Below, in pieces: positions 1 to 64,000 of a stretch of DNA of 64,000 nucleotides. Every line of letters starts with the position of its first letter. The first letter of the stretch is position 1. Source of the DNA: Paraburkholderia ginsengiterrae (GTDB lineage Bacteria; Pseudomonadota; Gammaproteobacteria; Burkholderiales; Burkholderiaceae); contig NZ_LXKA01000371.1 in assembly GCF_001645125.1 (NCBI RefSeq), forward strand, positions 124,001-188,000, given 5' to 3'. The notes beneath the pieces are model-generated. The model was not told where the DNA came from. It searched no databases and saw only the letters and a program-made list of their open reading frames with translations. Position numbers and translations under genes: made by a program.

Positions 1-1058
1 CGGTCGCTGTCGGCTTCCTTCGTGCAGAGGAACGCGTCCCAGCCGAGGCGCGCGCCCTGGCTCAACAGGCTCGGCCCGACTGCCTCGCGGCGCAGCACCA
101 GCGACACCTCGTATTCGAGCGTGACGCCGGCCAGCAGGGTCAGCATGCGTTCGAGCGCGATCGCACGGTCGGCGCCGGGCAAAAACGCTTCGTAGTCCGC
201 TTTGTCGAGCGGTCCGATCACGAGCCGGGCGCGCATGTCGCGCTGCCAGACGCGCTCGCCCGCCAGCGCGGTGGCGCCGAGCGTCGCGTTGACGCTGCCG
301 AGCAAGGTCAACTGATCGCGCGGCACGTCGTACCATTTGCCGATGAACTGCTCGACGCGCACCGGCACCTTGAAGTACTCAGACAGCGTGCGCTGCAAAT
401 AGGCCGCCGACACCGGCCGATGCCGCGCGGCCAGTGCATACCCGGCAATCGCCTCGTCGAACAACGCACCTTCGCCGTCTTGCAGACTGTTGCGCGTGTC
501 ATCATCGGCGACGCCGGCGAGCGCGAGCAGCAACGGCAAATAGCGTTCGTCGCGATCCAGTTCGTAGTGAAACGGCAGGCGGTATTTCTTCCACGCCGCG
601 TAGAACAGCGCCGTCGCGCGGTTCGAGAACACGTCGAAGAATTCACGCGCGGCGCGGTCGCGCTTGATCTGCTCGCGCGCGATAATCTGCTCGGTGTAAT
701 GCAGCGGCAACGCGCCCTGCCCGCCAAGCAAACCGAAGAACGCGGGCGTGATATCCACTTTCTCCAGCGTGCCGTCTGCGAGCGCGGCCGTGCGTTGCGC
801 TTTCTCTTTCAGCGGCGCGCCTGCCTCGTCGTAAGACTGCGCGCCGTGGATCTCGCTCGGTGGGAACGACATCGACAGCGAATTGCGAAAGGCAATCCGC
901 TGCGCGACGATCTCGCCGGGACGTCCGGGCTGGGAAGGCGCCTGCTGGGCGAACCACTTCTCGAGAATCCGCACTGCCTGAAAAAATTCAAAGCGATGCG
1001 GCTCGTCGAGAAGCTGTTCGACTACGCCAGGATCGATTCGCCGCTGCGCGGTTTGCAT
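1..1058 (-). CDS. tssG: T6SS baseplate subunit TssG (partial, C-terminus off the window)
   Basis: Baseplate wedge protein of the type VI secretion system, cytoplasmic, partner of TssF and TssE. The minus-strand frame from ATG 1056-1058 is open to base 1, about 352 residues. The N-terminus reads MQTAQRRIDPGVVEQLLDE and is followed by HRFEFFQAVRILEKWF and later ITPAFFGLLGGQGALPLHYTE, both typical of the TssG/ImpH/VasB family (usual length about 330-370). Only the last residues are missing. The start lies inside the 3' end of tssF (overlap 37 nt), which implies translational coupling. The next genes of the cluster should lie to the left of the window. Confidence 0.93.
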   Translation of the reverse strand, partial: MQTAQRRIDPGVVEQLLDEPHRFEFFQAVRILEKWFAQQAPSQPGRPGEIVAQRIAFRNSLSMSFPPSEIHGAQSYDEAGAPLKEKAQRTAALADGTLEKVDITPAFFGLLGGQGALPLHYTEQIIAREQIKRDRAAREFFDVFSNRATALFYAAWKKYRLPFHYELDRDERYLPLLLALAGVADDDTRNSLQDGEGALFDEAIAGYALAARHRPVSAAYLQRTLSEYFKVPVRVEQFIGKWYDVPRDQLTLLGSVNATLGATALAGERVWQRDMRARLVIGPLDKADYEAFLPGADRAIALERMLTLLAGVTLEYEVSLVLRREAVGPSLLSQGARLGWDAFLCTKEADSD

Positions 1059-2860
1059 CGCAGAATCTCCTCGCCGGTGCGCTTCGACACCACGACCAGT
1101 TGCACAAAGCTGTTCAGATGCACGTACAGCCCAAAAAACGTGTCGATCACCCGCACGAACGAGGCGAGACTCGTGCCGACGAAATGTTCTTCGTCGATCG
1201 TCAAACGAATCTCGATGCCGCGCACGAACGTGGCGAACGGCTTGCCCGGCAGCCATTGCACGGCGGCACGCTGCTCGATGCCCACCAGACCGTCGATATG
1301 CCGCGCCGACACCGCCGTGCGCCGCAAATCGTAGAGCACGAGCATTTCCTTGAGTGCCGACAAACCGCTGTTCGCGAGCGATACGTGATTCAGCGCCAGA
1401 TGCGAGATCAGCCGCCAATGCGCGGCGCGCCCGCGCTCGAAACGCACGCTCGGTGTGGGCCGGCGCAGCATCGAGATACTGCCGGTGAGCGAGCCGCCCT
1501 CCAGAAACAGATCGCCGCCTTCCAGACCCACGGCGAGCCCCGCGGGCAAGTCGCGATTGGTGCAGGTCAGGTCGAGGCTCAGCGTATCGGTTTGCGGCGC
1601 GGCCGGTTCGAAGCCGATATCGACAATCGAGATTTCAGTCTCGTAGCCGGGGCTTTTCTGCGCGACCCAGTCATTGCGGCGCGCGAACCAGTAATGTCCC
1701 GCACGCGCCGCTTCACCGTGATGCAGCGAATAGAACGGCCGGAACTCGATCACCGATTCCTCGTGCGCCTGCTGTCTGACGAGCTTCACCGAGTCGATCG
1801 AATAGACCTCGTATGCAAACGCACGGCGCGCTTCGGCGATCACCGGATAGGAAATCGCCTGATGACTGATGCGGATCGGTTCGCCGTGTTGCTCGAACAG
1901 ATTCACCACCGGCGTGCAGAACAGCCGGAAATGATGCGCGGACAATGCATCCAGCAGGCGCGCGACATGCGAATCGCTGCGCACTTCCTTGAGCACGACA
2001 TGCAGCGTCAGACGCTGGCAGCGGCCGCTCGCGCGCGTCATCGCGGCCAGGTCGAAGTCGGCGAAATTGAATTTCTCGGGGAACGCGAAGTATTCGGTCA
2101 ACAGCCGGTACGCCGGATGCGATTTGGACGGATAGTCGATCAGCGCGTCCTGCTCGTCGAAGCCTGCCTGGACGAGCGGCGACGTGCGCAATTGCGTCCA
2201 CACACCGCGCCGGTCGGGCTCGACATAGGTCGCCATTGCATTGACGAACAGACAGTCCGCCAACGCGGCGATAAACGACTGCTCGCCGTGCAAATGCGTG
2301 CGCAGCGTCCCGACTTTCAGCGCGGCCAGGTCGAGTTGCGGGGCCGTCGATTCAAAGGTGATCGACACGATCGCCGTGGCATTGCCCGGCAAGACCGTGG
2401 CGCTCGGCGCCATCGCCACCGACGTATACTTCGCCTCCGAGATGCGGATCGGGGCCAGCGTAACGTCGTAGGCGGTGCGAAAGCGGCATTGCACGCCGCG
2501 AATGGGCCGCGACTTGAGTTCGGTGCCGCGTTCGACTCGCACCGGTTCGGTCAGGTGACTGAGCGCCGCGGACGTGCCCAACTGTGCAATCGAGCACGAC
2601 GGAAACGGCCGCAGATAGTGCGGATACAGCACTTCCAGCAGCGCTTCGGTGAATTCGGGGTAGTCGTCGTCGAGTTTCTTGTTGATGCGCGCGCCAAGCA
2701 GCGCGAACGATTCGATCATCCGCTCGACGTGCGGATCCTCGCAGTGCTCGCCGGACATGGCGAGGCGCGCCGCGATTTTCGGGTAGCGCTCGGCGAAGTC
2801 GCGCGAATAGCGCCGCAGAAATGACAACTCGCGCTCGTAATACGGCAGCAATTCTTCCAT
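1022..2860 (-). CDS. tssF: T6SS baseplate subunit TssF
   Basis: Baseplate wedge component (ImpG/VasA family), cytoplasmic. The 612-residue product has the family length and N-terminus: MEELLPYYERELSFLRRYSRDF followed by the conserved DPHVERMIESFALLGARI and EALLEVLYPHYLRPFPS blocks. It forms a TssF2-TssG wedge that docks the tail on the membrane complex. Transcribed between tssE (152 nt upstream) and tssG (37 nt overlap). Nothing suggests truncation. Confidence 0.96.
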   Translation of the reverse strand: MEELLPYYERELSFLRRYSRDFAERYPKIAARLAMSGEHCEDPHVERMIESFALLGARINKKLDDDYPEFTEALLEVLYPHYLRPFPSCSIAQLGTSAALSHLTEPVRVERGTELKSRPIRGVQCRFRTAYDVTLAPIRISEAKYTSVAMAPSATVLPGNATAIVSITFESTAPQLDLAALKVGTLRTHLHGEQSFIAALADCLFVNAMATYVEPDRRGVWTQLRTSPLVQAGFDEQDALIDYPSKSHPAYRLLTEYFAFPEKFNFADFDLAAMTRASGRCQRLTLHVVLKEVRSDSHVARLLDALSAHHFRLFCTPVVNLFEQHGEPIRISHQAISYPVIAEARRAFAYEVYSIDSVKLVRQQAHEESVIEFRPFYSLHHGEAARAGHYWFARRNDWVAQKSPGYETEISIVDIGFEPAAPQTDTLSLDLTCTNRDLPAGLAVGLEGGDLFLEGGSLTGSISMLRRPTPSVRFERGRAAHWRLISHLALNHVSLANSGLSALKEMLVLYDLRRTAVSARHIDGLVGIEQRAAVQWLPGKPFATFVRGIEIRLTIDEEHFVGTSLASFVRVIDTFFGLYVHLNSFVQLVVVSKRTGEEILRCKPRSGESILA

Positions 2861-3012
2861 CGATCTTTCCCCGAACCTGAAGCCTTTCCGCCCAATCTAT
2901 CGCCACCGTTGCGCGTGACGGCAGCAGCAAAGCGGTACTGAAACAACCACAACTCAACGACTCAAACCACTGCGACTCAGGTGCAACCGAGGCGCGACGG
3001 GTCAATAAACTT

Positions 3013-3492
3013 CTACAGCTTCGCGCGTGCGCGCGTCACGGAGTATTGCAGCGTGGAAGGCTGCAGCATCGCGTCGAAACTCACCGGTTCTTCCGCCGGA
3101 TGCACGACCAGCAGCGCCTGAATCGCAAAGTTCAGCGCGTTGGTCGACTGTTCGTTCAGTTCGAGCGTGACCGCCACTTGCTGCAAGCGCGGCTCATGCC
3201 GGGCAATCGCCTGCTGAATCGATTTACAGATGAACGTGCGGTCATAGTGGCTCGCGAGGCTCAAGCCCGCGAAATCGTTCAGACCGTACGTGAGCACAGA
3301 GCGCTGACATTCAGGCAGCGCCGCCAGTTCGTGCTCGGTCAGGGCGATGCGGGTGTTCAGGATCGCCTCGACGTCGCGCGCCACGGTGCTCTTCAATTCG
3401 TCCAACGACAATTGCCGCATCGCCGGGGAAGCCGGCAGATGCGGTTCGTCGTCGAACAGCTTGTCGAGAAAACTCGGTTCGAAGCGTTTCAT
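3013..3492 (-). CDS. tssE: T6SS baseplate subunit TssE (gp25-like)
   Basis: Lysozyme-like gp25 family baseplate protein that starts sheath polymerisation, cytoplasmic. The 159 residues begin MKRFEPSFLDKLFDDEP, typical of Burkholderia TssE. The gp25 core (about residues 30-150) contains DVEAILNTR and the EFxR-like region, then the LTYGLNDFAGLS block. Eighty-odd bases separate it from hcp upstream. It belongs to the minus-strand tssB-C-hcp-E-F-G operon. Confidence 0.94.
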   Translation of the reverse strand: MKRFEPSFLDKLFDDEPHLPASPAMRQLSLDELKSTVARDVEAILNTRIALTEHELAALPECQRSVLTYGLNDFAGLSLASHYDRTFICKSIQQAIARHEPRLQQVAVTLELNEQSTNALNFAIQALLVVHPAEEPVSFDAMLQPSTLQYSVTRARAKL

Positions 3493-3575
3493 CAGTATCC
3501 GAAGAAACGGATCGATGCGAGGCGCGCACGGCGCGCACCGGCCCTTTCAGGCGGCGCGCCGCGTGCGCCCGAACA

Positions 3576-4079
3576 TCAGACCGCGTACGTCTTGTCGTTC
3601 TTCGTCAGGCTCCACGCGCCTTGCGCGTTGCCGCCCTGGTTGCCGCCGATCTTCTGCTGCGTGTACTTCCACTGCACCGCCGCGTACTTCAGCGAGAACT
3701 GTTCGCTCGGCAGGCCTTCGCCTACCACACTCGGCGTCACGCTCGAGATGATCACGTACTTGAGCTTTACTTCCAGGTACTTGATGCGGTTGCCTTCGCC
3801 GTCCGAACGCATGAAGTCGATCGTGACTTCGTCGAACGTCGTGCCGCCCGATGCGTGTTGATAGAGCAGCGGACTGACCACGTCGATGTCTTTCGTGAAC
3901 TGCATGTCAGCGTGTTCGCAGCGCTCGGACGTATGACCGCCTGAGGTCGAAGCCGTTGCTGAACGCGGCTGCGTGATCGCATGGCTCCACGAATCGATTT
4001 CGATCCAACCAGCATGATCCTTATCGGCAGACTCGCCCTTGATCGCCGGATTGCCGAATTTTAAATAGATGTCCTTCAT
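3576..4079 (-). CDS. hcp: T6SS inner tube protein Hcp (TssD)
   Basis: Hexameric ring protein that stacks into the inner tube and is secreted. The 167 residues start MKDIYLKFGNPAIKGES and include the Hcp signatures GWIEIDSWSHAI, HADMQFTKDIDVVSPLLYQHASGG and LKYVIISSVTPS. A G-rich Shine-Dalgarno (GGGGAG on the minus strand) precedes the ATG at 4079. It is separated from tssC by a 72-nt gap that holds a strong GC hairpin (4117-4139), which may set Hcp level independently of the sheath genes. Confidence 0.97.
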   Translation of the reverse strand: MKDIYLKFGNPAIKGESADKDHAGWIEIDSWSHAITQPRSATASTSGGHTSERCEHADMQFTKDIDVVSPLLYQHASGGTTFDEVTIDFMRSDGEGNRIKYLEVKLKYVIISSVTPSVVGEGLPSEQFSLKYAAVQWKYTQQKIGGNQGGNAQGAWSLTKNDKTYAV

Positions 4080-4116
4080 AACTCATCGACTCCCCAAAGA
4101 GGTGGTTTTAGCAGCT

Positions 4117-4139
4117 AACCCGGGCGGCCAGCCCGGGTT
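4117..4139. promoter_or_regulatory. GC-rich hairpin between tssC and hcp
   Basis: A 9-bp perfect stem (AACCCGGGC/GCCCGGGTT) with a 5-nt loop lies in the tssC-hcp gap. A T-run follows it only on the plus strand, so for the minus-strand operon it is not a classical terminator. An mRNA-stabilising or processing hairpin at the 5' side of hcp, or a partial attenuator, is the more likely role. Confidence 0.55.
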
Positions 4140-4151
4140 TTCTGAGTTGCT

Positions 4152-5642
4152 TTATGAATTAGCCGGTTTCGGCAAGTCAGCGACGAGCCGCAAGGAGATC
4201 GACAGTTCGTCCAGCTGAAAGTGCGGGCGCAAGAATGCGACCGAACGATACGCGCCGGGCTTGCCTGGAATCTCCGAGACCTGGATCGATGCCTCCCGCA
4301 GAGGAAACTGCGCCTTCTGCTCCTGGGTCGCGTTGTCGTCCAGCAGCACGTACTGCGAAATCCAACGGTTCAGGAATACTTCGACATTCTGTGCCGACGC
4401 AAAGCTGCCGATCTTGTCGCGCATCATCGCCTTCAGGTAGTGCGCGACGCGCGATACCGAGAAGATGTACTGCAACTGCGCGGACAACACGGCATTCGCG
4501 TTCGCGCTGTCGGTGCTGTATTTCTTGGGCTTCTGCACCGATTGCGCGGCGAAGAACGCGGCGTAGTCGGAGTTCTTGCAATGCACGAGCGGAATGAAAC
4601 CGAGGTCGCTCAGTTCCTTTTCACGGCGATCGGTAATCGCGATTTCGGTCGGGCATTTCAGCGCGACTTCGCCGTCGTCGGTCTTGAACGTATGGGTGGG
4701 CAGATCTTCCACCAGACCGCCGCCTTCCACGCCGCGAATCGCCGCGCACCAGCCGAAGTCGTCGAATGCTGCCGTCAGGCGAGCGGCGAACGCCCACGCC
4801 GCGTTACACCACAGGTATTTGCTGTGATCCGTGCCGTCCACGTCTTCGACGAAGTTGAAACCCTCCGCCGTGGCGCCGTCTTTCGGATTGAATGGCAGGC
4901 GGCCGAGAAAACGCGGCAGCGTGAGACCGACGTAACGCGAATCTTCAGCGTCGCGGAACGACTTCCACTTCGCGTATTCGACCGTGTCGAACACCTTGCC
5001 GAGGTCACGCGGCCGGCCGAGGTCGGCGAACGTCTCGAGCCCGAGCAATTCAGGCGACGCCGACGCGATAAACGGCGCATGCGCGGCCGCCGCGACATGC
5101 GACATCTGCTCGATGAAGTACACGTCTTCCGGCTGGCGCGTCACTTCGAAGTCGCCGATGATGGTGCCGAACGGCGCGCCGCCGAAAGTGCCGAACTCTT
5201 CTTCGTAGATCTTCTTGAACAGCGCGCTCTGGTCGAATTCGATCGCCGTCTTGAAGTCGCGCACCAGGTCGCGCTTGGGCGCGTGCAGCGCCTTGATCTT
5301 GACCGTTGCGCCGGTGTTGCTTTCCTTGCACAGATAGTCGAGGCCACGCCACGTGCTTTCCATGCGCTGGAACTGCGGCGCGTGCATGACCGCGCTCAGT
5401 TGCGAGGAGATCAGGCGGTCGAGTTCCGCGACGCGCGCGTCGATGGTGGCCGACAGGTTGTCGGACACCACCACCGTACCGTCGAGCACCTGATTCACGA
5501 GTTCGCCGATCAGGTCTTTCGCGCGCGCGTGTTCGGAATCGGACTTCGCCACGCGGCTTTTCTCGACGATTTCGTCGAGCAGCGTGGATTCCGTACCGCC
5601 GTGTGCGGTGGCGAGTTGGGCTGCTGCCGTTTGCTGATTCAT
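4152..5642 (-). CDS. tssC: T6SS contractile sheath large subunit TssC
   Basis: Large sheath subunit (VipB/ImpC), cytoplasmic, which assembles with TssB around the Hcp tube and contracts. The 496 residues match the usual length. Family blocks visible are MHAPQFQRMESTWRGLDYL, FGTFGGAPFGTIIGDFEV, LPRFLGRLPF and the C-terminal GKPGAYRSVAFLRPHFQLDEL. The gene starts 14 nt after the tssB stop, so the two subunits are co-translated. Confidence 0.98.
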   Translation of the reverse strand: MNQQTAAAQLATAHGGTESTLLDEIVEKSRVAKSDSEHARAKDLIGELVNQVLDGTVVVSDNLSATIDARVAELDRLISSQLSAVMHAPQFQRMESTWRGLDYLCKESNTGATVKIKALHAPKRDLVRDFKTAIEFDQSALFKKIYEEEFGTFGGAPFGTIIGDFEVTRQPEDVYFIEQMSHVAAAAHAPFIASASPELLGLETFADLGRPRDLGKVFDTVEYAKWKSFRDAEDSRYVGLTLPRFLGRLPFNPKDGATAEGFNFVEDVDGTDHSKYLWCNAAWAFAARLTAAFDDFGWCAAIRGVEGGGLVEDLPTHTFKTDDGEVALKCPTEIAITDRREKELSDLGFIPLVHCKNSDYAAFFAAQSVQKPKKYSTDSANANAVLSAQLQYIFSVSRVAHYLKAMMRDKIGSFASAQNVEVFLNRWISQYVLLDDNATQEQKAQFPLREASIQVSEIPGKPGAYRSVAFLRPHFQLDELSISLRLVADLPKPANS

Positions 5643-5656
5643 CTCACACCCCGTGG

Positions 5657-6205
5657 CTATTCGCCTTGCTTGTCGTGATCCGGCGCGCCGCCGTGCGGCT
5701 GCGCCGCGTTGCCCTGGTCTTTCGCCAGCGTTTGCAACTGCTGCGTGTTGTTGAGCACTTCGCTCAGCAGGTCTTCGAGCTTGTCGTTGCCGGCCAGCTT
5801 GTTGCGCAGGTCGGCGAGCTTCGAGCGCGCGTCGAGCAGGCGCCGCAACGGTTCGATTTGCGCGACCACTTCATCCGGGTTGAAATCCGCCATCGACTTG
5901 AAGCGCAGGTCGACCGCGAATTTGCCGCCGGCTTCGCTCAGGCGGTTTTCCACCTGGAAAGCGGCACGCGGCTCGATCGCCTTCATCACGTCGTCGAAAT
6001 TATCGCGATCGATATTGACGAACTTGCGATCGCGCAACTTGGGCTGCTCGACTTCGGACTGCCCGGCCAGATCGGCTACCACGCCGACGACGAACGGCAG
6101 CTCCTTCACCTCGATCGCATCGCCGCGCTCAACCTCATACGTCAGTTGAACGCGCGGCGGCCGCACTTTTTGCAAACGTTTCTGAATGCTTTCCTTCTTC
6201 GCCAT
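5657..6205 (-). CDS. tssB: T6SS contractile sheath small subunit TssB
   Basis: Small sheath subunit (VipA/ImpB). The 182 residues begin MAKKESIQKRLQKVRPPRVQLTYEVE and carry the ELPFVVGVVADLAGQSE and FVNIDRDNFDDVMKAIEPR blocks that define the family. The C-terminal part (LRNKLAGNDKLEDLLSEVL) is the helical ClpV-interaction region described for the family. It lies 24 nt after the TPR lipoprotein gene and directly before tssC. Confidence 0.97.
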   Translation of the reverse strand: MAKKESIQKRLQKVRPPRVQLTYEVERGDAIEVKELPFVVGVVADLAGQSEVEQPKLRDRKFVNIDRDNFDDVMKAIEPRAAFQVENRLSEAGGKFAVDLRFKSMADFNPDEVVAQIEPLRRLLDARSKLADLRNKLAGNDKLEDLLSEVLNNTQQLQTLAKDQGNAAQPHGGAPDHDKQGE

Positions 6206-6229
6206 CGTCGGCTCCCGGATGCGAATGGA

Positions 6230-6919
6230 TCAGCGCAGCGCGCTGAACGGATCGGACGCGCCGCCGCTCTGCGCGGCCTTGGCCGGTGCTGCAGGCGCTG
6301 CCGGTGCAGCCGGAGCGGCAGCGGGCGTGGCGGCAGGAGCGGCAGTGTTGGCAGACGTTGTTTCGGCCGCGTCAGATGCCGGCTTGCCCTTCGCGACGTG
6401 ACGCACGATGCGCTTCTTCTTCACCACCGGCTTGTCGCTCGGGTCGGGCGGGAACAGCGTGGCTTCGCCCAGCGTGTCGCGCAACTGCTTGGCGAGCGCC
6501 TGTGCGTCCGACTTCGCATCGCCCGCGAGCGACGCGTCCTGACGCAGTTCGCCGAGCGATTGCGTGGCGACGCGCAGACCGGCCACAGCCAGCACGCTCT
6601 TCGCCTGACGGTCGGTCTGGTCGCGTTGCAGCGCTTCTTGCGCGGCGACGATTGCCTGGCCGTAGTGGCCCTGCGTGAACTGGATTTGCGCGATGCGCGA
6701 CCACGGCTCTTCGCGGGTCGGATCGGTTTTGGACAATTGCTGATAAAGCGCGATGGCGCGATCCTGATCGCCGCCCTTGGCGACCGTATCGGCATCAGCG
6801 AGTTGCTTATTAAAAGCCTCCGGTGTGGTCGCCGTGTTGTTGCCCTGTGTCGCGCAACCGGCCATCACGCCGCATGCCAACACAACCCCAGATAGTTTTA
6901 CTAACAGACGGTCATTCAT
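6230..6919 (-). CDS. T6SS-associated TPR lipoprotein
   Basis: A 229-residue lipoprotein. Residues 1-21 are a signal peptide ending in lipobox VMAG before Cys22. Residues 40-130 hold tetratricopeptide-like helices (DQDRAIALYQQLSKTDPTREEPW and HYGQAIVAAQEALQRD). The C-terminus is a basic KKKRIVRH stretch followed by an Ala/Pro-rich low-complexity tail. It is the first gene of the minus-strand T6SS operon, 24 nt from tssB. An equivalent lipoprotein is, as I recall, common at this place in Burkholderia T6SS clusters, but I know no assigned function. It could be a periplasmic assembly factor. Confidence 0.8.
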   Translation of the reverse strand: MNDRLLVKLSGVVLACGVMAGCATQGNNTATTPEAFNKQLADADTVAKGGDQDRAIALYQQLSKTDPTREEPWSRIAQIQFTQGHYGQAIVAAQEALQRDQTDRQAKSVLAVAGLRVATQSLGELRQDASLAGDAKSDAQALAKQLRDTLGEATLFPPDPSDKPVVKKKRIVRHVAKGKPASDAAETTSANTAAPAATPAAAPAAPAAPAAPAKAAQSGGASDPFSALR

Positions 6920-7283
6920 CGTTTTTCACCGACGTGCGAATATTTTAATTCAAGGAAAACCGGAGTTTTGCTTTGCTTCAAGTGCGCGGGTATAGTACAG
7001 GCCAATTTTCGATAATTCAACTTTCGTGTGAAGAAGCATTGCACAAAAAAAATGCATGCGGATGATTTAAACGAGGCATGCAGAAATTGCTTCCTGTCGC
7101 AATAGCGTAAATGCGGCAAGCGGAAAAAATTTCCACTTGCCTGATGCAATCAACCGCGCACCGGTTGTTGCATGCGCCTTGCATAAAGCGGATTTCCGCG
7201 GCATGGCATTACTGTAAATTTGCCGGATTGAAATCGTTATTGTGGTGTTTTGACGGGGGACGGCGCCGAGCCGGTCGAAGTAT
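6920..7283. promoter_or_regulatory. Divergent T6SS control region
   Basis: This 364-base AT-richer gap separates the minus-strand lipoprotein-tssB operon from the plus-strand tssJKL operon and must hold both promoters. I see a strong bulged hairpin at 7144-7173 (ATGCAATCAACCG against CGGTTGTTGCAT, 5-nt loop). I did not find a convincing sigma-54 site (GG-N10-GC) or a consensus sigma-70 promoter. No credible small gene was seen. Confidence 0.5.
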
Positions 7284-7910
7284 ATGAATTCGCGTCTTGT
7301 TCGCCATGCGTCGTTATGGATTGCAAACGCCGCCGCGTGCCTGCTGCTGGGAGGCTGCGCGGCCGGCGTGACCGTGCTGGGAGCGGCCGCCAACGCGGCT
7401 TTGCAGGCAAGCGGCCTCGGCAAGCCGGACCTGCCGGATGCGCAGAAGCCGCCGCGCAATGTCGGCCTCACGTTATATGCCGCGCAGAATCTGAATGCCG
7501 CCAATGACCAGCGTCCATTGGCGCTGGTGGTACGGCTTTATGTCCTGAAAGACCCCACTTCATTCCAGCAGGCGCCATTTGACACATTTACCGATCCCGC
7601 CAAAGAGAAAACCACGCTCGGCGGCGATTTGCTCGGCGTGCGCGAGGTGACGCTGATTCCAGGTCAACGCTACGTTGTTACCGAAAAAGTCTCGCGTGAA
7701 GCGCAGGCATTCGGTATCGTCGCTCTATTCCGCGATCCGGCAATGCAGCGCTGGAAATTCGCCTTTGACCCGGCAAAGTCGGAGAAATCCGGCATAATGA
7801 TCGGCCTGCATAACTGTGCAATGACCGTGACCAACGGCACAGTGATACCGCCCGAGCAAGGATTACCGGCTCAGCCGCTGAATATGCTTTCTTCGGTAAG
7901 TTGCGGATAA
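7284..7910 (+). CDS. tssJ: T6SS outer-membrane lipoprotein TssJ
   Basis: Outer-membrane lipoprotein that anchors the TssJLM trans-envelope complex by binding TssM. The 208 residues start with a signal peptide ending in lipobox LLGG before Cys25. The mature part shows the TssJ pattern: VGLTLYAAQNLNAANDQRPLALVVRLYVLKD, a SFQQAPFDTF block, and EVTLIPGQRYVVTEKVSREAQAFGIVALFR. It is the first gene of tssJ-K-L, with 107 nt before tssK. Confidence 0.93.
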   Translation: MNSRLVRHASLWIANAAACLLLGGCAAGVTVLGAAANAALQASGLGKPDLPDAQKPPRNVGLTLYAAQNLNAANDQRPLALVVRLYVLKDPTSFQQAPFDTFTDPAKEKTTLGGDLLGVREVTLIPGQRYVVTEKVSREAQAFGIVALFRDPAMQRWKFAFDPAKSEKSGIMIGLHNCAMTVTNGTVIPPEQGLPAQPLNMLSSVSCG

Positions 7911-8017
7911 AGATGCGAGTCAAATACGATTTAACATTTTTAGAGAATTAACAATGCGGCGCGTGAATCGGTTATCTCCGGGCGCGTCACACGCTGAACG
8001 CATATAACAGGTTTGAG

Positions 8018-9364
8018 ATGAGTTATTCCGCAAAAGTGCTTTGGGGGGAAGGCCTGTTTCTCAGGCCACAGCATTTTCAGCGTCAGGACGCCTATCACGA
8101 GGCGCGCCTGTTCGAATCGATCCAGGCGATCCAGCCGTACAACTGGGGGGTGCGCTCGGCTCGTTTCGACCGTGACGCGCTCGGCAGCAACGTGTTGCGC
8201 GTGAGCGAACTGTCGCTGGTGTTTCCCGATGGCGCGCTCTACTCCGCGCCGCAAGCCGACGACCTGCCGCCGCCTATTGCGCTGGATACGCTGCCAGACG
8301 GCATCAACGAATTCACGTTCTATCTCGCGCTGCATCCGTTGCGCGAGACCGGCGCGAACTACTCGCAAGACAGCAACGCGGGCTTCGTGTCGCGTTACGT
8401 CAGCGAGCAGACGCCGGTGGCCGATCATTTCACCGACGCCGCCGAAGCCGACATCACCTTTCTGAAAACGCGCGTCAAACTCATCGCGCATAGCGAGCCG
8501 CGCGACCAGTTGCTGTCGGTGCCGCTCGTGCGCGTGCGGCGCACAGCCACCTCCGGTTTTGAAATCGACGACAGCTTCGTGCCGCCCTGCCTCGCCATCG
8601 ACGCGTCGCCCATCCTGCATCAGCGGTTGCGCCAGCTGATCGACGCGCTGCAGGCCAAGGTCAACGCGCTGTACGGCTTTCACCGCGAGCCGACCAAGAA
8701 CATCATCGAATTCCGTTCGGGCGACATCGCGTCGTTCTGGCTGCTGCACACCGCGAGCGCGGCGTTCGCGTCGCTTGCGCATCTGTACCAGCATTCGGCG
8801 CTGCATCCCGAGCGTCTGTTCCAGGAACTGCTGCGCCTTGCCGGCCAGTTGATGACGTTTTCGAAGGGCTATGCGCTGTCGGATTTGCCGGCTTACCGCC
8901 ATGACGATCCTGGCCCCGGCTTTGCGCGTCTCGACACGATCCTGCGCGATCTGCTCGAAACCGTGATCTCCACCCGCTACCTCGCAATCGCACTCGAAGA
9001 GGTGCGTCCGTCGTTCCATGCGGGCCGTCTCGACTCGGGCAAGATCGACGACAAGACCATGTTCTACATCGCGGTGTCGGCGGACATGCCGACCGCCGAA
9101 CTGGTCGAAGCGGTGCCCGCGCGCTTCAAGGTCGGCGCGCCCGACGACGTCGACAAGCTGGTGCTCTCGGCCATGCCGGGCGTGCGGCTCGTCTATACGC
9201 CCCAAGTGCCGCCCGCCATTCCGGTGCGCCCCGGTGCATGCTACTTCTCGTTCGAATCGCGTGGCGCGCTGTATGACCGTATGTTGCAGGCCCAGTCGGC
9301 AATGATCTACGCGCCGTCGGGCATCAACGACCTTCAACTCGAACTGATTGCCGTCACATCATGA
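8018..9364 (+). CDS. tssK: T6SS baseplate adaptor TssK
   Basis: Trimeric adaptor linking the baseplate to the TssJLM membrane complex. The 448 residues begin MSYSAKVLWGEGLFLRPQHFQRQDAYHE, the highly conserved TssK N-terminus, with WGVRSARFDRDAL next. The stop overlaps the tssL start (ATGA at 9361-9364), giving translational coupling. Confidence 0.97.
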   Translation: MSYSAKVLWGEGLFLRPQHFQRQDAYHEARLFESIQAIQPYNWGVRSARFDRDALGSNVLRVSELSLVFPDGALYSAPQADDLPPPIALDTLPDGINEFTFYLALHPLRETGANYSQDSNAGFVSRYVSEQTPVADHFTDAAEADITFLKTRVKLIAHSEPRDQLLSVPLVRVRRTATSGFEIDDSFVPPCLAIDASPILHQRLRQLIDALQAKVNALYGFHREPTKNIIEFRSGDIASFWLLHTASAAFASLAHLYQHSALHPERLFQELLRLAGQLMTFSKGYALSDLPAYRHDDPGPGFARLDTILRDLLETVISTRYLAIALEEVRPSFHAGRLDSGKIDDKTMFYIAVSADMPTAELVEAVPARFKVGAPDDVDKLVLSAMPGVRLVYTPQVPPAIPVRPGACYFSFESRGALYDRMLQAQSAMIYAPSGINDLQLELIAVTS

Positions 9365-10140
9365 GCTACGCGCCTTCCCTGTTTGGCGGCAGCACGCCTG
9401 CCGCGACGCCCGCACCGGTCGCCGAGCCGACTTATCAGGTCCGCTCGCTGCTCGATCTGCTGTATGACGGCTTTTTCATGCTGTTCCTGTTGAAGAACGG
9501 CCGCGAGCCTGGCGAAGCGCAGGAATTCAGCCAGCGCATCCAGCAGTTCCTCGGCGATTTCGAGCGCGGCGCGAAAAAGCTCAACGCGTCGGCGGAAGAC
9601 GTCTACGCGTCGAAGTTTGCGTTCTGCGCGGCGATCGACGAATCGGTGCTGTCGTCCACCTTCAGGATCCGCACCGAGTGGGAGCGCCGGCCGCTGCAAC
9701 TGGTGCTGTTCGGCGAGCAGCTGGCGGGCGAGAAATTCTTCCAGTATCTCGAGGAATGTCGCGCGCAGGGCGCGGCGCGTCTGCAGTCGCTCGAAGTGTT
9801 TCACATGTGCCTGCTGCTCGGTTTCCAGGGCAAGTATCTGCTCGAAGGACCCGAGAAGCTCGCGTATCTGACCGCGCGCATCGGCGACGAAATCGCTCAC
9901 ATGAAAGGCAAGCGCGCACCGTTCGCGCCGCAATGGCCGCTGCCCGACCAGGTCGCGCACCGCCTCAAGCGCGAGGTGCCGTTGTGGTCGATCGGCGCGG
10001 TGTTCGCGCTGGTTGGACTGCTGGCCTATCTCGGCCTGAATACGTATCTGCGCGATCAAACGTTGCGCTCGCTCGCGCCGTATTCGCAGGTGGTCAAGCT
10101 CGGCCCGCAATCGGCCACGCTGACGATCTCGTTGCCGTAG
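9361..10140 (+). CDS. tssL: T6SS inner-membrane protein TssL (DotU type)
   Basis: Inner-membrane component of the TssJLM complex. The 259 residues have the DotU cytoplasmic domain (about 25-200; SLLDLLYDGFFMLFLLKNGR, CAAIDESVLSS, GEKFFQYLEECR) and one C-terminal transmembrane helix (about 208-226, IGAVFALVGLLAYLGLNTYL). There is no periplasmic OmpA-like peptidoglycan-binding extension. Its partner tssM does not follow; the operon ends at a bidirectional terminator facing zwf, so tssM must lie elsewhere, probably left of the window. Confidence 0.95.
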   Translation: MSYAPSLFGGSTPAATPAPVAEPTYQVRSLLDLLYDGFFMLFLLKNGREPGEAQEFSQRIQQFLGDFERGAKKLNASAEDVYASKFAFCAAIDESVLSSTFRIRTEWERRPLQLVLFGEQLAGEKFFQYLEECRAQGAARLQSLEVFHMCLLLGFQGKYLLEGPEKLAYLTARIGDEIAHMKGKRAPFAPQWPLPDQVAHRLKREVPLWSIGAVFALVGLLAYLGLNTYLRDQTLRSLAPYSQVVKLGPQSATLTISLP

Positions 10141-10170
10141 TAGCTAAGCGCCGATCAATCGACAAGAAAA

Positions 10171-10198
10171 CGGCCCGATAAAAATCGGGCCGTTTTTT
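10171..10198. terminator. Bidirectional terminator between tssL and zwf
   Basis: A perfect 9-bp stem CGGCCCGAT/ATCGGGCCG with an AAAA loop is followed by TTTTTT on the plus strand and preceded by AAAA, so it also works on the minus strand. It separates the convergent tssJKL and zwf units. Confidence 0.92.
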
Positions 10199-10217
10199 CA
10201 TGGCGCAACAGAAGCGC

Positions 10218-11699
10218 TTATTGCGACTCTTCGGCCCACACGGCATTTTCCCGTGTCATCAGCGCCGTCGACGCCGCCGGCCCAAACGTGCCCGCCGTAT
10301 AGGCGCGCGGCTTGTCGCCCGACTTGCTCCAGCCTTCCAGAATCGGTTCGGCCCACGCCCATGCCGCTTCCAGTTCGTCGCGGCGCATGAAGTGAGTGAG
10401 GCGCCCGCGAATCACGTCGATCAGCAAACGCTCGTACGCCTCCGCGCGACGCTCCGTGAACGCCTGCTGCAAATCCAGATTGAGATTCACCGGCAGCATG
10501 TGCATGCCGCTGCCCGGCTCTTTCGCCAGCATCTGCAACTGGATCGACTCTTCCGGCTGCAGCTGGATCACAAGGCGGTTGCCGTAGTTGTGCCCGCCGC
10601 TGGGAATGATCGAGAACGGCAACTCGGAGAATTCGATCACGATCTCCGAGATCTTCTTCTGCATCCGCTTGCCGGTGCGCAGGAAGAACGGCACGTTGGC
10701 CCAGCGCCAGTTGTTGATACGCGCGCGCAACGCCACGAACGTCTCGGCACGGCTCCCCGCCGGCACGTTGTCTTCCTCGAGATAGCCCTTGACTGTCTCG
10801 CCGTCCACCGCGCCCGCGGTGTATTGTCCGCGCACGGTATCGCGGGCGATGTCCTCGGGCGTCATGGGACGCAGCGAGCGCAGCACCTTGAGCTTTTCGT
10901 CGCGCACCGCGTCCGGGTCGAGCGACACGGGCGGCTCCATCGCGACGATGCACAGCAGCTGCAGCAGGTGGTTCTGCACCATGTCGCGCAGCGCGCCGGT
11001 CTTGTCGTAGAAGCCCGCGCGGCTGCCTACGCCGACCGTCTCCGCCACCGTGATCTGCACGCTCTTGATATATGGCGCCTGCCACAGCGGCCCGAAAATC
11101 GGATTGCCGAAGCGCAGCACCATCAGGTTCTGCACGGTTTCCTTGCCGAGGTAGTGGTCGATCCGGTAGATCTGCGCTTCGCTGAAATGCTTGCCGACCG
11201 CGACGTTGATCTCCTGCGCAGACGCCAGATCGTGACCCAGCGGCTTTTCGAGCACGACGCGCGAATTGGCGTCCACGAGGCCTGCCGCGGTGAGGTTGTC
11301 GCAGATATGCGTGAACAGATCCGGCGACGTCGCGAGATAGAACACGCGGCGCACGCCCTCGCGCGATGCTTCCTTCAGGCGCAGGTAATCCTCGGCCGAG
11401 TCGACGTCCATGCGCACGTACTCGAAGATCGCCAGAAATTTGTCCCAGGCGGCGGCGTCGAACGCTTTTTTCTCAATGAAGGGCTTCGCCTTCGACTCCA
11501 TGAACTCGCTGATGTACTGCTCGCGCGACCAAGGTTTGCGGCCAATCGTGATGATGCGGGTTTCAGGCGGCAGATTGCAGTGCAGATGCGCCATATAGAG
11601 CGCGGGCAGCAGCTTGCGAAACGACAGGTCGCCAGTGCCGCCGAAGATGATCATGTCAAGCGGGAGGTCGGGAGTGGCTGTTGCGTGTTGTGTCGTCAT
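10218..11699 (-). CDS. zwf: Glucose-6-phosphate 1-dehydrogenase
   Basis: Oxidises glucose 6-phosphate to 6-phosphogluconolactone with NAD(P)+, feeding the Entner-Doudoroff and pentose phosphate routes. The 493 residues match the family. The nucleotide-binding loop FGGTGDLSFRKLLPAL starts near residue 19, the substrate and active-site motif RIDHYLGKE is near residue 180, and the C-terminal half is the G6PDH fold. It is monocistronic here; the usual hexR/pgl/glk partners are not adjacent, and the RpiR-family gene at 30588 is 19 kb away. Confidence 0.97.
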   Translation of the reverse strand: MTTQHATATPDLPLDMIIFGGTGDLSFRKLLPALYMAHLHCNLPPETRIITIGRKPWSREQYISEFMESKAKPFIEKKAFDAAAWDKFLAIFEYVRMDVDSAEDYLRLKEASREGVRRVFYLATSPDLFTHICDNLTAAGLVDANSRVVLEKPLGHDLASAQEINVAVGKHFSEAQIYRIDHYLGKETVQNLMVLRFGNPIFGPLWQAPYIKSVQITVAETVGVGSRAGFYDKTGALRDMVQNHLLQLLCIVAMEPPVSLDPDAVRDEKLKVLRSLRPMTPEDIARDTVRGQYTAGAVDGETVKGYLEEDNVPAGSRAETFVALRARINNWRWANVPFFLRTGKRMQKKISEIVIEFSELPFSIIPSGGHNYGNRLVIQLQPEESIQLQMLAKEPGSGMHMLPVNLNLDLQQAFTERRAEAYERLLIDVIRGRLTHFMRRDELEAAWAWAEPILEGWSKSGDKPRAYTAGTFGPAASTALMTRENAVWAEESQ

Positions 11700-12026
11700 A
11701 GCGCGGTCGCGGCGTCGTGATGGATAAGGTATCGGTCAAGCGGCAGAAAAAACATCGGTCTTGCGCGGCGTCAGCCAACCGGCACTTTATTCTGGCAAAC
11801 ACCTATGGTGCAACGTTTTGAGATTGTTTGCACGGCAACCTGCGCCGCAGGTTGGCGCAATATGCCAACCCGGCGCGGTAAGGGCCTGTTTTCAAGGCAT
11901 TTTTTTGTGCTGAGTTATTGCGCTGAACGTGCCGTCTTCGCTCAGTCACCCGCGCGTGCCGCATTCGCGGGCGGCTCCTGAGAGGCTCATGCGCGAGCAT
12001 GTCGCGCGCAGTCCTTCACCAGGCCT
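11700..12026. other. Intergenic region upstream of zwf
   Basis: This gap of 327 bases should contain the zwf promoter (minus strand) and the 3' flank of the reductase gene. I see A/T-rich patches near 11800 and 11900 but no clear palindrome or terminator, and no coding signal I trust. Confidence 0.4.
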
Positions 12027-12962
12027 TCAACCGCCTGACAAAACCTCGCGCGCGACACGGCATGCGGCGAGATCCCACGCCGCGCAGCCGACACTCTTGA
12101 AGACGACCGGCTGATTCGACGGCAACCGTGAGGCGTCGCTGAGCACGCTGGCGATGCCTCCCACTCGAGCCCAGTCCACGCCGGCTTGAATGAAGTCGCC
12201 GGCCTCGTGTTTCGCGCCGGCCAGGTCGTCGACGAACAGCGCGCTGGCGCCGATCGTGCACGCGCCGATTTCCACCATGGCCGGCGTGAACGCGCCGACG
12301 CCGATTACGAGGCGCGCCGGGCGCGCGGTTTCGTCGTAGACGGCCTGCTTGCTGGTGGTCAGCGCGATCACGACGTCGATGGAAGCGGGGATATCCGCGT
12401 CCGGCTGCGCCAGTGGCAGCAGATCGCGCGCCGTGCCGCGATGCGCGGCGCAAAACGCCTCGGCGCGCGCGGGCGCACTGCCCTTCACCCACACCCGCGC
12501 ATGGGGAAACAGTTCGCCGATCGCCTCCAGATGGTTCGCCGCCTTCGTGCCGGTGCCGATCAGCAGAAATTCGCGCGGCGTTTCAGCGGCGAAAGTCTCG
12601 ACCCCGAGCATCGAGATCGCCGCCGTCCGGCGGCCCGTCACGGTCGGACCGTCGAGGATGAAGAGCATCTCGCCAGTATCGGCGTCGCAGGCCATCACCT
12701 GGCCGTGGATGGTCGGCAGGCCGCGCGCGCCATTGCTCGCGCACACGTTGACCAGCTTGTGGATCGCGAGATCGGGCGCGGTGGCCGGCATCGACAGCAT
12801 GAGGCCGCCCTGGTTGAGCGGCACGACGAGCCGCTCGGGACTCGCAATGCGCTGCTCCGCGTAATCGATGCTCGCGCGCTTCAGCGCGCCGACGAGCGCG
12901 GCGTACGGGATCAGCCGCGCGGTCGCGGCGGCGTCGAAAATCTGCGTGGTTGTGTGAGTCAT
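12027..12962 (-). CDS. Ornithine cyclodeaminase-family imine reductase
   Basis: Member of the ornithine cyclodeaminase/mu-crystallin family, 311 residues with ATG at 12962. The motifs are a Rossmann segment FLLIGTGTKAANHLEAI (about 135-150), TGRRTAAISMLGVE just before it, and VIGVGAFTPAMVEIG towards the C-terminus. Proteins of this subgroup usually reduce delta1-pyrroline-2-carboxylate or delta1-piperideine-2-carboxylate (proline, hydroxyproline and lysine metabolism), so that activity is more likely than true cyclodeamination. An upstream in-frame start would overlap the neighbouring gene and was not used. The C39-like gene is 52 nt upstream on the same strand. Confidence 0.8.
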   Translation of the reverse strand: MTHTTTQIFDAAATARLIPYAALVGALKRASIDYAEQRIASPERLVVPLNQGGLMLSMPATAPDLAIHKLVNVCASNGARGLPTIHGQVMACDADTGEMLFILDGPTVTGRRTAAISMLGVETFAAETPREFLLIGTGTKAANHLEAIGELFPHARVWVKGSAPARAEAFCAAHRGTARDLLPLAQPDADIPASIDVVIALTTSKQAVYDETARPARLVIGVGAFTPAMVEIGACTIGASALFVDDLAGAKHEAGDFIQAGVDWARVGGIASVLSDASRLPSNQPVVFKSVGCAAWDLAACRVAREVLSGG

Positions 12963-13014
12963 GAGCTGGTTGTTCCAGACACTGGAAAAATCCAGGGGGT
13001 GGGAACACAAGATT

Positions 13015-13665
13015 TTACGACGCCCGGCGCGCCGCGCGAGCGACACGCGTGAGCGTCATGCCTCGCCCCGCATAGAAACGCGCCATCGTGTCGAACGGCA
13101 GATACACATCGGCCTGGTGCGGCGCGATGCCCGAAGGATTGTGAAACCACACGCCGTCGCGATCGCGCCCATGGAGCAGGATCAGATGGCCGCCCTGGTG
13201 CCGATTGTCCCGTTCGGGATAGCGGATCTCCGGGCTCACCGAGACAATGGCCAGCGTTTCGGGGGCGAGACGCGCGGCGATCGCTTCCAGCGGTATCTGC
13301 GGCAGCACGTCCACCTGAAGGCCGAAAGCACGCTCCGCCCAGGCGGCGAACGGGTGGTAGATCAAACCGTCGACGCCGCCATCGTCGCGCATGCGGTATA
13401 CGCCGTGGCGCAAGGCTTCGTCGAGCAGCACGGCGCGCGGCGCGTGCCCGATGCGCCAGTAGTCGAGCGCGGATTCGAGGCACGTCAGGCCGCACAGGCG
13501 TTTGGCCCAGAAACGGTACCGCTCGGGATCGGCAAAGCCGCTGCGTTGCCAGTCAGGGTCGTCGCACGGATCGCCGTGCTGCTCGACGATCTGGCGCACC
13601 CAGTCGGGGCTGCCCCATTGCGTGTAGTACGGCACGCCGGCGTGGCGCAAGGTCGGTTCGTTCAT
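13015..13665 (-). CDS. C39-like papain-fold protein
   Basis: 216 residues from ATG 13665 (a GTG three codons upstream is possible). A papain-like triad can be proposed: Cys62 in GLTCLESALDYW, His160 in QGGHLILLHG and Asn176 in FHNPSG, which fits the C39-like peptidase fold. There is no signal peptide, so it is cytoplasmic. It is not fused to an ABC exporter as bacteriocin-processing C39 domains are. It is transcribed divergently from hipBA across a 142-base gap that holds the hip operators, so it may share their control. Substrate unknown. Confidence 0.6.
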   Translation of the reverse strand: MNEPTLRHAGVPYYTQWGSPDWVRQIVEQHGDPCDDPDWQRSGFADPERYRFWAKRLCGLTCLESALDYWRIGHAPRAVLLDEALRHGVYRMRDDGGVDGLIYHPFAAWAERAFGLQVDVLPQIPLEAIAARLAPETLAIVSVSPEIRYPERDNRHQGGHLILLHGRDRDGVWFHNPSGIAPHQADVYLPFDTMARFYAGRGMTLTRVARAARRAS

Positions 13666-13705
13666 CAATCGCACAAGGAGTCAGTGAAGGCAGATATTGG
13701 CATTT

Positions 13706-13800
13706 TATTCGTCCAGCAGATATTGGTGAAATATTCGCCACACGAATATTTGACAAATATTCGTGTGGCGAATAAAGTGCATTTATTCGTGTCGCGGATA
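13706..13800. promoter_or_regulatory. Four-operator array of hipBA, 26-bp period
   Basis: Four copies of a 17-bp palindrome TATTCG-N5-CGAATA lie at 13706-13722 (right half CAGATA), 13732-13748 (perfect), 13758-13774 (perfect) and 13784-13800 (right half CGGATA). Their centres (13714, 13740, 13766, 13792) are exactly 26 bp apart. A right half-site CAGATA at 13691-13696 continues the same period. The two middle copies together form a long inverted repeat. The array ends 7 nt before the hipB ATG. HipB-type antitoxins bind spaced palindromes of this kind, so these are probable HipB/HipBA operators. Confidence 0.85.
13750..13778 (+). promoter_or_regulatory. Probable sigma-70 promoter of hipBA
   Basis: A perfect -35 TTGACA (13750-13755) is followed after 17 bp by TAAAGT (13773-13778, 4 of 6 to consensus). 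The third operator-like palindrome fills the spacer, so bound HipB would exclude polymerase. Transcription would begin near 13785. No clear Shine-Dalgarno precedes the hipB ATG. The complementary strand has weaker -35/-10 combinations that could serve the divergent C39-like gene. Confidence 0.7.
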
Positions 13801-13807
13801 ATTTGCC

Positions 13808-14062
13808 ATGCTCAACCTTATCGCCACCTCGGATCAGGTCGCCCAACTGCTTGCCGCCAGCCGGCGGCAAGCAGGTCTCACGCAAAGCGAGGCCGCGGCG
13901 CGGATCGGCGTCAGCCAGAGCCGCATTTCGGCACTCGAAACCGACGCCGCCGCCCTCACCCTCGAGCAATTGCTGGCACTGTGCGGAGTCTACGGCCTGC
14001 AACTGCAATTGCGCGACCGGAGCCAGCCCTTGCCCGGTCCGGCGCCTGTGGCCGAGTGGTGA
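13808..14062 (+). CDS. hipB: HipB-like antitoxin, XRE-family HTH
   Basis: The 84-residue product is a Cro/C1-type helix-turn-helix protein. The HTH spans about residues 11-60 (LLAASRRQAGLTQSEAAARIGVSQSRISALE), with a short C-terminal tail as in HipB. It should neutralise the adjacent HipA kinase and repress the operon through the four upstream palindromes. The hipA ATG follows its stop by 2 nt, so the pair is translationally coupled. Confidence 0.9.
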   Translation: MLNLIATSDQVAQLLAASRRQAGLTQSEAAARIGVSQSRISALETDAAALTLEQLLALCGVYGLQLQLRDRSQPLPGPAPVAEW

Positions 14063-14064
14063 GC

Positions 14065-15405
14065 ATGAGCCGGCAAACACGCTCACGCGCATTGTCGGTG
14101 TGGGCCAATGGCGAGCGCGTCGGCATCTGGCGCCTGCCCACGCGCGGCCCCATGGAGTTCACCTACGACCTCCCCTGGATCGCGTCGCCCGCGGGACGGC
14201 CGCTGTCGCTGTCGCTGCCGTTCACACCAGGCAACTTCGCGCACAAAGGACCGCGGGTCCTCAACTATTTCGACAATCTGCTGCCCGACAGCGAGGCAAT
14301 CAGAAAGCGCATCGCTCAACGCTACCAGACCGACACGCTCGACGCATTCGATCTGCTGCAAGCCATCGGCCGCGACTGCGTGGGCGCGGTCCAGCTGCTC
14401 GCCGAAGACGACAGACCGCAAGGCGTCGAACGGATCGAGGGCACGCCGCTCACGGACAGCGAGATCGAGTCCATGCTGGCGCGCACGGTCAGCGGCCCGG
14501 CGCTCGGCGCACCGGACGAGGCCGACGACTTCCGCATCTCGCTCGCAGGCGCGCAGGAGAAAACCGCGCTGCTCTGGCACGAGGGCAAGTGGCAGCGGCC
14601 GCACGGCGCTACGCCCACCACGCACATCTTCAAGCTGCCGCTTGGCCTCGTCGGCAACAGGCTCGCCGACCTCAGCACCTCGGTCGAAAACGAGTGGCTG
14701 TGCCTGCGAATTCTGCAGGCCTACGGCCTGCCGGTCGCGAACGCGGAAATCATGACGTTCGGCAAGCAGCGCGTGTTGAGCGTGGAGCGCTTCGACCGGC
14801 ATCTGCATTCGAGCGGCCAATGGCTGCTGCGCCTGCCACAGGAAGACTTTTGCCAGGTGTACGGCGTGCCGTCGCATCGCAAGTATGAAAACGAAGGCGG
14901 TCCGGGCGTGCTCGACCTCGCGCGGATTCTCCAGCAGTCGGTCGCGGCACAGCACGACATCGAAACGCTGCTGGCGAGCCAGATCCTGTTCTGGATGCTG
15001 GCCGCGCCGGACGGCCACGCCAAGAACTTCAGCATTCGCCTGCTGGCCGGCGGCCACTATCGCCTGACGCCGCTTTACGACGTGATGTCGATATGGCCGG
15101 TGGAAGGCAGCGGCCCGAACCAGTGGTCGTGGTACAAGGCGCGGCTCGCCATGGGGATGTGGTCGCGCAGCAAACACGACGCGTTCCGCGACGTGCAGCG
15201 GCGCCACTTCAACACGATGGCGCTAAAGTGCTCATATGGCGCTGACGCCGAGCCGCTGATCCAGCGTCTGATCGAGCAGACACCCGACGTGATCGAGCGG
15301 GTCTCGGCGGAGTTGCCGGCGCGCTTTCCAGGCAAAGTCGCGGAGCGGATCTTCAAAGGCCTGACAAGCTCAGCGGCGAAACTCGACAAGATGACGGCCA
15401 CGTAA
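14065..15405 (+). CDS. hipA: HipA-like serine/threonine kinase toxin
   Basis: 446 residues from ATG 14065, close to E. coli HipA (440). It carries the HipA N-terminal domain and the kinase core. The autophosphorylation loop ISLAGAQEKTALL contains Ser159 (E. coli Ser150), SVERFDR is at 239-245, and the catalytic loop PDGHAKNFSI has Asp316 and Asn321. The metal-binding PLYDVMS contains Asp339. All key residues are intact, so the toxin should be active. Known HipA phosphorylates glutamyl-tRNA synthetase and causes growth arrest and persistence; the target here is inferred. Confidence 0.93.
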   Translation: MSRQTRSRALSVWANGERVGIWRLPTRGPMEFTYDLPWIASPAGRPLSLSLPFTPGNFAHKGPRVLNYFDNLLPDSEAIRKRIAQRYQTDTLDAFDLLQAIGRDCVGAVQLLAEDDRPQGVERIEGTPLTDSEIESMLARTVSGPALGAPDEADDFRISLAGAQEKTALLWHEGKWQRPHGATPTTHIFKLPLGLVGNRLADLSTSVENEWLCLRILQAYGLPVANAEIMTFGKQRVLSVERFDRHLHSSGQWLLRLPQEDFCQVYGVPSHRKYENEGGPGVLDLARILQQSVAAQHDIETLLASQILFWMLAAPDGHAKNFSIRLLAGGHYRLTPLYDVMSIWPVEGSGPNQWSWYKARLAMGMWSRSKHDAFRDVQRRHFNTMALKCSYGADAEPLIQRLIEQTPDVIERVSAELPARFPGKVAERIFKGLTSSAAKLDKMTAT

Positions 15406-15711
15406 ACAGGTCAGCCGGATCGGGCCGCCTGAATTATTTCTTTGCATATTTCTCTGCCTATCCGGCACAGTTTCATCGGTAAAATAGACTCATGCTTGAT
15501 GCATAAAAAATTCGCCGAAGCGGTCCGTTCCGGCTCCTGCGCTGACGGACTCACCGGCGGTCAAACAAAACGACAGGTCGCGGTACTTTTTACGGTACAT
15601 TTGCAGTCCCCTGCGCCGCCGTGTCAATGCGCATTGAATGTGCATGGCAGCGCTGCGCCTGTCGTATCGCACTTCCCTAGCACTCTTTAAGACGGCGGAT
15701 TCTCACGCAGC
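15406..15711. other. Intergenic region between hipA and the BetR regulator
   Basis: This AT-richer stretch of 306 bases is where the promoter of the downstream regulator is expected. A TAAAAT box is seen at 15480-15485 but without a good -35. I found no hairpin terminator for hipA and no credible gene. Confidence 0.4.
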
Positions 15712-16566
15712 ATGGCCAACGAAACAAACTCACCTGACTCCATCGCGGTTGCCGAGCGTGTGCGCGAGTTAATGAGCCGGCACGGAATCGGCAAGCGCCA
15801 GCAAACCACTGAACTGTGCCGCATCCTCGATTTGAGCTTTTCGCAGGGACACCGCAAGTTGCGCGGCAACAGCCCCTGGACCCTGTCGCAGCTCAAGAAA
15901 GTCGCCGAAGTATTTGGCGAACCGGCCGCCCAGCTGTTCGGCGCGCAATCGCTCGATCCGGGCATGGTCGGCGCGATCGCCCAGGAGGCGATATTCAGCA
16001 TCGGCGCGATCGAACTGGCGTGCACCGCCTGGGTCGGCGCCGCGCTCGAGGCGGGCAGCCGACCGGAATTCGTCGCGTACTGCAAGCTCGGCCAATGGCG
16101 CGTGGCGCGTCACGACGGCACGCTTTATCAAAGCGCGTACGAGGTCCACAAGATCGAGATCTATCCGCGCCGCGCCGAAACCGACAAGCCGACCATTGCC
16201 GTGGTCGACGACGACCAGGCAAGCGCCGACAACCTGCGCGACTATCTGGAGCGCAGCGGCTTCACGGCGGTTGCGATCTACGGACTCACGGCCTTCACCG
16301 AACAGCTGCAAACCCAGGTGTTCGACGGCATCGTGATCGACTGGCTGTTCGGCTCGCAGACCTCGGCGGCCGCGATTCGCGCAGTGCGCGCGTCGGAAAA
16401 TCCGGACGCGCCGATCTTCGTGCTGACCGGTGAACTGTTGACCGGCAAGGCCAGCGAATCGGAGATCAGCCAGGTGATCCGCAACTACGACGTCGCGTGC
16501 TACGAAAAGCCCGCGCGCATGGCGATCCTGGTCGCCGATCTGTCCAAGCGGCTCAACCGGCCCTGA
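15712..16566 (+). CDS. BetR-type HTH/receiver response regulator
   Basis: 284 residues. The N-terminal part (about 10-80; VRELMSRHGIGKRQQTTELCRILDLSFSQGHRKLRG) matches the BetR helix-turn-helix type. Residues 100-155 form a small linker domain. Residues 160-280 are a receiver with acidic Asp166-Asp168, phosphoacceptor Asp210, Thr239 and Lys266 all present. The order is unusual for a response regulator because the DNA-binding part comes first. It ends 69 nt from the convergent hybrid kinase gene, its probable partner. Confidence 0.82.
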   Translation: MANETNSPDSIAVAERVRELMSRHGIGKRQQTTELCRILDLSFSQGHRKLRGNSPWTLSQLKKVAEVFGEPAAQLFGAQSLDPGMVGAIAQEAIFSIGAIELACTAWVGAALEAGSRPEFVAYCKLGQWRVARHDGTLYQSAYEVHKIEIYPRRAETDKPTIAVVDDDQASADNLRDYLERSGFTAVAIYGLTAFTEQLQTQVFDGIVIDWLFGSQTSAAAIRAVRASENPDAPIFVLTGELLTGKASESEISQVIRNYDVACYEKPARMAILVADLSKRLNRP

Positions 16567-16635
16567 CCGCGCCGGCACACGACACACGGCTCGAGGCGCC
16601 CGCCGTTGCCTTTGCCGCACTCCGCAGGCGCCGCG

Positions 16636-18486
16636 TCACCGCATCGGCCGTAAAGCCAACGCGCGCTGCAATGCACGGCGCAGATCCTCGTAATGTACCG
16701 GCTTTAATAACGCTTCGAAATACGGCCCCGAGCCAGCCTCCCTGGCTTCATCCTCCCCGCTCTCCCCCGCTTCCGGCGCGTACGCGCTAACCACGATCAC
16801 CGGCACGCCTGAAGACGGTCCACCGCGCTTGGCGAAATCCGCGAGAAACGCGTAGCCGTCGCGCCCCGGCATATGCAGATCGAGCAGCACCACGTCGCAG
16901 CGGCGCGTGTCGAGCCAGGCGAGCGCATCGTCGGCATTGCCGACCGCGTGCGAATCGAAACTCATGTGCGCGACCATTTCGCTGAGCGACTCGCGGATCA
17001 AGCGGTTGTCGTCGACGATCAGCACGCACGGCCGCGCGCCGCCAGGCTCCGCGCGTGCCGCCACGTGCGGCGCGGCTGCCGCCACGGGCGTGACCGGAAT
17101 CGTCACCGTGAAGGTCGTGCCCTCGCCGACCTTGCTCGCCACATCGACCGTGCCGCCGAACAGCTTGACCAGTCCCTGCACGATTGTCAGCCCCATCCCC
17201 GCGCCCTCGAAGCGGCGCGTGCGCGACGCGTCCAGTTGCGTGAACTCCTGGAAGATGAGCGGAATCTGCGCGCGCGGCACGCCCGGCCCCGTATCGCTGA
17301 CGACGAAGATCAGCACCGCCGGCCGCTGCCGCAATTGCACGCGCACCGTACCGGTCTCCGTGTAGCGGATGGCGTTGGTGACAAGGTTATTGACGATCTG
17401 GCGGATGCGATGCGGATCGGAATCCACCAGGCCGCTCGGGCCGCTCACCTCGCTTTCGAGAAGCAAACCGCGCGCGGCGGCGGATAACGCATGTTCGTCG
17501 ACGATCGACGCCAGCAGTTCGCGCGGATCGAATTTCTCGTGGCGCAGCTCGAGCTTGCCGGCGCCAAGACGCGCGTAGTCGGTCAGATCCTTCATCTGCG
17601 CTTCGAGATGCCGCGCGGCGGTTTCAAGCCGCTGGATCACCTTGCGGTCCGCCTCGGAGTGATAGTTGAAACCCAGCAACTCGACCGACGACACGATCGC
17701 ATGCAACGGCGTGCGCAACTCGTGGCTGATCATGCCGAGAAACGCGTCCTTGGCATGACTGGCCTCGCGCGCGGCGCGGCTCGCCTGGTGCTCGGCCTCG
17801 AGCGCCGCGTGCTGCTGATGCATCAGGCGCGTGCGGCGCCGGCCGTTCAACACCAGCAGCGACGTCGCCGCCGCCGACAGCAACAGCAGCAACAGTCCGC
17901 CCGCGAACAGCATGCGGCGCTTGTCGATGAAATCGCGAGTCATCGCTTCGCGGTCGGCGACATCGGCAAAGCGGCGGCTCAGCGCCAGATCGTTGACCTC
18001 GTTCCAGTGCTGGCGCAGTTGCGCGACGATCTCGTTAGCACCGCGGCGGTCCTTCGGCAACGCGTCGACTTCAGGCTGGATGCCGCCGAGCAGTTGATCG
18101 AGGGTGTGGATTTCGTCCAGCTGCCTTTGCAGCAGCGAGAGTTGCGTGGTCAGGCGGCGCGTCGAGCCCTCCATCACGTGCAGCTTCGACTGCAGCAACT
18201 GGTAGCGCAGCATCAGCCGCGGGTAATCGTCATCGACGCCGGACTGATACAGCAGTAACTGATTCTCGAAACGCGCGTAGGCGATTTGCAGTTGGGCGGC
18301 GTCCCAGTAGAAGCCGTCATATGAACCGGTCAACTGCTCGGTGGCGCGCGGGTTGAGCAGGTTCGCGTACAGCAGATAGCCGATCGCGCCCGCCGGCGCG
18401 GCAAGCGCGGTTAGCCAGATCAGCACGTAGAGAACACGGCGCCACGGACGGCGCACTATTTGACGATGAGTGCCTTGATCTGCCAT
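16636..18486 (-). CDS. Hybrid sensor histidine kinase
   Basis: Inner-membrane sensor of 616 residues. Transmembrane helices lie at about 18-42 and 192-214 and flank a periplasmic all-helical sensor domain of about 150 residues. The HisKA domain has phosphoacceptor His255 (GMISHELRTPLHAI), followed by an HATPase with VNNLVTNAIRYT (N box), DTGPGVP and GAGMGLTIV. A C-terminal receiver (from about 485) has LIVDDN, Asp in LLDLHMPG and Lys in ALLKPV. No HPt domain is present. The start overlaps the 3' end of the upstream periplasmic gene by 31 nt, so the two form one operon. Confidence 0.93.
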   Translation of the reverse strand: MADQGTHRQIVRRPWRRVLYVLIWLTALAAPAGAIGYLLYANLLNPRATEQLTGSYDGFYWDAAQLQIAYARFENQLLLYQSGVDDDYPRLMLRYQLLQSKLHVMEGSTRRLTTQLSLLQRQLDEIHTLDQLLGGIQPEVDALPKDRRGANEIVAQLRQHWNEVNDLALSRRFADVADREAMTRDFIDKRRMLFAGGLLLLLLSAAATSLLVLNGRRRTRLMHQQHAALEAEHQASRAAREASHAKDAFLGMISHELRTPLHAIVSSVELLGFNYHSEADRKVIQRLETAARHLEAQMKDLTDYARLGAGKLELRHEKFDPRELLASIVDEHALSAAARGLLLESEVSGPSGLVDSDPHRIRQIVNNLVTNAIRYTETGTVRVQLRQRPAVLIFVVSDTGPGVPRAQIPLIFQEFTQLDASRTRRFEGAGMGLTIVQGLVKLFGGTVDVASKVGEGTTFTVTIPVTPVAAAAPHVAARAEPGGARPCVLIVDDNRLIRESLSEMVAHMSFDSHAVGNADDALAWLDTRRCDVVLLDLHMPGRDGYAFLADFAKRGGPSSGVPVIVVSAYAPEAGESGEDEAREAGSGPYFEALLKPVHYEDLRRALQRALALRPMR

Positions 18487-18998
18487 ACGAATTTCGAATC
18501 GCCCGAGGGGCCCTTGAGTTCATCCGGGAACGCATCGCGCGGATACATGAGGAAAAGCGGCCCGAAGTCGCTGATCTTCAGGCGCCGGCCGTTCATGCTG
18601 TAGGCCACCACCACGCCATAGCGATCGCAGTCGGACACCGGAATGGTATAGGTATAGTCGTCGAGCGTATGGATCTCGACCTGGCTGCCAAACGCGCCGA
18701 CCGTCTTCAGAATATCCGCCAGCAGCGGCCCTGTGAAGGTCGAGCGCGGCGTCCACGTGGTGGCGGTCGTGATCGAGTGGACCGGCAGCGCAAGCAGCTG
18801 GGCCTCGGTGAAGTGATACGTTGCACTCGGCGCGTCGGTGGTCTTGCTGATCTTGCCCGTCACATCGAGCGTTAAAGGCGGCACATCCGACTGGGCCTGC
18901 GCGCTCCACGCGGCCAGCGCGACAATCAGGCCCGCGGCCCAGCGCGCGCCCCTGACTGCGCGTGTTCCATCCTTCACCCTTACGCTCGACATGGTCAT
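18456..18998 (-). CDS. Periplasmic molybdopterin-fold (Oxidored_molyb-like) protein
   Basis: 180 residues from ATG 18998, with a signal peptide ending near AQAQ (about residue 36). The mature part resembles the small stand-alone oxidoreductase molybdopterin-binding fold (LTLDVTGKISK, TEAQLLALPVHSITTATTWT, GPLLADILKTVG, GRRLKISDFGPLFLMYPRDAFPDE). The molybdopterin-ligating cysteine expected of an enzyme is not evident, so it may be a ligand-binding relative. Co-transcription with the hybrid kinase suggests it presents a periplasmic signal to that sensor. Confidence 0.7.
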   Translation of the reverse strand: MTMSSVRVKDGTRAVRGARWAAGLIVALAAWSAQAQSDVPPLTLDVTGKISKTTDAPSATYHFTEAQLLALPVHSITTATTWTPRSTFTGPLLADILKTVGAFGSQVEIHTLDDYTYTIPVSDCDRYGVVVAYSMNGRRLKISDFGPLFLMYPRDAFPDELKGPSGDSKFVWQIKALIVK

Positions 18999-19184
18999 CT
19001 GTTTTCTTATTTCCGTTATCTGCGGCGGCCCGCGCCACCCCGGCGCGCGATCTTCGAACCGCATGCATAATATCGTCAAAATTCCTTGTCTCAAAAACGG
19101 GGCCCCTGCTGACACCCGAACGCAGCACAGCGCTCCCGCACCGAAGACACTCGCTCCCACGCGCTACGCGACGTCCCACGAGTC

Positions 19185-20132
19185 ATGAACAAGCCGGTTT
19201 TGCCCCTGACGTACGAACAACTCGATCACTGGATCGAATCGCTGCAACCCGCCTTGCTGGCGGAGCGTTTCACGATGGCAATCGGCATTCTGCGTGGCGG
19301 GGCGCCACTCGCGCTGATGGTGTCGCATGCCGTCGGCACGCCGGTCGCCTTTCTGCGCTACGACCGCCAGGCGCGCACGGTTGCGTGGGATTCGACGCTG
19401 CCGATGCCGCCCGCGGGCGCGACGGTGCTGCTGTGCGAGGACATCGCGGGGCGCGGATTCACGCTGGCCGACTGCATCGCGTTCCTGCAGCAGCACGGCC
19501 TCGAAGTCAGAACGCTGACCGGCGCCGTGGACGACCTGAGCCGCATTCAACCCGACTATGCGATCGATGCACGCGGCTACTTCGCATTGTTCCCGTGGGA
19601 GCGTCAGGCCTACACCGAGCGTTATCGCGACGACTGGGCGCGCGTCGAAGCAGGCACCGCGCCGGCGATGGCGGACGATCACGAATACGCCACGTACGCG
19701 ATCGATCTCGACGGCATTCTGCTGCCCGACGTGCCGCTCGCGCGTTATGACGAGGACCTGGCCGCCGCGCTTGCCGAGCGCGACGCGCTGCAACCGTTCG
19801 AGGTGTTACCCGGCATCGACTTGCAGCGGGTTCGCGCGATCATCACCGGGCGGCCGGAGGCGGATCGCGTGCGCACCGAAGCGTGGCTCGCGCGGCACGG
19901 ATTCGGCCATCTGCAACTGGTGATGCGCACGCCCGGCACGCACGACGAAAGCCCGGCCGGCAGCGCGGCTCACAAGGCCACAGCCGCATTGCGCGGCGGG
20001 GTCACGCATTTCGTCGAGAGCGATCCGGTGCAGGCGCTGCTGATCGCTCAACAGGCACCGCTCCTGCGCGTAATCTGGTGGGATGCGCTCACGCACACCG
20101 GCATGCTGGTCGGCGCGCGTGCCTGGACTTGA
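19185..20132 (+). CDS. Phosphoribosyltransferase-HAD fusion protein
   Basis: 315 residues, cytoplasmic. Residues 1-135 are a type I phosphoribosyltransferase fold with the PRPP loop VLLCEDIAGRGFTL (81-94). Residues 170-310 are a HAD phosphatase-like domain with the full signature: Asp174-x-Asp176 in AIDLDG, Thr221 in IITGR, Lys264, and Glu278-Ser-Asp280. Both active sites look intact. I know of PRTase and HAD proteins encoded together in tellurite (ter) stress clusters, but no ter genes lie in this window. Substrate unknown; a nucleotide-salvage or nucleoside-derivative pathway is possible. Confidence 0.75.
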   Translation: MNKPVLPLTYEQLDHWIESLQPALLAERFTMAIGILRGGAPLALMVSHAVGTPVAFLRYDRQARTVAWDSTLPMPPAGATVLLCEDIAGRGFTLADCIAFLQQHGLEVRTLTGAVDDLSRIQPDYAIDARGYFALFPWERQAYTERYRDDWARVEAGTAPAMADDHEYATYAIDLDGILLPDVPLARYDEDLAAALAERDALQPFEVLPGIDLQRVRAIITGRPEADRVRTEAWLARHGFGHLQLVMRTPGTHDESPAGSAAHKATAALRGGVTHFVESDPVQALLIAQQAPLLRVIWWDALTHTGMLVGARAWT

Positions 20133-20170
20133 GTAGGGCCAGGCTTGACGCCAGGCTCCACCTCCAGGCT

Positions 20171-21916
20171 TCACTGCGCGCCTTTGCCTTCCGCTTTACC
20201 GTCACGCAAATGCAGATGCCGCGCCGCCCGCTGCGAGGCGACGACGATCAGCTTCATGGTCGCGCGCGTGGCGCCGACGAATAGCTTGCGCGCAATGCGC
20301 TCGTCGAAAGTATCGAAATCGACCTCGGTGAAAATCACGCAGGGCGCCGCCTGCCCCTTGAAACGATAGATCGATTCGAACAGCACATCTCCCTCGCGGT
20401 ATGCCGGATTGCCGAACAGATCGTACTTGCCGGTGAAGCTGCGCAGCCGATGCGGTCCGAGGTGATCCAGCCCGGTCATCACCGAGCCCTCGCGGCCGCG
20501 GAACGACAGCACCACGATATCCTGCTTGCGAAAACCCAGCGAAAGCGCCTGCGTGATCGCGCGCTTGGTGGTGTCGATGCTGCTTTCGGCGGCGTTCGCT
20601 TCGTCGTAGACCGACAGCGAAATATCCGAGCCGTCGAACGGACTGCCCGACGCGAGCGCCGCGGCAACCGGCACCGACGCGCCGACCACCTCGCGCACAT
20701 AGTCGAGAATGTCACGCGGGCTGCGATAGTTGGTGGTTTCCGTCAGCGTGGTCCAGCCAGGCAGCGCGACCGGATCGCGCATATACAGATTCTGCAGCGG
20801 ATCCTCGAGCCACCACCATGCGCCTGCCGGGCGCAGCAGTCGCTCGAGCGCGGCGACCCAGGACGGCTGGAAGTCCTGGCCTTCATCGACAACCAGCACG
20901 TCGAATTGCCAGCGTGAATCGATCGGTGTTTCGGCAAAAGTCGCTTCGAGCTGATCGAATGCCGCGCCGAGGGAAGCGGCCGCCTTGGGCGACATCTCAC
21001 CGGACTGAAAATCCGGCTCGCGGCCCGCGTCGCGCGCGACCCAGTCGCACAGCTGGTGATAGTTGGCGACTTTCGCCTCGGCCGGCGCGACCCGCGCGAT
21101 GTGATCCGCCAGCGGCCGGTTGAAGCAGACATAGAGCGGCCGCTGCCCACGCGTCACCGCATCCTTCAGAACCTGCAGCGCAAGCTGCGTCTTGCCGGAG
21201 CCGGCCGTGCCGATCACACGCAGCCGGAACGGCGAGAACTCGAGACGCCGCGCCCAGGTGGCCAGACCGCCCGCGAGACGTGTGACGAGCGTGCCCGCCT
21301 GTCCCACCAGCGCGCTGGCATCGGGCGCGAGTGCGAGTTCGTCGGCGAGGAAGTGATGGATTTTCGGCGCGCAGGCGAGGCGCGGCTCATCGGCCGGCAA
21401 CGCTTCGCGAATGATCGCCGCGAGCCGCTCCTTGCGCGTCGCATCGACGATCCGGGCCGGGTTCACGCCGGCAATCGCCGCGTCCTTGACGATGTGGTCA
21501 GGGCAGTACAGCAGTTCCTCGATGAAATACGTGCCTGCGCCAAATGCCGCGGTAAAACGCCGGTGCAGACTTTCGATGGTGTGGGCCAGCGCGATCGCCA
21601 CATTGCGCTCGGTCTGCAGATACACCTTGACGAGACCCTTCGGCGTTTCACGCAGAAAACCCGTTTTCTGTTCGACGATCATCACGCGCCCGGCCGGGCT
21701 GACGACTACGAAATCCGCCTCGCCGAACACCGAAAAATTCTGGTTCAAACGCGTCCAGTGCACGCCGTGATAAACGGTGTAGGTGTCGGGGAGCGCTTCT
21801 TCCAGCAACGCAAGGGTTTCGCGTTCGCGGGCCGCCGCGCCGGTGGCGGCGAGGCTCTTCCAGTCGTCGGGAACAATGCGGGCCATGCGTGCCTCGTCGG
21901 ATTCGGGTGCGCTCAT
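20171..21916 (-). CDS. NERD-nuclease/superfamily I helicase
   Basis: 581 residues from ATG 21916. The N-terminal NERD domain (about 30-90) has the PD-(D/E)xK-like elements Asp68 (GEADFVVV) and Glu82-Gln-Lys84. A UvrD-like helicase follows, with Walker A GTAGSGKT at 235-242, Walker B VVDEGQD at 341-347, the Q-rich ETTNYRSPRDIL region, and C-terminal RFKGQAAPCVIFTEVDF and LFVGATRATMKLIVV (motifs V and VI). It probably unwinds and may cut DNA in repair or defence. It converges on the PRTase-HAD gene with 38 nt between stops. Confidence 0.85.
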   Translation of the reverse strand: MSAPESDEARMARIVPDDWKSLAATGAAARERETLALLEEALPDTYTVYHGVHWTRLNQNFSVFGEADFVVVSPAGRVMIVEQKTGFLRETPKGLVKVYLQTERNVAIALAHTIESLHRRFTAAFGAGTYFIEELLYCPDHIVKDAAIAGVNPARIVDATRKERLAAIIREALPADEPRLACAPKIHHFLADELALAPDASALVGQAGTLVTRLAGGLATWARRLEFSPFRLRVIGTAGSGKTQLALQVLKDAVTRGQRPLYVCFNRPLADHIARVAPAEAKVANYHQLCDWVARDAGREPDFQSGEMSPKAAASLGAAFDQLEATFAETPIDSRWQFDVLVVDEGQDFQPSWVAALERLLRPAGAWWWLEDPLQNLYMRDPVALPGWTTLTETTNYRSPRDILDYVREVVGASVPVAAALASGSPFDGSDISLSVYDEANAAESSIDTTKRAITQALSLGFRKQDIVVLSFRGREGSVMTGLDHLGPHRLRSFTGKYDLFGNPAYREGDVLFESIYRFKGQAAPCVIFTEVDFDTFDERIARKLFVGATRATMKLIVVASQRAARHLHLRDGKAEGKGAQ

Positions 21917-22125
21917 TGTACGCAACGCGCGCGTATTGCCGATCGGTGCTCCGGGTGCCGGTTCGAGCCGGGATTGCGGTTGTCTTTCACGCGGCCGGTT
22001 GCACGCCGGCACATGCAAAGCCGCGCGCATCGTGTATCGTTACCGGCTGAACGCCGCGCGCGAGGCGCGGCTTGCCAACTGCCCCAAAGGAGTGCCTGCG
22101 GGGCGCCAAGAAAGGAATCGACCGG

Positions 22126-22752
22126 ATGATTACGATCTGGGGACGCGCGAATTCAGTCAACGTCCAGAAAGTTTTGTGGTGCTGCGAAGAACTGGTGCTG
22201 CCGTACGAGCGAATTGATGCCGGCCTGAAGTTCGGCCGCAACAACGAGCCCGAATACCTTGCAATGAACCCGACCGGCAAGATTCCGACGCTGGTCGACG
22301 ACGGCTTCGTGCTGTGGGAATCGAACTCCATTTTGCGCTATCTGGTTCTGCAATACGCCGACGCAAGCCTGCTGTATCCGGCCGAGCCGAAACTCCGCTC
22401 GAGCGTCGACCGCTGGCTGGACTGGTCGCTCTCCACGCTGCAACCCGCCGAGCGCCCGGTGTTCTGGGCCGTCGTGCGCACGCGCGCCGCCGAGCGCGAC
22501 GCGGCCAAACTCGCGGCTGACGTCGAGGTGGTCGGCACACTCTGGCGCATGCTGGATGCTCATCTGCAAGGGCGCTTCTTCCTCGAAGGCGAGAAGTTCA
22601 CGCTGGCCGACATCGTGATCGGTGCCTATGCGAAACGCTGGTTCGGTCTCGAAGGTATCGAGCGCCCGCCGCTGCCGAATCTGGAACGCTGGTATTCGCG
22701 CCTTGCGACGCGCTCGGGCTTCAAAAAGTACGTTGATTTGCCGCTGACCTGA
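22126..22752 (+). CDS. Glutathione S-transferase family protein
   Basis: 208 residues from ATG 22126, preceded by AAAGGA. The thioredoxin-like N-terminal domain (MITIWGRANSVNVQKVLWCCEEL to about 80) has the glutathione-contact ESNSILRYL at 65-73. The helical C-terminal domain contains FTLADIVIG, the N-capping motif. The likely catalytic residue is the Ser of GRANSVN. It is cytosolic, with detoxification or conjugation as probable role; the substrate is not predictable. Confidence 0.9.
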   Translation: MITIWGRANSVNVQKVLWCCEELVLPYERIDAGLKFGRNNEPEYLAMNPTGKIPTLVDDGFVLWESNSILRYLVLQYADASLLYPAEPKLRSSVDRWLDWSLSTLQPAERPVFWAVVRTRAAERDAAKLAADVEVVGTLWRMLDAHLQGRFFLEGEKFTLADIVIGAYAKRWFGLEGIERPPLPNLERWYSRLATRSGFKKYVDLPLT

Positions 22753-22791
22753 GCCATCCGGCCGCCTAGCGACTCGCTGCCTGGCGGCCTG

Positions 22792-22839
22792 CTTATTGGC
22801 CCGCTTATCGACCCACTTATCGGCCCGCTTATCGGCCCG
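22792..22839 (+). repeat. Tandem 12-bp repeat, four copies
   Basis: Four head-to-tail copies of CTTATCGGCCCG occur; the first has CTTATTGGCCCG and the second CTTATCGACCCA. They sit between the GST gene and the Fur-family gene, ending 62 nt before the latter's start. Copy number is probably variable between strains. Confidence 0.85.
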
Positions 22840-22901
22840 ATTCCCCGGCCCGGTGCCGGGCCACCGGCACGGCAAAGCACGATGGCCTTTATAATCGACG
22901 C

Positions 22902-23471
22902 ATGAAGACCGCCAAGCCCGCCGCGACCGCTGACAAACTGACCTCCGCTCATGCTCATGAGCCGGGGCACACGCACGGTAATTCGCAGGAAGCCGCGCTG
23001 ACACTCGCGGAAGAATATTGCCGCGAACGCGGCGAAAAACTCACGCCGATCCGCCGCAAAGTACTGGAATTGCTGCTGCAGTCCGGGCGTGCCACCAAGG
23101 CGTATTCGCTGCTCGACGAGATGCGGCAGATTCACCCGGGTTCGGCGCCGCCCACGGTTTACCGTGCACTGGACTTCCTGCTCGCGGCCGGCCTCGTGCA
23201 TCGGATCGAATCGATCAATGCCTTCACCGTCTGCCACGATCTGACGCAATGCCAGCACGGCATCCTCGTGGTGTGCCAGCAATGCGGCAACGTCACCGAA
23301 TTGCATCAGCCCAAACTGCGCCAGGCACTCGTTGCGCAAATCGAAGACGCGGGTTACCGCCTCGCGAGCGATGACATCGAACTGAAGGGTTTGTGCTCCG
23401 CCTGCCAGGCCGCGGAAGCGGCGGCGTCGAGCCAGAAAAAACCGGCCGCGCCCGTCGCGATCGCCAAATAA
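22902..23471 (+). CDS. zur: Fur-family regulator, Zur type
   Basis: 189 residues. A variable His-rich N-terminus (HAHEPGHTH) precedes the winged helix (EKLTPIRRKVLELLLQSGRATKAYSLLDEM, PTVYRALDFLLAAGLV). The dimerisation domain has HDLTQCQHGILVVCQQCGNV and a second CSAC pair, giving the structural zinc site Cys-x2-Cys...Cys-x2-Cys. The domain pattern is closer to Zur than to Fur. A TATAAT at 22890-22895 lies only 6 nt before the ATG and no Shine-Dalgarno is visible, so the message may be leaderless. Confidence 0.82.
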   Translation: MKTAKPAATADKLTSAHAHEPGHTHGNSQEAALTLAEEYCRERGEKLTPIRRKVLELLLQSGRATKAYSLLDEMRQIHPGSAPPTVYRALDFLLAAGLVHRIESINAFTVCHDLTQCQHGILVVCQQCGNVTELHQPKLRQALVAQIEDAGYRLASDDIELKGLCSACQAAEAAASSQKKPAAPVAIAK

Positions 23472-23491
23472 CCCTGGCGCAACCGCCCGCT

Positions 23492-24004
23492 TCAACCCGC
23501 ACTACGTGCGTCGATCGCGTCGTGCAGCAGCGTCACGAGATCTTCCGGCACAGCCGGTTTGGTCATGAAGTGCTGGAAGCCTTCGCCGATACTCCGCAGG
23601 CGATAGGCGTCGCCGGTGTGGCCCGTCAACGCCACGGCCACCGTCGGCGCGTGATCGCCGCGAATCTCGTGATCGCGCAGCCGCTGGATCAGGTAAAAGC
23701 CGTCCATGGTGGGCAGTTCGAGGTCGCAGACCACGGCGTCGGGCGACAACCTCAGCGCCGCTTCGACGCCCGCTTCCGCGTCCGCCACGGCGACCACATG
23801 CGCGCCTTCCGCTTCGAGTAACAAGGTCAGCGATTCCCGGCTGGCCGGGTCGTCCTCTACGAGCACGATCGTGGTCTGATCGAGTCTCAATGCTCCGTTC
23901 ATTTTGCGATGCTGCTCTAAAAAACCGGTTAGGCCGTCAGACGTGGCCAACTTTACTTCCTGCTGCTTGCCGCCGATTTGCGCGGCTACGGGATTGCTGT
24001 TCAT
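23492..24004 (-). CDS. Stand-alone receiver-domain response regulator
   Basis: 170 residues. A 40-residue variable N-terminus precedes one receiver domain: acidic Glu50-Asp51-Asp52, phosphoacceptor Asp94 (VVCDLELPTMDGF), Thr127 and Lys149 all present. There is no output domain, so it acts by protein interaction, CheY- or Spo0F-like. Its 3' end lies 20 nt from that of the convergent Zur-type gene. No kinase gene is adjacent. Confidence 0.85.
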   Translation of the reverse strand: MNSNPVAAQIGGKQQEVKLATSDGLTGFLEQHRKMNGALRLDQTTIVLVEDDPASRESLTLLLEAEGAHVVAVADAEAGVEAALRLSPDAVVCDLELPTMDGFYLIQRLRDHEIRGDHAPTVAVALTGHTGDAYRLRSIGEGFQHFMTKPAVPEDLVTLLHDAIDARSAG

Positions 24005-24342
24005 GATTCCGACTCGATTTCATGCGCCGAGTTGCAACCAGGGTCACGATTGTAGAACATGGCCCGAGCGCAAGCGCGTGCGCACGGTAACGCGCCAAAA
24101 TTGCACGCCGATGAAAAATTGGCCGCCGGCGCTCTCTCTGACCGATGCCGACTTCCGATACGCCGCGGCGGCACGTGCAAACCCTGACTGGCATGGCTCT
24201 TCCCGCCCGGCATTGTTCCTGACACTCCTGCTTTCATACCGCGCCGCCATCGTTGCCGGCACCGCGCGGCAGTCATATCCGCTCCATCAGCAGCACGTTG
24301 CGTGCCTTGGCAGGGTCGCCGCCAAACGGGTCGCCGCGGAAA
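24005..24342. other. Intergenic region without recognised genes
   Basis: This 338-base gap between the lone receiver gene and the TetR gene should hold the receiver gene's promoter. Several open frames cross it in all directions, but none has a Shine-Dalgarno, a family-like sequence or independent support. No terminator was recognised. Confidence 0.4.
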
Positions 24343-25122
24343 TCAATCGGCTTTCTTCGGACCTATTCCCTGTACCAGCAAGGCCACCACATGCCGCGCG
24401 ATTTCTTCGCTGCCGATATCGCGGCGCGCGGGATCGTTGCGCCACAGCTTCGAGGTGGCCAGCGGCAGAATCGTCAGGCCGAGCAGCGTGACAAATACGA
24501 GCGCGGGCTCGAGGCCCGCGTTCAGGCGCCCTTCCTTCTGCCAGCGCTCGATGGCTGACAGCGACGCCTTCTGATGCGCGTTGCCGAACCGCTCGTGCAT
24601 GCGTTGGCGCAGCAGGCCGCCGTCGCTGATGACCTCGCGCACCCATAGCGACGGAAACCACGGATGGGCGACCGCCACCTGCACCAGCCGCTGCGCGAGT
24701 TGCGTGATCGCCGCCACCGGGTCATCCGGATTCTCCTGAAACGGCACGCCAAGCCCGGCGCGCAGCGGCGCGAAACGTTCGTCGATCAGCACGTCGAGCA
24801 GCTGATCACGCGTCTTGAAGTAGTAATGCATCATCGCCGGCGTGAAACCGGCCTCGCGCGCGATCTCCCCAAGCGTGGTGTCGACGATGCCCTGACGCGC
24901 GAACAGCGCTAGCGCGGCGTCGAGCAGGCGGTCGCGCTGCTGGGGTCCGCGCGCGGCGCCCGACGGCCTGCCCGGGCGCCGCGCAGGCGCCTCGGCTGCC
25001 GGTGTGCCGGCGTGCGTCTCAGGGGCCTGCCTGACTGCGACGCGCGCCTTGCGCACCTTCGTCGCGGCCGTGCCGGGCAGGCTGCTTTTCACCTCTCGGT
25101 CGTCTGACGGAATCCTTGCCAT
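24343..25122 (-). CDS. TetR-family repressor of the adjacent efflux gene
   Basis: 259 residues from ATG 25122. A basic, Ala/Pro-rich N-terminus of about 55 residues precedes the TetR HTH (RLLDAALALFARQGIVDTTLGEIAREAGFTPAMMHYYFKTRDQLLDVL). The ligand-binding C-terminal domain is of the CerR/AcrR type. It is divergent from the DHA2 efflux gene, and the 75-nt intergene holds ATTAAT repeats suited to a TetR operator. Local autoregulation plus repression of the pump is inferred. Confidence 0.9.
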   Translation of the reverse strand: MARIPSDDREVKSSLPGTAATKVRKARVAVRQAPETHAGTPAAEAPARRPGRPSGAARGPQQRDRLLDAALALFARQGIVDTTLGEIAREAGFTPAMMHYYFKTRDQLLDVLIDERFAPLRAGLGVPFQENPDDPVAAITQLAQRLVQVAVAHPWFPSLWVREVISDGGLLRQRMHERFGNAHQKASLSAIERWQKEGRLNAGLEPALVFVTLLGLTILPLATSKLWRNDPARRDIGSEEIARHVVALLVQGIGPKKAD

Positions 25123-25158
25123 TGCATTCAATTTGACGTGGGCTGCGATGTCGCATAT

Positions 25159-25180
25159 ATTAATCTCCGAATTAATTAAT
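25159..25180. promoter_or_regulatory. Putative TetR operator between tetR and the efflux gene
   Basis: ATTAAT at 25159-25164, a 6-nt spacer, then ATTAATTAAT at 25171-25180, an AT-rich palindromic cluster in a GC-rich context. It lies 37 nt from the repressor start and 18 nt from the pump start, a position able to control both. Confidence 0.6.
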
Positions 25181-25197
25181 TTCAATGCGGCAACGCC

Positions 25198-26745
25198 ATG
25201 AACCCAACGAGTTCGACTCAACCCGCCGAGCTGGCCACTGAACTGACGCAGCCTCATGCGCAGGCTGCCGCGCACACGGCCAGCCACCCGCCGGTCCGGC
25301 TGCTGTTCCCGGCCCTGCTGCTGGTCATGCTGCTCGCCGCGCTCGATCAGACGATCGTCTCGACCGCGCTGCCGACCATCGTCGGTGAACTGGGCGGGTT
25401 GAACAACCTGTCATGGGTCGTGACCGCCTACCTGCTCACGTCGACCATTGTCGTGCCGCTGTACGGCAAGCTCGGCGATCTGTTCGGCCGCAAAATCGTG
25501 CTGCAGACAGCGATCATCGTGTTTCTGGCCGGCTCCGCGCTATGCGGCGTCGCGCAGAACATGACGCAACTGATCGTGCTGCGCGCGCTGCAAGGTCTGG
25601 GCGGCGGCGGGCTGCTGGTGGTGACGATGGCTGCGATCGCGGACGTGATTCCACCGGCCGAGCGTGGCCGCTACCAGGGCGTATTCGGCGGCGTGTTCGG
25701 CCTTGCCACCGTGGTCGGGCCGCTGCTCGGCGGCTTTCTCGTCGAGCACCTCACGTGGCGCTGGATTTTCTATATCAACCTGCCGCTCGGCATCGTATCG
25801 CTCGTCGTGATCGGCGCGGTGTTCAAGCCTCACGTTCGCCAGGTAAAGCACACCATCGACTATATGGGCGCAGCATTCCTGGCCGGCGCCCTCACCTGCA
25901 TCATTCTGTTCACGAGCCAAGGCGGCACGATCCTGCCGTGGTCGTCGCCGCAACTCTGGCTCACGCTGGCAATGGGCCTGATCGCGATCTGGGGCTTCAT
26001 TCATGAAGAACGCAGCGCGGTCGAACCGATCATGCCGCTCGAGCTTTTCAAGCAGCGCACGTTTTTGCTGAGCAGCCTGATCGGCTTCATCATCGGCGTG
26101 TCGCTGTTCGGCTCCGTGACGTTCATACCGCTCTACTTGCAGGTGGTCAAAGGCTCGACGCCGTCGGAAGCCGGCATGCAGATGCTGCCGATGATGGGCG
26201 GCCTGTTCGTGATGTCGATGGTGACCGGCCGCCTCATCAGCAAGATCGGTAAATACCGCATGTTTCCGATCGCCGGCACGTTGCTGGTATCCATCGCCAT
26301 GCTGCTGCTCGCGCGCTTGCAGATCAGCACGCCAATTCATGTGATGTATCTCTACATGGGGCTTCTTGGCTGCGGCCTCGGCATGGTGATGCAGGTGCTG
26401 ATTCTCGCCGTGCAGAATACGGTCGAGTTCAAACACATGGGCGTGGCCACGTCGGGCGCGACACTGTTCCGCTCGATCGGCGGCTCGATCGGGGTGGCCA
26501 GTTTCGGCGCCGTATTCTCGAACGGTCTCGCCGCACGGCTCGAGAAGCTGATTCCACCCGACACCGAATTGCCGCATGCGCTCGGACCCACCGCGATCCA
26601 CCAATTGCCGCAGGCGTTGCGCGACGACTACCTACAGGCATTCGCCGGCGCCTTGCACACCGTGTATCTGTCGGCCGCGTGCGTGGTCGTGCTGGCATTC
26701 GCGCTCGCATGGCTGCTGAAAGATCATCCGTTGCGCAAGCATTAA
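25198..26745 (+). CDS. DHA2-family (EmrB/QacA) MFS drug exporter
   Basis: Inner-membrane proton antiporter of 515 residues with about 14 hydrophobic helices. Family motifs are LDQTIVSTALPTIVGEL (motif D1), GKLGDLFGRKIVL (motif A, about 102-114), RALQGLGGGGL (motif B) and the motif C-like GGVFGLATVVGPLLGGFL. It probably exports hydrophobic drugs or metabolites. No EmrA-type membrane fusion partner is next to it. It is transcribed divergently from its TetR regulator. Confidence 0.93.
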   Translation: MNPTSSTQPAELATELTQPHAQAAAHTASHPPVRLLFPALLLVMLLAALDQTIVSTALPTIVGELGGLNNLSWVVTAYLLTSTIVVPLYGKLGDLFGRKIVLQTAIIVFLAGSALCGVAQNMTQLIVLRALQGLGGGGLLVVTMAAIADVIPPAERGRYQGVFGGVFGLATVVGPLLGGFLVEHLTWRWIFYINLPLGIVSLVVIGAVFKPHVRQVKHTIDYMGAAFLAGALTCIILFTSQGGTILPWSSPQLWLTLAMGLIAIWGFIHEERSAVEPIMPLELFKQRTFLLSSLIGFIIGVSLFGSVTFIPLYLQVVKGSTPSEAGMQMLPMMGGLFVMSMVTGRLISKIGKYRMFPIAGTLLVSIAMLLLARLQISTPIHVMYLYMGLLGCGLGMVMQVLILAVQNTVEFKHMGVATSGATLFRSIGGSIGVASFGAVFSNGLAARLEKLIPPDTELPHALGPTAIHQLPQALRDDYLQAFAGALHTVYLSAACVVVLAFALAWLLKDHPLRKH

Positions 26746-27132
26746 TTCTCTTCTCACGCACTTCAAGCGCTTGATGCAAGCGCTTAATGACGAGGCCGAA
26801 CGCCGAAGGCGTCGGCGTCGCTCTTTTTTGTCGCCAGTCCTCCACCGAAGCGCGTCATGAAAAAACGGCTCCGTCCGTTCGTTCTGGGGACGTATGCAGT
26901 ATTTCGTCGTACCTACCAATGTGCGCTGACGCATCGGAATCAGATAGGTAGGAACGGCGATTGACGTTCTCATCGAAACGCCACATATTGCAAGCAGCGG
27001 CACCGCAAGCGTGGGCTTGCGTCCGAGGACTTTCCGGCGCATGCGGATAGTGATTCCGCGGACATTACGCCCGCGTCTGCATGCCCCGGAATATGCCGTC
27101 ATGGCGTCGTTTTCCACAGGTGGGTCCACAGT
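26746..27132. other. Intergenic region after the efflux gene
   Basis: This 387-base region starts with a repeated AAGCGCTT palindrome (two copies around 26765-26785) and the hairpin described separately. Further on, CCTACC and GGTAGG arms about 33 nt apart (near 26915-26956) could pair, but I assign no role. The promoter of the zinc-ribbon gene should be in the right part. No convincing gene is present. Confidence 0.4.
26795..26826 (+). terminator. Probable terminator of the DHA2 exporter gene
   Basis: Stem GCCG-A-ACGCC against GGCGT-CGGC (9 bp with one bulged A, GAA loop), followed by GTCGCTC and a T-run ending near 26827. The T-run is not immediately next to the stem, which lowers confidence. 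Confidence 0.5.
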
Positions 27133-28152
27133 ATGTCCACCCAGACAGCATCAGGGCAAAGCTTTCCGACGCCCTGCAAACGGTGTGGCGGCGCATTGTA
27201 CCGGCAGGTCGACTATTGCCCGTATTGTGGCGCCGCCAATCCCCTCGACGCGGATCCACACAAGCACACTGCGATTCCCGGCCACTACGCCAGCGCCATG
27301 AGCCCGTCGATGCAGAAGAACAGCCTCGAGCAGGAAACGCCGGTAGAATCCGACTTCCCGACACGTGCCGCGCACGTGGACACCCCTGCTCCTGCCGAAG
27401 CCGCGGCGCGCACTCGGGCACTCGTTACGCCAGGTACGTCGCCATTGCTGCTCGCCGAACCGCTCCATTCGAAAGGCTTCGACGGACTGCCGGTCCGCAA
27501 GGTGTTGTATGCCATCGTGGCTGCTGTCGCAATCGGCCTGGCGTATGGCGGTTATTCACTATTGAGTGGTCGCGATTCACAGAGCGACAGTGGCGATCAG
27601 GCTGGCGAAACGACTCAGGATGCCAGAACGGCCACCGGCACTATCGCCCTGTACGCACCTGCTCAGCCGACGAATCAGGCCATTGCCGGCAAACCCGCTG
27701 CACAGGGAAGCTCTGCCAAGCCGGCGCAGGCGATTCCGGCGGCACCCGCCGCCGCCCTTGCGCCGTCCGTTGCCGCGACGCCGGTCAAACCCGCCGTGCC
27801 GCAATTCCGCAATGCCACGCAGGCCGTGCAGGTGGCGCGCCTTGCTTTGCGCACCAACGATCTTTCCGCGGCGCAAGCCGCGCTTGGCGCCGCGCAAGCG
27901 CTACAGCCGGACAACGGTGACGCCCAGGATCTCGCCGATCAATTGAAATCCCTGACCGCCCGCCGCGACGCCGCGCTGCAAGCGGCGCAAGCCTGCGTCG
28001 CGCAGTCGGCGTGGCCCTGCGCACGCCAGCACGCCAACGACGCACTGGCGATCGATACGGGCAGCGACTCCGCGAAGACCATCCTCGAACGCGTGATTCG
28101 CGAGACAGGTTGGGCGCCGCTCAACGCGCATGCTTCAGCGCCGGGGCGGTGA
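27133..28152 (+). CDS. Zinc-ribbon, single-TM protein with C-terminal TPR-like helices
   Basis: 339 residues. The N-terminus has a double-zinc-ribbon pattern, Cys-x2-Cys (CKRC) and Cys-x2-Cys (CPYC) 10 residues apart. One transmembrane helix lies at about 123-142 (VLYAIVAAVAIGLAYGGYSLL). A long Ala/Pro/Gln-rich linker then leads to a helical repeat region (about 235-325) that resembles TPR (ARLALRTNDLSAAQAALGAAQALQPDNGDAQDLADQL). The architecture suggests a cytoplasmic zinc finger with a periplasmic interaction domain. Function not recognised. Confidence 0.7.
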   Translation: MSTQTASGQSFPTPCKRCGGALYRQVDYCPYCGAANPLDADPHKHTAIPGHYASAMSPSMQKNSLEQETPVESDFPTRAAHVDTPAPAEAAARTRALVTPGTSPLLLAEPLHSKGFDGLPVRKVLYAIVAAVAIGLAYGGYSLLSGRDSQSDSGDQAGETTQDARTATGTIALYAPAQPTNQAIAGKPAAQGSSAKPAQAIPAAPAAALAPSVAATPVKPAVPQFRNATQAVQVARLALRTNDLSAAQAALGAAQALQPDNGDAQDLADQLKSLTARRDAALQAAQACVAQSAWPCARQHANDALAIDTGSDSAKTILERVIRETGWAPLNAHASAPGR

Positions 28153-28367
28153 TAAATAGTTTGGATATCGAATCGAAATAAAAGATCGCCTGACCGATCT
28201 CCTAACCGATCATCGCGAGAATTGCACGCATCCTCGCGCGGCGTTTGAGCGGTAACAGACGGACGTAGCAGTTGCAGCGCATTGAACATGACACGGCAGA
28301 CCGGCTCACTGGTGCTTCGCAGGTCGACGGGCGAAGCGATACAAACAGACCGATAGGTGAATGGACC

Positions 28368-29438
28368 ATGCTGAAGAGACTTCTTACGGGATGGCTGGGG
28401 TTGGCCCTGATGGTCGTGGTGTCGCTCGCCGGCGCGGAACCCGCGCACTACAAGATCGTCACCGGGCCGGAACGGGGCACGTACATCCAGATCGGCCAGG
28501 ATCTGTCGAAATGGGTCGCACAACCGGCGGGCATCGATCTGGATGTCGTGGCGTCGAAAGGCTCGGCTGAAAACGTGCAACGCATGCGCTTCGAGGCGGG
28601 CGTGAAACTCGCACTCGTGCAATCCGACGTGTATCAGGCCTACATCGACATGGCCAATGCGGGCAATGCCGACGCGGGCACGACAATCCGGCCGCTACGG
28701 CTCATCATGCCGCTCTACGACGAAGAAATTAACGTCGTGGTGCGCGCGGATTCGCCCTTGAAGACCTTTGCCGATATCAAGGACAAAAGTATCAGCGTCG
28801 GCCTGTTCGGCAGCGGCACCGCGCAGACGGCCACCACGCTTTACCACCTGATGTTCGGCCAGACGATTCCCGAGCAGAATATCCAGCACCTGAGCAACGA
28901 GGACGCGCTGGCTGCGTTGATCGTCAAGAAAGTGGACGTGGCGATCATCGTGGTCGGGCAGCCCGCGAAACTGTTCAACGACATGAACCCCGAGCTGCTT
29001 CAGCAGATTCGCCTGCTGAAGGTCGATCCCGCCGCGCCTGAAACCACGCGCGCCAAACAAACCTATTTCCCCACGACGATTCGTGCGGCCAGCTATCCGA
29101 ACTGGTTGAAAGAGGACGTTCCGACGCTCACCGTGAAGGCCTTTCTCGTCACCTATGACTACGGTCTGCGCGATACAGTCGGCAATCTGAATCACTTTGC
29201 CGACTCGCTATGCGCCAACTTCGGCAATCTGCAGGAGCACGGACACCCGAAGTGGAAGCAGGTGAAGCTCGAGTTGCCGCCGCTCGTGCGCGGATGGAAA
29301 TACTATCCGCCGGTCGAGAAGCACCTGCGCGCGTGCATCGCGAACCATGGGGCGGCGCTCAGCGCGACGGCAGCCCAGGCGGCAAAGCCGCGCGCGACGT
29401 GCACAGATCAGGAAAGACTGCTGCTGCTCTGCAAGTAG
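28368..29438 (+). CDS. TAXI-family TRAP solute-binding protein (orphan)
   Basis: 356 residues from ATG 28368, with AGGTGA 8 nt upstream. A signal peptide (MLKRLLTGWLGLALMVVVSLAGA) precedes a type II periplasmic binding fold. KIVTGPERGTYIQIGQDLSKWV and VVASKGSAENVQRM are typical of TAXI proteins, which bind small organic acids for 4TM/12TM fused TRAP permeases. No permease gene is adjacent, so the transporter partner must be elsewhere. Two C-terminal cysteine pairs may form disulfides. Confidence 0.85.
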   Translation: MLKRLLTGWLGLALMVVVSLAGAEPAHYKIVTGPERGTYIQIGQDLSKWVAQPAGIDLDVVASKGSAENVQRMRFEAGVKLALVQSDVYQAYIDMANAGNADAGTTIRPLRLIMPLYDEEINVVVRADSPLKTFADIKDKSISVGLFGSGTAQTATTLYHLMFGQTIPEQNIQHLSNEDALAALIVKKVDVAIIVVGQPAKLFNDMNPELLQQIRLLKVDPAAPETTRAKQTYFPTTIRAASYPNWLKEDVPTLTVKAFLVTYDYGLRDTVGNLNHFADSLCANFGNLQEHGHPKWKQVKLELPPLVRGWKYYPPVEKHLRACIANHGAALSATAAQAAKPRATCTDQERLLLLCK

Positions 29439-29576
29439 GAAGCACAACGCAACACCCCGCGGCTGTACCGCTCCATTCCTCGGTACAGTTTGTTAGATTT
29501 GTGCCGATCCGTACCTTACTGTCCATGTCCGGATAGCAGATGCTATGCGTTCTATTTCATCGTCTGCATTCTTCCA

Positions 29577-30464
29577 ATGGACAAAACCACCAACGGCTGG
29601 CTGAGCGGCCTCATCGGTGTATTGATTTTCAGCGGTTCACTGCCGGCCACGCGCATTGCCGTGCAGGGCCTCGACCCGCTGTTTCTGACAGTCGCCCGCG
29701 CGACGATCGCCGGCACGCTCGGCCTGTTGCTGCTGCTCGTGTTTCGCCAGACGCGCCCCGCGAGTCGTGACTTAATTCCGCTCGTGGTGGTCGCGCTCGG
29801 CGTGGTGGTCGGTTTTCCGCTGTTGACGGCGCTCGCGCTGCGCCACGTCAGTTCGGCGCATGCCGTGGTGTTCGTCGGCCTGTTGCCGCTTGCCACCGCG
29901 ATCTTCGGCGTGCTGCGCGGCGGCGAGCGCCCGCAAGCGGCGTTCTGGCTGTTCTCGGCGCTCGGCAGCGGCGCGGTGGTGGCATTCGCCTTGCGTCAAG
30001 GGCTCGATGCATCGCCGGTGGGCGACGCGCTGATGCTGGCCGCCATCGTCGTATGCGGGCTCGGCTATGCGGAGGGCGCGCGCCTGTCGCGCCATCTCGG
30101 CGGCTGGCAGGTGATTTCGTGGGCGCTCGTGCTGTCGCTGCCACTCATGCTGCCGCTCGCGTGGTGGGCACGGCCCGCATCGTTGGACGGTGTCAGTCAC
30201 GCTGCGTTGTGGGGCCTCGCCTACGTGTCGCTCTTCAGCATGCTGATCGGCTTCGTGTTCTGGTATCGCGGCCTCGCGCTCGGCGGCATTGCGGGTGTCG
30301 GGCAATTGCAGTTGCTGCAGCCGTTCTTCGGCCTGACCCTCGCGGCATTGCTCCTGCACGAACAGGTGCCGCCCGCGATGATCCTCGTCACCGTCGTGGT
30401 GGTCGCATGCGTGGCGGGCGCGCGGCGCTTTTCGCGAACCGCGCCGGTGCGACCGGCAACCTGA
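29577..30464 (+). CDS. DMT-superfamily (EamA) transporter
   Basis: 295 residues with ten predicted transmembrane helices arranged as two EamA repeats (about 8-135 and 150-285). GSLPATRIAVQGLDPLFLTVARATIAG and YVSLFSMLIGFVFWYRGLALGGIAGVGQLQLLQPFFG are characteristic. It probably exports a metabolite or amino acid. The start at 29577 gives an N-terminus fitting the family; upstream in-frame codons are Cys-rich and unlikely. Confidence 0.88.
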   Translation: MDKTTNGWLSGLIGVLIFSGSLPATRIAVQGLDPLFLTVARATIAGTLGLLLLLVFRQTRPASRDLIPLVVVALGVVVGFPLLTALALRHVSSAHAVVFVGLLPLATAIFGVLRGGERPQAAFWLFSALGSGAVVAFALRQGLDASPVGDALMLAAIVVCGLGYAEGARLSRHLGGWQVISWALVLSLPLMLPLAWWARPASLDGVSHAALWGLAYVSLFSMLIGFVFWYRGLALGGIAGVGQLQLLQPFFGLTLAALLLHEQVPPAMILVTVVVVACVAGARRFSRTAPVRPAT

Positions 30465-30587
30465 TAGCCGCCCCACGCGCACGCAGGCTCGCGCCGCGCC
30501 TCATTCCAGGCCCGCGCGAAACGGGCGGCCGGTTGAATATGTCATCATCGCGATGATCGATCCACCACGGCCCTCGCCGCGACCACG

Positions 30588-31472
30588 ATGCCGACCGCTT
30601 TTGCTCAAACCGTCGAAGCCCGCTTTGCCGAACTCACGCCCACCTCCAAGCGTGTTGCCAGTTACATGCTGGCCAATCTCGACCGGCTCGGCCTTGAAAC
30701 CGCCGACCAGATCGCCCAGCAGGCCGGCACCAGCGGCATTTCGGTCGGCCGCTTTCTGCGCAGCATCGGCTATCAGAATCTCGACGATCTGAAACGCGAA
30801 CTGCGCGGAACGCAGGAGCGTCCCTGGCTGATCACCGACCGGCTCGACGCGTTCCGCCGCACTGCGGGTCAGCACGACGAAGCCGCGCCGGCCACCGAGC
30901 CCAACCCCGCGCTCGCCCATTCGCTCGATCTCGAGGTCGCGGCGATCCAGCATGTCTACCAACTCGCGCAATCGCCCGTCTTCGCCCGCGTGGCGGAGCG
31001 TATCTCGAACGCGGATGCCGTCTATATTCTCGGCATTCAGTCCACGCGCGGCATCAGCAACGCGTTCTACAGCTACCTCGAATACATCCGCCCGCGCGTG
31101 TTCTATTCCGACGGCATGTCGGGCTCGTACGTCGATTCGCTGAACTCCGGTTTCCAGTCGCCGTATCTGATCGTGACCGACACCCGCGCGTATTCGAAGG
31201 TGGCGCGCCGCTATTGCGAAGCCGCCACGCGCCACGGCCTGCCCTTCGCGCTCGTCACCGATATTTATTGCCCGTGGGCACGCGAGTTCGGCGGCGATCT
31301 GCTGCAGGTGAAGACCGACGTCGGCCAGTTCTGGGATTCGCTCGCGCCGCTGACCTGCCTGTTCAATCTGCTGATCTCGGCGATCGTCGAACGGCTCGGG
31401 CCGGGTATCGACGAACGCGTGGCCCGCAACCGCGAACTGCAAAGCGAATTCGATCAGTTCGACGACCTCTGA
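30588..31472 (+). CDS. MurR/RpiR-family regulator with SIS domain
   Basis: 294 residues. The N-terminal RpiR HTH domain (about 5-80; LTPTSKRVASYMLANLDRLGLETADQIAQQAGTSGISVGRFLRSIGY) is followed by a SIS sugar-phosphate isomerase-like domain (about 125-270; DAVYILGIQSTRGISNAFYSYLEYIRP). Members usually sense phosphosugars or related acids. It is transcribed after the DMT gene with 123 nt between; co-regulation is unproven. Confidence 0.88.
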   Translation: MPTAFAQTVEARFAELTPTSKRVASYMLANLDRLGLETADQIAQQAGTSGISVGRFLRSIGYQNLDDLKRELRGTQERPWLITDRLDAFRRTAGQHDEAAPATEPNPALAHSLDLEVAAIQHVYQLAQSPVFARVAERISNADAVYILGIQSTRGISNAFYSYLEYIRPRVFYSDGMSGSYVDSLNSGFQSPYLIVTDTRAYSKVARRYCEAATRHGLPFALVTDIYCPWAREFGGDLLQVKTDVGQFWDSLAPLTCLFNLLISAIVERLGPGIDERVARNRELQSEFDQFDDL

Positions 31473-31573
31473 CCTTTGATGCGCGTCACGGCAAGCGGCC
31501 CGTGACGTGCGTCGTAGCCGATAGGCGTGGCAAAAAACGGGTATCCTCACCGGCTCGTTCAGAAGGAGGACCC

Positions 31574-31858
31574 ATGAAGTTTTCAGTTTGCGTCGCGGTT
31601 GCGGCTCTGACGCTGTCTGCCGGCGCGTACGCCCAAACCTCGCAGACCTTCCATTTCGGCGAAGGCCAAAGCGCGCCGCAATCCGGCAATGCGCATCCCG
31701 CGCCCGCGCCTCAGGCTCCTCAGGTTCAGCAGGCACCGCAGCAATCGGCCGGACAACCCGCGCCGCTGCCGCCCAAAGCCACGCCGACACACAAGACCAA
31801 GCATCACCGGCATCATCGCGGCCATGTAAAGCAGCCCGACATGTACTCGCATAACTGA
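31574..31858 (+). CDS. Small secreted Pro/Gln/His-rich protein
   Basis: 94 residues, preceded by a strong Shine-Dalgarno (AGAAGGAGG, 31561-31569) and starting with a clear signal peptide MKFSVCVAVAALTLSAGAYA. The mature part is low complexity: APAPQAPQVQQAPQQ, then a basic His-rich tail (KTKHHRHHRGH). A periplasmic metal- or polyanion-binding role is possible but unsupported. No family recognised. Confidence 0.7.
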   Translation: MKFSVCVAVAALTLSAGAYAQTSQTFHFGEGQSAPQSGNAHPAPAPQAPQVQQAPQQSAGQPAPLPPKATPTHKTKHHRHHRGHVKQPDMYSHN

Positions 31859-32023
31859 ACGGCTCAACGCCGGCCTCATGCCACACGTGCTTGCAGGCCG
31901 GTAATGACTCAGTGACGACTCAGTGACCGTGAATCGCCGCGATTTTTGACTCGCTTCAAATTCGCGCGCGCGGGGGGCATAGTAAAGCGTATCCGCAGAC
32001 CAACGGCCATCACAGGACCACGC

Positions 32024-32617
32024 ATGAGCACCACCCACCCCGCTCCCGCCACCTCCCATGCATCGACCACAGCAGCCCCGCTGATCCGCGACGCCACCGA
32101 AGCCGATCTGCCCGCGATTCAGGCCATCTATGCCCATCACGTGCTGACCGGCGTGGCCTCATTCGAGGAAACGCCGCCTTCCGTCGACGACCTGCGCACG
32201 CGGCTCGCGTCGGTGCGCAGCCATGGGCTGCCGTACATGGTGGCGGAGATCGACGGCCAAGTCGCCGGCTATTGCTACGCCACGCCTTACCGGCCGCGCG
32301 CCGCGTATCGCAACACCATCGAAGATTCGATCTACGTAAACGACGCCTATCGCGGCCGGGGCCTGGGGCGCGTGCTGCTGCAGGCGCTGATCGAGCGTTG
32401 CGAGTCGGGCCCGTGGCGCCAGATGGTGGCGGTCATCGCGGATGGCGGCAGCGGCGGATCGCTGTCGCTGCATGCGCAACTGGGTTTCGAATTGACCGGC
32501 ACCCTGAAGGCGGTGGGCTTCAAACACGGCCGCTGGCTCGACACGACGCTGATGCAGCGCACGCTCGGCCAAGGCGACTCGACCGCACCGGACGGTGCAG
32601 TTCAACAGCAAGGCTGA
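32024..32617 (+). CDS. GNAT N-acetyltransferase, phosphinothricin acetyltransferase-like
   Basis: 197 residues from ATG 32024. The GNAT fold spans about 20-180, with PLIRDATEADLPAIQAIYAHHVLTGVASFEE at the N-terminus and the acetyl-CoA loop VNDAYRGRGLGRVLLQAL. SLSLHAQLGFELTGTLKAVGFKHGRWLDTTLMQR follows. The pattern matches the PAT/YncA (bar-like) subgroup, which acetylates phosphinothricin, methionine sulfoximine or related amines. The actual substrate is not certain. Confidence 0.9.
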   Translation: MSTTHPAPATSHASTTAAPLIRDATEADLPAIQAIYAHHVLTGVASFEETPPSVDDLRTRLASVRSHGLPYMVAEIDGQVAGYCYATPYRPRAAYRNTIEDSIYVNDAYRGRGLGRVLLQALIERCESGPWRQMVAVIADGGSGGSLSLHAQLGFELTGTLKAVGFKHGRWLDTTLMQRTLGQGDSTAPDGAVQQQG

Positions 32618-32663
32618 AGCCCTGCGCTGGCGGCGGTGCGCGCAGCCGCGTTAGAATCCCGCC

Positions 32664-33521
32664 ATGCCCAACACGCCGCCTCCCGTTCCGCCCTTGCGCA
32701 CCGACCTTCACACCTCGGCCGGCGCCTCGCCGCGCAACGAATACACCGTCGACGAACTCGCGCGCGTCAGCGACACCACCGTGCGCAACGTGCGTGCGTA
32801 TCAGGATCGCGGCCTGCTTGCGCCACCGGAAAAGCGCGGCCGGGTCGGCGTCTACGACGACACGCACGTATCGCGTCTCAAACTGATCAACCACCTGCTC
32901 ACACGCGGCTACACGCTCGCCAACATTCAGGATCTGATCATGGCGGTCGACGAGGGCCATGACCTGCGCTCCATCCTCGGACTTGAAACGGCGATCGGCG
33001 GCCCCTGGTCGCGCGAGCGGCCGAAAAAATACTCGCTGCTCGAACTCCTGCAAATGTTCGGCGACAAGGCCTCGCCGAGCGCGCTCGGCAAAGCGGTCGA
33101 TCTCGGGCTGCTGGAGCGCGACGGCCTCTCGTTCGTCTCGGGCAGCGGCGCGGCGCTGGCCGCCGGCGCGACCATGGCGAAAGAAGGCATCCCGCTGGCC
33201 GATCTGCTCGACTCCGTGAACATCGCACGGCCCCATTTCAATGCGGTCGCCAAAGCGCTGGTCGATCTGGTGGTCCGTCAGCTGGACCGCTACGACGCGG
33301 ACGCACTGCCGCCGCCCGCCGACGTGCCGGCGCTGGTCGATGCCATCTGGCGCGTGCGGCCGCTTGCCATGGTTTTGGTCGAAAGCGAAATGAACCGCGC
33401 GCTGGAAGAAGCGTCGGGCGACTATCTCGGCGACCGCGTGGCGGCCATTATGGAAAAGAAGCTCGGCCATCACGCCGAAAGCAAGCCGGTCGCGGCAAAA
33501 AAAGACAAAGCCAAAAAGTAG
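32664..33521 (+). CDS. MerR-family regulator
   Basis: 285 residues. The winged HTH lies at about 26-95 (YTVDELARVSDTTVRNVRAYQDRGLLAPPEKRGRVGVYDDTHVSRLKLINHLLTRGYTLANI). A long, helical C-terminal effector or dimerisation region follows, with a Lys-rich tail. No Cys metal-binding pattern is present, so it is probably not a metal sensor. It starts 46 nt after the acetyltransferase gene. Confidence 0.87.
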   Translation: MPNTPPPVPPLRTDLHTSAGASPRNEYTVDELARVSDTTVRNVRAYQDRGLLAPPEKRGRVGVYDDTHVSRLKLINHLLTRGYTLANIQDLIMAVDEGHDLRSILGLETAIGGPWSRERPKKYSLLELLQMFGDKASPSALGKAVDLGLLERDGLSFVSGSGAALAAGATMAKEGIPLADLLDSVNIARPHFNAVAKALVDLVVRQLDRYDADALPPPADVPALVDAIWRVRPLAMVLVESEMNRALEEASGDYLGDRVAAIMEKKLGHHAESKPVAAKKDKAKK

Positions 33522-33743
33522 CGCTGCCGGCGGGCGTGCTCACGACAATCGGCGCGCTCGTCCACGCACCCATCCACACGCCCACCGGCGTGCCCCTGTG
33601 CGGCACCGCGTTCGAGCGCGCGTCATATCCAAATCTGCATTGCTTCGTTTGAGCGGCGGAACGTCCATGCGACGATTCCTTACCGTCGCCGCATGCGCTT
33701 ACCGCCGCGGCCCCGCTCATCGATCGCACTGGAGATTCACGGC

Positions 33744-34739
33744 ATGGCCCGCCACCCTCGTCACTCCCTTCACCTTGCCGCCGCATTGCTCGCGGCATTC
33801 ACGACCTTCAGCGCCGCAGCACAAAGCGGTAACACGAACAGCGAGGCCGCCAAAGTACTGCGCATCGGTTATCAGAAATCGGGCTTGCTCGCGGTGCTCA
33901 AAGCACAAGGCTCACTCGACGACAAACTCAAGCCGCTCGGCTATAGCATCAAATGGTTCGAATTCCCCGCCGGACCGCAACTGCTCGAAGCGTTGAACGC
34001 GAACAGCATCGACTTCGGCTACACGGGTGCCCCGCCGGCGGTGTTCGCGCAGGCCGCCGGCGTACGCTTCGTTTACGTGGGCGCGGAACCATCGGGACGT
34101 CATGCGGAAGCGATTCTGGTCAAAGGGGATTCGGCGCTGCGCAATGTGGCCGATCTCAAGGGCAAGCGCGTCGCGCTGCAAAAGGGTTCGAGCGCGAACT
34201 ACCTGCTGCTCGAAGCGCTTAAAAAAGCAGGATTGCGCTACGAAGACGTGAACGCGGTCTATCTACCGCCCGCCGATGCTCGCGCCGCCTTCGAAAGCGG
34301 CAGCGTCGACGCATGGGCAATCTGGGACCCGTACTACGCGTCCGCGCAACACGCGCTGAAAGCACGCACGCTGGTCGACTATGCCGAACTCAACAATCCC
34401 TGGAACTTCTATGAGGCGACGCCCGACTTCGCGCAGCAGCATCCCGATGTGATCGGCGCGATCCTTGGACAGTTGCGCACGGCCGGCGTTTGGGTCAACG
34501 AGCATCCGGCGGAAACCGCCGCGCTGCTCGGGCCGAAGGTCGGGCTCGATCAGAAGGTGGTCGAAACCTGGGTGCGCCGCTATCCGTACGGCACCACGGC
34601 CGTCACGGACGAAATCGTGCGCTCGCAGCAGATCGTTGCCGATGCGTTCTACGGCGCTCATCTGATTCCGCAGAAAATTACCGTGAAAGATAGCGTCTGG
34701 CAGAACCGCGAGGTCGCGTCGGCTCTCGCTGCCAAGTAA
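33744..34739 (+). CDS. SsuA-like aliphatic sulfonate-type binding protein (orphan)
   Basis: 331 residues from ATG 33744, with a signal peptide to about residue 27 (AAAQ). The mature sequence KVLRIGYQKSGLLAVLKAQGSLDDKL, WFEFPAGPQLLEALNANSIDFGYTGAPPAVFAQAAG and GSVDAWAIWDPYYA is typical of sulfonate/taurine ABC binding proteins (SsuA family). No SsuB or SsuC lies beside it. It may serve a distant permease. Confidence 0.9.
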   Translation: MARHPRHSLHLAAALLAAFTTFSAAAQSGNTNSEAAKVLRIGYQKSGLLAVLKAQGSLDDKLKPLGYSIKWFEFPAGPQLLEALNANSIDFGYTGAPPAVFAQAAGVRFVYVGAEPSGRHAEAILVKGDSALRNVADLKGKRVALQKGSSANYLLLEALKKAGLRYEDVNAVYLPPADARAAFESGSVDAWAIWDPYYASAQHALKARTLVDYAELNNPWNFYEATPDFAQQHPDVIGAILGQLRTAGVWVNEHPAETAALLGPKVGLDQKVVETWVRRYPYGTTAVTDEIVRSQQIVADAFYGAHLIPQKITVKDSVWQNREVASALAAK

Positions 34740-34811
34740 GCCGCGCCGTTCATCCGATCCTAGAGGTGGCAATCTAACCGCCCCCTTGCGTCATCCGTTG
34801 TCAGCCTCTAT

Positions 34812-34833
34812 TGTTACATCACACAATGTAACA
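34812..34833. promoter_or_regulatory. 22-bp palindrome upstream of the BVMO operon
   Basis: TGTTACAT (34812-34819), a 6-nt spacer CACACA, then ATGTAACA (34826-34833): perfect 8-bp arms. It lies 28 nt before the monooxygenase start, between it and the strong AAGGAG ribosome site (34847-34852). It looks like an operator for a dimeric regulator, but none is encoded next to it. Confidence 0.65.
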
Positions 34834-34861
34834 GTTAAGAGAGAAAAAGGAGACGGATCGG

Positions 34862-36466
34862 ATGAACGCACGCATGATGCCCCACGACGCCGCTGCATCT
34901 GGCCCGGCCGACGCGTCCACGCCTATCGAAACCGATATCGCCATCATCGGGTCAGGCTTTGCGGGCCTCGGCATGGCGATCCGCCTCCGGCAAGCCGGCA
35001 TGACGGACTTCATGGTCGCGGAGAAGGCCGATTCCGTGGGCGGCACGTGGCGCGACAACCATTACCCAGGTTGCGCCTGCGACGTCCAATCGCACGTCTA
35101 CTCGTTCTCCTTCGCCCCGAATCCGCGCTGGACCCGCATGTTCGCGCGGCAGCCCGAAATCCGTGCCTATCTCGAAGACTGCACGCAGCGTTTCGGTGTC
35201 GAGCGGCACCTGCGTTTTGCGCATGAGCTCGCAAGCGCGATTTACGACGAGACGCGCCACCGCTGGCAACTGACCTTCACGAACGGCCGCCAATGGTCGG
35301 CACGCGTGCTGATCTCGGGCATGGGCGGTCTGTCGCGCGCGGCGATACCGAACATTCCCGGCATCGAAACCTTCAAGGGCAAGGCGTTTCATTCGCAGCA
35401 CTGGGACCACAGCTACCCGCTCGAAGGCAAGCGCGTCGCCGTGATCGGCACCGGCGCCAGCGCGATCCAGTTCGTGCCGCAGATCGCGCCGCGCGTTGCG
35501 CACCTCGATTTGTTCCAGCGCACGCCGCCGTGGATCATGCCGAAGGCCGACCGCCCGGTTAAGCCGCTCGAACAGTGGCTGTTCAAACATCTGCCGTTCA
35601 CGCAGAAGATCATGCGCTCGGCCCTCTACTGCATGCTCGAATCGCGTGCGTTCGGTTTCGCGATCCATCCAACGCTGATGAAAACCGCGCAGAAAGTCGC
35701 GGAGCGGCACCTGCGCCGCCAGGTGAGCGATCCGCAATTGCGCGCCACGCTCACGCCGAACTACACGATGGGCTGCAAACGCATTCTGATCTCGAACGAC
35801 TACTTCCCCGCCCTGTCGCGCCAGAACGTGTCGGTGACGACCACCGGCATCGCCCGCATCGAGGAAAACGCCGTGATCACGACCGACGGTACGCGCCATG
35901 AGGCCGACTGCCTGATCTTCGGCACCGGCTTCCAGGTCGCCGATCCGTTTCCGGCCGGCGTGGTGCGCGGGCGCGGCGGCGTGGATATCGTCGATACGTG
36001 GCGCGACGGCGCGCATGCGTACCTTGGTACGACTTTGCCTGGTTATCCGAACTTCTTCATGATCGTCGGACCGAACACCGGTCTTGGCCATAACTCGATG
36101 GTGTTCATGATCGAGTCGCAGGTCGAATACGTCCTGCGCGCACTGAAGACGATGAACGCGGAACGCGCCGCCGCAATCGAGGTGCGCCCGCACGTGGAGC
36201 GTGTCTACAACGAGAAAATCCAGCAAAAACTCGGCCGCGCGATCTGGTCGACGGGCGGTTGCAAGAGCTGGTATCTCGATCCGAAAACCGGCAAGAACAC
36301 CACGCTGCGGCCGGGCTTCGCGTACAAGTTCCGCCAGGCCACCAGCACGTTCAGCATGGACGATTACCTCGCGTATTCGCCCGGGCCGGCAGCGGCAAGC
36401 GCGCCAAAGAATGCGCAGCAACCCGTGCATGCGCACGGCAGCGCGGCGGCGGCCGAAGCAACCTGA
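34862..36466 (+). CDS. Baeyer-Villiger-type flavin monooxygenase
   Basis: 534 residues. The FAD-binding loop IIGSGFAGLG starts at 29, GGTWRDNHYPGCACD spans about 60-74, and the BVMO fingerprint FxGxxxHxxxW(P/D) is present as F171-G173-H177-W181-D182. The second Rossmann loop VIGTGAS is at 194-200. It should insert oxygen next to a ketone using NADPH and FAD. It is the first gene of an operon with an SDR, a probable di-iron protein and an epoxide-hydrolase-like enzyme. The Ala/His-rich C-terminal tail looks dispensable. Confidence 0.92.
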   Translation: MNARMMPHDAAASGPADASTPIETDIAIIGSGFAGLGMAIRLRQAGMTDFMVAEKADSVGGTWRDNHYPGCACDVQSHVYSFSFAPNPRWTRMFARQPEIRAYLEDCTQRFGVERHLRFAHELASAIYDETRHRWQLTFTNGRQWSARVLISGMGGLSRAAIPNIPGIETFKGKAFHSQHWDHSYPLEGKRVAVIGTGASAIQFVPQIAPRVAHLDLFQRTPPWIMPKADRPVKPLEQWLFKHLPFTQKIMRSALYCMLESRAFGFAIHPTLMKTAQKVAERHLRRQVSDPQLRATLTPNYTMGCKRILISNDYFPALSRQNVSVTTTGIARIEENAVITTDGTRHEADCLIFGTGFQVADPFPAGVVRGRGGVDIVDTWRDGAHAYLGTTLPGYPNFFMIVGPNTGLGHNSMVFMIESQVEYVLRALKTMNAERAAAIEVRPHVERVYNEKIQQKLGRAIWSTGGCKSWYLDPKTGKNTTLRPGFAYKFRQATSTFSMDDYLAYSPGPAAASAPKNAQQPVHAHGSAAAAEAT

Positions 36467-36514
36467 GACCACATAACGACAACGATAAGGCACTGTTCAG
36501 AGAGGAGATAAGCA

Positions 36515-37423
36515 ATGAAGAACTTTACAGACAGAGTTGCCGCAATTACCGGCGCAGGTTCGGGCATGGGCCGTTCGCTCGCGATTCAGCTGGCACGCGA
36601 AGGCTGCCATCTCGCGCTCGCCGACCGCAATGCCGCGAGCCTCGCCGAAACTGCCAAACTCGCGCAGGCCGCGTCGCCGCATGTGGTCGGCTCGCCGCTG
36701 CGCATCACGACCCGCGTGCTCGACGTGGCAGACCGCGCCGCGATGTTCGACTGGGCCGCCGAAACGGCGGCCCAGCATCAGCGCGTGAACCTCGTGTTCA
36801 ACAATGCGGGCGTCGCGCTGTCGAGCACCATCGAAGGCATGGATTACGCCGATCTGGAGTGGATCGTCGGCATCAACTTCTGGGGCGTAGTGCACGGCAC
36901 GAAGGCGTTTCTGCCTTATCTCAAGGCGTCCGGCGCGGGACACATCGTCAATACGTCGAGCGTGTTCGGCCTGTTCTCGCAGCCTGGCATGAGCGGCTAT
37001 AACGCGACCAAGTTCGCCGTGCGCGGCTTTACCGAAGCGCTGCGCCAGGAACTCGATTTGATGAAGTGCGGCGTGTCGGCGACCTGCGTGCATCCAGGCG
37101 GCATTCGCACGAGCATCGCGCAGTCGAGCCGGATTTCGTCGAACATGGTCGGCTTCATGCTGGAAACCGAGCAGCAGGGCAAAGACGACTTCGAGAAGTT
37201 TTTTATCACCACCGCCGACGAAGCGGCGCGCGTGATTCTCGACGGCGTGCGAAAAAACCGGCGCCGTGTGCTGATCGGCCGCGACGCGCGCGCCGCCGAC
37301 TGGCTGGCGCGCACCCTGCCGGCGGCCTATCAGGCGCTGGTCGTGATGCAGACGCGCCGGATGAAGCGCATCGCCGAAAAACGCGCACGGCGTGCCGCCC
37401 AGGTGGACGGCAGGCGCGCGTGA
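36515..37423 (+). CDS. Short-chain dehydrogenase/reductase
   Basis: 302 residues, with GAGGAG 8 nt before the ATG. The cofactor loop TGAGSGMG is at 12-19, NNAG at 96-99, and the catalytic Ser149, Tyr162 and Lys166 are present (YNATK). The C-terminal extension (GFMLETEQQGKDDFEKF, basic tail) is longer than in minimal SDRs. It lies 48 nt after the BVMO gene. It probably interconverts an alcohol and the ketone used by the monooxygenase. Confidence 0.92.
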   Translation: MKNFTDRVAAITGAGSGMGRSLAIQLAREGCHLALADRNAASLAETAKLAQAASPHVVGSPLRITTRVLDVADRAAMFDWAAETAAQHQRVNLVFNNAGVALSSTIEGMDYADLEWIVGINFWGVVHGTKAFLPYLKASGAGHIVNTSSVFGLFSQPGMSGYNATKFAVRGFTEALRQELDLMKCGVSATCVHPGGIRTSIAQSSRISSNMVGFMLETEQQGKDDFEKFFITTADEAARVILDGVRKNRRRVLIGRDARAADWLARTLPAAYQALVVMQTRRMKRIAEKRARRAAQVDGRRA

Positions 37424-37505
37424 TGCGCTGCCTCTCATACAGCGCCATGCACCTGGCTGACCCAGCACAACGCGCAATACGTCAAGAATCACAAGGAGAA
37501 AGGCC

Positions 37506-38387
37506 ATGATGCCGGTTCGTCGCGACCTCCGTTTCAACCTGCCGCAGGAACGCGCCTGCGATTGGCACGCGCAAGGCGCGTATGTGACACACTTCTTCAA
37601 CGCCCTGTCGCTGCTCTTTCCCGCCGGCGAGCGTTTTTTCATGGATAGCGTGCGCAACTATCGCGATCAGATCCACGACCCCGTGCTGAAAAAGCAGGTG
37701 CTCGGCTTCATCGGCCAGGAAGCCATGCATACGCGCGAGCACGTGGAATACAACGATCTGCTGCAGGAAGCCGGCCTGCCCGCGCACAAGCTCGACAAGC
37801 GGCTCTGGGTCATCCTCAACTTCGGCCGCAAGATCCTGCCGCATTCGTATCAGCTCGCGATCACGGTCTGTCTCGAACACTACACGGCTATGCTGGCGGG
37901 CCTGCTGCTGGAAGACACCACGCGCATCGGCGGCTCGGTCGAAGGCTATAACCAGATGTGGACCTGGCACGCGCTCGAAGAAACCGAGCACAAAGCCGTT
38001 TCCTACGACGTATGGAACACGGTCCTCAAGCCGGGCCTTGGCCGCTATCTGCTGCGCACGGGCACCATGCTGTCCACCACGGTGCTGTTCTGGCTCATCG
38101 TGTTCGACTACCACGTGCGTCTGCTGATCGCCGACCGCAAACGCGGCGGACATATCCGCGGCATGTGGCGGCTCATGAAGTACCTGTACGGTCCGCGCCA
38201 TGGTGTATTTCCGCGTATCGCAGGCGAATGGCTGAGTTTTTTCCGGCCGGGCTTTCATCCGTGGGATCACGACAATCGTGCGCAACTGACGCGCATCGAC
38301 GCTCTGGTAGCCGCGGTCGACGCCGGCAAGGCCGCCACGCCGGGCGCCCACAAGAGCACGCGGCGCGGCGTGCGGGTGGCCGCGTGA
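37506..38387 (+). CDS. PF10118-type protein with ferritin-like di-iron signature
   Basis: 293 residues of the family usually called predicted metal-dependent hydrolase. The acidic and His residues are spaced as in a four-helix di-iron site: Glu42 (GERFF), Glu72-x2-His75 (QEAMH), Glu124 (CLEHY) and Glu159-x2-His162 (ETEH). A hydrophobic helix near 185-205 may bind the membrane. The gene lies in the BVMO operon, and its stop overlaps the next GTG start by 4 nt. An oxygenase or desaturase-like role is inferred; hydrolase is the database habit. Confidence 0.78.
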   Translation: MMPVRRDLRFNLPQERACDWHAQGAYVTHFFNALSLLFPAGERFFMDSVRNYRDQIHDPVLKKQVLGFIGQEAMHTREHVEYNDLLQEAGLPAHKLDKRLWVILNFGRKILPHSYQLAITVCLEHYTAMLAGLLLEDTTRIGGSVEGYNQMWTWHALEETEHKAVSYDVWNTVLKPGLGRYLLRTGTMLSTTVLFWLIVFDYHVRLLIADRKRGGHIRGMWRLMKYLYGPRHGVFPRIAGEWLSFFRPGFHPWDHDNRAQLTRIDALVAAVDAGKAATPGAHKSTRRGVRVAA

Positions 38388-39343
38388 TACGCGACACGCT
38401 GTCGGTCGAGGCCGGCGGCGTTCGGCTCGCCGTCTATGTGAGCGGACCGCGCGACGCGCCGCCGATCGTGCTGGTGCACGGCTACCCCGATTCCGCGGCC
38501 GTGTGGGAGCCGGTGCGCGCGCAACTGGATGCGCGCTACCGCGTGATCGCCTACGACGTGCGCGGCGCGGGCGCCTCCGAGGCACCGGCGGCGCGCAACG
38601 CTTACCGTCTCGAGCTTCTCGCCGCCGATCTGGCAGCGGTCGCAAATGCCACATGCGGCGGACGGCCGTTTCATCTGGTCGGGCACGACTGGGGTTCGAT
38701 TCAATGCTGGGAAGCCGTGACCGATCCGGCGTTCAAAGGGCGCATTGCTTCGTACACGTCGATCTCCGGGCCCTGTCTCGATCACGCGTCGTTCGGATTG
38801 CGCGGCGACGCCGGCGCGCCCGCCGACACCGGCCATATCGACCACCCGCCTGCCAAGCGTCCGTTCGGCAGCAGCATGCGGCAAACGCTCAAGTCCTGGT
38901 ACATCTTCTTCTTTCATTTGCCGTGGCTGCCGGAGCTGGTGTGGCGCACCGGCGGCGTGCAGCTGTGGCCGCTGTGGCTGCGCCTGACCGAACGCGTGCG
39001 CCCGGCCCGCGATCCGGCGCAGATGCGCAACGCGATCAACGGCCTGAACCTTTACCGCGCCAATTTCATCGACAAGCTGCTGCACCCGCGCGCGCGTCAT
39101 GCGCACGCGCCGGTGCAATTCATCGTGCCGCTGCGCGACCGTTACGTCGGACCGGCGCTGTCGCTGGGCCTGGAACGCTGGCTCGGCGCATACGAGCGCA
39201 CGGAGATCGACGCCGGCCATTGGGTCGTGCTGCGTGAGCCCGAGCTGATCGCTGCGGGCATCGAGCACTTTGTCGAGCGGCATCGGCCGGACACCGGCGG
39301 CTCGGCCGCACCGACGTTCAACGCACGAGCGGCAGGCGTCTGA
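38384..39343 (+). CDS. Epoxide-hydrolase-like alpha/beta hydrolase
   Basis: 319 residues using GTG 38384, which overlaps the upstream stop (GTGA), so translation is coupled. It has the HGxP oxyanion motif (HGYP, 33-36), the nucleophile elbow GHDWG with Asp102, and a C-terminal His in DAGHWVVL. An Asp nucleophile with HGxP points to epoxide hydrolases (or haloalkane dehalogenases) rather than serine esterases. Its last 26 nt overlap the convergent glycolipid-binding-fold gene. Confidence 0.88.
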   Translation: MIRDTLSVEAGGVRLAVYVSGPRDAPPIVLVHGYPDSAAVWEPVRAQLDARYRVIAYDVRGAGASEAPAARNAYRLELLAADLAAVANATCGGRPFHLVGHDWGSIQCWEAVTDPAFKGRIASYTSISGPCLDHASFGLRGDAGAPADTGHIDHPPAKRPFGSSMRQTLKSWYIFFFHLPWLPELVWRTGGVQLWPLWLRLTERVRPARDPAQMRNAINGLNLYRANFIDKLLHPRARHAHAPVQFIVPLRDRYVGPALSLGLERWLGAYERTEIDAGHWVVLREPELIAAGIEHFVERHRPDTGGSAAPTFNARAAGV

Positions 39344-39872
39344 ACAGCGTCGGATAGTCGATGACGAGGCCGTCTTCGTCGACGCTCAGATCCGCGGTGA
39401 AATTGCGGAAAATGCCCTCGTAGCGATAGACGCGATGCAACTCGAGGCACGAATACGCCTGTTCGGCCCGCGTCACCTGCAAATCCGGTGTCGAGATATA
39501 CGCGACTGATATCGGCTGACGCTCGCCTTCGGCCAGCCGCAAACGGCGGATCGGCAGCGTATTGGTGTAAGGCGTGGCGGCGATATCGATGTCGATGCAG
39601 CCTTCAATCGCGCTCAACGCAAGGCCCTGGCCGTCGTGCCAATGGCCCGCGCCGTCGCCGTGCAGTTCCAGCTCGGGGCCGCCGACGATCTTCAGCCACG
39701 CATGGCGCGTGTGCCATTGCGCGTCGCAGTGCACCGTGTAATGAAGCCCATACGGCTTGCCGTAACGCTGCCCGACCAGCACGCTTTCCACCGTGAAACC
39801 GTCCTCATGCGCCTCGAACGCCAGATGTTCGAAGCCGTCGCCCTCTTCAGATGCCCACCGTAATTCACGCAT
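39318..39872 (-). CDS. Putative glycolipid-binding family protein
   Basis: 184 residues from ATG 39872, with GAGGAGG 8 nt upstream. No signal peptide. The sequence (GFTVESVLVGQRYGKPYGLHYTVHCDAQWHTRHAWLKI, CIDIDIAATPYTNTLPIRRLRL, DLQVTRAEQAYSCLE) fits the beta-sheet family annotated as putative glycolipid-binding (PF06475). An unusual detail is that its 3' end overlaps that of the convergent hydrolase gene. Function experimentally unknown as far as I know. Confidence 0.78.
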   Translation of the reverse strand: MRELRWASEEGDGFEHLAFEAHEDGFTVESVLVGQRYGKPYGLHYTVHCDAQWHTRHAWLKIVGGPELELHGDGAGHWHDGQGLALSAIEGCIDIDIAATPYTNTLPIRRLRLAEGERQPISVAYISTPDLQVTRAEQAYSCLELHRVYRYEGIFRNFTADLSVDEDGLVIDYPTLFRRLPLVR

Positions 39873-40149
39873 CAGCCTGCCTCCTCGTGAAGTGGCGCAG
39901 CCGGTGCGCCGGGTTCCGTCGGACCAAACCGGTCTCATATCGTAGCGCGAAAGCTTTCGGTTCTCCGACAAGTCATGCGCCGCACGCGCGTGGCCGGCTG
40001 CGGGGCATACGTAGCAATCGCAAATAACCACCATTAACGGACGGCGCGCCCGGCGCCGCGTAGCTGGGCTATGCTCGCGGTTCGCCGTTATCCGTCCTGA
40101 CGCGCGCCCTCCAGTTTGCGCTTCTTTGAATTCACGCCACCTTCGATCG

Positions 40150-41097
40150 ATGTCCGCCGCCGCGACCCACGCTCAATCCGCCGCCCTGCGCACGCTGTTG
40201 CGCAGTCTCGGCCAGATCGTGCTGCAATCGAACGCCTTCACTGGCGCGTGCCTGGTCGCCGCGTGGCTGCTGTACGACCCGCGCCTCGCCTGCGCGGCGC
40301 TGATGGGCGCGGTCGCGGCCAATGTCAGCGCGGTATTGGCGGGCTATGACGAGGACGACACACGCGCGGGGCTGCACGGCTTCAACGGCGCGCTGGCGGG
40401 CCTCGCCGCCTTCAACTTCATCGCCGACAATGCTACCGCCGCCGCTGTGGCGATTCTCGCCGCCACCGGCACGGCGTGGTTTCTGGCGCCGTGGTCGCGC
40501 TGGCTGCGCGCACGCGGACTCGGATTTTTCTCGAGCCCCTGCCTGATCGTGACGTGGTGCTGGTTGCCGCTGGTCAAGTCCGGCAACGCGCCGGCCAGTG
40601 AGATCGGGCCGCATGCACTGAACGCGGCGCAATGGGGCCGCGGCGTGCTCGCGGGTCTGGCGCAAACGGGCTTCGCATCGGGCGCGCTCTCCGGCTTGCT
40701 GGTGTTGCTCGGGATCGCCGCAGCGTCACGCCGGCATGCGCTGTGGGCGCTCATCGGCGCGGGGGTCGCCAGCATCGCGCACCTGCTCCTGGGCGCGACG
40801 GCCAGCTCATTCGACACCGGCCTGCTAGGATTCAACGGCGCACTCACCGCGCTTGCACTCGCCGATTGCGGCGTGGTCATGATGCTAGGCGGCGTGGCCG
40901 TTTCGGTCGCACTGCAGGCGCTGGCCGCCTACCTTGGCTGGCCGGTCATGACGGCACCTTTCGTCATCGCGACGTGGAGCGTGCAATGGTCCAGGCAGTG
41001 CTTGACGCGCGACGCCGCCATGTCGCATCCCGTGAAAAAACGCAGCGGCACCGCGCGCGCCACGACAACCGCCGTGCCGGCCAGACGCGTGCGTTAG
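40150..41097 (+). CDS. Urea transporter (UT family)
   Basis: 315 residues from ATG 40150 (a TTG eight codons upstream is possible). About ten hydrophobic helices form two internal repeats, each with the signature GLHGFNGALAGLA (about 79-91) and LLGFNGALTALAL (second half). LGQIVLQSNAFTGACLVAAWLL is the UT selectivity-filter region. It allows channel-like urea diffusion across the inner membrane. No urease genes occur in this window. The C-terminus is basic and unrelated to the family. Confidence 0.87.
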   Translation: MSAAATHAQSAALRTLLRSLGQIVLQSNAFTGACLVAAWLLYDPRLACAALMGAVAANVSAVLAGYDEDDTRAGLHGFNGALAGLAAFNFIADNATAAAVAILAATGTAWFLAPWSRWLRARGLGFFSSPCLIVTWCWLPLVKSGNAPASEIGPHALNAAQWGRGVLAGLAQTGFASGALSGLLVLLGIAAASRRHALWALIGAGVASIAHLLLGATASSFDTGLLGFNGALTALALADCGVVMMLGGVAVSVALQALAAYLGWPVMTAPFVIATWSVQWSRQCLTRDAAMSHPVKKRSGTARATTTAVPARRVR

Positions 41098-41177
41098 CGC
41101 CAACCGGTAACGCCATGCACGCGGCTCGGCCGCACCTTGGCGCTCGGGCACCTTCGAGACAATTTCGGGAGACAGAC

Positions 41178-41954
41178 ATGTCGTTCACTCACACCCCTGG
41201 CGGCCGTGTCGCCGAGGCTGGGCCGCTGTCCGAGGCGGAGCGGCAGACCCGCGTCGACCTGGCCGCCGCCTACCGGCTCGCGGCGCTCAACGACTGGGAC
41301 GATCTGATCTACACGCATATCTCTGCAAGCGTGCCGGGCGAGCCCGGCCACTTCCTGATCAATCCGTTCGGACTCGCGTTCGATGAAGTGTGCGCGTCGA
41401 ATCTCGTGAAGATCGATATTGCAGGCAATATTGTCGGCGCGAGCGAGCATCCGGTGAACGCGACCGGCTTCGCGCTGCACGCCGCCGTTCACGCGGCGCG
41501 CGCCGACGCCTTCTGCGTGATGCATTTGCACAATACGGCGGGCGTGGCGGTATCGGCGCAGCCGGCCGGTCTGCTGCCCGCCTCGCAGCACGCGCTGCGT
41601 TTCTACGGCCAGCTCGCCTATCACGCCTACGAAGGGCTCGCCTTTACACCCGCGGAAGGCGAGCGCCTCGTCGCGCATCTCGGCAGCAAGCCCGCCATGC
41701 TGTTGCGCAATCACGGCACGCTGACCGCCGGACGCACAGTCGCCGAAGCCTATGTGCTGATGGCTACGCTGCTCAAGGCTTGCGAGATCCAGCTGCAGGC
41801 GCAGGCATGCGGCGCGGAACTCGTCGTGCCGGCCGACGACGTTGCCGCTCGCACGGCCGAACAACTCTACGATGGCGGCGCGATTGAAGGCGCGCTCGAA
41901 TGGCCGGCCTTGCTGCGCAAGCTCGACCGTCTCGACCGGGGCTATCGCGATTGA
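41178..41954 (+). CDS. Class II aldolase/adducin-family protein
   Basis: 258 residues from ATG 41178 (GGGAGA upstream). The zinc-binding residues are present: HLHNTAGVAV holds the first His pair, and LLRNHGTLTAGRTVAEAYVLM the distal His. THISASVPG near residue 47 is the typical substrate loop. The protein could be an aldolase, epimerase or decarboxylase for a small sugar acid. It is followed after 48 nt by a 4-oxalocrotonate tautomerase family gene, a likely two-gene operon. Confidence 0.88.
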   Translation: MSFTHTPGGRVAEAGPLSEAERQTRVDLAAAYRLAALNDWDDLIYTHISASVPGEPGHFLINPFGLAFDEVCASNLVKIDIAGNIVGASEHPVNATGFALHAAVHAARADAFCVMHLHNTAGVAVSAQPAGLLPASQHALRFYGQLAYHAYEGLAFTPAEGERLVAHLGSKPAMLLRNHGTLTAGRTVAEAYVLMATLLKACEIQLQAQACGAELVVPADDVAARTAEQLYDGGAIEGALEWPALLRKLDRLDRGYRD

Positions 41955-42002
41955 GTTCGCGCCGCGCCGGTCCCTACTTCATTCTTAAAACGGAGTCACA
42001 CC

Positions 42003-42194
42003 ATGCCCACGTTTCATATTGAACTTTTCGAAGGCCGCTCGGTGGAGCAGAAACGCCTGTTCGTCGAGGCCATTACCAAAGCCACCTGCGAATCGCTCGG
42101 TGTCGAACCGAACTCGGTGGATATTATTCTGACCGACGTCAAGCGTGAAAACTGGGCAACGGGTGGACGTTTGTGGTCGGATGCCGGCGCCTGA
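42003..42194 (+). CDS. 4-oxalocrotonate tautomerase-family protein
   Basis: 63 residues: MPTFHIELFEGRSVEQKRLFVEAITKATCESLGV. Pro2 becomes the catalytic N-terminal proline after Met removal. Hexamers of such 62-residue subunits isomerise 2-hydroxy-2,4-dienoates. An Arg in VKREN and the hydrophobic TGGRLW tail fit the family. It probably acts with the aldolase-family gene 48 nt upstream. Confidence 0.92.
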   Translation: MPTFHIELFEGRSVEQKRLFVEAITKATCESLGVEPNSVDIILTDVKRENWATGGRLWSDAGA

Positions 42195-42237
42195 GCGAGC
42201 CGCGCCGGCAGGGTCACGCGCTGCAAATAGTGACCTT

Positions 42238-42269
42238 GGCGTGGCGGCGCAACAACACGCCGCCACGCC
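42238..42269. terminator. Hairpin between the convergent tautomerase and porin genes
   Basis: A perfect 12-bp stem GGCGTGGCGGCG/CGCCGCCACGCC with an 8-nt loop CAACAACA. It lacks a T-run on either side, so it may act as a weak or factor-assisted bidirectional terminator. Confidence 0.5.
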
Positions 42270-42278
42270 TCTACCCGG

Positions 42279-43490
42279 TTAGAACCGGTGAATAATGCCC
42301 ACACCCGCAGCAAACTGGCTGCGTGACGACGACGGCGCACCGTTCTGGCCGTCGCCGATATCGGCCGTTGCATTGATGATGCTGGTGGCAGTACCGGCCT
42401 TGTTCGGCACCAGCGTCTGACCACCCGCACGCTGATACGCCTCCAGCGCATACAGACCCGTACGCTTGGACAGGCTGTAGTACTGCGAGAGGTTGTACTG
42501 CTGGTAGCTCGCCGCGCTGGTAATGCCATTCGACTCCGTGGCGCGCGTATAGCTGAAGCCGGCGGCCAGATCCAGCGCCGTCAGCGGCTTGTAGTGCAGC
42601 ACCGCGCCCGCCGTGTTGAAGATCGCCTCGTGGTGGAACGCCGAGTTGGTGCCCGGAACGTACTGCACGTTCGAATACGAGAACGACACGTCCCACTGCG
42701 AGCTGAACGCGTAGCCGCCCGTCACCGCCACACGCTGCTGCGCCTGCGCCGACTGGTAACCGTTGTTGATACCCGACACGCCCGGCTGCGAGCCGTTGTT
42801 CGACGCCGTGGAGTCCGCGCCCCACGCACCGCCGCCCGACGTCGAGTTGTTGATGCGCTGGAAGCCCGCCGCGATGCCGAACGGACCGTTCAGGTACTGC
42901 AACGCCGCGCTCCACGTCGAACCGGCGTTGAAGCTGCCCGGCACGCCGCCCAGCGAATACGAGCCGCTGGCCGTCAGGCCGTGGAAGTTCGGCGACGTGT
43001 ACACCAGCGAGTTGTTCACGCGATACAGCGTGTCGAGCGAATCGATATCGCCCGGGTGCGCGCCGTAGGCGCCCGTCAGCCACGTGGTCGGGCTGTACGG
43101 CGAGAGCAGCGTGTAGTACGACGTATATTGGCGGCCGGCCGTGAACGACCCATAGCTGGCGTTCGTCAGGCCGACATACGCCTGGCGGTTGAAGCCCAGA
43201 CCGGGAACCGACTGTGCGCCGGTCGCGCTGTTAAAGCCCTCTTCCAGCTGGAAAATCGCCTTCGTGCCGCCGCCCAGGTCCTCGCCGCCCTTCAAACCGA
43301 AACGGCTGCCCGCCCAGATGCCGTTGACCATCTTCACGACCGAGCGGCCGCCAGTCGTCGAACCGAGCCCCGTCTGGCTGCTCTGATAGCCGATACCCGT
43401 GTCGACAATCCCGTACAGCGTCACGCTGCTCTGAGCGTGCGCGCCAAGGGCGACCAACCCAAGGGCCGAGGTTGCTAATACCTTTTTCAT
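42279..43490 (-). CDS. Gram-negative outer-membrane porin
   Basis: 403 residues from ATG 43490, with AGAGGAG 8 nt upstream. A signal peptide (MKKVLATSALGLVALGAHAQ) precedes a 16-strand trimeric porin sequence beginning SSVTLYGIVDTGIGYQS and ending FAAGVGIIHRF, with the terminal Phe that outer-membrane sorting needs. Long Ser/Gly/Asn-rich loops match Burkholderia OpcP/OmpC-type porins. It is the last gene of the dctPQM direction, 98 nt after dctM, and may supply uronates, though an own promoter is possible. Confidence 0.93.
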   Translation of the reverse strand: MKKVLATSALGLVALGAHAQSSVTLYGIVDTGIGYQSSQTGLGSTTGGRSVVKMVNGIWAGSRFGLKGGEDLGGGTKAIFQLEEGFNSATGAQSVPGLGFNRQAYVGLTNASYGSFTAGRQYTSYYTLLSPYSPTTWLTGAYGAHPGDIDSLDTLYRVNNSLVYTSPNFHGLTASGSYSLGGVPGSFNAGSTWSAALQYLNGPFGIAAGFQRINNSTSGGGAWGADSTASNNGSQPGVSGINNGYQSAQAQQRVAVTGGYAFSSQWDVSFSYSNVQYVPGTNSAFHHEAIFNTAGAVLHYKPLTALDLAAGFSYTRATESNGITSAASYQQYNLSQYYSLSKRTGLYALEAYQRAGGQTLVPNKAGTATSIINATADIGDGQNGAPSSSRSQFAAGVGIIHRF

Positions 43491-43588
43491 TTTTACTCCT
43501 CTAAAAAAATTATTCTTGGCTTGCGGCGTGGTTCGGTTGCCGCGGAGCGTCCTCAAACGGGACTGGTTTTGAGTGTGGATTAAGGACT

Positions 43589-44941
43589 TCAAAATACCGG
43601 GTGGCCGTTGATCAGGCTGGGCAGCCATGTCGAGAACATCGGCACATAGGTCACGATGTTGATCGCGCTGAAGATAGCCAGGTAATACGGCCACGCCACC
43701 TTGGTAGTTTCACCAATCGACACATTGCCAATTGCGCAGCCAATGAACTGCACCGAGCCGATCGGCGGGTGCACCAGGCCCAACGCGCAATTCAGCAGAA
43801 TCATGATCCCGAACTGCACGGGGCCCACGCCGGCGTGCATCGCCATCGGCAAAAACAGCGGCGTGGTGATCAGGATGTGCGCCGCCATATCGACAAACGT
43901 GCCGAGGAAAATCTGGATCAGGTTGATGTACAACAGCATCAGCCAGGGCAGGCTGGTGGCGCCGTCGAGCATATGTTCGATCGCGTCTGGAATCTCCAGA
44001 TAAGCCATCTGGTAGCGCAGCATGTTCGACACGCCGATCAGCAGCAGCACCACGCCGGTGGTTTTGGCGGCCTTGGACAGCGCGTGGAACAGCTTCTTCA
44101 GCGTCATCGAGCGATACACGATGATCGTCAGCACCAGCGAATAAAACACTGCAATGGCAGCGGCTTCGGTCGCGGTTGCAATGCCCTTCGCCACGCACAC
44201 CAGAATGATCGCGATCACCATCAGGCCAGGCAGCGCGCCGAGGAACGTGCGCGCCACCGCGAACCAGCCGGGAAAGCGCGGCAGCTCGGTCGAACCGTCA
44301 GGACGACGCGGATAGCCGTGGCGGACCGCTTGCCAGTATGCGGCGATCAGAACGAAACCCATCACCCACAGCACCGGCAGCAGACCCGAGAACAGCAGAT
44401 CGCCGATCGAGACACCGCTCATCGGATGTCCATGCAAAGTACCGGTAATGCCCTGCGCGGCGAATGCATAGATGATCATGTTGGTCGACGTGGGCATCAG
44501 CGCGCCCGCCAGCGACGAATGGGTCGTGACGTTGACGGCGTAGGCCGCGCTGTAGCCTTCGCGCTTCATCAGCGGAATGACCACGCCGCCCATCGCGGAC
44601 GTGTCCGCGGTAGGCGAACCCGACACGCCGCCGAACAACGTGCAGGCGACCACGTTGGCCATGCCGAGACCGCCGCGGAAATGCCCCACCGTGGCTTGCG
44701 CGAAACGCAGGATGCGGTCGGCGATGCCACCGTGCAGCATCAGCTCGCCGGAGAAGATGAAGAACGGCACCGCGAGGAACGAAAACGCGTTCATGCCGGA
44801 GATCATCGACTGCATGGCGGTCGCCGCCGGCAACCCTTCATACAGATACGTCATCACGCACGAGAGCCCCAGCGCGAACGAAACCGGCACGCCGAGCACG
44901 AGAAAGACGAGGAAACTAACGGAGAGGATGGCGAGTTCCAT
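43589..44941 (-). CDS. dctM: TRAP transporter large permease (DctM type)
   Basis: 450 residues, about 12 hydrophobic helices. It shows FLVFLVLGVPVSFALGLSC at the N-terminus, AVPFFIFSGELMLHGGIADRIL, and FGGVSGSPTADTSAMGGVVIPLMKREGY. Together with DctQ it forms the sodium-driven permease that accepts substrate from DctP. It starts 7 nt after dctQ ends. Its position next to uronate genes suggests a hexuronate or aldarate substrate. Confidence 0.95.
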   Translation of the reverse strand: MELAILSVSFLVFLVLGVPVSFALGLSCVMTYLYEGLPAATAMQSMISGMNAFSFLAVPFFIFSGELMLHGGIADRILRFAQATVGHFRGGLGMANVVACTLFGGVSGSPTADTSAMGGVVIPLMKREGYSAAYAVNVTTHSSLAGALMPTSTNMIIYAFAAQGITGTLHGHPMSGVSIGDLLFSGLLPVLWVMGFVLIAAYWQAVRHGYPRRPDGSTELPRFPGWFAVARTFLGALPGLMVIAIILVCVAKGIATATEAAAIAVFYSLVLTIIVYRSMTLKKLFHALSKAAKTTGVVLLLIGVSNMLRYQMAYLEIPDAIEHMLDGATSLPWLMLLYINLIQIFLGTFVDMAAHILITTPLFLPMAMHAGVGPVQFGIMILLNCALGLVHPPIGSVQFIGCAIGNVSIGETTKVAWPYYLAIFSAINIVTYVPMFSTWLPSLINGHPVF

Positions 44942-44948
44942 GATTGTT

Positions 44949-45428
44949 CTAGTTCTGTTTCGGTACAAAAAGCGCCAGCAGGTTCTCGAGCGAGAACATC
45001 GCGATGCACACGCTGGCCACAACCGGAATGCAGTAACGCAATGCCTCGGGCAAGCCGAGAATCGGAATCCGGTCGTCCATGGTTGTCTCCACCATCTGCA
45101 GACAACCCGAGAAGATCGCCACGGCCAGCGCGATCAGGCAAAGATGTTGAAACGCCATCGCCGCGAGCTGCCCTTTCGGCGGCAACTTTTTGACGAGCGA
45201 GTCCAGCCCGATATGGCCGCCTTCGCGCACCTTGAGCGCCGCACCGAACATGGCGATCACGATCACCAGCAGCAAGGCGATCGGCTCGACGAAATCCGGC
45301 GCGTCGCTAAAGACATAGCGCATCACGACGCTGTAAATCACCAGCAGGCTCAGCGCGGCGAGACTGATCGACGCCAGCACGACCAGCACGCGGAACAGAA
45401 CATCATTCGGGCGTTTGATAAATCGCAT
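44949..45428 (-). CDS. dctQ: TRAP transporter small permease (DctQ type)
   Basis: 159 residues from ATG 45428, chosen because AAGGA lies about 10 nt upstream; in-frame ATGs at 45437, 45473 and 45488 are alternatives. Four transmembrane helices and the typical DFVEPIALLLVIVIAMFGAALKVREGGHIGLD block are seen. The C-terminus FVPKQN ends 7 nt before dctM. Confidence 0.9.
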   Translation of the reverse strand: MRFIKRPNDVLFRVLVVLASISLAALSLLVIYSVVMRYVFSDAPDFVEPIALLLVIVIAMFGAALKVREGGHIGLDSLVKKLPPKGQLAAMAFQHLCLIALAVAIFSGCLQMVETTMDDRIPILGLPEALRYCIPVVASVCIAMFSLENLLALFVPKQN

Positions 45429-45600
45429 TGCCCCCATCCTTGCATTCGACCAGCCTGCCGTTCGGTCTGTCATTCGACTTATCGTCATTAGCCAGCACTC
45501 CTGTTCGACGCCGGCGCTTCAGCAAACGCGCGGCGGCAAAGCCCACGGCGCTTCTGCCACGAGCTTTCCCGCCGTTGAGCCGGCGCCGTTCATGCGGTTG

Positions 45601-47170
<1,570 letters not shown>

Positions 47171-47176
<6 letters not shown>

Positions 47177-47206
47177 GGCGCCGTGCATGACAGCATGCAC
47201 GGCGCC
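47171..47206 (-). terminator. Terminator of the garD-udh-lactonase operon
   Basis: A perfect 13-bp stem GGCGCCGTGCATG/CATGCACGGCGCC with a 4-nt loop. On the minus strand it is followed by TTTTTG and TTTTG. It lies 20 nt after the SMP-30 gene stop. Confidence 0.9.
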
Positions 47207-47225
47207 CTTCTCCAGCCAGCCTCGC

Positions 47226-48167
47226 TTATAGAATGCCCGCGAATTCAGGCTCGGGCAGCCCGGTGACACCAGGCCGCACGGCAAACAGATGACCGTCATG
47301 CTCGCTGGCGTTCGCCGCGGGGCGAATCGACGTGACGAACAGCGTGTCCAGATCGCGGCCGCCGAACGCGCACATGGCGGGCTTGGTGGCCGGCACGGCA
47401 ATCTGCCGATCCAGCTTGCCCTCTGGCGTGAAGCGCAGCAGCAGGCCCGCGTCGTTCGCGCAGATCCAGTAGCAGCCGTCGGCGTCCACGGCGGCGCCGT
47501 CGGGGCGGCCCGCGTAGTCGTGCAGATCCGCGAACACGCGCCGGTTGCGCGGCTCGCCGGTCTCGATGTCGTAATCGAACGCCCAGATCAGCCGGCGCAA
47601 CGGATGCGAGTCGGACAGATACATGGTCGAACCGTCCGGCGACCACGCCAGGCCGTTCTGCGTGATGAGCGCATCGACCACCGGCGCGGACAGCACGCCG
47701 CGTTCGTCGAACCGGTAGAGCGCGCCGCCCGGAACGGCTGCCGCCATGTCCTGCACGATCGTGCCGGACCAGAAGCGCCCTTGCCGGTCGCAACGGCCGT
47801 CGTTGAAGCGCATGTCGTCGAATGCGAAGGTGGGCGCGGCAAGCTTGCGCGGCACGACCTTCACCGGGCCGCCGCCGGACGCGGCTGCGCTTTCCGCTTC
47901 AGGCAGCGTCAGCGCGAAAAGTCCCGTCTCGCATCCGGCCAGCACCGTGCCGCGACGATCGAACGCAATGCACGCCACCTTCTCCGGCAGCAGCCACTCA
48001 GTGCGCCGGCCCGGATTGATCCGCAGCCGCACGATCAGGCGTGCCGGAATGTCGACCCAGTAAAGCGCCTGTTCCGCCGCGCGCCACACCGGGCTTTCGC
48101 CGACCGATGCAGGTGCCTGACCCGCTGCCTCGACGCGTTCCGCACGCGGGTTCGCCACTGCGCTCAT
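47226..48167 (-). CDS. SMP-30/gluconolactonase-family lactonase
   Basis: 313 residues, a six-bladed beta-propeller. Metal and catalytic residues are seen as Glu24 in GESPVW, Asn in RFNDGRCD, Asn in QNGLAWSPDG and Asp in PDGAAVDADG. In this locus it should hydrolyse galactaro- or glucaro-lactone made by uronate dehydrogenase. Its ATG overlaps the udh stop by 4 nt (ATGA at 48164-48167), so the two are coupled. Confidence 0.93.
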   Translation of the reverse strand: MSAVANPRAERVEAAGQAPASVGESPVWRAAEQALYWVDIPARLIVRLRINPGRRTEWLLPEKVACIAFDRRGTVLAGCETGLFALTLPEAESAAASGGGPVKVVPRKLAAPTFAFDDMRFNDGRCDRQGRFWSGTIVQDMAAAVPGGALYRFDERGVLSAPVVDALITQNGLAWSPDGSTMYLSDSHPLRRLIWAFDYDIETGEPRNRRVFADLHDYAGRPDGAAVDADGCYWICANDAGLLLRFTPEGKLDRQIAVPATKPAMCAFGGRDLDTLFVTSIRPAANASEHDGHLFAVRPGVTGLPEPEFAGIL

Positions 48168-49024
48168 CGTTTCGGCTCCATCGGGCCGGCGAGCACGAAC
48201 GGGCCACCCTGATAGCGCTGTGTCGGATCGTCGAGATCGGCAGTGGGTGCGCTGACGGGAAAGAGGTGCTCGAATTCAATCGAACTGTCCTGCGGACGAA
48301 AGCCGAGGAATGCGGCCTTGGTGTTGTCCACCCACTTGGTGCGGTTATCCGACACGCCGTAGACGATCGCATGCCCCACGCGGTTGGTGAAGAGCGAGCA
48401 GCGCACCAGTTCGATGAAGTCGCGAAAGCTCAGAAAGGTCACGAGCATGCGCGGGTTTTTCGGCTGTTCGAACGACGAGCCAATCCGCAGGCACACCGTC
48501 TCCAGACCAAAGCGATCGAAGTAGTAGCGCGACAACGATTCGCCAAAGCACTTCGTCACGCCATACAGGCTGTCCGGACGCAGCGGCGAGTCGATATCGA
48601 CCACTTCGGTGACCGGATGAAAACCCACCGCGTGATTCGAACTCGCGTACACAACGCGCTTCACACCCTGCTTCTGCGCAGCCGAATAGAGGTTGTACAG
48701 GCCGCGAATATTCGCTTCGAGCAGATCTTCGAACGGTGCCTCGACGGAGATGCCGCCGAGATGGATCACCGCGTCCACGCCTTCGAGCAGCGCGTGCACG
48801 TCCGCTTCGTTCGCGAGGTCCACGATCGACGCTTCCTCATGCGCCGCCACGTCGCCAAGCGGAGCGATATCGGTCACGCGCACGATATCGGCCCACGCCG
48901 CGAGCGCGCCGCGCAACTGCCGGCCGAGATTGCCCGCCGCGCCGGTCAGCAGCAGCCGATGGAAAGGTTTCTGTGCCGCGCCGCGGCCAAGGTTCGAGTC
49001 TGTCATGTCGCTAGGTTGTGTCAT
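48164..49024 (-). CDS. udh: Uronate dehydrogenase, paralogue 1
   Basis: 286 residues, extended SDR. The NAD loop TGAAGNLG is near residue 28, IHLGGISVEAPFEDLLEANIRGLYNLY is highly typical, SSNHAVGF holds the catalytic Ser, and YGVTK has Tyr and Lys. Oxidises D-galacturonate or D-glucuronate to the aldarolactone with NAD+. Starts 54 nt after garD ends and is coupled to the lactonase gene. An alternative start is the Met at residue 7. A second, distinct copy lies at 59527-60363. Confidence 0.93.
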   Translation of the reverse strand: MTQPSDMTDSNLGRGAAQKPFHRLLLTGAAGNLGRQLRGALAAWADIVRVTDIAPLGDVAAHEEASIVDLANEADVHALLEGVDAVIHLGGISVEAPFEDLLEANIRGLYNLYSAAQKQGVKRVVYASSNHAVGFHPVTEVVDIDSPLRPDSLYGVTKCFGESLSRYYFDRFGLETVCLRIGSSFEQPKNPRMLVTFLSFRDFIELVRCSLFTNRVGHAIVYGVSDNRTKWVDNTKAAFLGFRPQDSSIEFEHLFPVSAPTADLDDPTQRYQGGPFVLAGPMEPKR

Positions 49025-49078
49025 TGCTCCCGCATCAGGCGGAATTTGGCGGAGTTAGCCGGATCGTCGTGGCGGATC

Positions 49079-50668
49079 TCAGGTCACCGGCGCCGGATTG
49101 AACAGCGTCAACGCATTGTGAAGTTTGAGTTTTTCCGCGCAGGTCTCTTTGCGCCCGCTGGCGACGTCGAGCATCAGGCGGAACAGCTCCCAGCCCACCT
49201 CTTCGATGCTCGCCGCGCCGGTGGCGATCGTGCCGGCGTTGATATCCATCAGATCGTGCCAGCGGCGCGCGAGATCCGAGCGGGTGGCGACCTTGATCAC
49301 GGGCACTTCCGCGAGACTATACGGCGTGCCGCGGCCCGTGGTGAACACGTGCAGGTTGATCCCCGCCGCGACCTGCAGCGTGCCGCAGATGAAATCGCTA
49401 GCCGGCGTCGCCGCGTAAATCAGGCCTTTCTGCCTGACCTTCTCACCCGGCGACAGCACGCCCGAAATGGCGGAGTTGCCCGACTTGATGATCGACCCCA
49501 TCGCCTTTTCGACGATGTTCGACAAGCCGCCCTTCTTGTTGCCCGGCGTGGTGTTGGCGCTGCGGTCGGCGCCGCCGCGCTTCAGATAATCGTCGTACCA
49601 CTGCATCTCGCGGATGATCGCCGCGGCAACGTCCGCGTTGGCTGCGCGCGCGGTCAGCTGATCGACGCCGTCGCGCACCTCGGTGACTTCGGAAAACATG
49701 ACGGTGGCGCCGGCGCGCACCAGCAGATCGGTCGCGAAGCCCACGGCGGGATTGGCGGTCAGCCCGGAGAACGCGTCGCTGCCGCCGCACTGCACGCCGA
49801 CCACCAGATCGGACGCGGGGCAGGTTTCGCGGCGGCGATTGTTGAGCCGCTTCAGATGACCTTCGGCCATTCTCATGATCGACTCGATCATGGACTGGAA
49901 GCCGACGTGCGCTTCGTCCTGCAGCACCACCACGTCGCCGTTCAGATCGGCCGTGACGTCGCCGATGTCCGCGACTTCCGCGACATTCGCCGCGGCCGCG
50001 ATCGGAATCGTGCCGGGCGGCATCAGACGCTCGGGCTGCAGCTTCTCGCAACCGAGGCTGACCATCATCACCTCGCCGCCGAAATTCGGATTCAGACTGA
50101 TATTGCGCACGGTGCGGATCGGCACCATGGCGTCGGGCGCGTCGATCGCGACGCCGCAGCCGTAGGTATGGCCGAGGCTCACCACGTCGTCGACATTCGG
50201 GTAGCGCGGCAACAGCTCGGCCTTGATGCGCGTGACCGCATGCTGAACCACGTCGGCCACGCATTGCACGGTGGTGGTGATGGCGAGAATGTTGCGCGAG
50301 CCGACCGAGCCGTCCGCGTTGCGGTAGCCCTCGAACGTGAAGCCTTCGAGCGGCGGCATCTCCGGCGCCTTGATGGTGGCGATGCGCAGATCTTCGAGCC
50401 CCGGCGGGCTCGGCATGCGGATCACGTGCTCGTTGATCCAGCTGCCCTTGGGCAACGCCTTGAGCGCGTAGCCGATCACCACGTTATAGCGGATGACCTC
50501 GTCGCCCTCGGCCAGATCGGCCAGCGCGACCTTGTGGCCCTGCGGCACACGCTCGCGCAGCGCGAGGCCGTCCGGAAATACGGCGCCCTCACCCAGACCG
50601 CCGTCGTTGACGACGATCGCAACGTTGTCATTGGGGTGAACGCGAATGTAGAGCGGAGATTGTTCCAT
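49079..50668 (-). CDS. garD: Galactarate dehydratase
   Basis: 529 residues, close to E. coli GarD (523), UxaA/GarD family. An N-terminal SAF-type domain (about 1-90; [20 protein letters not shown]) is followed by the catalytic domain with [39 protein letters not shown] and [17 protein letters not shown]. It dehydrates galactarate to 5-dehydro-4-deoxyglucarate using iron. It is the first gene of garD-udh-lactonase and is divergent from kdgD across two operator candidates. Confidence 0.94.
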
Positions 50669-50711
50669 TGCATCGATCCTTATGGCGCTGCACGCGCGCC
50701 GCGCCAGCTAT

Positions 50712-50729
50712 TCATACGTCATCCTACAA
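50712..50729. promoter_or_regulatory. Uronate-regulon operator candidate B (garD side)
   Basis: On the minus strand it reads TTGTAGG-ATGA-CGTATGA. It lies 43 nt upstream of the garD ATG. Confidence 0.75.
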
Positions 50730-50813
50730 CACAGAAGATTACGTGGACGTTCCGTATTTACCCTAGGGCACGCATTATGCCGTGAAATGGCCGTTGAGTT
50801 CGCCGATTTGTTG

Positions 50814-50831
50814 TTGTACGATGACGTATAA
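50814..50831. promoter_or_regulatory. Uronate-regulon operator candidate C (kdgD side)
   Basis: TTGTACG-ATGA-CGTATAA, the best copy of the palindromic motif. A TATAAG at 50827-50832 could be the -10 of kdgD, so regulator binding would mask it. It lies 61 nt before the kdgD start. Confidence 0.8.
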
Positions 50832-50892
50832 GAAATCTCCGTTTCGACCTATTTCGACAAATCAACCCATACCGCCGCCCTGGATACACATC

Positions 50893-51810
50893 ATGACGAC
50901 ACCGCAGGAACTCAAGCAGATCGTTTCGGAAGGCCTTCTCTCCTTCCCGGTCACCGACTTCGACGCACAAGGCGAGTTTCGCGCCGACACCTATGCTGAG
51001 CGCCTCGAATGGCTCGCCCCTTATGGCGCCTCGGCCCTGTTCGTGGCCGGCGGCACGGGCGAATTCTTCTCGCTCACGCACAAGGACTATTCGAACGTGG
51101 TGCGCACGGCCGCCGAAGTCTGCAAGGGCAAGGTGCCGATTCTGGCCGGCGCGGGCGGCCCGACGCGCGTCGCAATCGAGTATGCGCGCGAAGCGGAGCG
51201 CCACGGCGCGAACGGCATTCTGCTGATGCCGCACTACCTGACCGAAGCCTGCCAGGAAGGCATCGCCGCGCACGCCGAAGAAGTCTGCAAGTCCGTGCCG
51301 AACATGGGCGTGATCATCTACAACCGCGCGAACTCCAAGCTTAACGCCGATATGCTGGAAGGGCTGGCCGAGCGCTGCCCGAACCTGATCGGCTTCAAGG
51401 ACGGCGTGGGCGAAATCGAGAACATGGTGACGATCCGCCGCCGTCTCGGCGACCGATTCTCGTATCTCGGCGGCCTGCCGACCGCGGAAGTCTATGCGGC
51501 GGCCTACAAGGCGCTGGGCGTGCCGGTGTATTCGTCGGCGGTGTTCAACTTCATTCCGAAGACCGCGATGGATTTCTACCGCGCCATCGCCGCGGACGAC
51601 CACGCGACCGTCGGCAAACTGATCGACGAATTCTTCCTGCCGTACCTGGCGATCCGCAACCGCCGCGCGGGCTACGCGGTGAGCATCGTCAAGGCGGGCG
51701 CGAAGCTCGTCGGCTACAGCGCCGGTCCGGTGCGCGCGCCGCTGACCGATCTGACGGAAGAAGAAATGAGCCAGCTCGACGCGCTCATCAAGACGCTCGG
51801 CCCGCAGTAA
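50893..51810 (+). CDS. kdgD: 5-dehydro-4-deoxyglucarate dehydratase
   Basis: 305 residues of the DapA/NAL aldolase superfamily. [35 protein letters not shown] and the Schiff-base Lys in [13 protein letters not shown] are typical of KdgD rather than DapA. It decarboxylates and dehydrates keto-deoxyglucarate to 2-oxoglutarate semialdehyde. It is followed after 64 nt by an MFS carrier and divergent from garD. ATG 50893 was chosen because it gives the conserved N-terminus; the ribosome site is weak. Confidence 0.95.
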
Positions 51811-51874
51811 TGCGGCTGGCGCAGCCGGCGTAATCCACAGCCCACGGCCTGCATAAGAAATTCAGGAGATGTCC

Positions 51875-53236
51875 ATGGAAATGAGCCGCACCGCGAGTGC
51901 CGCGCACGTCGCGCGTCGCACCAAAGTCCGCTATGCGATCCTGTTGCTGATCTTCCTGATCACGACGTTCAATTACGCGGACCGCGCAACGCTCTCGGTG
52001 ACCGGCTCGGCCATGCGCGCCGAGTTCGGCTTCGACGCGATCCGCATGGGCTACATCTTCTCCGCGTTCAGCTGGGCGTACGTGCTGTCGCAATTGCCGG
52101 CCGGCTGGCTGCTGGATCGCTTCGGCGCGCGGCGCGTCTACGCCGCGAGCATTTTCTTCTGGTCGCTGTTTACCCTGCTGCAAAGCGCTATCGGCTTGCT
52201 GGGCAGCGCGGCGGCCGCCGTGACCGCGCTGTTCGTGCTGCGCTTCGCGATGGGCGCGGCGGAATCACCGGCGTTTCCCGCCAATGCCAAGGTCGTGGCG
52301 AGCTGGTTCCCCACCAACGAGCGCGGTACGGCATCGGCCATTTTCAATTCGGCGCAGTACTTCGCCGCGGTCGTGTTCACGCCGCTGATGGCGTGGCTCA
52401 CCCATGCGTTCGGCTGGCACATGGTGTACGTCGTGATGGGCGTGACGGGGTTTCTGCTTGCGCTCACGTGGCTGAAGGTGATGAAGAACCCCGCCGATCA
52501 TCCGGGTGTGTCGCGCGCCGAACTGGACTACATCGAACAGGGCGGCGGCGTGATCAATGGGCAGACGAAGGCCCGGACCGCAACGACGGAAAAGCCGATC
52601 GAACAGGCGGGCGGCTGGTTTCTGGTGCGCCAGCTGCTGAGCAACCGCATGCTGCTCGGCGTCTATCTCGCGCAGTACTGCATCAACGTGCTGACCTACT
52701 TCTTCCTGACCTGGTTTCCGATCTACCTCGTGCAAGCGCGCGGCATGACGATTCTGCAAGCGGGTCTGGTCGCTTCGCTGCCAGCGATCTGCGGATTCTC
52801 CGGCGGCGTGCTCGGCGGCATTCTTTCGGACGGCCTGATCCGGCGCGGCCATTCGCTCACCGTCGCGCGCAAGGTGCCGATTGTCGGCGGCATGCTGCTG
52901 TCGGTGTGCATCATCGGCTGCAACTACGTATCGACCGACTGGGTCGTCGTCGCGCTCATGTCGCTCGCGTTCTTCGGCAAGGGTATCGGCGCGCTCGGCT
53001 GGGCGGTCGTCGCCGATACGTCGCCGAAGGAAGCGCTCGGACTGTCCGGCGCGATCTTCAATATGTTCGGCAACGTGGCCGGCATCGTGACGCCGATCGT
53101 GATCGGCTATCTCGTGGCGAAAAGCGGCTCGTTCAACGGCGCGCTCGTGTTCGTGGGTCTCAATGCCCTGCTCACGGTGTTCAGCTACCTCGTGATCGTG
53201 CGGGACATCAAGCGGGTCGAGTTGCGTCCGCGCTGA
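51875..53236 (+). CDS. MFS carrier, anion:cation symporter family (GudP-like)
   Basis: 453 residues, about 12 transmembrane helices. ATG 51875 is preceded by AGGAG at a proper 6-nt spacing; the ATG at 51869 directly abuts it and is less likely. FLITTFNYADRATLSVTG, GWLLDRFGARRVY and RFAMGAAESPAFPANAKVVASWFPTNERGTASAIFN are typical of aldarate and hexuronate carriers (GudP, ExuT). It lies in the kdgD operon, so glucarate/galactarate import is the best guess. Confidence 0.92.
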   Translation: MEMSRTASAAHVARRTKVRYAILLLIFLITTFNYADRATLSVTGSAMRAEFGFDAIRMGYIFSAFSWAYVLSQLPAGWLLDRFGARRVYAASIFFWSLFTLLQSAIGLLGSAAAAVTALFVLRFAMGAAESPAFPANAKVVASWFPTNERGTASAIFNSAQYFAAVVFTPLMAWLTHAFGWHMVYVVMGVTGFLLALTWLKVMKNPADHPGVSRAELDYIEQGGGVINGQTKARTATTEKPIEQAGGWFLVRQLLSNRMLLGVYLAQYCINVLTYFFLTWFPIYLVQARGMTILQAGLVASLPAICGFSGGVLGGILSDGLIRRGHSLTVARKVPIVGGMLLSVCIIGCNYVSTDWVVVALMSLAFFGKGIGALGWAVVADTSPKEALGLSGAIFNMFGNVAGIVTPIVIGYLVAKSGSFNGALVFVGLNALLTVFSYLVIVRDIKRVELRPR

Positions 53237-53354
53237 GCGGCTCGCGGTTATCGTACTTCTGCGGCGGCGAAACGGCCGCTGCAGTCGCGCCTGGCTGGCT
53301 GATATCCCAACTGGCCGCCGAATGGCTATGGCGCCGAAATTGAAATAGCGTATC

Positions 53355-53383
53355 TATAATCAGTCGTCAGACGACGGTATAAT
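53355..53383. promoter_or_regulatory. Promoter and inverted repeat of the GntR gene
   Basis: Two TATAAT boxes (53355-53360 and 53378-53383) flank a perfect inverted repeat GTCGT-CAG-ACGAC (53363-53375). The repeat differs from the TTGTACG-type motif, so autoregulation would need another operator form or another regulator. Confidence 0.55.
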
Positions 53384-53430
53384 GAAAATCACGCAATATC
53401 CGCGACTATCTGATTCAAGGGGCGTTTTCG

Positions 53431-54174
53431 ATGTCTACACCGCTGGCATCCGCAGCACCGCCACGACGCGCTCGTAATCTCGCCGAGCTGGTCGTCGGCT
53501 ACGTCACCGAGCAGATTGCGTCCAACGCGTTGAAGCCCGGCGACAAACTGCCAACCGAATCGCAGCTCATGGTCACGTTGAGCGTGAGCCGTACTGTCAT
53601 TCGCGAAGCGATTTCGCGCTTGCAGGCGGGCAAGGTCATCGAGACGCGGCACGGCATCGGCAGCTTCGTGCTGGAGCCGCAGCGAGAAAAACTCGGTATC
53701 GACATGGTGCCCGCCACGACGTTGCGCGACGTGCTGTCGATCCTGGAACTGCGTATCAGCCTCGAAACGGAATGCGCGGGACTCGCCGCGCAACGCGCCA
53801 AGCCGGACGACCTCGCGCGCATGCGCGCCGCGCTCGACGCGATCGAAGCCACGCGTCACAACGGGCTGGACAGCGTCGACGCCGACCTGCAGTTTCATAT
53901 CTCGGTGGCGCGCGCCACCGGCAACCGCTATTTCGTCGACATCCTCACGCAAATGGGCAGCGCGCTGATTCCGCGCAACCGGCTCGACTCGGCGGGCATT
54001 GCGCGCGCGGAGCCGGACGCGTATCTGTCGCTCGTCAATCTCGAGCACGAAAGCATTCTCGAAGCGATCACGCGGCACGACGCGGAAGGCGCGCGCGCGG
54101 CCATGCGCATGCACCTGTCCAATAGCCGCGAGCGCTTGCGGCGCGCCAATGAAACGGCTGAGACGAATGGCTGA
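53431..54174 (+). CDS. FadR-subfamily GntR regulator of uronate/aldarate genes
   Basis: 247 residues. The winged HTH spans about 12-80 (LAELVVGYVTEQIASNALKPGDKLPTESQLMVTLSVSRTVIREAISRLQAGKVIETRHGIGSFV). The FCD ligand domain spans about 95-225 (LELRISLETECAGLAA, DLQFHISVARATGNRYF, EHESILEAITRHDAEGARAAMRMHL), with the His residues that bind a metal and carboxylate effector. A Shine-Dalgarno AAGGGG precedes it. By position it should control the whole locus through the shared 18-bp palindromes. Confidence 0.9.
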   Translation: MSTPLASAAPPRRARNLAELVVGYVTEQIASNALKPGDKLPTESQLMVTLSVSRTVIREAISRLQAGKVIETRHGIGSFVLEPQREKLGIDMVPATTLRDVLSILELRISLETECAGLAAQRAKPDDLARMRAALDAIEATRHNGLDSVDADLQFHISVARATGNRYFVDILTQMGSALIPRNRLDSAGIARAEPDAYLSLVNLEHESILEAITRHDAEGARAAMRMHLSNSRERLRRANETAETNG

Positions 54175-54205
54175 TTCGCCAGTTCATTGAAGCGGATGCA
54201 AAGAG

Positions 54206-54231
54206 AAATGGCCGGGATATCCCGGCCATTT
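54206..54231. terminator. Bidirectional terminator between the GntR and aldehyde dehydrogenase genes
   Basis: A perfect 26-bp palindrome with AAATGGCCGGGAT arms, followed by a T-rich TTCTTTTC on the plus side and with A-rich sequence on the other side. It separates convergent genes. Confidence 0.88.
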
Positions 54232-54310
54232 TCTTTTCCTGCCTGCTTCGCCAAGTCACGCGATTGCGTGACTGGCGGTGTCACTTAGCTGCGTCACTCA
54301 GTTGTGTCAC

Positions 54311-55894
54311 TTAGCTGCGCGTGATCTCACCATCACGGCGGCGCCACAGGTCCAGCGGGTTGCCATCGGCCAACGCCTCGGGCAGCAGACCGGCCGGGAA
54401 ATCCTGATAGCACACCGGACGCAGGAAGCGCTCGATCGAGGTCGTGCCTACCGAGGTCGCGCGGCTATCCGACGTAGCGGGGAACGGGCCGCCGTGCACC
54501 ATCGCGTGCGATACCTCGACACCCGTCGGGAAGCCGTTGACCAGAATCCGGCCGGCTTTGCGCTCGAGAATCGGCACCAGCTTTTTCGCCGCCGCCAGGT
54601 CGTCGCTATCCATCTGCACCGTAGCAGTCAGCTGACCGGCAAAGTGTTCGGCAACCGCGAGCAGCTCCGCCTCGTCCCTGCAACGCACGATGGTCGACGC
54701 CGGGCCGAACACCTCGTCCTCCAGCGCCGGCGTGGCGAGGAACGTCTGCGCGTCGGTCACGAACAACGCTGCGCGCGCCTGCGTCGGGCCGGTTGCGTCC
54801 ACACCATGCGCAACCGCCTCGACGCCCTTGTTGGCTGCCAGCTTGCCCACGCCTTCTTCATAGGCGGCGTGAATGCCGGACGTCAGCATGGTCTGCGCGG
54901 GCTTGCCGCTCAGCGCGCCGGCTGCCGTGGCGACAAAATCCTTGAGCGCGTCGCTGTCGACGGCAATCGCGAGGCCCGGGTTGGTACAGAACTGGCCGGC
55001 GCCGAGCACCAGAGAATCGACGAAACCGCTCGCGATGCTCGCGCCGCGCTGAGCCAACGCGCTCGGCAGCAGGAACACCGGGTTGATGCTGCTCATTTCC
55101 GCGTAGACCGGGATCGGCTCGGCACGCGCAGCCGCGACGCGCATCAGCGAGGTGCCGCCCGCGCGCGAACCGGTGAAGCCCACTGCCTTGATCGCCGGAT
55201 GCGCGACCAGCGCTTCGCCGACGGAATTGCCCGCACCGACGATCAGCGAGAACACGCCTTCCGGCAGGTCCATTTCCTGCGCGACGCGCTGGATCACCCG
55301 GCCGACCATCTCCGAGGTACCGAGGTGAGCGCGGTGCGCCTTCACCACCACCGGGCAACCGGCCGCGAGCGCCGCCGCCGTATCGCCACCCGCCACCGAA
55401 AACGCGAGCGGGAAATTGCTGGCGCCGAACACGGCGACCGGACCCAGCGGAATCTTTTGCATGCGCAGGTCGGAACGCGGCAACGGCTTGCGCTCCGGCA
55501 GCGGCGAATCGAGCGTGGCGGCGAGCCATTGCCCCGCGCGCACGACTTGCGCGAACAGTTTCAATTGTCCGGTGGTGCGGCCGCGCTCGCCTTCCAGACG
55601 CGCCTTCGGCAGGCCCGACTCCTGGTTCGCCCGCTCGATCAGCGCATCGCCCAGCGCGGTGATACCGTCGGCGATACGGTCCAGAAACTCGGCCCGCACG
55701 GCGAGCGGCAGGTGCCGGTACGGATCGAACGCCTGACGCGCCAGTTCGCAGGCCAGTTCGACATGAGCCACCGAGCCGCTGCCGAAAACCGGCTCCGCGA
55801 TGTCGGTTCCCGTGGCAGGATTGAACGCACGCAGGGGTTTTTCCTCGCCGTGTACCGCTTTGCGACCGATCAGCATTGCACCGGTAATGGACAT
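54311..55894 (-). CDS. 2-oxoglutarate semialdehyde dehydrogenase (2,5-dioxopentanoate dehydrogenase)
   Basis: 527 residues of the aldehyde dehydrogenase superfamily, KGSADH type. It has [37 protein letters not shown] (cofactor fold), FTGSRAGG, the general-base Glu in YAEMSSINP and the catalytic Cys in GQFCTNPG. It converts the KdgD product to 2-oxoglutarate with NAD(P)+. One operator candidate (55922-55939) lies 27 nt upstream. It faces the GntR gene across a terminator. Confidence 0.93.
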
Positions 55895-55921
55895 TTCGCT
55901 TCCTTTGAATGAAGGATTGAG

Positions 55922-55939
55922 ATATAGGTCATCCTACAA
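55922..55939. promoter_or_regulatory. Uronate-regulon operator candidate D (aldehyde dehydrogenase side)
   Basis: On the minus strand TTGTAGG-ATGA-CCTATAT, with the same core as site B (50712-50729). It lies 27 nt before the dehydrogenase start. Confidence 0.72.
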
Positions 55940-56040
55940 CATCACGAGGCCCGCGTGCAACCGGAACTGCTTACCCGGTGAGGAATGCGGGTTTACCTGA
56001 CCGTTACAACCTGCCATGCCAGTGCTAATCTGCACGCAAG

Positions 56041-56058
56041 ACATACGACAACTTATAA
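56041..56058. promoter_or_regulatory. Uronate-regulon operator candidate E (garL side)
   Basis: ACATACG-ACAA-CTTATAA: right half 6 of 7 and left half 5 of 7 to the palindrome. It lies 58 nt before the garL start. Confidence 0.6.
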
Positions 56059-56116
56059 CTTGATTTTGTTGTCGCCGAAAGCTGCCCGACCCATCGCCGT
56101 TGGAGGAAATCCGCCC

Positions 56117-56917
56117 ATGCCAGCCGTCACGCCCTACCAGCCCTTACCCAATAGCTTCCGCCGAGCGGTGCGCGGCGGCGAAACCCTGATTGGCTGCTGG
56201 GCGTCGCTCGCCAGTCCGATCGTCACCGAACTGCTTGGCACGGTCGGCTTCGACTGGATGCTGCTGGATGCCGAGCACGCGCCGAACGACGTCCTGACGC
56301 TGATCCCCCAGTTGATGGCGCTCAAGGATAGCGCCAGCGCGCCGGTCGTGCGGCCGCCCGCCAACGACAGCGTGTTCATCAAGCGGCTGCTCGATAGCGG
56401 GTTCTCGAATTTCCTGGTGCCGTTCGTCGACAGCGCCGAAGACGCGGCCCGCGCCGTCGCCGCCACGCGCTACCCGCCGCAAGGCATTCGCGGCGTCTCG
56501 GTCAGCCAGCGCGGCAATCGTTATGCCACCGTGCCCGATTACTTCGACATCGCCAACGACAACGTCTGCGTGATCGTGCAGATCGAAAGCCGCAAGGCAG
56601 TCGATGCGATCGACGAGATTCTCGCGGTGGACGGCGTCGATGGCGTGTTCGTCGGTCCGTCCGATCTCGCGGCCGCGTACGGCCATCTGGGCAACGCGGG
56701 CCATCCCGACGTGCAGCAGGCGATCGCACACGTTTTCGAACGCGCGCAGGCGGCGGGCAAGCCAAGCGGAATCCTCGCGCCGGTGCAGGCCGACGCGGAG
56801 CGTTATATGTCGATGGGCTGCCGCGTCATCGCGGTTTGCGCGGATATGGGGCTGCTCAAAGGCGCCGCGCAGACGGTTCAGAAACACTTCATGCAGAAAC
56901 AGGCTGGCCAGCAATAA
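56117..56917 (+). CDS. garL: HpcH/HpaI-family aldolase, 2-dehydro-3-deoxyglucarate aldolase type
   Basis: 266 residues, with GGAGGAAA upstream of ATG 56117. Family motifs are [33 protein letters not shown] (catalytic His in EHAP), [31 protein letters not shown] and [15 protein letters not shown]. It cleaves keto-deoxyglucarate to pyruvate and tartronate semialdehyde. It is followed after 31 nt by garR, which reduces the second product, so the pair forms the GarL-GarR branch. Confidence 0.92.
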
Positions 56918-56948
56918 CACGGCCGCCATGACCTCTCCGGAGCATTCC

Positions 56949-57842
56949 ATGCAAAAAGCAGGCTTTATCGGACTCGGCATCATGGGCAAGCCCATGGCCG
57001 CGAATCTTCTCAAGAACGGCGTCGCGCTGGCGGCGTTTACGCGCAGCGGCGTGCCTGACGAGCTCGTCCAGGCGGGCGCCGTGGCGTGCGACAGCCCGGC
57101 CGCGGTGGCCGCGCACGCCGATGTGATTTTCGTCATGGTGCCGGACACGCCCGACGTCGAGCGCGTGCTGTTCGGCGAACAGGGGCTTGCCAGCGCGTTG
57201 CGCGCGGGGCAAACGGTGGTCGACATGAGCTCGATTTCGCCGATGGCGACCCGCGACTTCGCGGCACGCGTGCGCGAGCACGGCGCGGACTACCTGGACG
57301 CACCGGTTTCCGGCGGTGAAGTCGGCGCCAAGGCCGGCTCGCTGACCATCATGGTGGGTGGCGAAACGGCCACGTTTGAGCGCGTCAAGCCGCTCTTCGA
57401 CATGATGGGCAAGAACGTCACATTGGTCGGCGCGGTCGGCGCCGGCCAGGTGTGCAAGGTCGCCAACCAGGTGATCGTCGCCGCGACCATCGAGGCCGTC
57501 GGCGAAGCACTGCTGCTCGCCTCCAAAGCCGGCGTCGATCCGGCGCGCGTGCGCGAAGCGCTGATGGGCGGGTTCGCGTCGTCGCGCATTCTCGAAGTGC
57601 ACGGCGAGCGCATGACCAAACGCACCTTCGATCCGGGCTTTCGCATCGAGCTGCACCAGAAGGATCTGAACCTCGCGCTCTCCACCGCGCAAGCGCTCGG
57701 CGTGTCGCTGCCGAATACCGCCACCTGCCAGGCGCTGTTCAACGCCTGCGTGGCGCACGGCGGCAAGGCATGGGACCACTCGGCGATGGTGCGCGCGCTC
57801 GAAGTGCTCGCCAATCACGAAATCGGCCAGCAACCGGCTTAA
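56949..57842 (+). CDS. garR: Tartronate semialdehyde reductase (2-hydroxy-3-oxopropionate reductase)
   Basis: 297 residues from ATG 56949, chosen because CCGGAG lies about 7 nt upstream; an in-frame ATG at 56928 is possible. NAD loop GFIGLGIMGKPMAANL (6-21), substrate-binding DAPVSGGEVGAKAGSLTIMVGG, and catalytic Lys in GQVCKVANQ are present. It reduces tartronate semialdehyde to D-glycerate. Belongs to the garL operon and ends 19 nt before a strong hairpin terminator. Confidence 0.94.
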   Translation: MQKAGFIGLGIMGKPMAANLLKNGVALAAFTRSGVPDELVQAGAVACDSPAAVAAHADVIFVMVPDTPDVERVLFGEQGLASALRAGQTVVDMSSISPMATRDFAARVREHGADYLDAPVSGGEVGAKAGSLTIMVGGETATFERVKPLFDMMGKNVTLVGAVGAGQVCKVANQVIVAATIEAVGEALLLASKAGVDPARVREALMGGFASSRILEVHGERMTKRTFDPGFRIELHQKDLNLALSTAQALGVSLPNTATCQALFNACVAHGGKAWDHSAMVRALEVLANHEIGQQPA

Positions 57843-57860
57843 GCCGCACGCTCCTCTCCG

Positions 57861-57909
57861 AAGCGCCGCTCTGTCTTGCCCTGAAAAGGTAGGACCGAGC
57901 GGCGCTTTT
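57861..57909 (+). terminator. Terminator of the garL-garR operon
   Basis: A 10-bp stem AAGCGCCGCT/AGCGGCGCTT with a 27-nt loop, followed by TTTT. The loop is larger than usual. Confidence 0.7.
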
Positions 57910-58119
57910 GCGCGCTCGCGTTCTTCGCCGTCCTGCTATTGCGACTGTCTCATTCCCACTTCGTGGCGTTCTGCTGCAAATACCTAGGATGACATCTCGA
58001 CAGCAAACCTCAAAGGTGAGGCATATGCGGCTGACCACCAACGGTTTTCGACAACACGCGTCAAGTGAAAAGAGACATTCGCGGCAACGAACGATCAGAA
58101 CAACCGCAGCACTGCAAAA

Positions 58120-58149
58120 AAATGGCGGCGCCCTCGGGCGCCGCCATTT
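58120..58149. terminator. Terminator of the udh2-MFS operon
   Basis: A perfect 14-bp stem AAATGGCGGCGCCC/GGGCGCCGCCATTT with a 2-nt loop. A run of A before it gives a T-run on the minus strand, so it ends the minus-strand transcript. Confidence 0.9.
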
Positions 58150-58204
58150 CATTTCCAGTCCCGCCGGATCACCGGCCAGGAATCATCGCGTAGAAGTGCG
58201 TAAC

Positions 58205-59497
58205 TTATTTCGCCACCGCGCCCGCCGGGCTCCAATGCGGCTCGGGCATCTTGTCAGCGCTTTTCGCCAGCAGGCACACCACGGCCGCCGCGATAATGTC
58301 GAATACCGCCAGCACCACGAAGAGCGGGCTGTATCCAATCTGCGTAACCAGCACACCGAACAGCGCGGTAAAGGCCGCCGCGCCCAGATAGCCCGCCATG
58401 CCGCCCATGCCGGTCGCGGTGGCGACCTCGTTCTTGCCGAACATATCGGAGGTAATCGCATACAGCGCGCCCGACAAGGTCTGGTGAGCGAAACCGCCGA
58501 CGCACAGCAGCGCCACCGCCACGTAAGGACTCGCCACCAGTCCCACGCAAGCCGGTCCGATCATGCACAGCGCACCGACCACGAACACCATCTTGCGCGA
58601 CGTGAAGAGCGACACCTTCGCGTACTTGTGAAACAGCGGGCTCAGATAGCCGCCCAAGACGCAGCCGATATCCGCGGCCAGAAACGGCATCCATGCATAC
58701 AGCGCGACTTCCTTCAGGTTCATGTGCCGTTCGGTCATCATGTACAGCGGAATCCACGCGTTGAAGGTCTGCCAGGCCGGCTCGGAGAGAATGCGCGGAA
58801 TCCCGATCGCCCAGAAGTCGCGGCTGCCGAGCATGGCGACCCAGCTGCGCTTGGCGGTGCCGAGATCGCTGTGCTTCGTTTCCTGCCCACTGAGAATGTA
58901 CTCGCGCTCTTCGTCGCCCAGCAGCTTCTGCTTGCGCGGATGCTTGTAGAGCGCCATCCACAGCACGCTCCAGACAATCCCCGCCACGCCGACGATCACG
59001 AACGCCAGCTGCCACTCTCCGTGCAGCAGCGCCCAGACCACCAGCGGCGGCGCCAGCAGCGCGCCGATGGACGAGCCGATGTTGAACCAGCCGATCGCCA
59101 CCGAACGCTCCTTGGCCGGAAACCATTCGCTCGTCGCCTTGACGCCGGCCGGAATGCCGGCCGCCTCGGCGATGCCGAGCAGGCCGCGGAAGAACGCGAG
59201 ACTGCGCCAGCCCGTCGCCCACGCCGCCGCGGCGCACGCCAGCGACCAGGCGAGCGCGAAGGCCGCAAAGCCGAGCTTGGTGCCGACGGTATCGAGCACG
59301 AAGCCCGCCACCGGCTGCATGAATGCATAGCACAGCTGCCATGCCACCACCACGTGCGCGTACTGCTCGGTCGTGATGTGAAGGTCCTTCATCAATGTCG
59401 GCGCGGCGACCGACAGCGTATTGCGCGCGAGATAGTTGATGATGAGTCCGGCTGCGACCAGGCTGACCATCCACCAGCGGATGCCCTTGACTTTCAT
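58205..59497 (-). CDS. MFS hexuronate carrier (ExuT-like)
   Basis: 430 residues with about 12 helices, ATG 59497 preceded by GAGGAG. VAAGLIINYLARNTLSVAAPTLMKDLHITTEQYAHVVVAWQLCYAFMQPVAGFVLDTVGTKLG and RGLLGIAEAAGIPAGVKATSEWFPAKERSVAIGWFNIGSSIGALLAPPLVVW closely resemble ExuT-type D-galacturonate/glucuronate symporters. It follows the second uronate dehydrogenase by 29 nt in one operon. Together with the GudP-like carrier and the TRAP system it gives three import routes. Confidence 0.93.
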   Translation of the reverse strand: MKVKGIRWWMVSLVAAGLIINYLARNTLSVAAPTLMKDLHITTEQYAHVVVAWQLCYAFMQPVAGFVLDTVGTKLGFAAFALAWSLACAAAAWATGWRSLAFFRGLLGIAEAAGIPAGVKATSEWFPAKERSVAIGWFNIGSSIGALLAPPLVVWALLHGEWQLAFVIVGVAGIVWSVLWMALYKHPRKQKLLGDEEREYILSGQETKHSDLGTAKRSWVAMLGSRDFWAIGIPRILSEPAWQTFNAWIPLYMMTERHMNLKEVALYAWMPFLAADIGCVLGGYLSPLFHKYAKVSLFTSRKMVFVVGALCMIGPACVGLVASPYVAVALLCVGGFAHQTLSGALYAITSDMFGKNEVATATGMGGMAGYLGAAAFTALFGVLVTQIGYSPLFVVLAVFDIIAAAVVCLLAKSADKMPEPHWSPAGAVAK

Positions 59498-59526
59498 TGC
59501 TACGTCTCCTCGTAATCCTTTGCTGC

Positions 59527-60363
59527 TCAAACAGGTCGTGCCGCGGTAGCGGCCGCGCCATCGGGACCTACCTCGTCGCGCGAATAGTCAATGCCGACAA
59601 AGCTGCCGCCCTGGAAGCGCTGGCTCAGCGCGTCGAGCGGATTCGGCCGCGCGAGAATCTCCTCGGCGTAAATCTCGGCGTCCTGCGTGGGGCGATATCC
59701 CAGACGCTCGGCGCCGCTGTTATCCCACCAGCTGCGGGTATTGGCCGAGACGCCCCAGATAGTCAGGAATCCTACGTCTTTCGCCTCGACGCAGCGGTCA
59801 AGAAAATGCAGCAGGTCCTGATGACCAAACCAGGTGCTCAAATGACGAGGCTCGGTCGGCCGCTCGAGGCAACTGCCGATGCGCACGCAAATACTCTCGA
59901 TGCCGTGCTTGTCCCAGTACATTCTGGCGAGCGCTTCTCCCCACACCTTGCTCAGGCCGTAGAAACCGTCCGGGCGCAGCTCGCAGCCGAGGCCGAGATG
60001 CTCGGTCACGGGGTACATGCCGATCGCGTGGTTCGAGCTGGCGAACACGATGCGCCGCACGCCTTGCCGGCGCGCGCCTTCATACACTTCCACCAGCCCG
60101 CGCAGATTGTTCTCGATGATTTCGGGCAGCGGGCGCTCTACGCTCGTTCCCGCGAAATGGATCAGCACGTCGACGCCTTCCAGCAGGCGATCCACGACGG
60201 CGGGATCGCGCAGGTCACCGTGCATCACGTCCTCGCCTTCCACGAGCGGCACCAGGGGCTTCGAACCCGCGGCCGAGCGCAACGGCGTGCCGCGCGCAAT
60301 CAACGCAGCGCGCACCACCGAGCCTAGCTGGCCGCCGGCTCCACTCAGAGCAATCTTCTTCAT
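59527..60363 (-). CDS. Uronate dehydrogenase-like oxidoreductase, paralogue 2
   Basis: 278 residues, extended SDR. SGAGGQLG near residue 7, LIHFAGTSVERPLPEIIENNLRGLVEVYEGARRQGVRRIVFASSNHAIGMYP, and YGLSK with Tyr and Lys. It keeps the same core as paralogue 1 but differs in the C-terminal half (HLSTWFGHQDLLHFLDRCVEAKDVGFLTIWGVSANTRSWWDN). It heads the operon with the ExuT-like carrier, behind operator candidates F and G. It may prefer another uronate or aldose. Confidence 0.88.
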   Translation of the reverse strand: MKKIALSGAGGQLGSVVRAALIARGTPLRSAAGSKPLVPLVEGEDVMHGDLRDPAVVDRLLEGVDVLIHFAGTSVERPLPEIIENNLRGLVEVYEGARRQGVRRIVFASSNHAIGMYPVTEHLGLGCELRPDGFYGLSKVWGEALARMYWDKHGIESICVRIGSCLERPTEPRHLSTWFGHQDLLHFLDRCVEAKDVGFLTIWGVSANTRSWWDNSGAERLGYRPTQDAEIYAEEILARPNPLDALSQRFQGGSFVGIDYSRDEVGPDGAAATAARPV

Positions 60364-60420
60364 AAGGTTCCTTTACTGCGCCAAGCGCGATCGAACTGGA
60401 GGATCGTCGGAAAATCGTAG

Positions 60421-60438
60421 TTGTACGATAACGTACTA
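60421..60438. promoter_or_regulatory. Uronate-regulon operator candidate F
   Basis: TTGTACG-ATAA-CGTACTA, with a perfect left half and 5 of 7 on the right. It lies 57 nt upstream of the udh2 start. Confidence 0.72.
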
Positions 60439-60538
60439 TTACCGATGCCAGACGCGATTTCAATTAGGCACTTACCCTTATTCCAGCCCCTAATATTTTG
60501 GATATTCCTTAGCAAACAAGCGCATAGGGTTTCCATAT

Positions 60539-60556
60539 TTATGCGACATCGTATAA
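60539..60556. promoter_or_regulatory. Uronate-regulon operator candidate G
   Basis: TTATGCG-ACAT-CGTATAA, with a perfect right half and 6 of 7 on the left. It is farther upstream of udh2 (175 nt). Confidence 0.65.
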
Positions 60557-60728
60557 CTTAAACGTCGCCTGTTTCCTTGAGTCGCCATTCGCCGCACCAC
60601 GTCAGCCGACCCCGAGTATTCTCACTCAAGCACGCGTAGACTTGTTTCGGTTGCGCCGAAGCCGAGCTTCCATCGTGCTCCGGCAAGGCGCACTCTTCAG
60701 CCCATTCTTTTTTGCGTCGCACGTCACC

Positions 60729-61268
60729 ATGCTCACCGCCCACTGCTCCGTGAAATCCGTCGCCCTGCCCGCTGAATCGGCTGTCGCGCGCCTGTACAAC
60801 GAACCCGACCTAGCCGATGCCTACGCGGTGCGCCTGCCCGAAAACGCGATCGACGATCCGGAATTGCTGGCGCGCTTTGTGTTCGCGCATCAGGCGGGCT
60901 GGATCGCAAAGCTGCTGCGCTTGCGCGATGCGATCGTCGCTCGCTTCGGGCTGAAAACGGCGGCGCAGTTGCGCGTCCAGGACCCGGCCGCCGCCAGGGA
61001 GCGCGTCGACTTCTTCCGGATCTACACCCGTAGCGCGCACGAGATCATCCTCGGCGAAGACGACAGCCATCTCGACTTCCGGGTCTCCCTGCTCCAGCAA
61101 ACCCGCGATACGCGCGAAGGCCGCTCGCGCTATCTGGTGCTCTCCACCGTCGTGCATTGCCACAATGCGCTCGGCCGCTTCTACATTCTCGTGATCGCAC
61201 CGTTCCACCGGCTGGTGGTCCGCTCGTCGTTGCAGCGGGCGGCGCGCATCGGCTGGCCGGTTGCCTGA
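60729..61268 (+). CDS. DUF2867-family protein
   Basis: 179 residues from ATG 60729. The sequence DLADAYAVRLPENAIDDPELLARFVFAHQAGWIAKLLRLRDAIVARFGL, DFFRIYTRSAHEIILGEDDSHLDFRVSLL and VVHCHNALGRFYILVIAPFHRLVVRSSLQRA matches the DUF2867 family. No signal peptide and no catalytic motif that I can name. The true start could be upstream, but the 5' region reads as unrelated. Function unknown. Confidence 0.75.
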   Translation: MLTAHCSVKSVALPAESAVARLYNEPDLADAYAVRLPENAIDDPELLARFVFAHQAGWIAKLLRLRDAIVARFGLKTAAQLRVQDPAAARERVDFFRIYTRSAHEIILGEDDSHLDFRVSLLQQTRDTREGRSRYLVLSTVVHCHNALGRFYILVIAPFHRLVVRSSLQRAARIGWPVA

Positions 61269-61446
61269 GGGTTCGTTCGGCCCACACGCGGCCTCGCGCA
61301 TGGATACGTCCACACAGCACCGCCGCTCAGCGTGCGCATGAGAGAAACAACCAGGAAACAACCCGGCCGCATTGCTGCAGCGCGGTCGATTGCCGCAGTT
61401 GCGCAGCAAGCGCGCGAAACCCTCGCACCAAGGCAATCAGGAAAAC

Positions 61447-61460
61447 TTGATACCCATCAA
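61447..61460. promoter_or_regulatory. FNR/ANR box upstream of cioA
   Basis: TTGAT-ACCC-ATCAA, a full match to the FNR/ANR consensus TTGAT-N4-ATCAA. It lies 178 nt before the cioA start. For comparison, Anr represses cioAB in Pseudomonas aeruginosa, so oxygen control is likely here. Confidence 0.8.
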
Positions 61461-61481
61461 GGGTTTGCCGTCTCAAAATAG

Positions 61482-61510
61482 AAAACCGCCGCAAAACAAG
61501 GTGGTTTTTT
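61482..61510 (+). terminator. Hairpin with T-run upstream of cioA
   Basis: Stem AAAACCGCC/GGTGGTTTT (one G-T pair), 9-nt loop, followed by two more Ts. It could terminate the DUF2867 transcript, although it lies 214 nt after that gene and just downstream of the FNR box, so an attenuator of cioAB is the other option. Confidence 0.5.
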
Positions 61511-61638
61511 GACGCACGTCGCGGCGCAGCAAAAATTCCTCTCATCCCCTACTCTTGCGCCATCTGCCCAGCGCAGTGCGCACCGACAACGGTCGACGCG
61601 CGTAGTCCGCCCTCGCGGGCATCACGCACTTCACGCTC

Positions 61639-63075
61639 ATGAACTCCGCTCTATCGGCATTCGATCTCGCGCGCATCCAGTTTGCGTTCACCGTCTCGTT
61701 TCACATCGTTTTCCCGGCCCTCAGCATCGGTCTCGCCAGCTTCATCGCCGTGCTCGAATGGCGCTGGCTGAAAACCGGCAAGGCGTACTACAAAGACCTT
61801 TGCCTGTTCTGGTCGAAGATCTTCGCAGTGGCCTTCGGCATGGGGGTCGTCTCCGGCGTAGTGATGAGCTATCAGTTCGGCACCAACTGGTCGGGCTTCT
61901 CCAGTTTCGCCGGCCCCATCACCGGGCCGCTGCTGATGTACGAAGTGATGACCGCGTTCTTCCTCGAAGCGGGCTTCCTCGGCATCATGCTGTTCGGTTG
62001 GCAGCGCGTGAGTCCGCGCGCCCACTTCGGCGCCGCGCTGATGGTGGCGATCGGCACGCTGATTTCGACCTTCTGGATTCTCGCCTCCAATAGCTGGATG
62101 CAAACGCCGCAAGGCTTCGAAGTGGTGAACGGTCACGTCGTGCCGCTCGACTGGTTCAAGATCATTTTCAATCCGTCGTTCCCGTACCGGCTCGCGCATA
62201 TGGCGCTGGCAGCGTTCATCGTCGCGGGGCTGGTGGTCTCGGCGGTCGGCGCGTGGCATCTGCTGCGCGGGCGGCGCGATCCGGCCGTCAAGAAGATGTT
62301 CTCCATGGCGCTCTGGCTGCTGCTGATTCTCACGCCGATCCAGGCCTTCGTCGGCGATCAGCATGGCTTGAATACGCGCGAATATCAGCCGGCCAAGATC
62401 GCTGCGATCGAAGGTCTGTGGGACACCGAGAAAGGCGGCACCGCGCTGAACCTGTTCGGCATTCCGGACATGCAGGAGGAAACCACGCGCTACGCCGTGT
62501 CGATTCCGCACCTGGGCAGCCTGATCCTCACGCATAGCTGGGACGGCGAAATTCGCGGCCTCAAGGAATTCCCGCCGCAGGATCGGCCGAACTCGACGGT
62601 CGTGTTCTGGAGCTTTCGCATCATGGCGGGCCTCGGCATGCTGATGATCTTGCTGTCGGCAACCGCGTGGGCGCTGCGCCGCCGCGAACGCCTGTTTGAA
62701 TCGAAGTGGTTCCTGCGCTTTGCCGTGGCCATGGGCCCGACCGGTTTCATCTCGCTGCTGGCCGGCTGGGTGACCACGGAAGCCGGCCGTCAGCCGTGGG
62801 TCGTGTACGGCGTGATGCGCACCGCGCAGGCCGTGTCGCCGCTGACCACGCAACAAGTCAGCGTCTCGCTGATGACCTTCGTGGTCGTGTACTTCCTCGT
62901 GTTCGGCACCGGCGTCTACTACATGCTCAAGCTGATGCGCTCGGGTCCGGCGCTGCCAGGCAATAGACCGCACAACTCGCCGCACGGCACGCCGCATGAC
63001 GCGCCGGAGCGCCTGCCGAACCCGGCCGCGCGCCGCCCGCTCGCGAGCGCCGATCACATGATCGACGCCGTCTGA
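61639..63075 (+). CDS. cioA: Cytochrome bd (cyanide-insensitive type) oxidase subunit I
   Basis: 478 residues, inner membrane, nine helices. Haem ligands are visible: His22 (VSFHIVFPALSIG), His187 (YRLAHMAL) and Met329 (SFRIMAGLG). Acidic residues Glu102 and Glu110 (YEVMTAFFLEAGF) and the quinol-loop block GDQHGLNTREYQPAKIAAIEG are present. The short Q-loop and length identify the CioA type. The C-terminal 40 residues are His/Pro-rich and variable. Oxidises quinol and reduces oxygen to water with high affinity. Confidence 0.96.
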   Translation: MNSALSAFDLARIQFAFTVSFHIVFPALSIGLASFIAVLEWRWLKTGKAYYKDLCLFWSKIFAVAFGMGVVSGVVMSYQFGTNWSGFSSFAGPITGPLLMYEVMTAFFLEAGFLGIMLFGWQRVSPRAHFGAALMVAIGTLISTFWILASNSWMQTPQGFEVVNGHVVPLDWFKIIFNPSFPYRLAHMALAAFIVAGLVVSAVGAWHLLRGRRDPAVKKMFSMALWLLLILTPIQAFVGDQHGLNTREYQPAKIAAIEGLWDTEKGGTALNLFGIPDMQEETTRYAVSIPHLGSLILTHSWDGEIRGLKEFPPQDRPNSTVVFWSFRIMAGLGMLMILLSATAWALRRRERLFESKWFLRFAVAMGPTGFISLLAGWVTTEAGRQPWVVYGVMRTAQAVSPLTTQQVSVSLMTFVVVYFLVFGTGVYYMLKLMRSGPALPGNRPHNSPHGTPHDAPERLPNPAARRPLASADHMIDAV

Positions 63076-63112
63076 ACCTACCCTGCATCACTAGCTGCTT
63101 GCGAGAGAGAAA

Positions 63113-64000
63113 ATGGACGTAACCGTAGTGTGGGCCGCGATCATCGCGCTGGGCCTTTTCATGTATGTGGTGCTGGACGGCTTCGATCTGGGCATCGGCA
63201 TCGTGTTCCCGTTCTTCCCCGATGAGAAAGAACGCGACCTGATGATGAACACCGTCGCGCCGGTATGGGACGGCAACGAAACCTGGCTGGTGCTCGGCGG
63301 CGCAGGTCTGTTCGCCGTGTTTCCCGCGGTCTACTCGACCGTGCTGTCCGCGCTGTATTTGCCGCTGATCTTCATGCTCGTGTGTCTGATCTTTCGCGGC
63401 GTGTCATTCGAGATTCGCGCCAAGGCCAACCGCACGAAGCATCTGTGGGACCTGGCGTTTATTGGCGGCTCGACGGGCGCGGCGTTCTTCCAGGGCATCG
63501 CGCTGGGCGCGTTCCTGCAAGGCATCCCCGTGAGCGATGGCGCCTATGCCGGCGACGCCTTCGGCTGGCTCACCCCGTTCAGCCTGCTCACGGGGCTCGG
63601 ACTCGTCGTGACCTACGCGCTGCTCGGCTGCTGCTGGCTGGTGGCGAAAACCGAGGGCGATCTGCAACGCCGGCTGCATCGCGTGGTTTGGCCGCTGACG
63701 CTCGTGCTGCTCGGCTTCATCGCGATGGTCAGCCTGTGGACGCCGCTCCAGGATCCGACTATCGCGCAGCGCTGGTTCCACGACAACCTCTTCTACCGCC
63801 TGCTGCCGGCGCCGTTCCTCGTGGCCGTCTGCGCATTCTTCATGCATCGCGCGGTACGCGAGCGGCATCACAACACGCCGTTCGCGCTGGCGCTGCTGCT
63901 GGTGCTGCTCGGCTATGCGGGGTTGCTGGTGAGCTTGTGGCCGTATGCGATTCCGTCGAGCATGACGCTGTGGGAAGCCGCCGCGCCGCGCTCGAGTCAG
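63113..64000 (+). CDS. cioB: Cytochrome bd oxidase subunit II (partial at right edge)
   Basis: The visible 296 residues begin MDVTVVWAAIIALGLFMYVVLDGFDLGIG, the conserved CydB/CioB N-terminus, followed by WDGNETWLVLGGAGLFAVFPAVYSTVLSALYLP and FRGVSFEIRAK. At least seven hydrophobic helices are seen. The family is about 335-380 residues long, so only the end is cut. It starts 37 nt after cioA and forms the second subunit. Confidence 0.95.
   Translation, partial: MDVTVVWAAIIALGLFMYVVLDGFDLGIGIVFPFFPDEKERDLMMNTVAPVWDGNETWLVLGGAGLFAVFPAVYSTVLSALYLPLIFMLVCLIFRGVSFEIRAKANRTKHLWDLAFIGGSTGAAFFQGIALGAFLQGIPVSDGAYAGDAFGWLTPFSLLTGLGLVVTYALLGCCWLVAKTEGDLQRRLHRVVWPLTLVLLGFIAMVSLWTPLQDPTIAQRWFHDNLFYRLLPAPFLVAVCAFFMHRAVRERHHNTPFALALLLVLLGYAGLLVSLWPYAIPSSMTLWEAAAPRSSQ

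Follow-up and report, generated by a model that had tools for sequence, protein, structure and literature searches.

The window analysed here, a stretch of 64,000 nucleotides from the genome of Paraburkholderia ginsengiterrae, contains a pair of adjacent genes that the original prediction had called hipBA, and this identity is borne out by domain matches, structural matches, catalytic residues and the end of the antitoxin. The first gene, hipB (13808..14062, plus strand), encodes an 84-aa Xre/Cro-type helix-turn-helix (HTH) antitoxin (HTH_3, E 1.7e-12), and its stop codon lies 2 bp before the ATG of hipA (14065..15405, plus strand), which encodes a 446-aa HipA kinase toxin with the domains Couple_hipA (E 2.6e-23) and HipA_C (E 4e-50), both above the curated Pfam cut-offs. 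This HipA matches the E. coli HipA in the PDB (2wiu_A, E 5.2e-95), and K157, K181, D309, N314 and D332 (E. coli numbering), which we take to be the kinase residues, are all identical in it, as is S150, presumably the autophosphorylated serine. The likeness of HipB to its E. coli counterpart is weak in sequence (2wiu_B, E 4.3e-4), and its match to the NCBI HipB model PRK09726 (E 7.1e-8, 32.3 bits) falls under the cut-off of 79 bits. It ends in PVAEW with the tryptophan last, and the C-terminal Trp of HipB (W88) is termed universally conserved in the available text of one study (PMC3376134). Judged by its sequence, the operon is an intact hipBA of the E. coli type, lying directly downstream of an array of palindromes. 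The closest named loci are from Paraburkholderia, with HipA 87-92% identical, among the best 80 of 587 relatives used from the named collection.

Upstream, on the minus strand, lies a divergent gene (13015-13674) with a Peptidase_C39_2-like domain (E 6.2e-6), whose start is at 13674 (GTG) or 13665 (ATG). Just downstream of hipA, 15712-16566 encodes a BetR domain (E 2.2e-53) and, after it, a receiver domain of the response-regulator type, and the adjoining 16636-18486, on the minus strand, reads by eye like a hybrid histidine kinase.

The four-site array and its promoter

Four palindromes of 17 bp at an exact period of 26 bp had been predicted before hipB, and all four are confirmed. Compared with TATTCG-N5-CGAATA, site 1 (13706..13722, centre 13714; TATTCGTCCAGCAGATA) has two mismatches, site 2 (13732..13748, centre 13740; TATTCGCCACACGAATA) and site 3 (13758..13774, centre 13766; TATTCGTGTGGCGAATA) have none, and site 4 (13784..13800, centre 13792; TATTCGTGTCGCGGATA) has one; no strand is assigned to these palindromes, and their start-to-start distances are 26, 26 and 26 bp. 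We scored arrays by the palindromy of each site plus the similarity of neighbouring sites, with the period free between 20 and 45 bp. The best period in the window is 26, with a score of 54, and 400 dinucleotide shuffles of the 750-bp stretch gave a mean of 32.6, a standard deviation of 1.6 and a maximum of 38; the array is real and not a product of chance. Exact matches to TATTCG-N5-CGAATA occur only twice in the 8.53-Mb genome, and these are sites 2 and 3. The half-site said to continue the period on the left is also there: within a fifth-operator remnant (13680..13696, no strand assigned), the right half CAGATA (13691-13696) stands in register and agrees with CGAATA at 4 of 6 bases (counted by eye), and the left half (13680-13685) is lost, with 0 of 6 matches, so that the remnant as a whole keeps 4 of 12 half-site letters. 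A full fifth site is present in close relatives (for example L006, L007, L008, L009, L011 and L012), and the window has therefore probably lost half of one.

Several of these palindromes, which carry TA at their outer ends (TA-out), overlap the hipBA promoter. The -35 element TTGACA (13750..13755, plus strand) matches the consensus at 6 of 6 positions and fills part of the linker between sites 2 and 3, immediately downstream of site 2; the -10 element TAAAGT (13773..13778, plus strand) matches at 4 of 6 and overlaps the right edge of site 3, which thus occupies the -35/-10 spacer and the first two bases of the -10. Site 4, 7 bp before the hipB ATG, covers the expected transcription start and leader region. 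With a spacer of 17 bp the promoter reaches 10 of 12 consensus matches. A promoter threaded through the sites is accordingly present, as had been claimed, with a perfect -35, and the word 'consensus' was slightly generous for a -10 of 4/6. The -35 begins 42 bp before the centre of the last site (-42).

Since sites 2 and 3 are exact mirror images, 13732-13774 forms a perfect 43-bp inverted repeat around the -35, with perfect arms of 21 nt (13732-13752 and 13754-13774); by eye the same repeat is perfect in L008 and L011 too. Mirror symmetry as a conserved rule was ruled out, since direct repetition of neighbouring sites is about as frequent in the 26-bp class as mirroring. In 230 pairs of neighbours from that class (83, 82, 46, 18 and 1, counted from the hipB end), the mirror/direct similarity of the central 5 bp was 0.45/0.51, 0.55/0.46 (the pair at the -35), 0.42/0.51, 0.36/0.40 and 0.40/0.20.

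Spacing and letters across hipBA loci

HipA matches were found in 45 of 60 relatives at E up to 1e-3. At a limit of 1e-40 the order contributed 62 of 399 genomes, and at 1e-50 the class contributed 33 of 369 (E. coli HipA as query) and the phylum 48 of 398. The survey leaves out at least 16 matches above the cut-offs (order search: G102:C5, G305:C6, G105, G161, G132, G175, G040, G081, G113 and G199:C35; class search: G736, G695 and G584; phylum search: G981, G897 and G972), as well as weaker matches among the 60 relatives beyond those used as controls. The hipA start could be placed in 175 of the 179 loci of a first set (all except L167, L178, L179 and L183), and 168 remained once 7 duplicates or too short loci had been dropped; a wide set added 68 loci after removal of 5 duplicates, which gives 236 distinct hipA loci. 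Each was tested for three successive palindromes at a period of 20-45 bp within the 750 bp before hipA, against 30 shuffles of its own sequence, a threshold at which chance alone should let through a few per cent of loci.

All 30 shuffles were exceeded at 191 of the 236 loci, with periods of 27 (88 loci), 26 (86), 28 (13) and others (4: 23, 30, 33 and 40), so that 187 of the 191 significant arrays have a period of 26, 27 or 28 bp. The other 45 loci fail the three-site test, although 29 of them still peak at 26-28, and the best period falls in this range at 216/236 loci versus 1/20 controls. These controls are 20 loci of more distant HipA relatives, taken from matches to the window HipA with E worse than 1e-48 (1e-47 to 1e-15), and no significant array was found in their upstream regions (0/20). 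They too have an upstream gene ending near hipA, which by eye is HTH antitoxin-like in 16/20, and none of the 20 ends in Trp, whereas Trp is last or next to last in HipB at 212/236 loci. Because the controls were placed by match start, their hipA start may be off by up to ~90 bases; the Trp check was therefore repeated with a wider range, again with 0/20. At 80% HipA identity, the 175 full-length HipA proteins fall into 101 clusters, of which 32 have 26 bp, 32 have 27 and 7 have 28; of the remainder, 2 are mixed, 26 have no significant array, and the periods 30 and 33 occur in one cluster each. Among near neighbours, the spacing could be shared by descent alone.

Two of the stray periods, at L044 (33) and L144 (30), belong to arrays that start ~200 bp before hipA, inside the hipB coding sequence; L181 (period 40) has a 27/40/27 layout, and L211 (period 23) is without explanation. 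When 24 stray or failed loci were re-examined, no clear array was seen in several of them (e.g., L192, L202, L213, L215, L103 and L111). An earlier test, which used the palindrome score alone on 260-bp upstream stretches of 29 loci, placed 26 best or joint best in 23/29, with a score at 26 above all 40 shuffles in 13/29; this low figure is partly due to 39 = 1.5 x 26 scoring as well, and the test was replaced by the score that adds between-site similarity.

Within the 26-bp group, 50 arrays have three sites, 23 have four and 13 have five. The position of the promoter relative to the last site is clear in this class: of 84 arrays, 72 have the -35 between -41 and -43 and 54 have it exactly at -42, and the 84 aligned arrays show the consensus TAaa.T at the place of the -10. 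It follows that the penultimate site falls in the promoter spacer in that class. In the 69 arrays of the 27-bp class and the 11 of the 28-bp class, a simple promoter search found no single clear register.

In 182 of the 187 arrays, the outer TA allowed one dyad to be identified as the site. The array begins with a left half and ends with a right half in 97/182, shows the reverse in 15/182 and is mixed in 70/182, and the excess of 97 over 15 makes the TA-out dyads the likelier sites. Their letters vary widely, with 58 different six-base half-sites across the 182 arrays and 23 across the 86 arrays of the 26-bp group, in which TATTCG (22), TATTCC (10), TACCTG (8) and TATCGG (7) stand beside others. 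The expectation that TATTCG-N5-CGAATA would recur at 26-bp spacing before orthologous hipBA thus held for the spacing but not for the letters, which are found as the consensus in 22 of the 86 arrays, mostly of close relatives. Site and linker together make 17+9 bp in 84 arrays, 18+9 in 69 and 18+10 in 11. Another 16 entries read as 17+10, most of them (TATATT, TATAAA and alike) indistinguishable from 18+9 and clear in L090, L095 and L110; 18+8 was read in two arrays (L141 and L253), and five were unassigned to a site and linker class. A clean 2 x 2 scheme, with sites of 17 or 18 bp and linkers of 9 or 10, was dropped because most 17+10 entries cannot be separated from 18+9. By eye, the half-site may go together with the recognition helix of HipB.

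The spacing classes follow the HipA phylogeny. A FastTree tree was built from the 175 of 236 loci with at least 380 aa of HipA sequence, of which 135 rows are labelled 26, 27 or 28; the tree comes with warnings that long branches, that of E. coli included, meet in it. Over the 135 labelled rows, 6 changes suffice for the three spacing states. When non-significant rows and stray periods are counted as states of their own, 38 changes are needed, versus a mean of 79 after shuffling, and a count as low was reached in 0 of 200 shuffles. One side of a single branch (support 96) holds 110 rows, which comprise all 84 rows with 26 bp, 22 that lack a significant array, 3 with 27 and 1 with 30. All 8 rows with 28 bp belong to a group of 17 to which E. 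coli also belongs; of its other rows, 4 have 27 and 5 have no significant array. With a root outside, the tree would most simply be read as one step from 27 to 26, followed by a reversion to 27 in some Variovorax loci (L090, L095 and L110). That the letters of the sites change while their spacing barely does suggests that the bound proteins themselves act as the ruler.

Comparison with known hipBA operators

In E. coli, hipBA is an autoregulated pair, and HipB binds four TATCCN8GGATA sites cooperatively, as described in the available text of two papers (PMC3920265, PMC3376134), the first of which also reports that HipB bends the DNA by 70 degrees and that HipA is a co-repressor. The E. coli K-12 sites O1-O4 resemble the window in being four TA-out palindromes before a hipBA operon whose HipB has a C-terminal Trp. 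By eye, one of them also lies between the -35 and a weak -10, and the -35, TTGACT, stands at -42.5 from the centre of the last site, compared with -42 in the window. They differ in being 18 bp long, with other letters, and in their layout: their centres are at -125.5, -97.5, -58.5 and -30.5 from the hipB start, that is, 28/39/28 in two pairs, whereas the 17-bp sites of the window have a uniform 26/26/26 and lack TATCC-N8-GGATA. Thus, of the difference from the E. coli operators put forward in the original prediction, the letters and the uniform pitch stand, but the contrast was overstated. Since half-site letters vary across the family, those of E. coli are not a family-wide feature. E. coli K-12 misses the three-site test because its array is split, and similar split layouts are found at L250 (28/39/28), L254 (28/37/28) and, as noted above, L181. 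In all of them the two sites of a pair keep their spacing, and the middle gap exceeds it by 9-13 bp, roughly one turn of the helix. The window locus is a uniform-pitch variant of the E. coli hipBA operator.

Elsewhere, according to the available text of two reports, Caulobacter crescentus hipBA1 and hipBA2 have three operator sites each (PMC8545095) and series of identical inverted repeats whose intervals are described as compatible with the higher-order complex of E. coli (PMC7029023). This likeness, in another lineage, is at the level of the published description. The Legionella HipBST operon, a related toxin operon, is preceded by evenly spaced HipB operators O1-O3, but with 53-bp gaps, another motif and a split toxin, and its authors contrast it with E. 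coli cooperativity in the part of the paper available (PMC10653801). In the literature search no survey of hipBA operator spacing was found, which is weak evidence, as the central E. coli and Shewanella papers were outside its reach; the accessible part of a HipA phylogeny paper mentions palindromic operators and holds no spacing survey (PMC8262856). The novelty of the spacing rule is not established.

What may fix the pitch

The four palindromes are almost certainly HipB operators through which hipBA would be autoregulated. We consider it likely, further, that HipB units are bound to the array cooperatively and that the pitch is fixed by the geometry of their contacts. In the arrangement that we propose, a HipB dimer, alone or as HipB2HipA2, would sit on each TA-out palindrome. 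As site 3, the penultimate one, lies in the -35/-10 spacer, its occupation would shut the promoter; on either side of it, sites 2 and 4 would still fall within the footprint of RNA polymerase, and the array would be continued upstream by site 1 and the fifth-site remnant. Neighbouring complexes would touch at a fixed distance, probably via HipA as in E. coli, and could therefore bind cooperatively and give a switch-like repression. If the spacing is set by the geometry of the proteins, the site letters would in turn be free to co-evolve with HipB at a constant pitch, which would be 26 bp in the clade of the window, 27 in most others and 28 in a branch to which the E. coli relatives belong. With 10.5 bp to the turn, 26 bp make 2.48 turns, in agreement with the earlier estimate of about 2.5, so that HipB2HipA2 units stacked at this pitch would roughly alternate between faces of the helix (27 bp make 2.57 turns and 28 bp make 2.67). 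A HipB-HipA super-complex on the window array would fit the E. coli precedent, the cooperative wrapping that had also been proposed may occur, and from that precedent and the conserved pitch we infer HipB binding, cooperativity and a HipA-HipA bridge acting as ruler at this locus.

It could be argued that adjacent HipB dimers cooperate without HipA, through bending and twist of the DNA, and that the spacing reflects DNA mechanics. D88 of HipA, which we take to be an interface residue, is found in 82 of 84 HipA of the 26-bp class and in 21 of 43 of the 27-bp class. G22, which is said to matter for HipA dimerisation in the available text of one paper (PMC7029023), is found in 78 of 84 and 21 of 43, respectively. 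These dimerisation-linked residues thus vary in the 27-bp class while the arrays persist, as cooperativity by HipB alone would allow, and the bridge there may differ or may not be HipA. The review cited above also ties the 70-degree bend of E. coli HipB to cooperative binding, as far as its available text goes (PMC3920265). Even so, we think this alternative unlikely, as single-bp steps in spacing that follow the HipA tree would look more like protein contact geometry.

Another explanation is that the array is the operator of the divergent Peptidase_C39-like gene, or of both genes. Its two possible starts lie 16 bp (GTG) and 25 bp (ATG) from the CAGATA half-site, and a promoter-like TTCACC-17-TAAAAT on the minus strand (9/12) lies within the array. 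However, a homologue occurs in the examined flank of only 10 of 85 arrays with 26 bp (flanks before hipA of 1500 bases or nearly so in 73/85 and shorter in 12/85), and at some of these 10 loci it is hundreds of bases away from the array, which stays with hipBA. Control of the divergent gene as the main role of the array was rejected on this count, and any form of this explanation appears quite improbable. That the array would belong to hipBA is supported by the same comparison, together with its place before most of the related hipA loci.

A regulator of the host other than HipB is a still poorer candidate for reading the sites and can be considered very improbable, since the only two exact matches in the genome are both in the window array and since the half-site letters change between loci while the sites stay beside hipB, as for an antitoxin that reads its own operators. 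A structural DNA or RNA element (the 43-bp inverted repeat folded into a hairpin or cruciform) or a spreading repeat is hardly credible despite the perfect symmetry of sites 2 and 3, given the roughly equal share of direct and mirrored neighbours in the 26-bp class and the absence of any second exact copy of the sites in the genome.

Returning to the contact-fixed array, a broader version of it can be put forward as a tentative possibility. Tandem HipB arrays across the Pseudomonadota might share an inherited pitch set by a protein ruler, in which the site width (17 or 18 bp, the HipB dimer) and the linker (9 or 10 bp, the HipB2HipA2 contact) change in single-base steps to give 26, 27 or 28 bp and the letters turn over freely. 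A continuous stack of HipA, HipB and DNA might then cover the promoter, the 28/39/28 layout of E. coli might be a secondary split by about one helical turn, and each genome might hold the recognition sequence of its own HipB in 3-5 copies.

The part of these results that merits attention is the inherited pitch of 26, 27 or 28 bp, which outlasts the letters and was not seen in the 20 more distant HipA loci tested. hipBA is a classic persister locus, and control of toxin release by HipA-HipA assembly on the promoter is, to our knowledge, known mainly from E. coli. A spacing rule that outlasts rapid change of letters would be independent natural evidence that neighbouring complexes must touch, and the contact idea becomes testable with spacing variants alone. 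Moreover, the arrays label each HipB with its own DNA motif, which makes them a data set for the recognition code of the Xre family, and these motifs could be used to predict cross-talk between hipBA paralogues.

As a separate observation, 30 of 166 HipB proteins (those with a Trp end and a match to a loose HTH pattern) have a tail of at least 60 residues between the HTH and the Trp (L050, L054, L059, L061, L064, L145-L147, L149-L164, L166, L169, L173, L174, L182 and L184; L152 and L153 appear to be copies). In 27 of the 30, at least 17% of the tail is Lys and Arg, and the tails are often rich in Ala and Pro and look histone-H1-like by eye; 24 of the 30 stand behind assigned 27-bp arrays. A putative role in coating or condensing DNA is a thought that these tails invite. 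At L184:20-733, which encodes a predicted HipB of 285 aa, a tandem repeat of 51 bp gives rise to the tail before the C-terminal Trp, with ~14 units of 17 aa.
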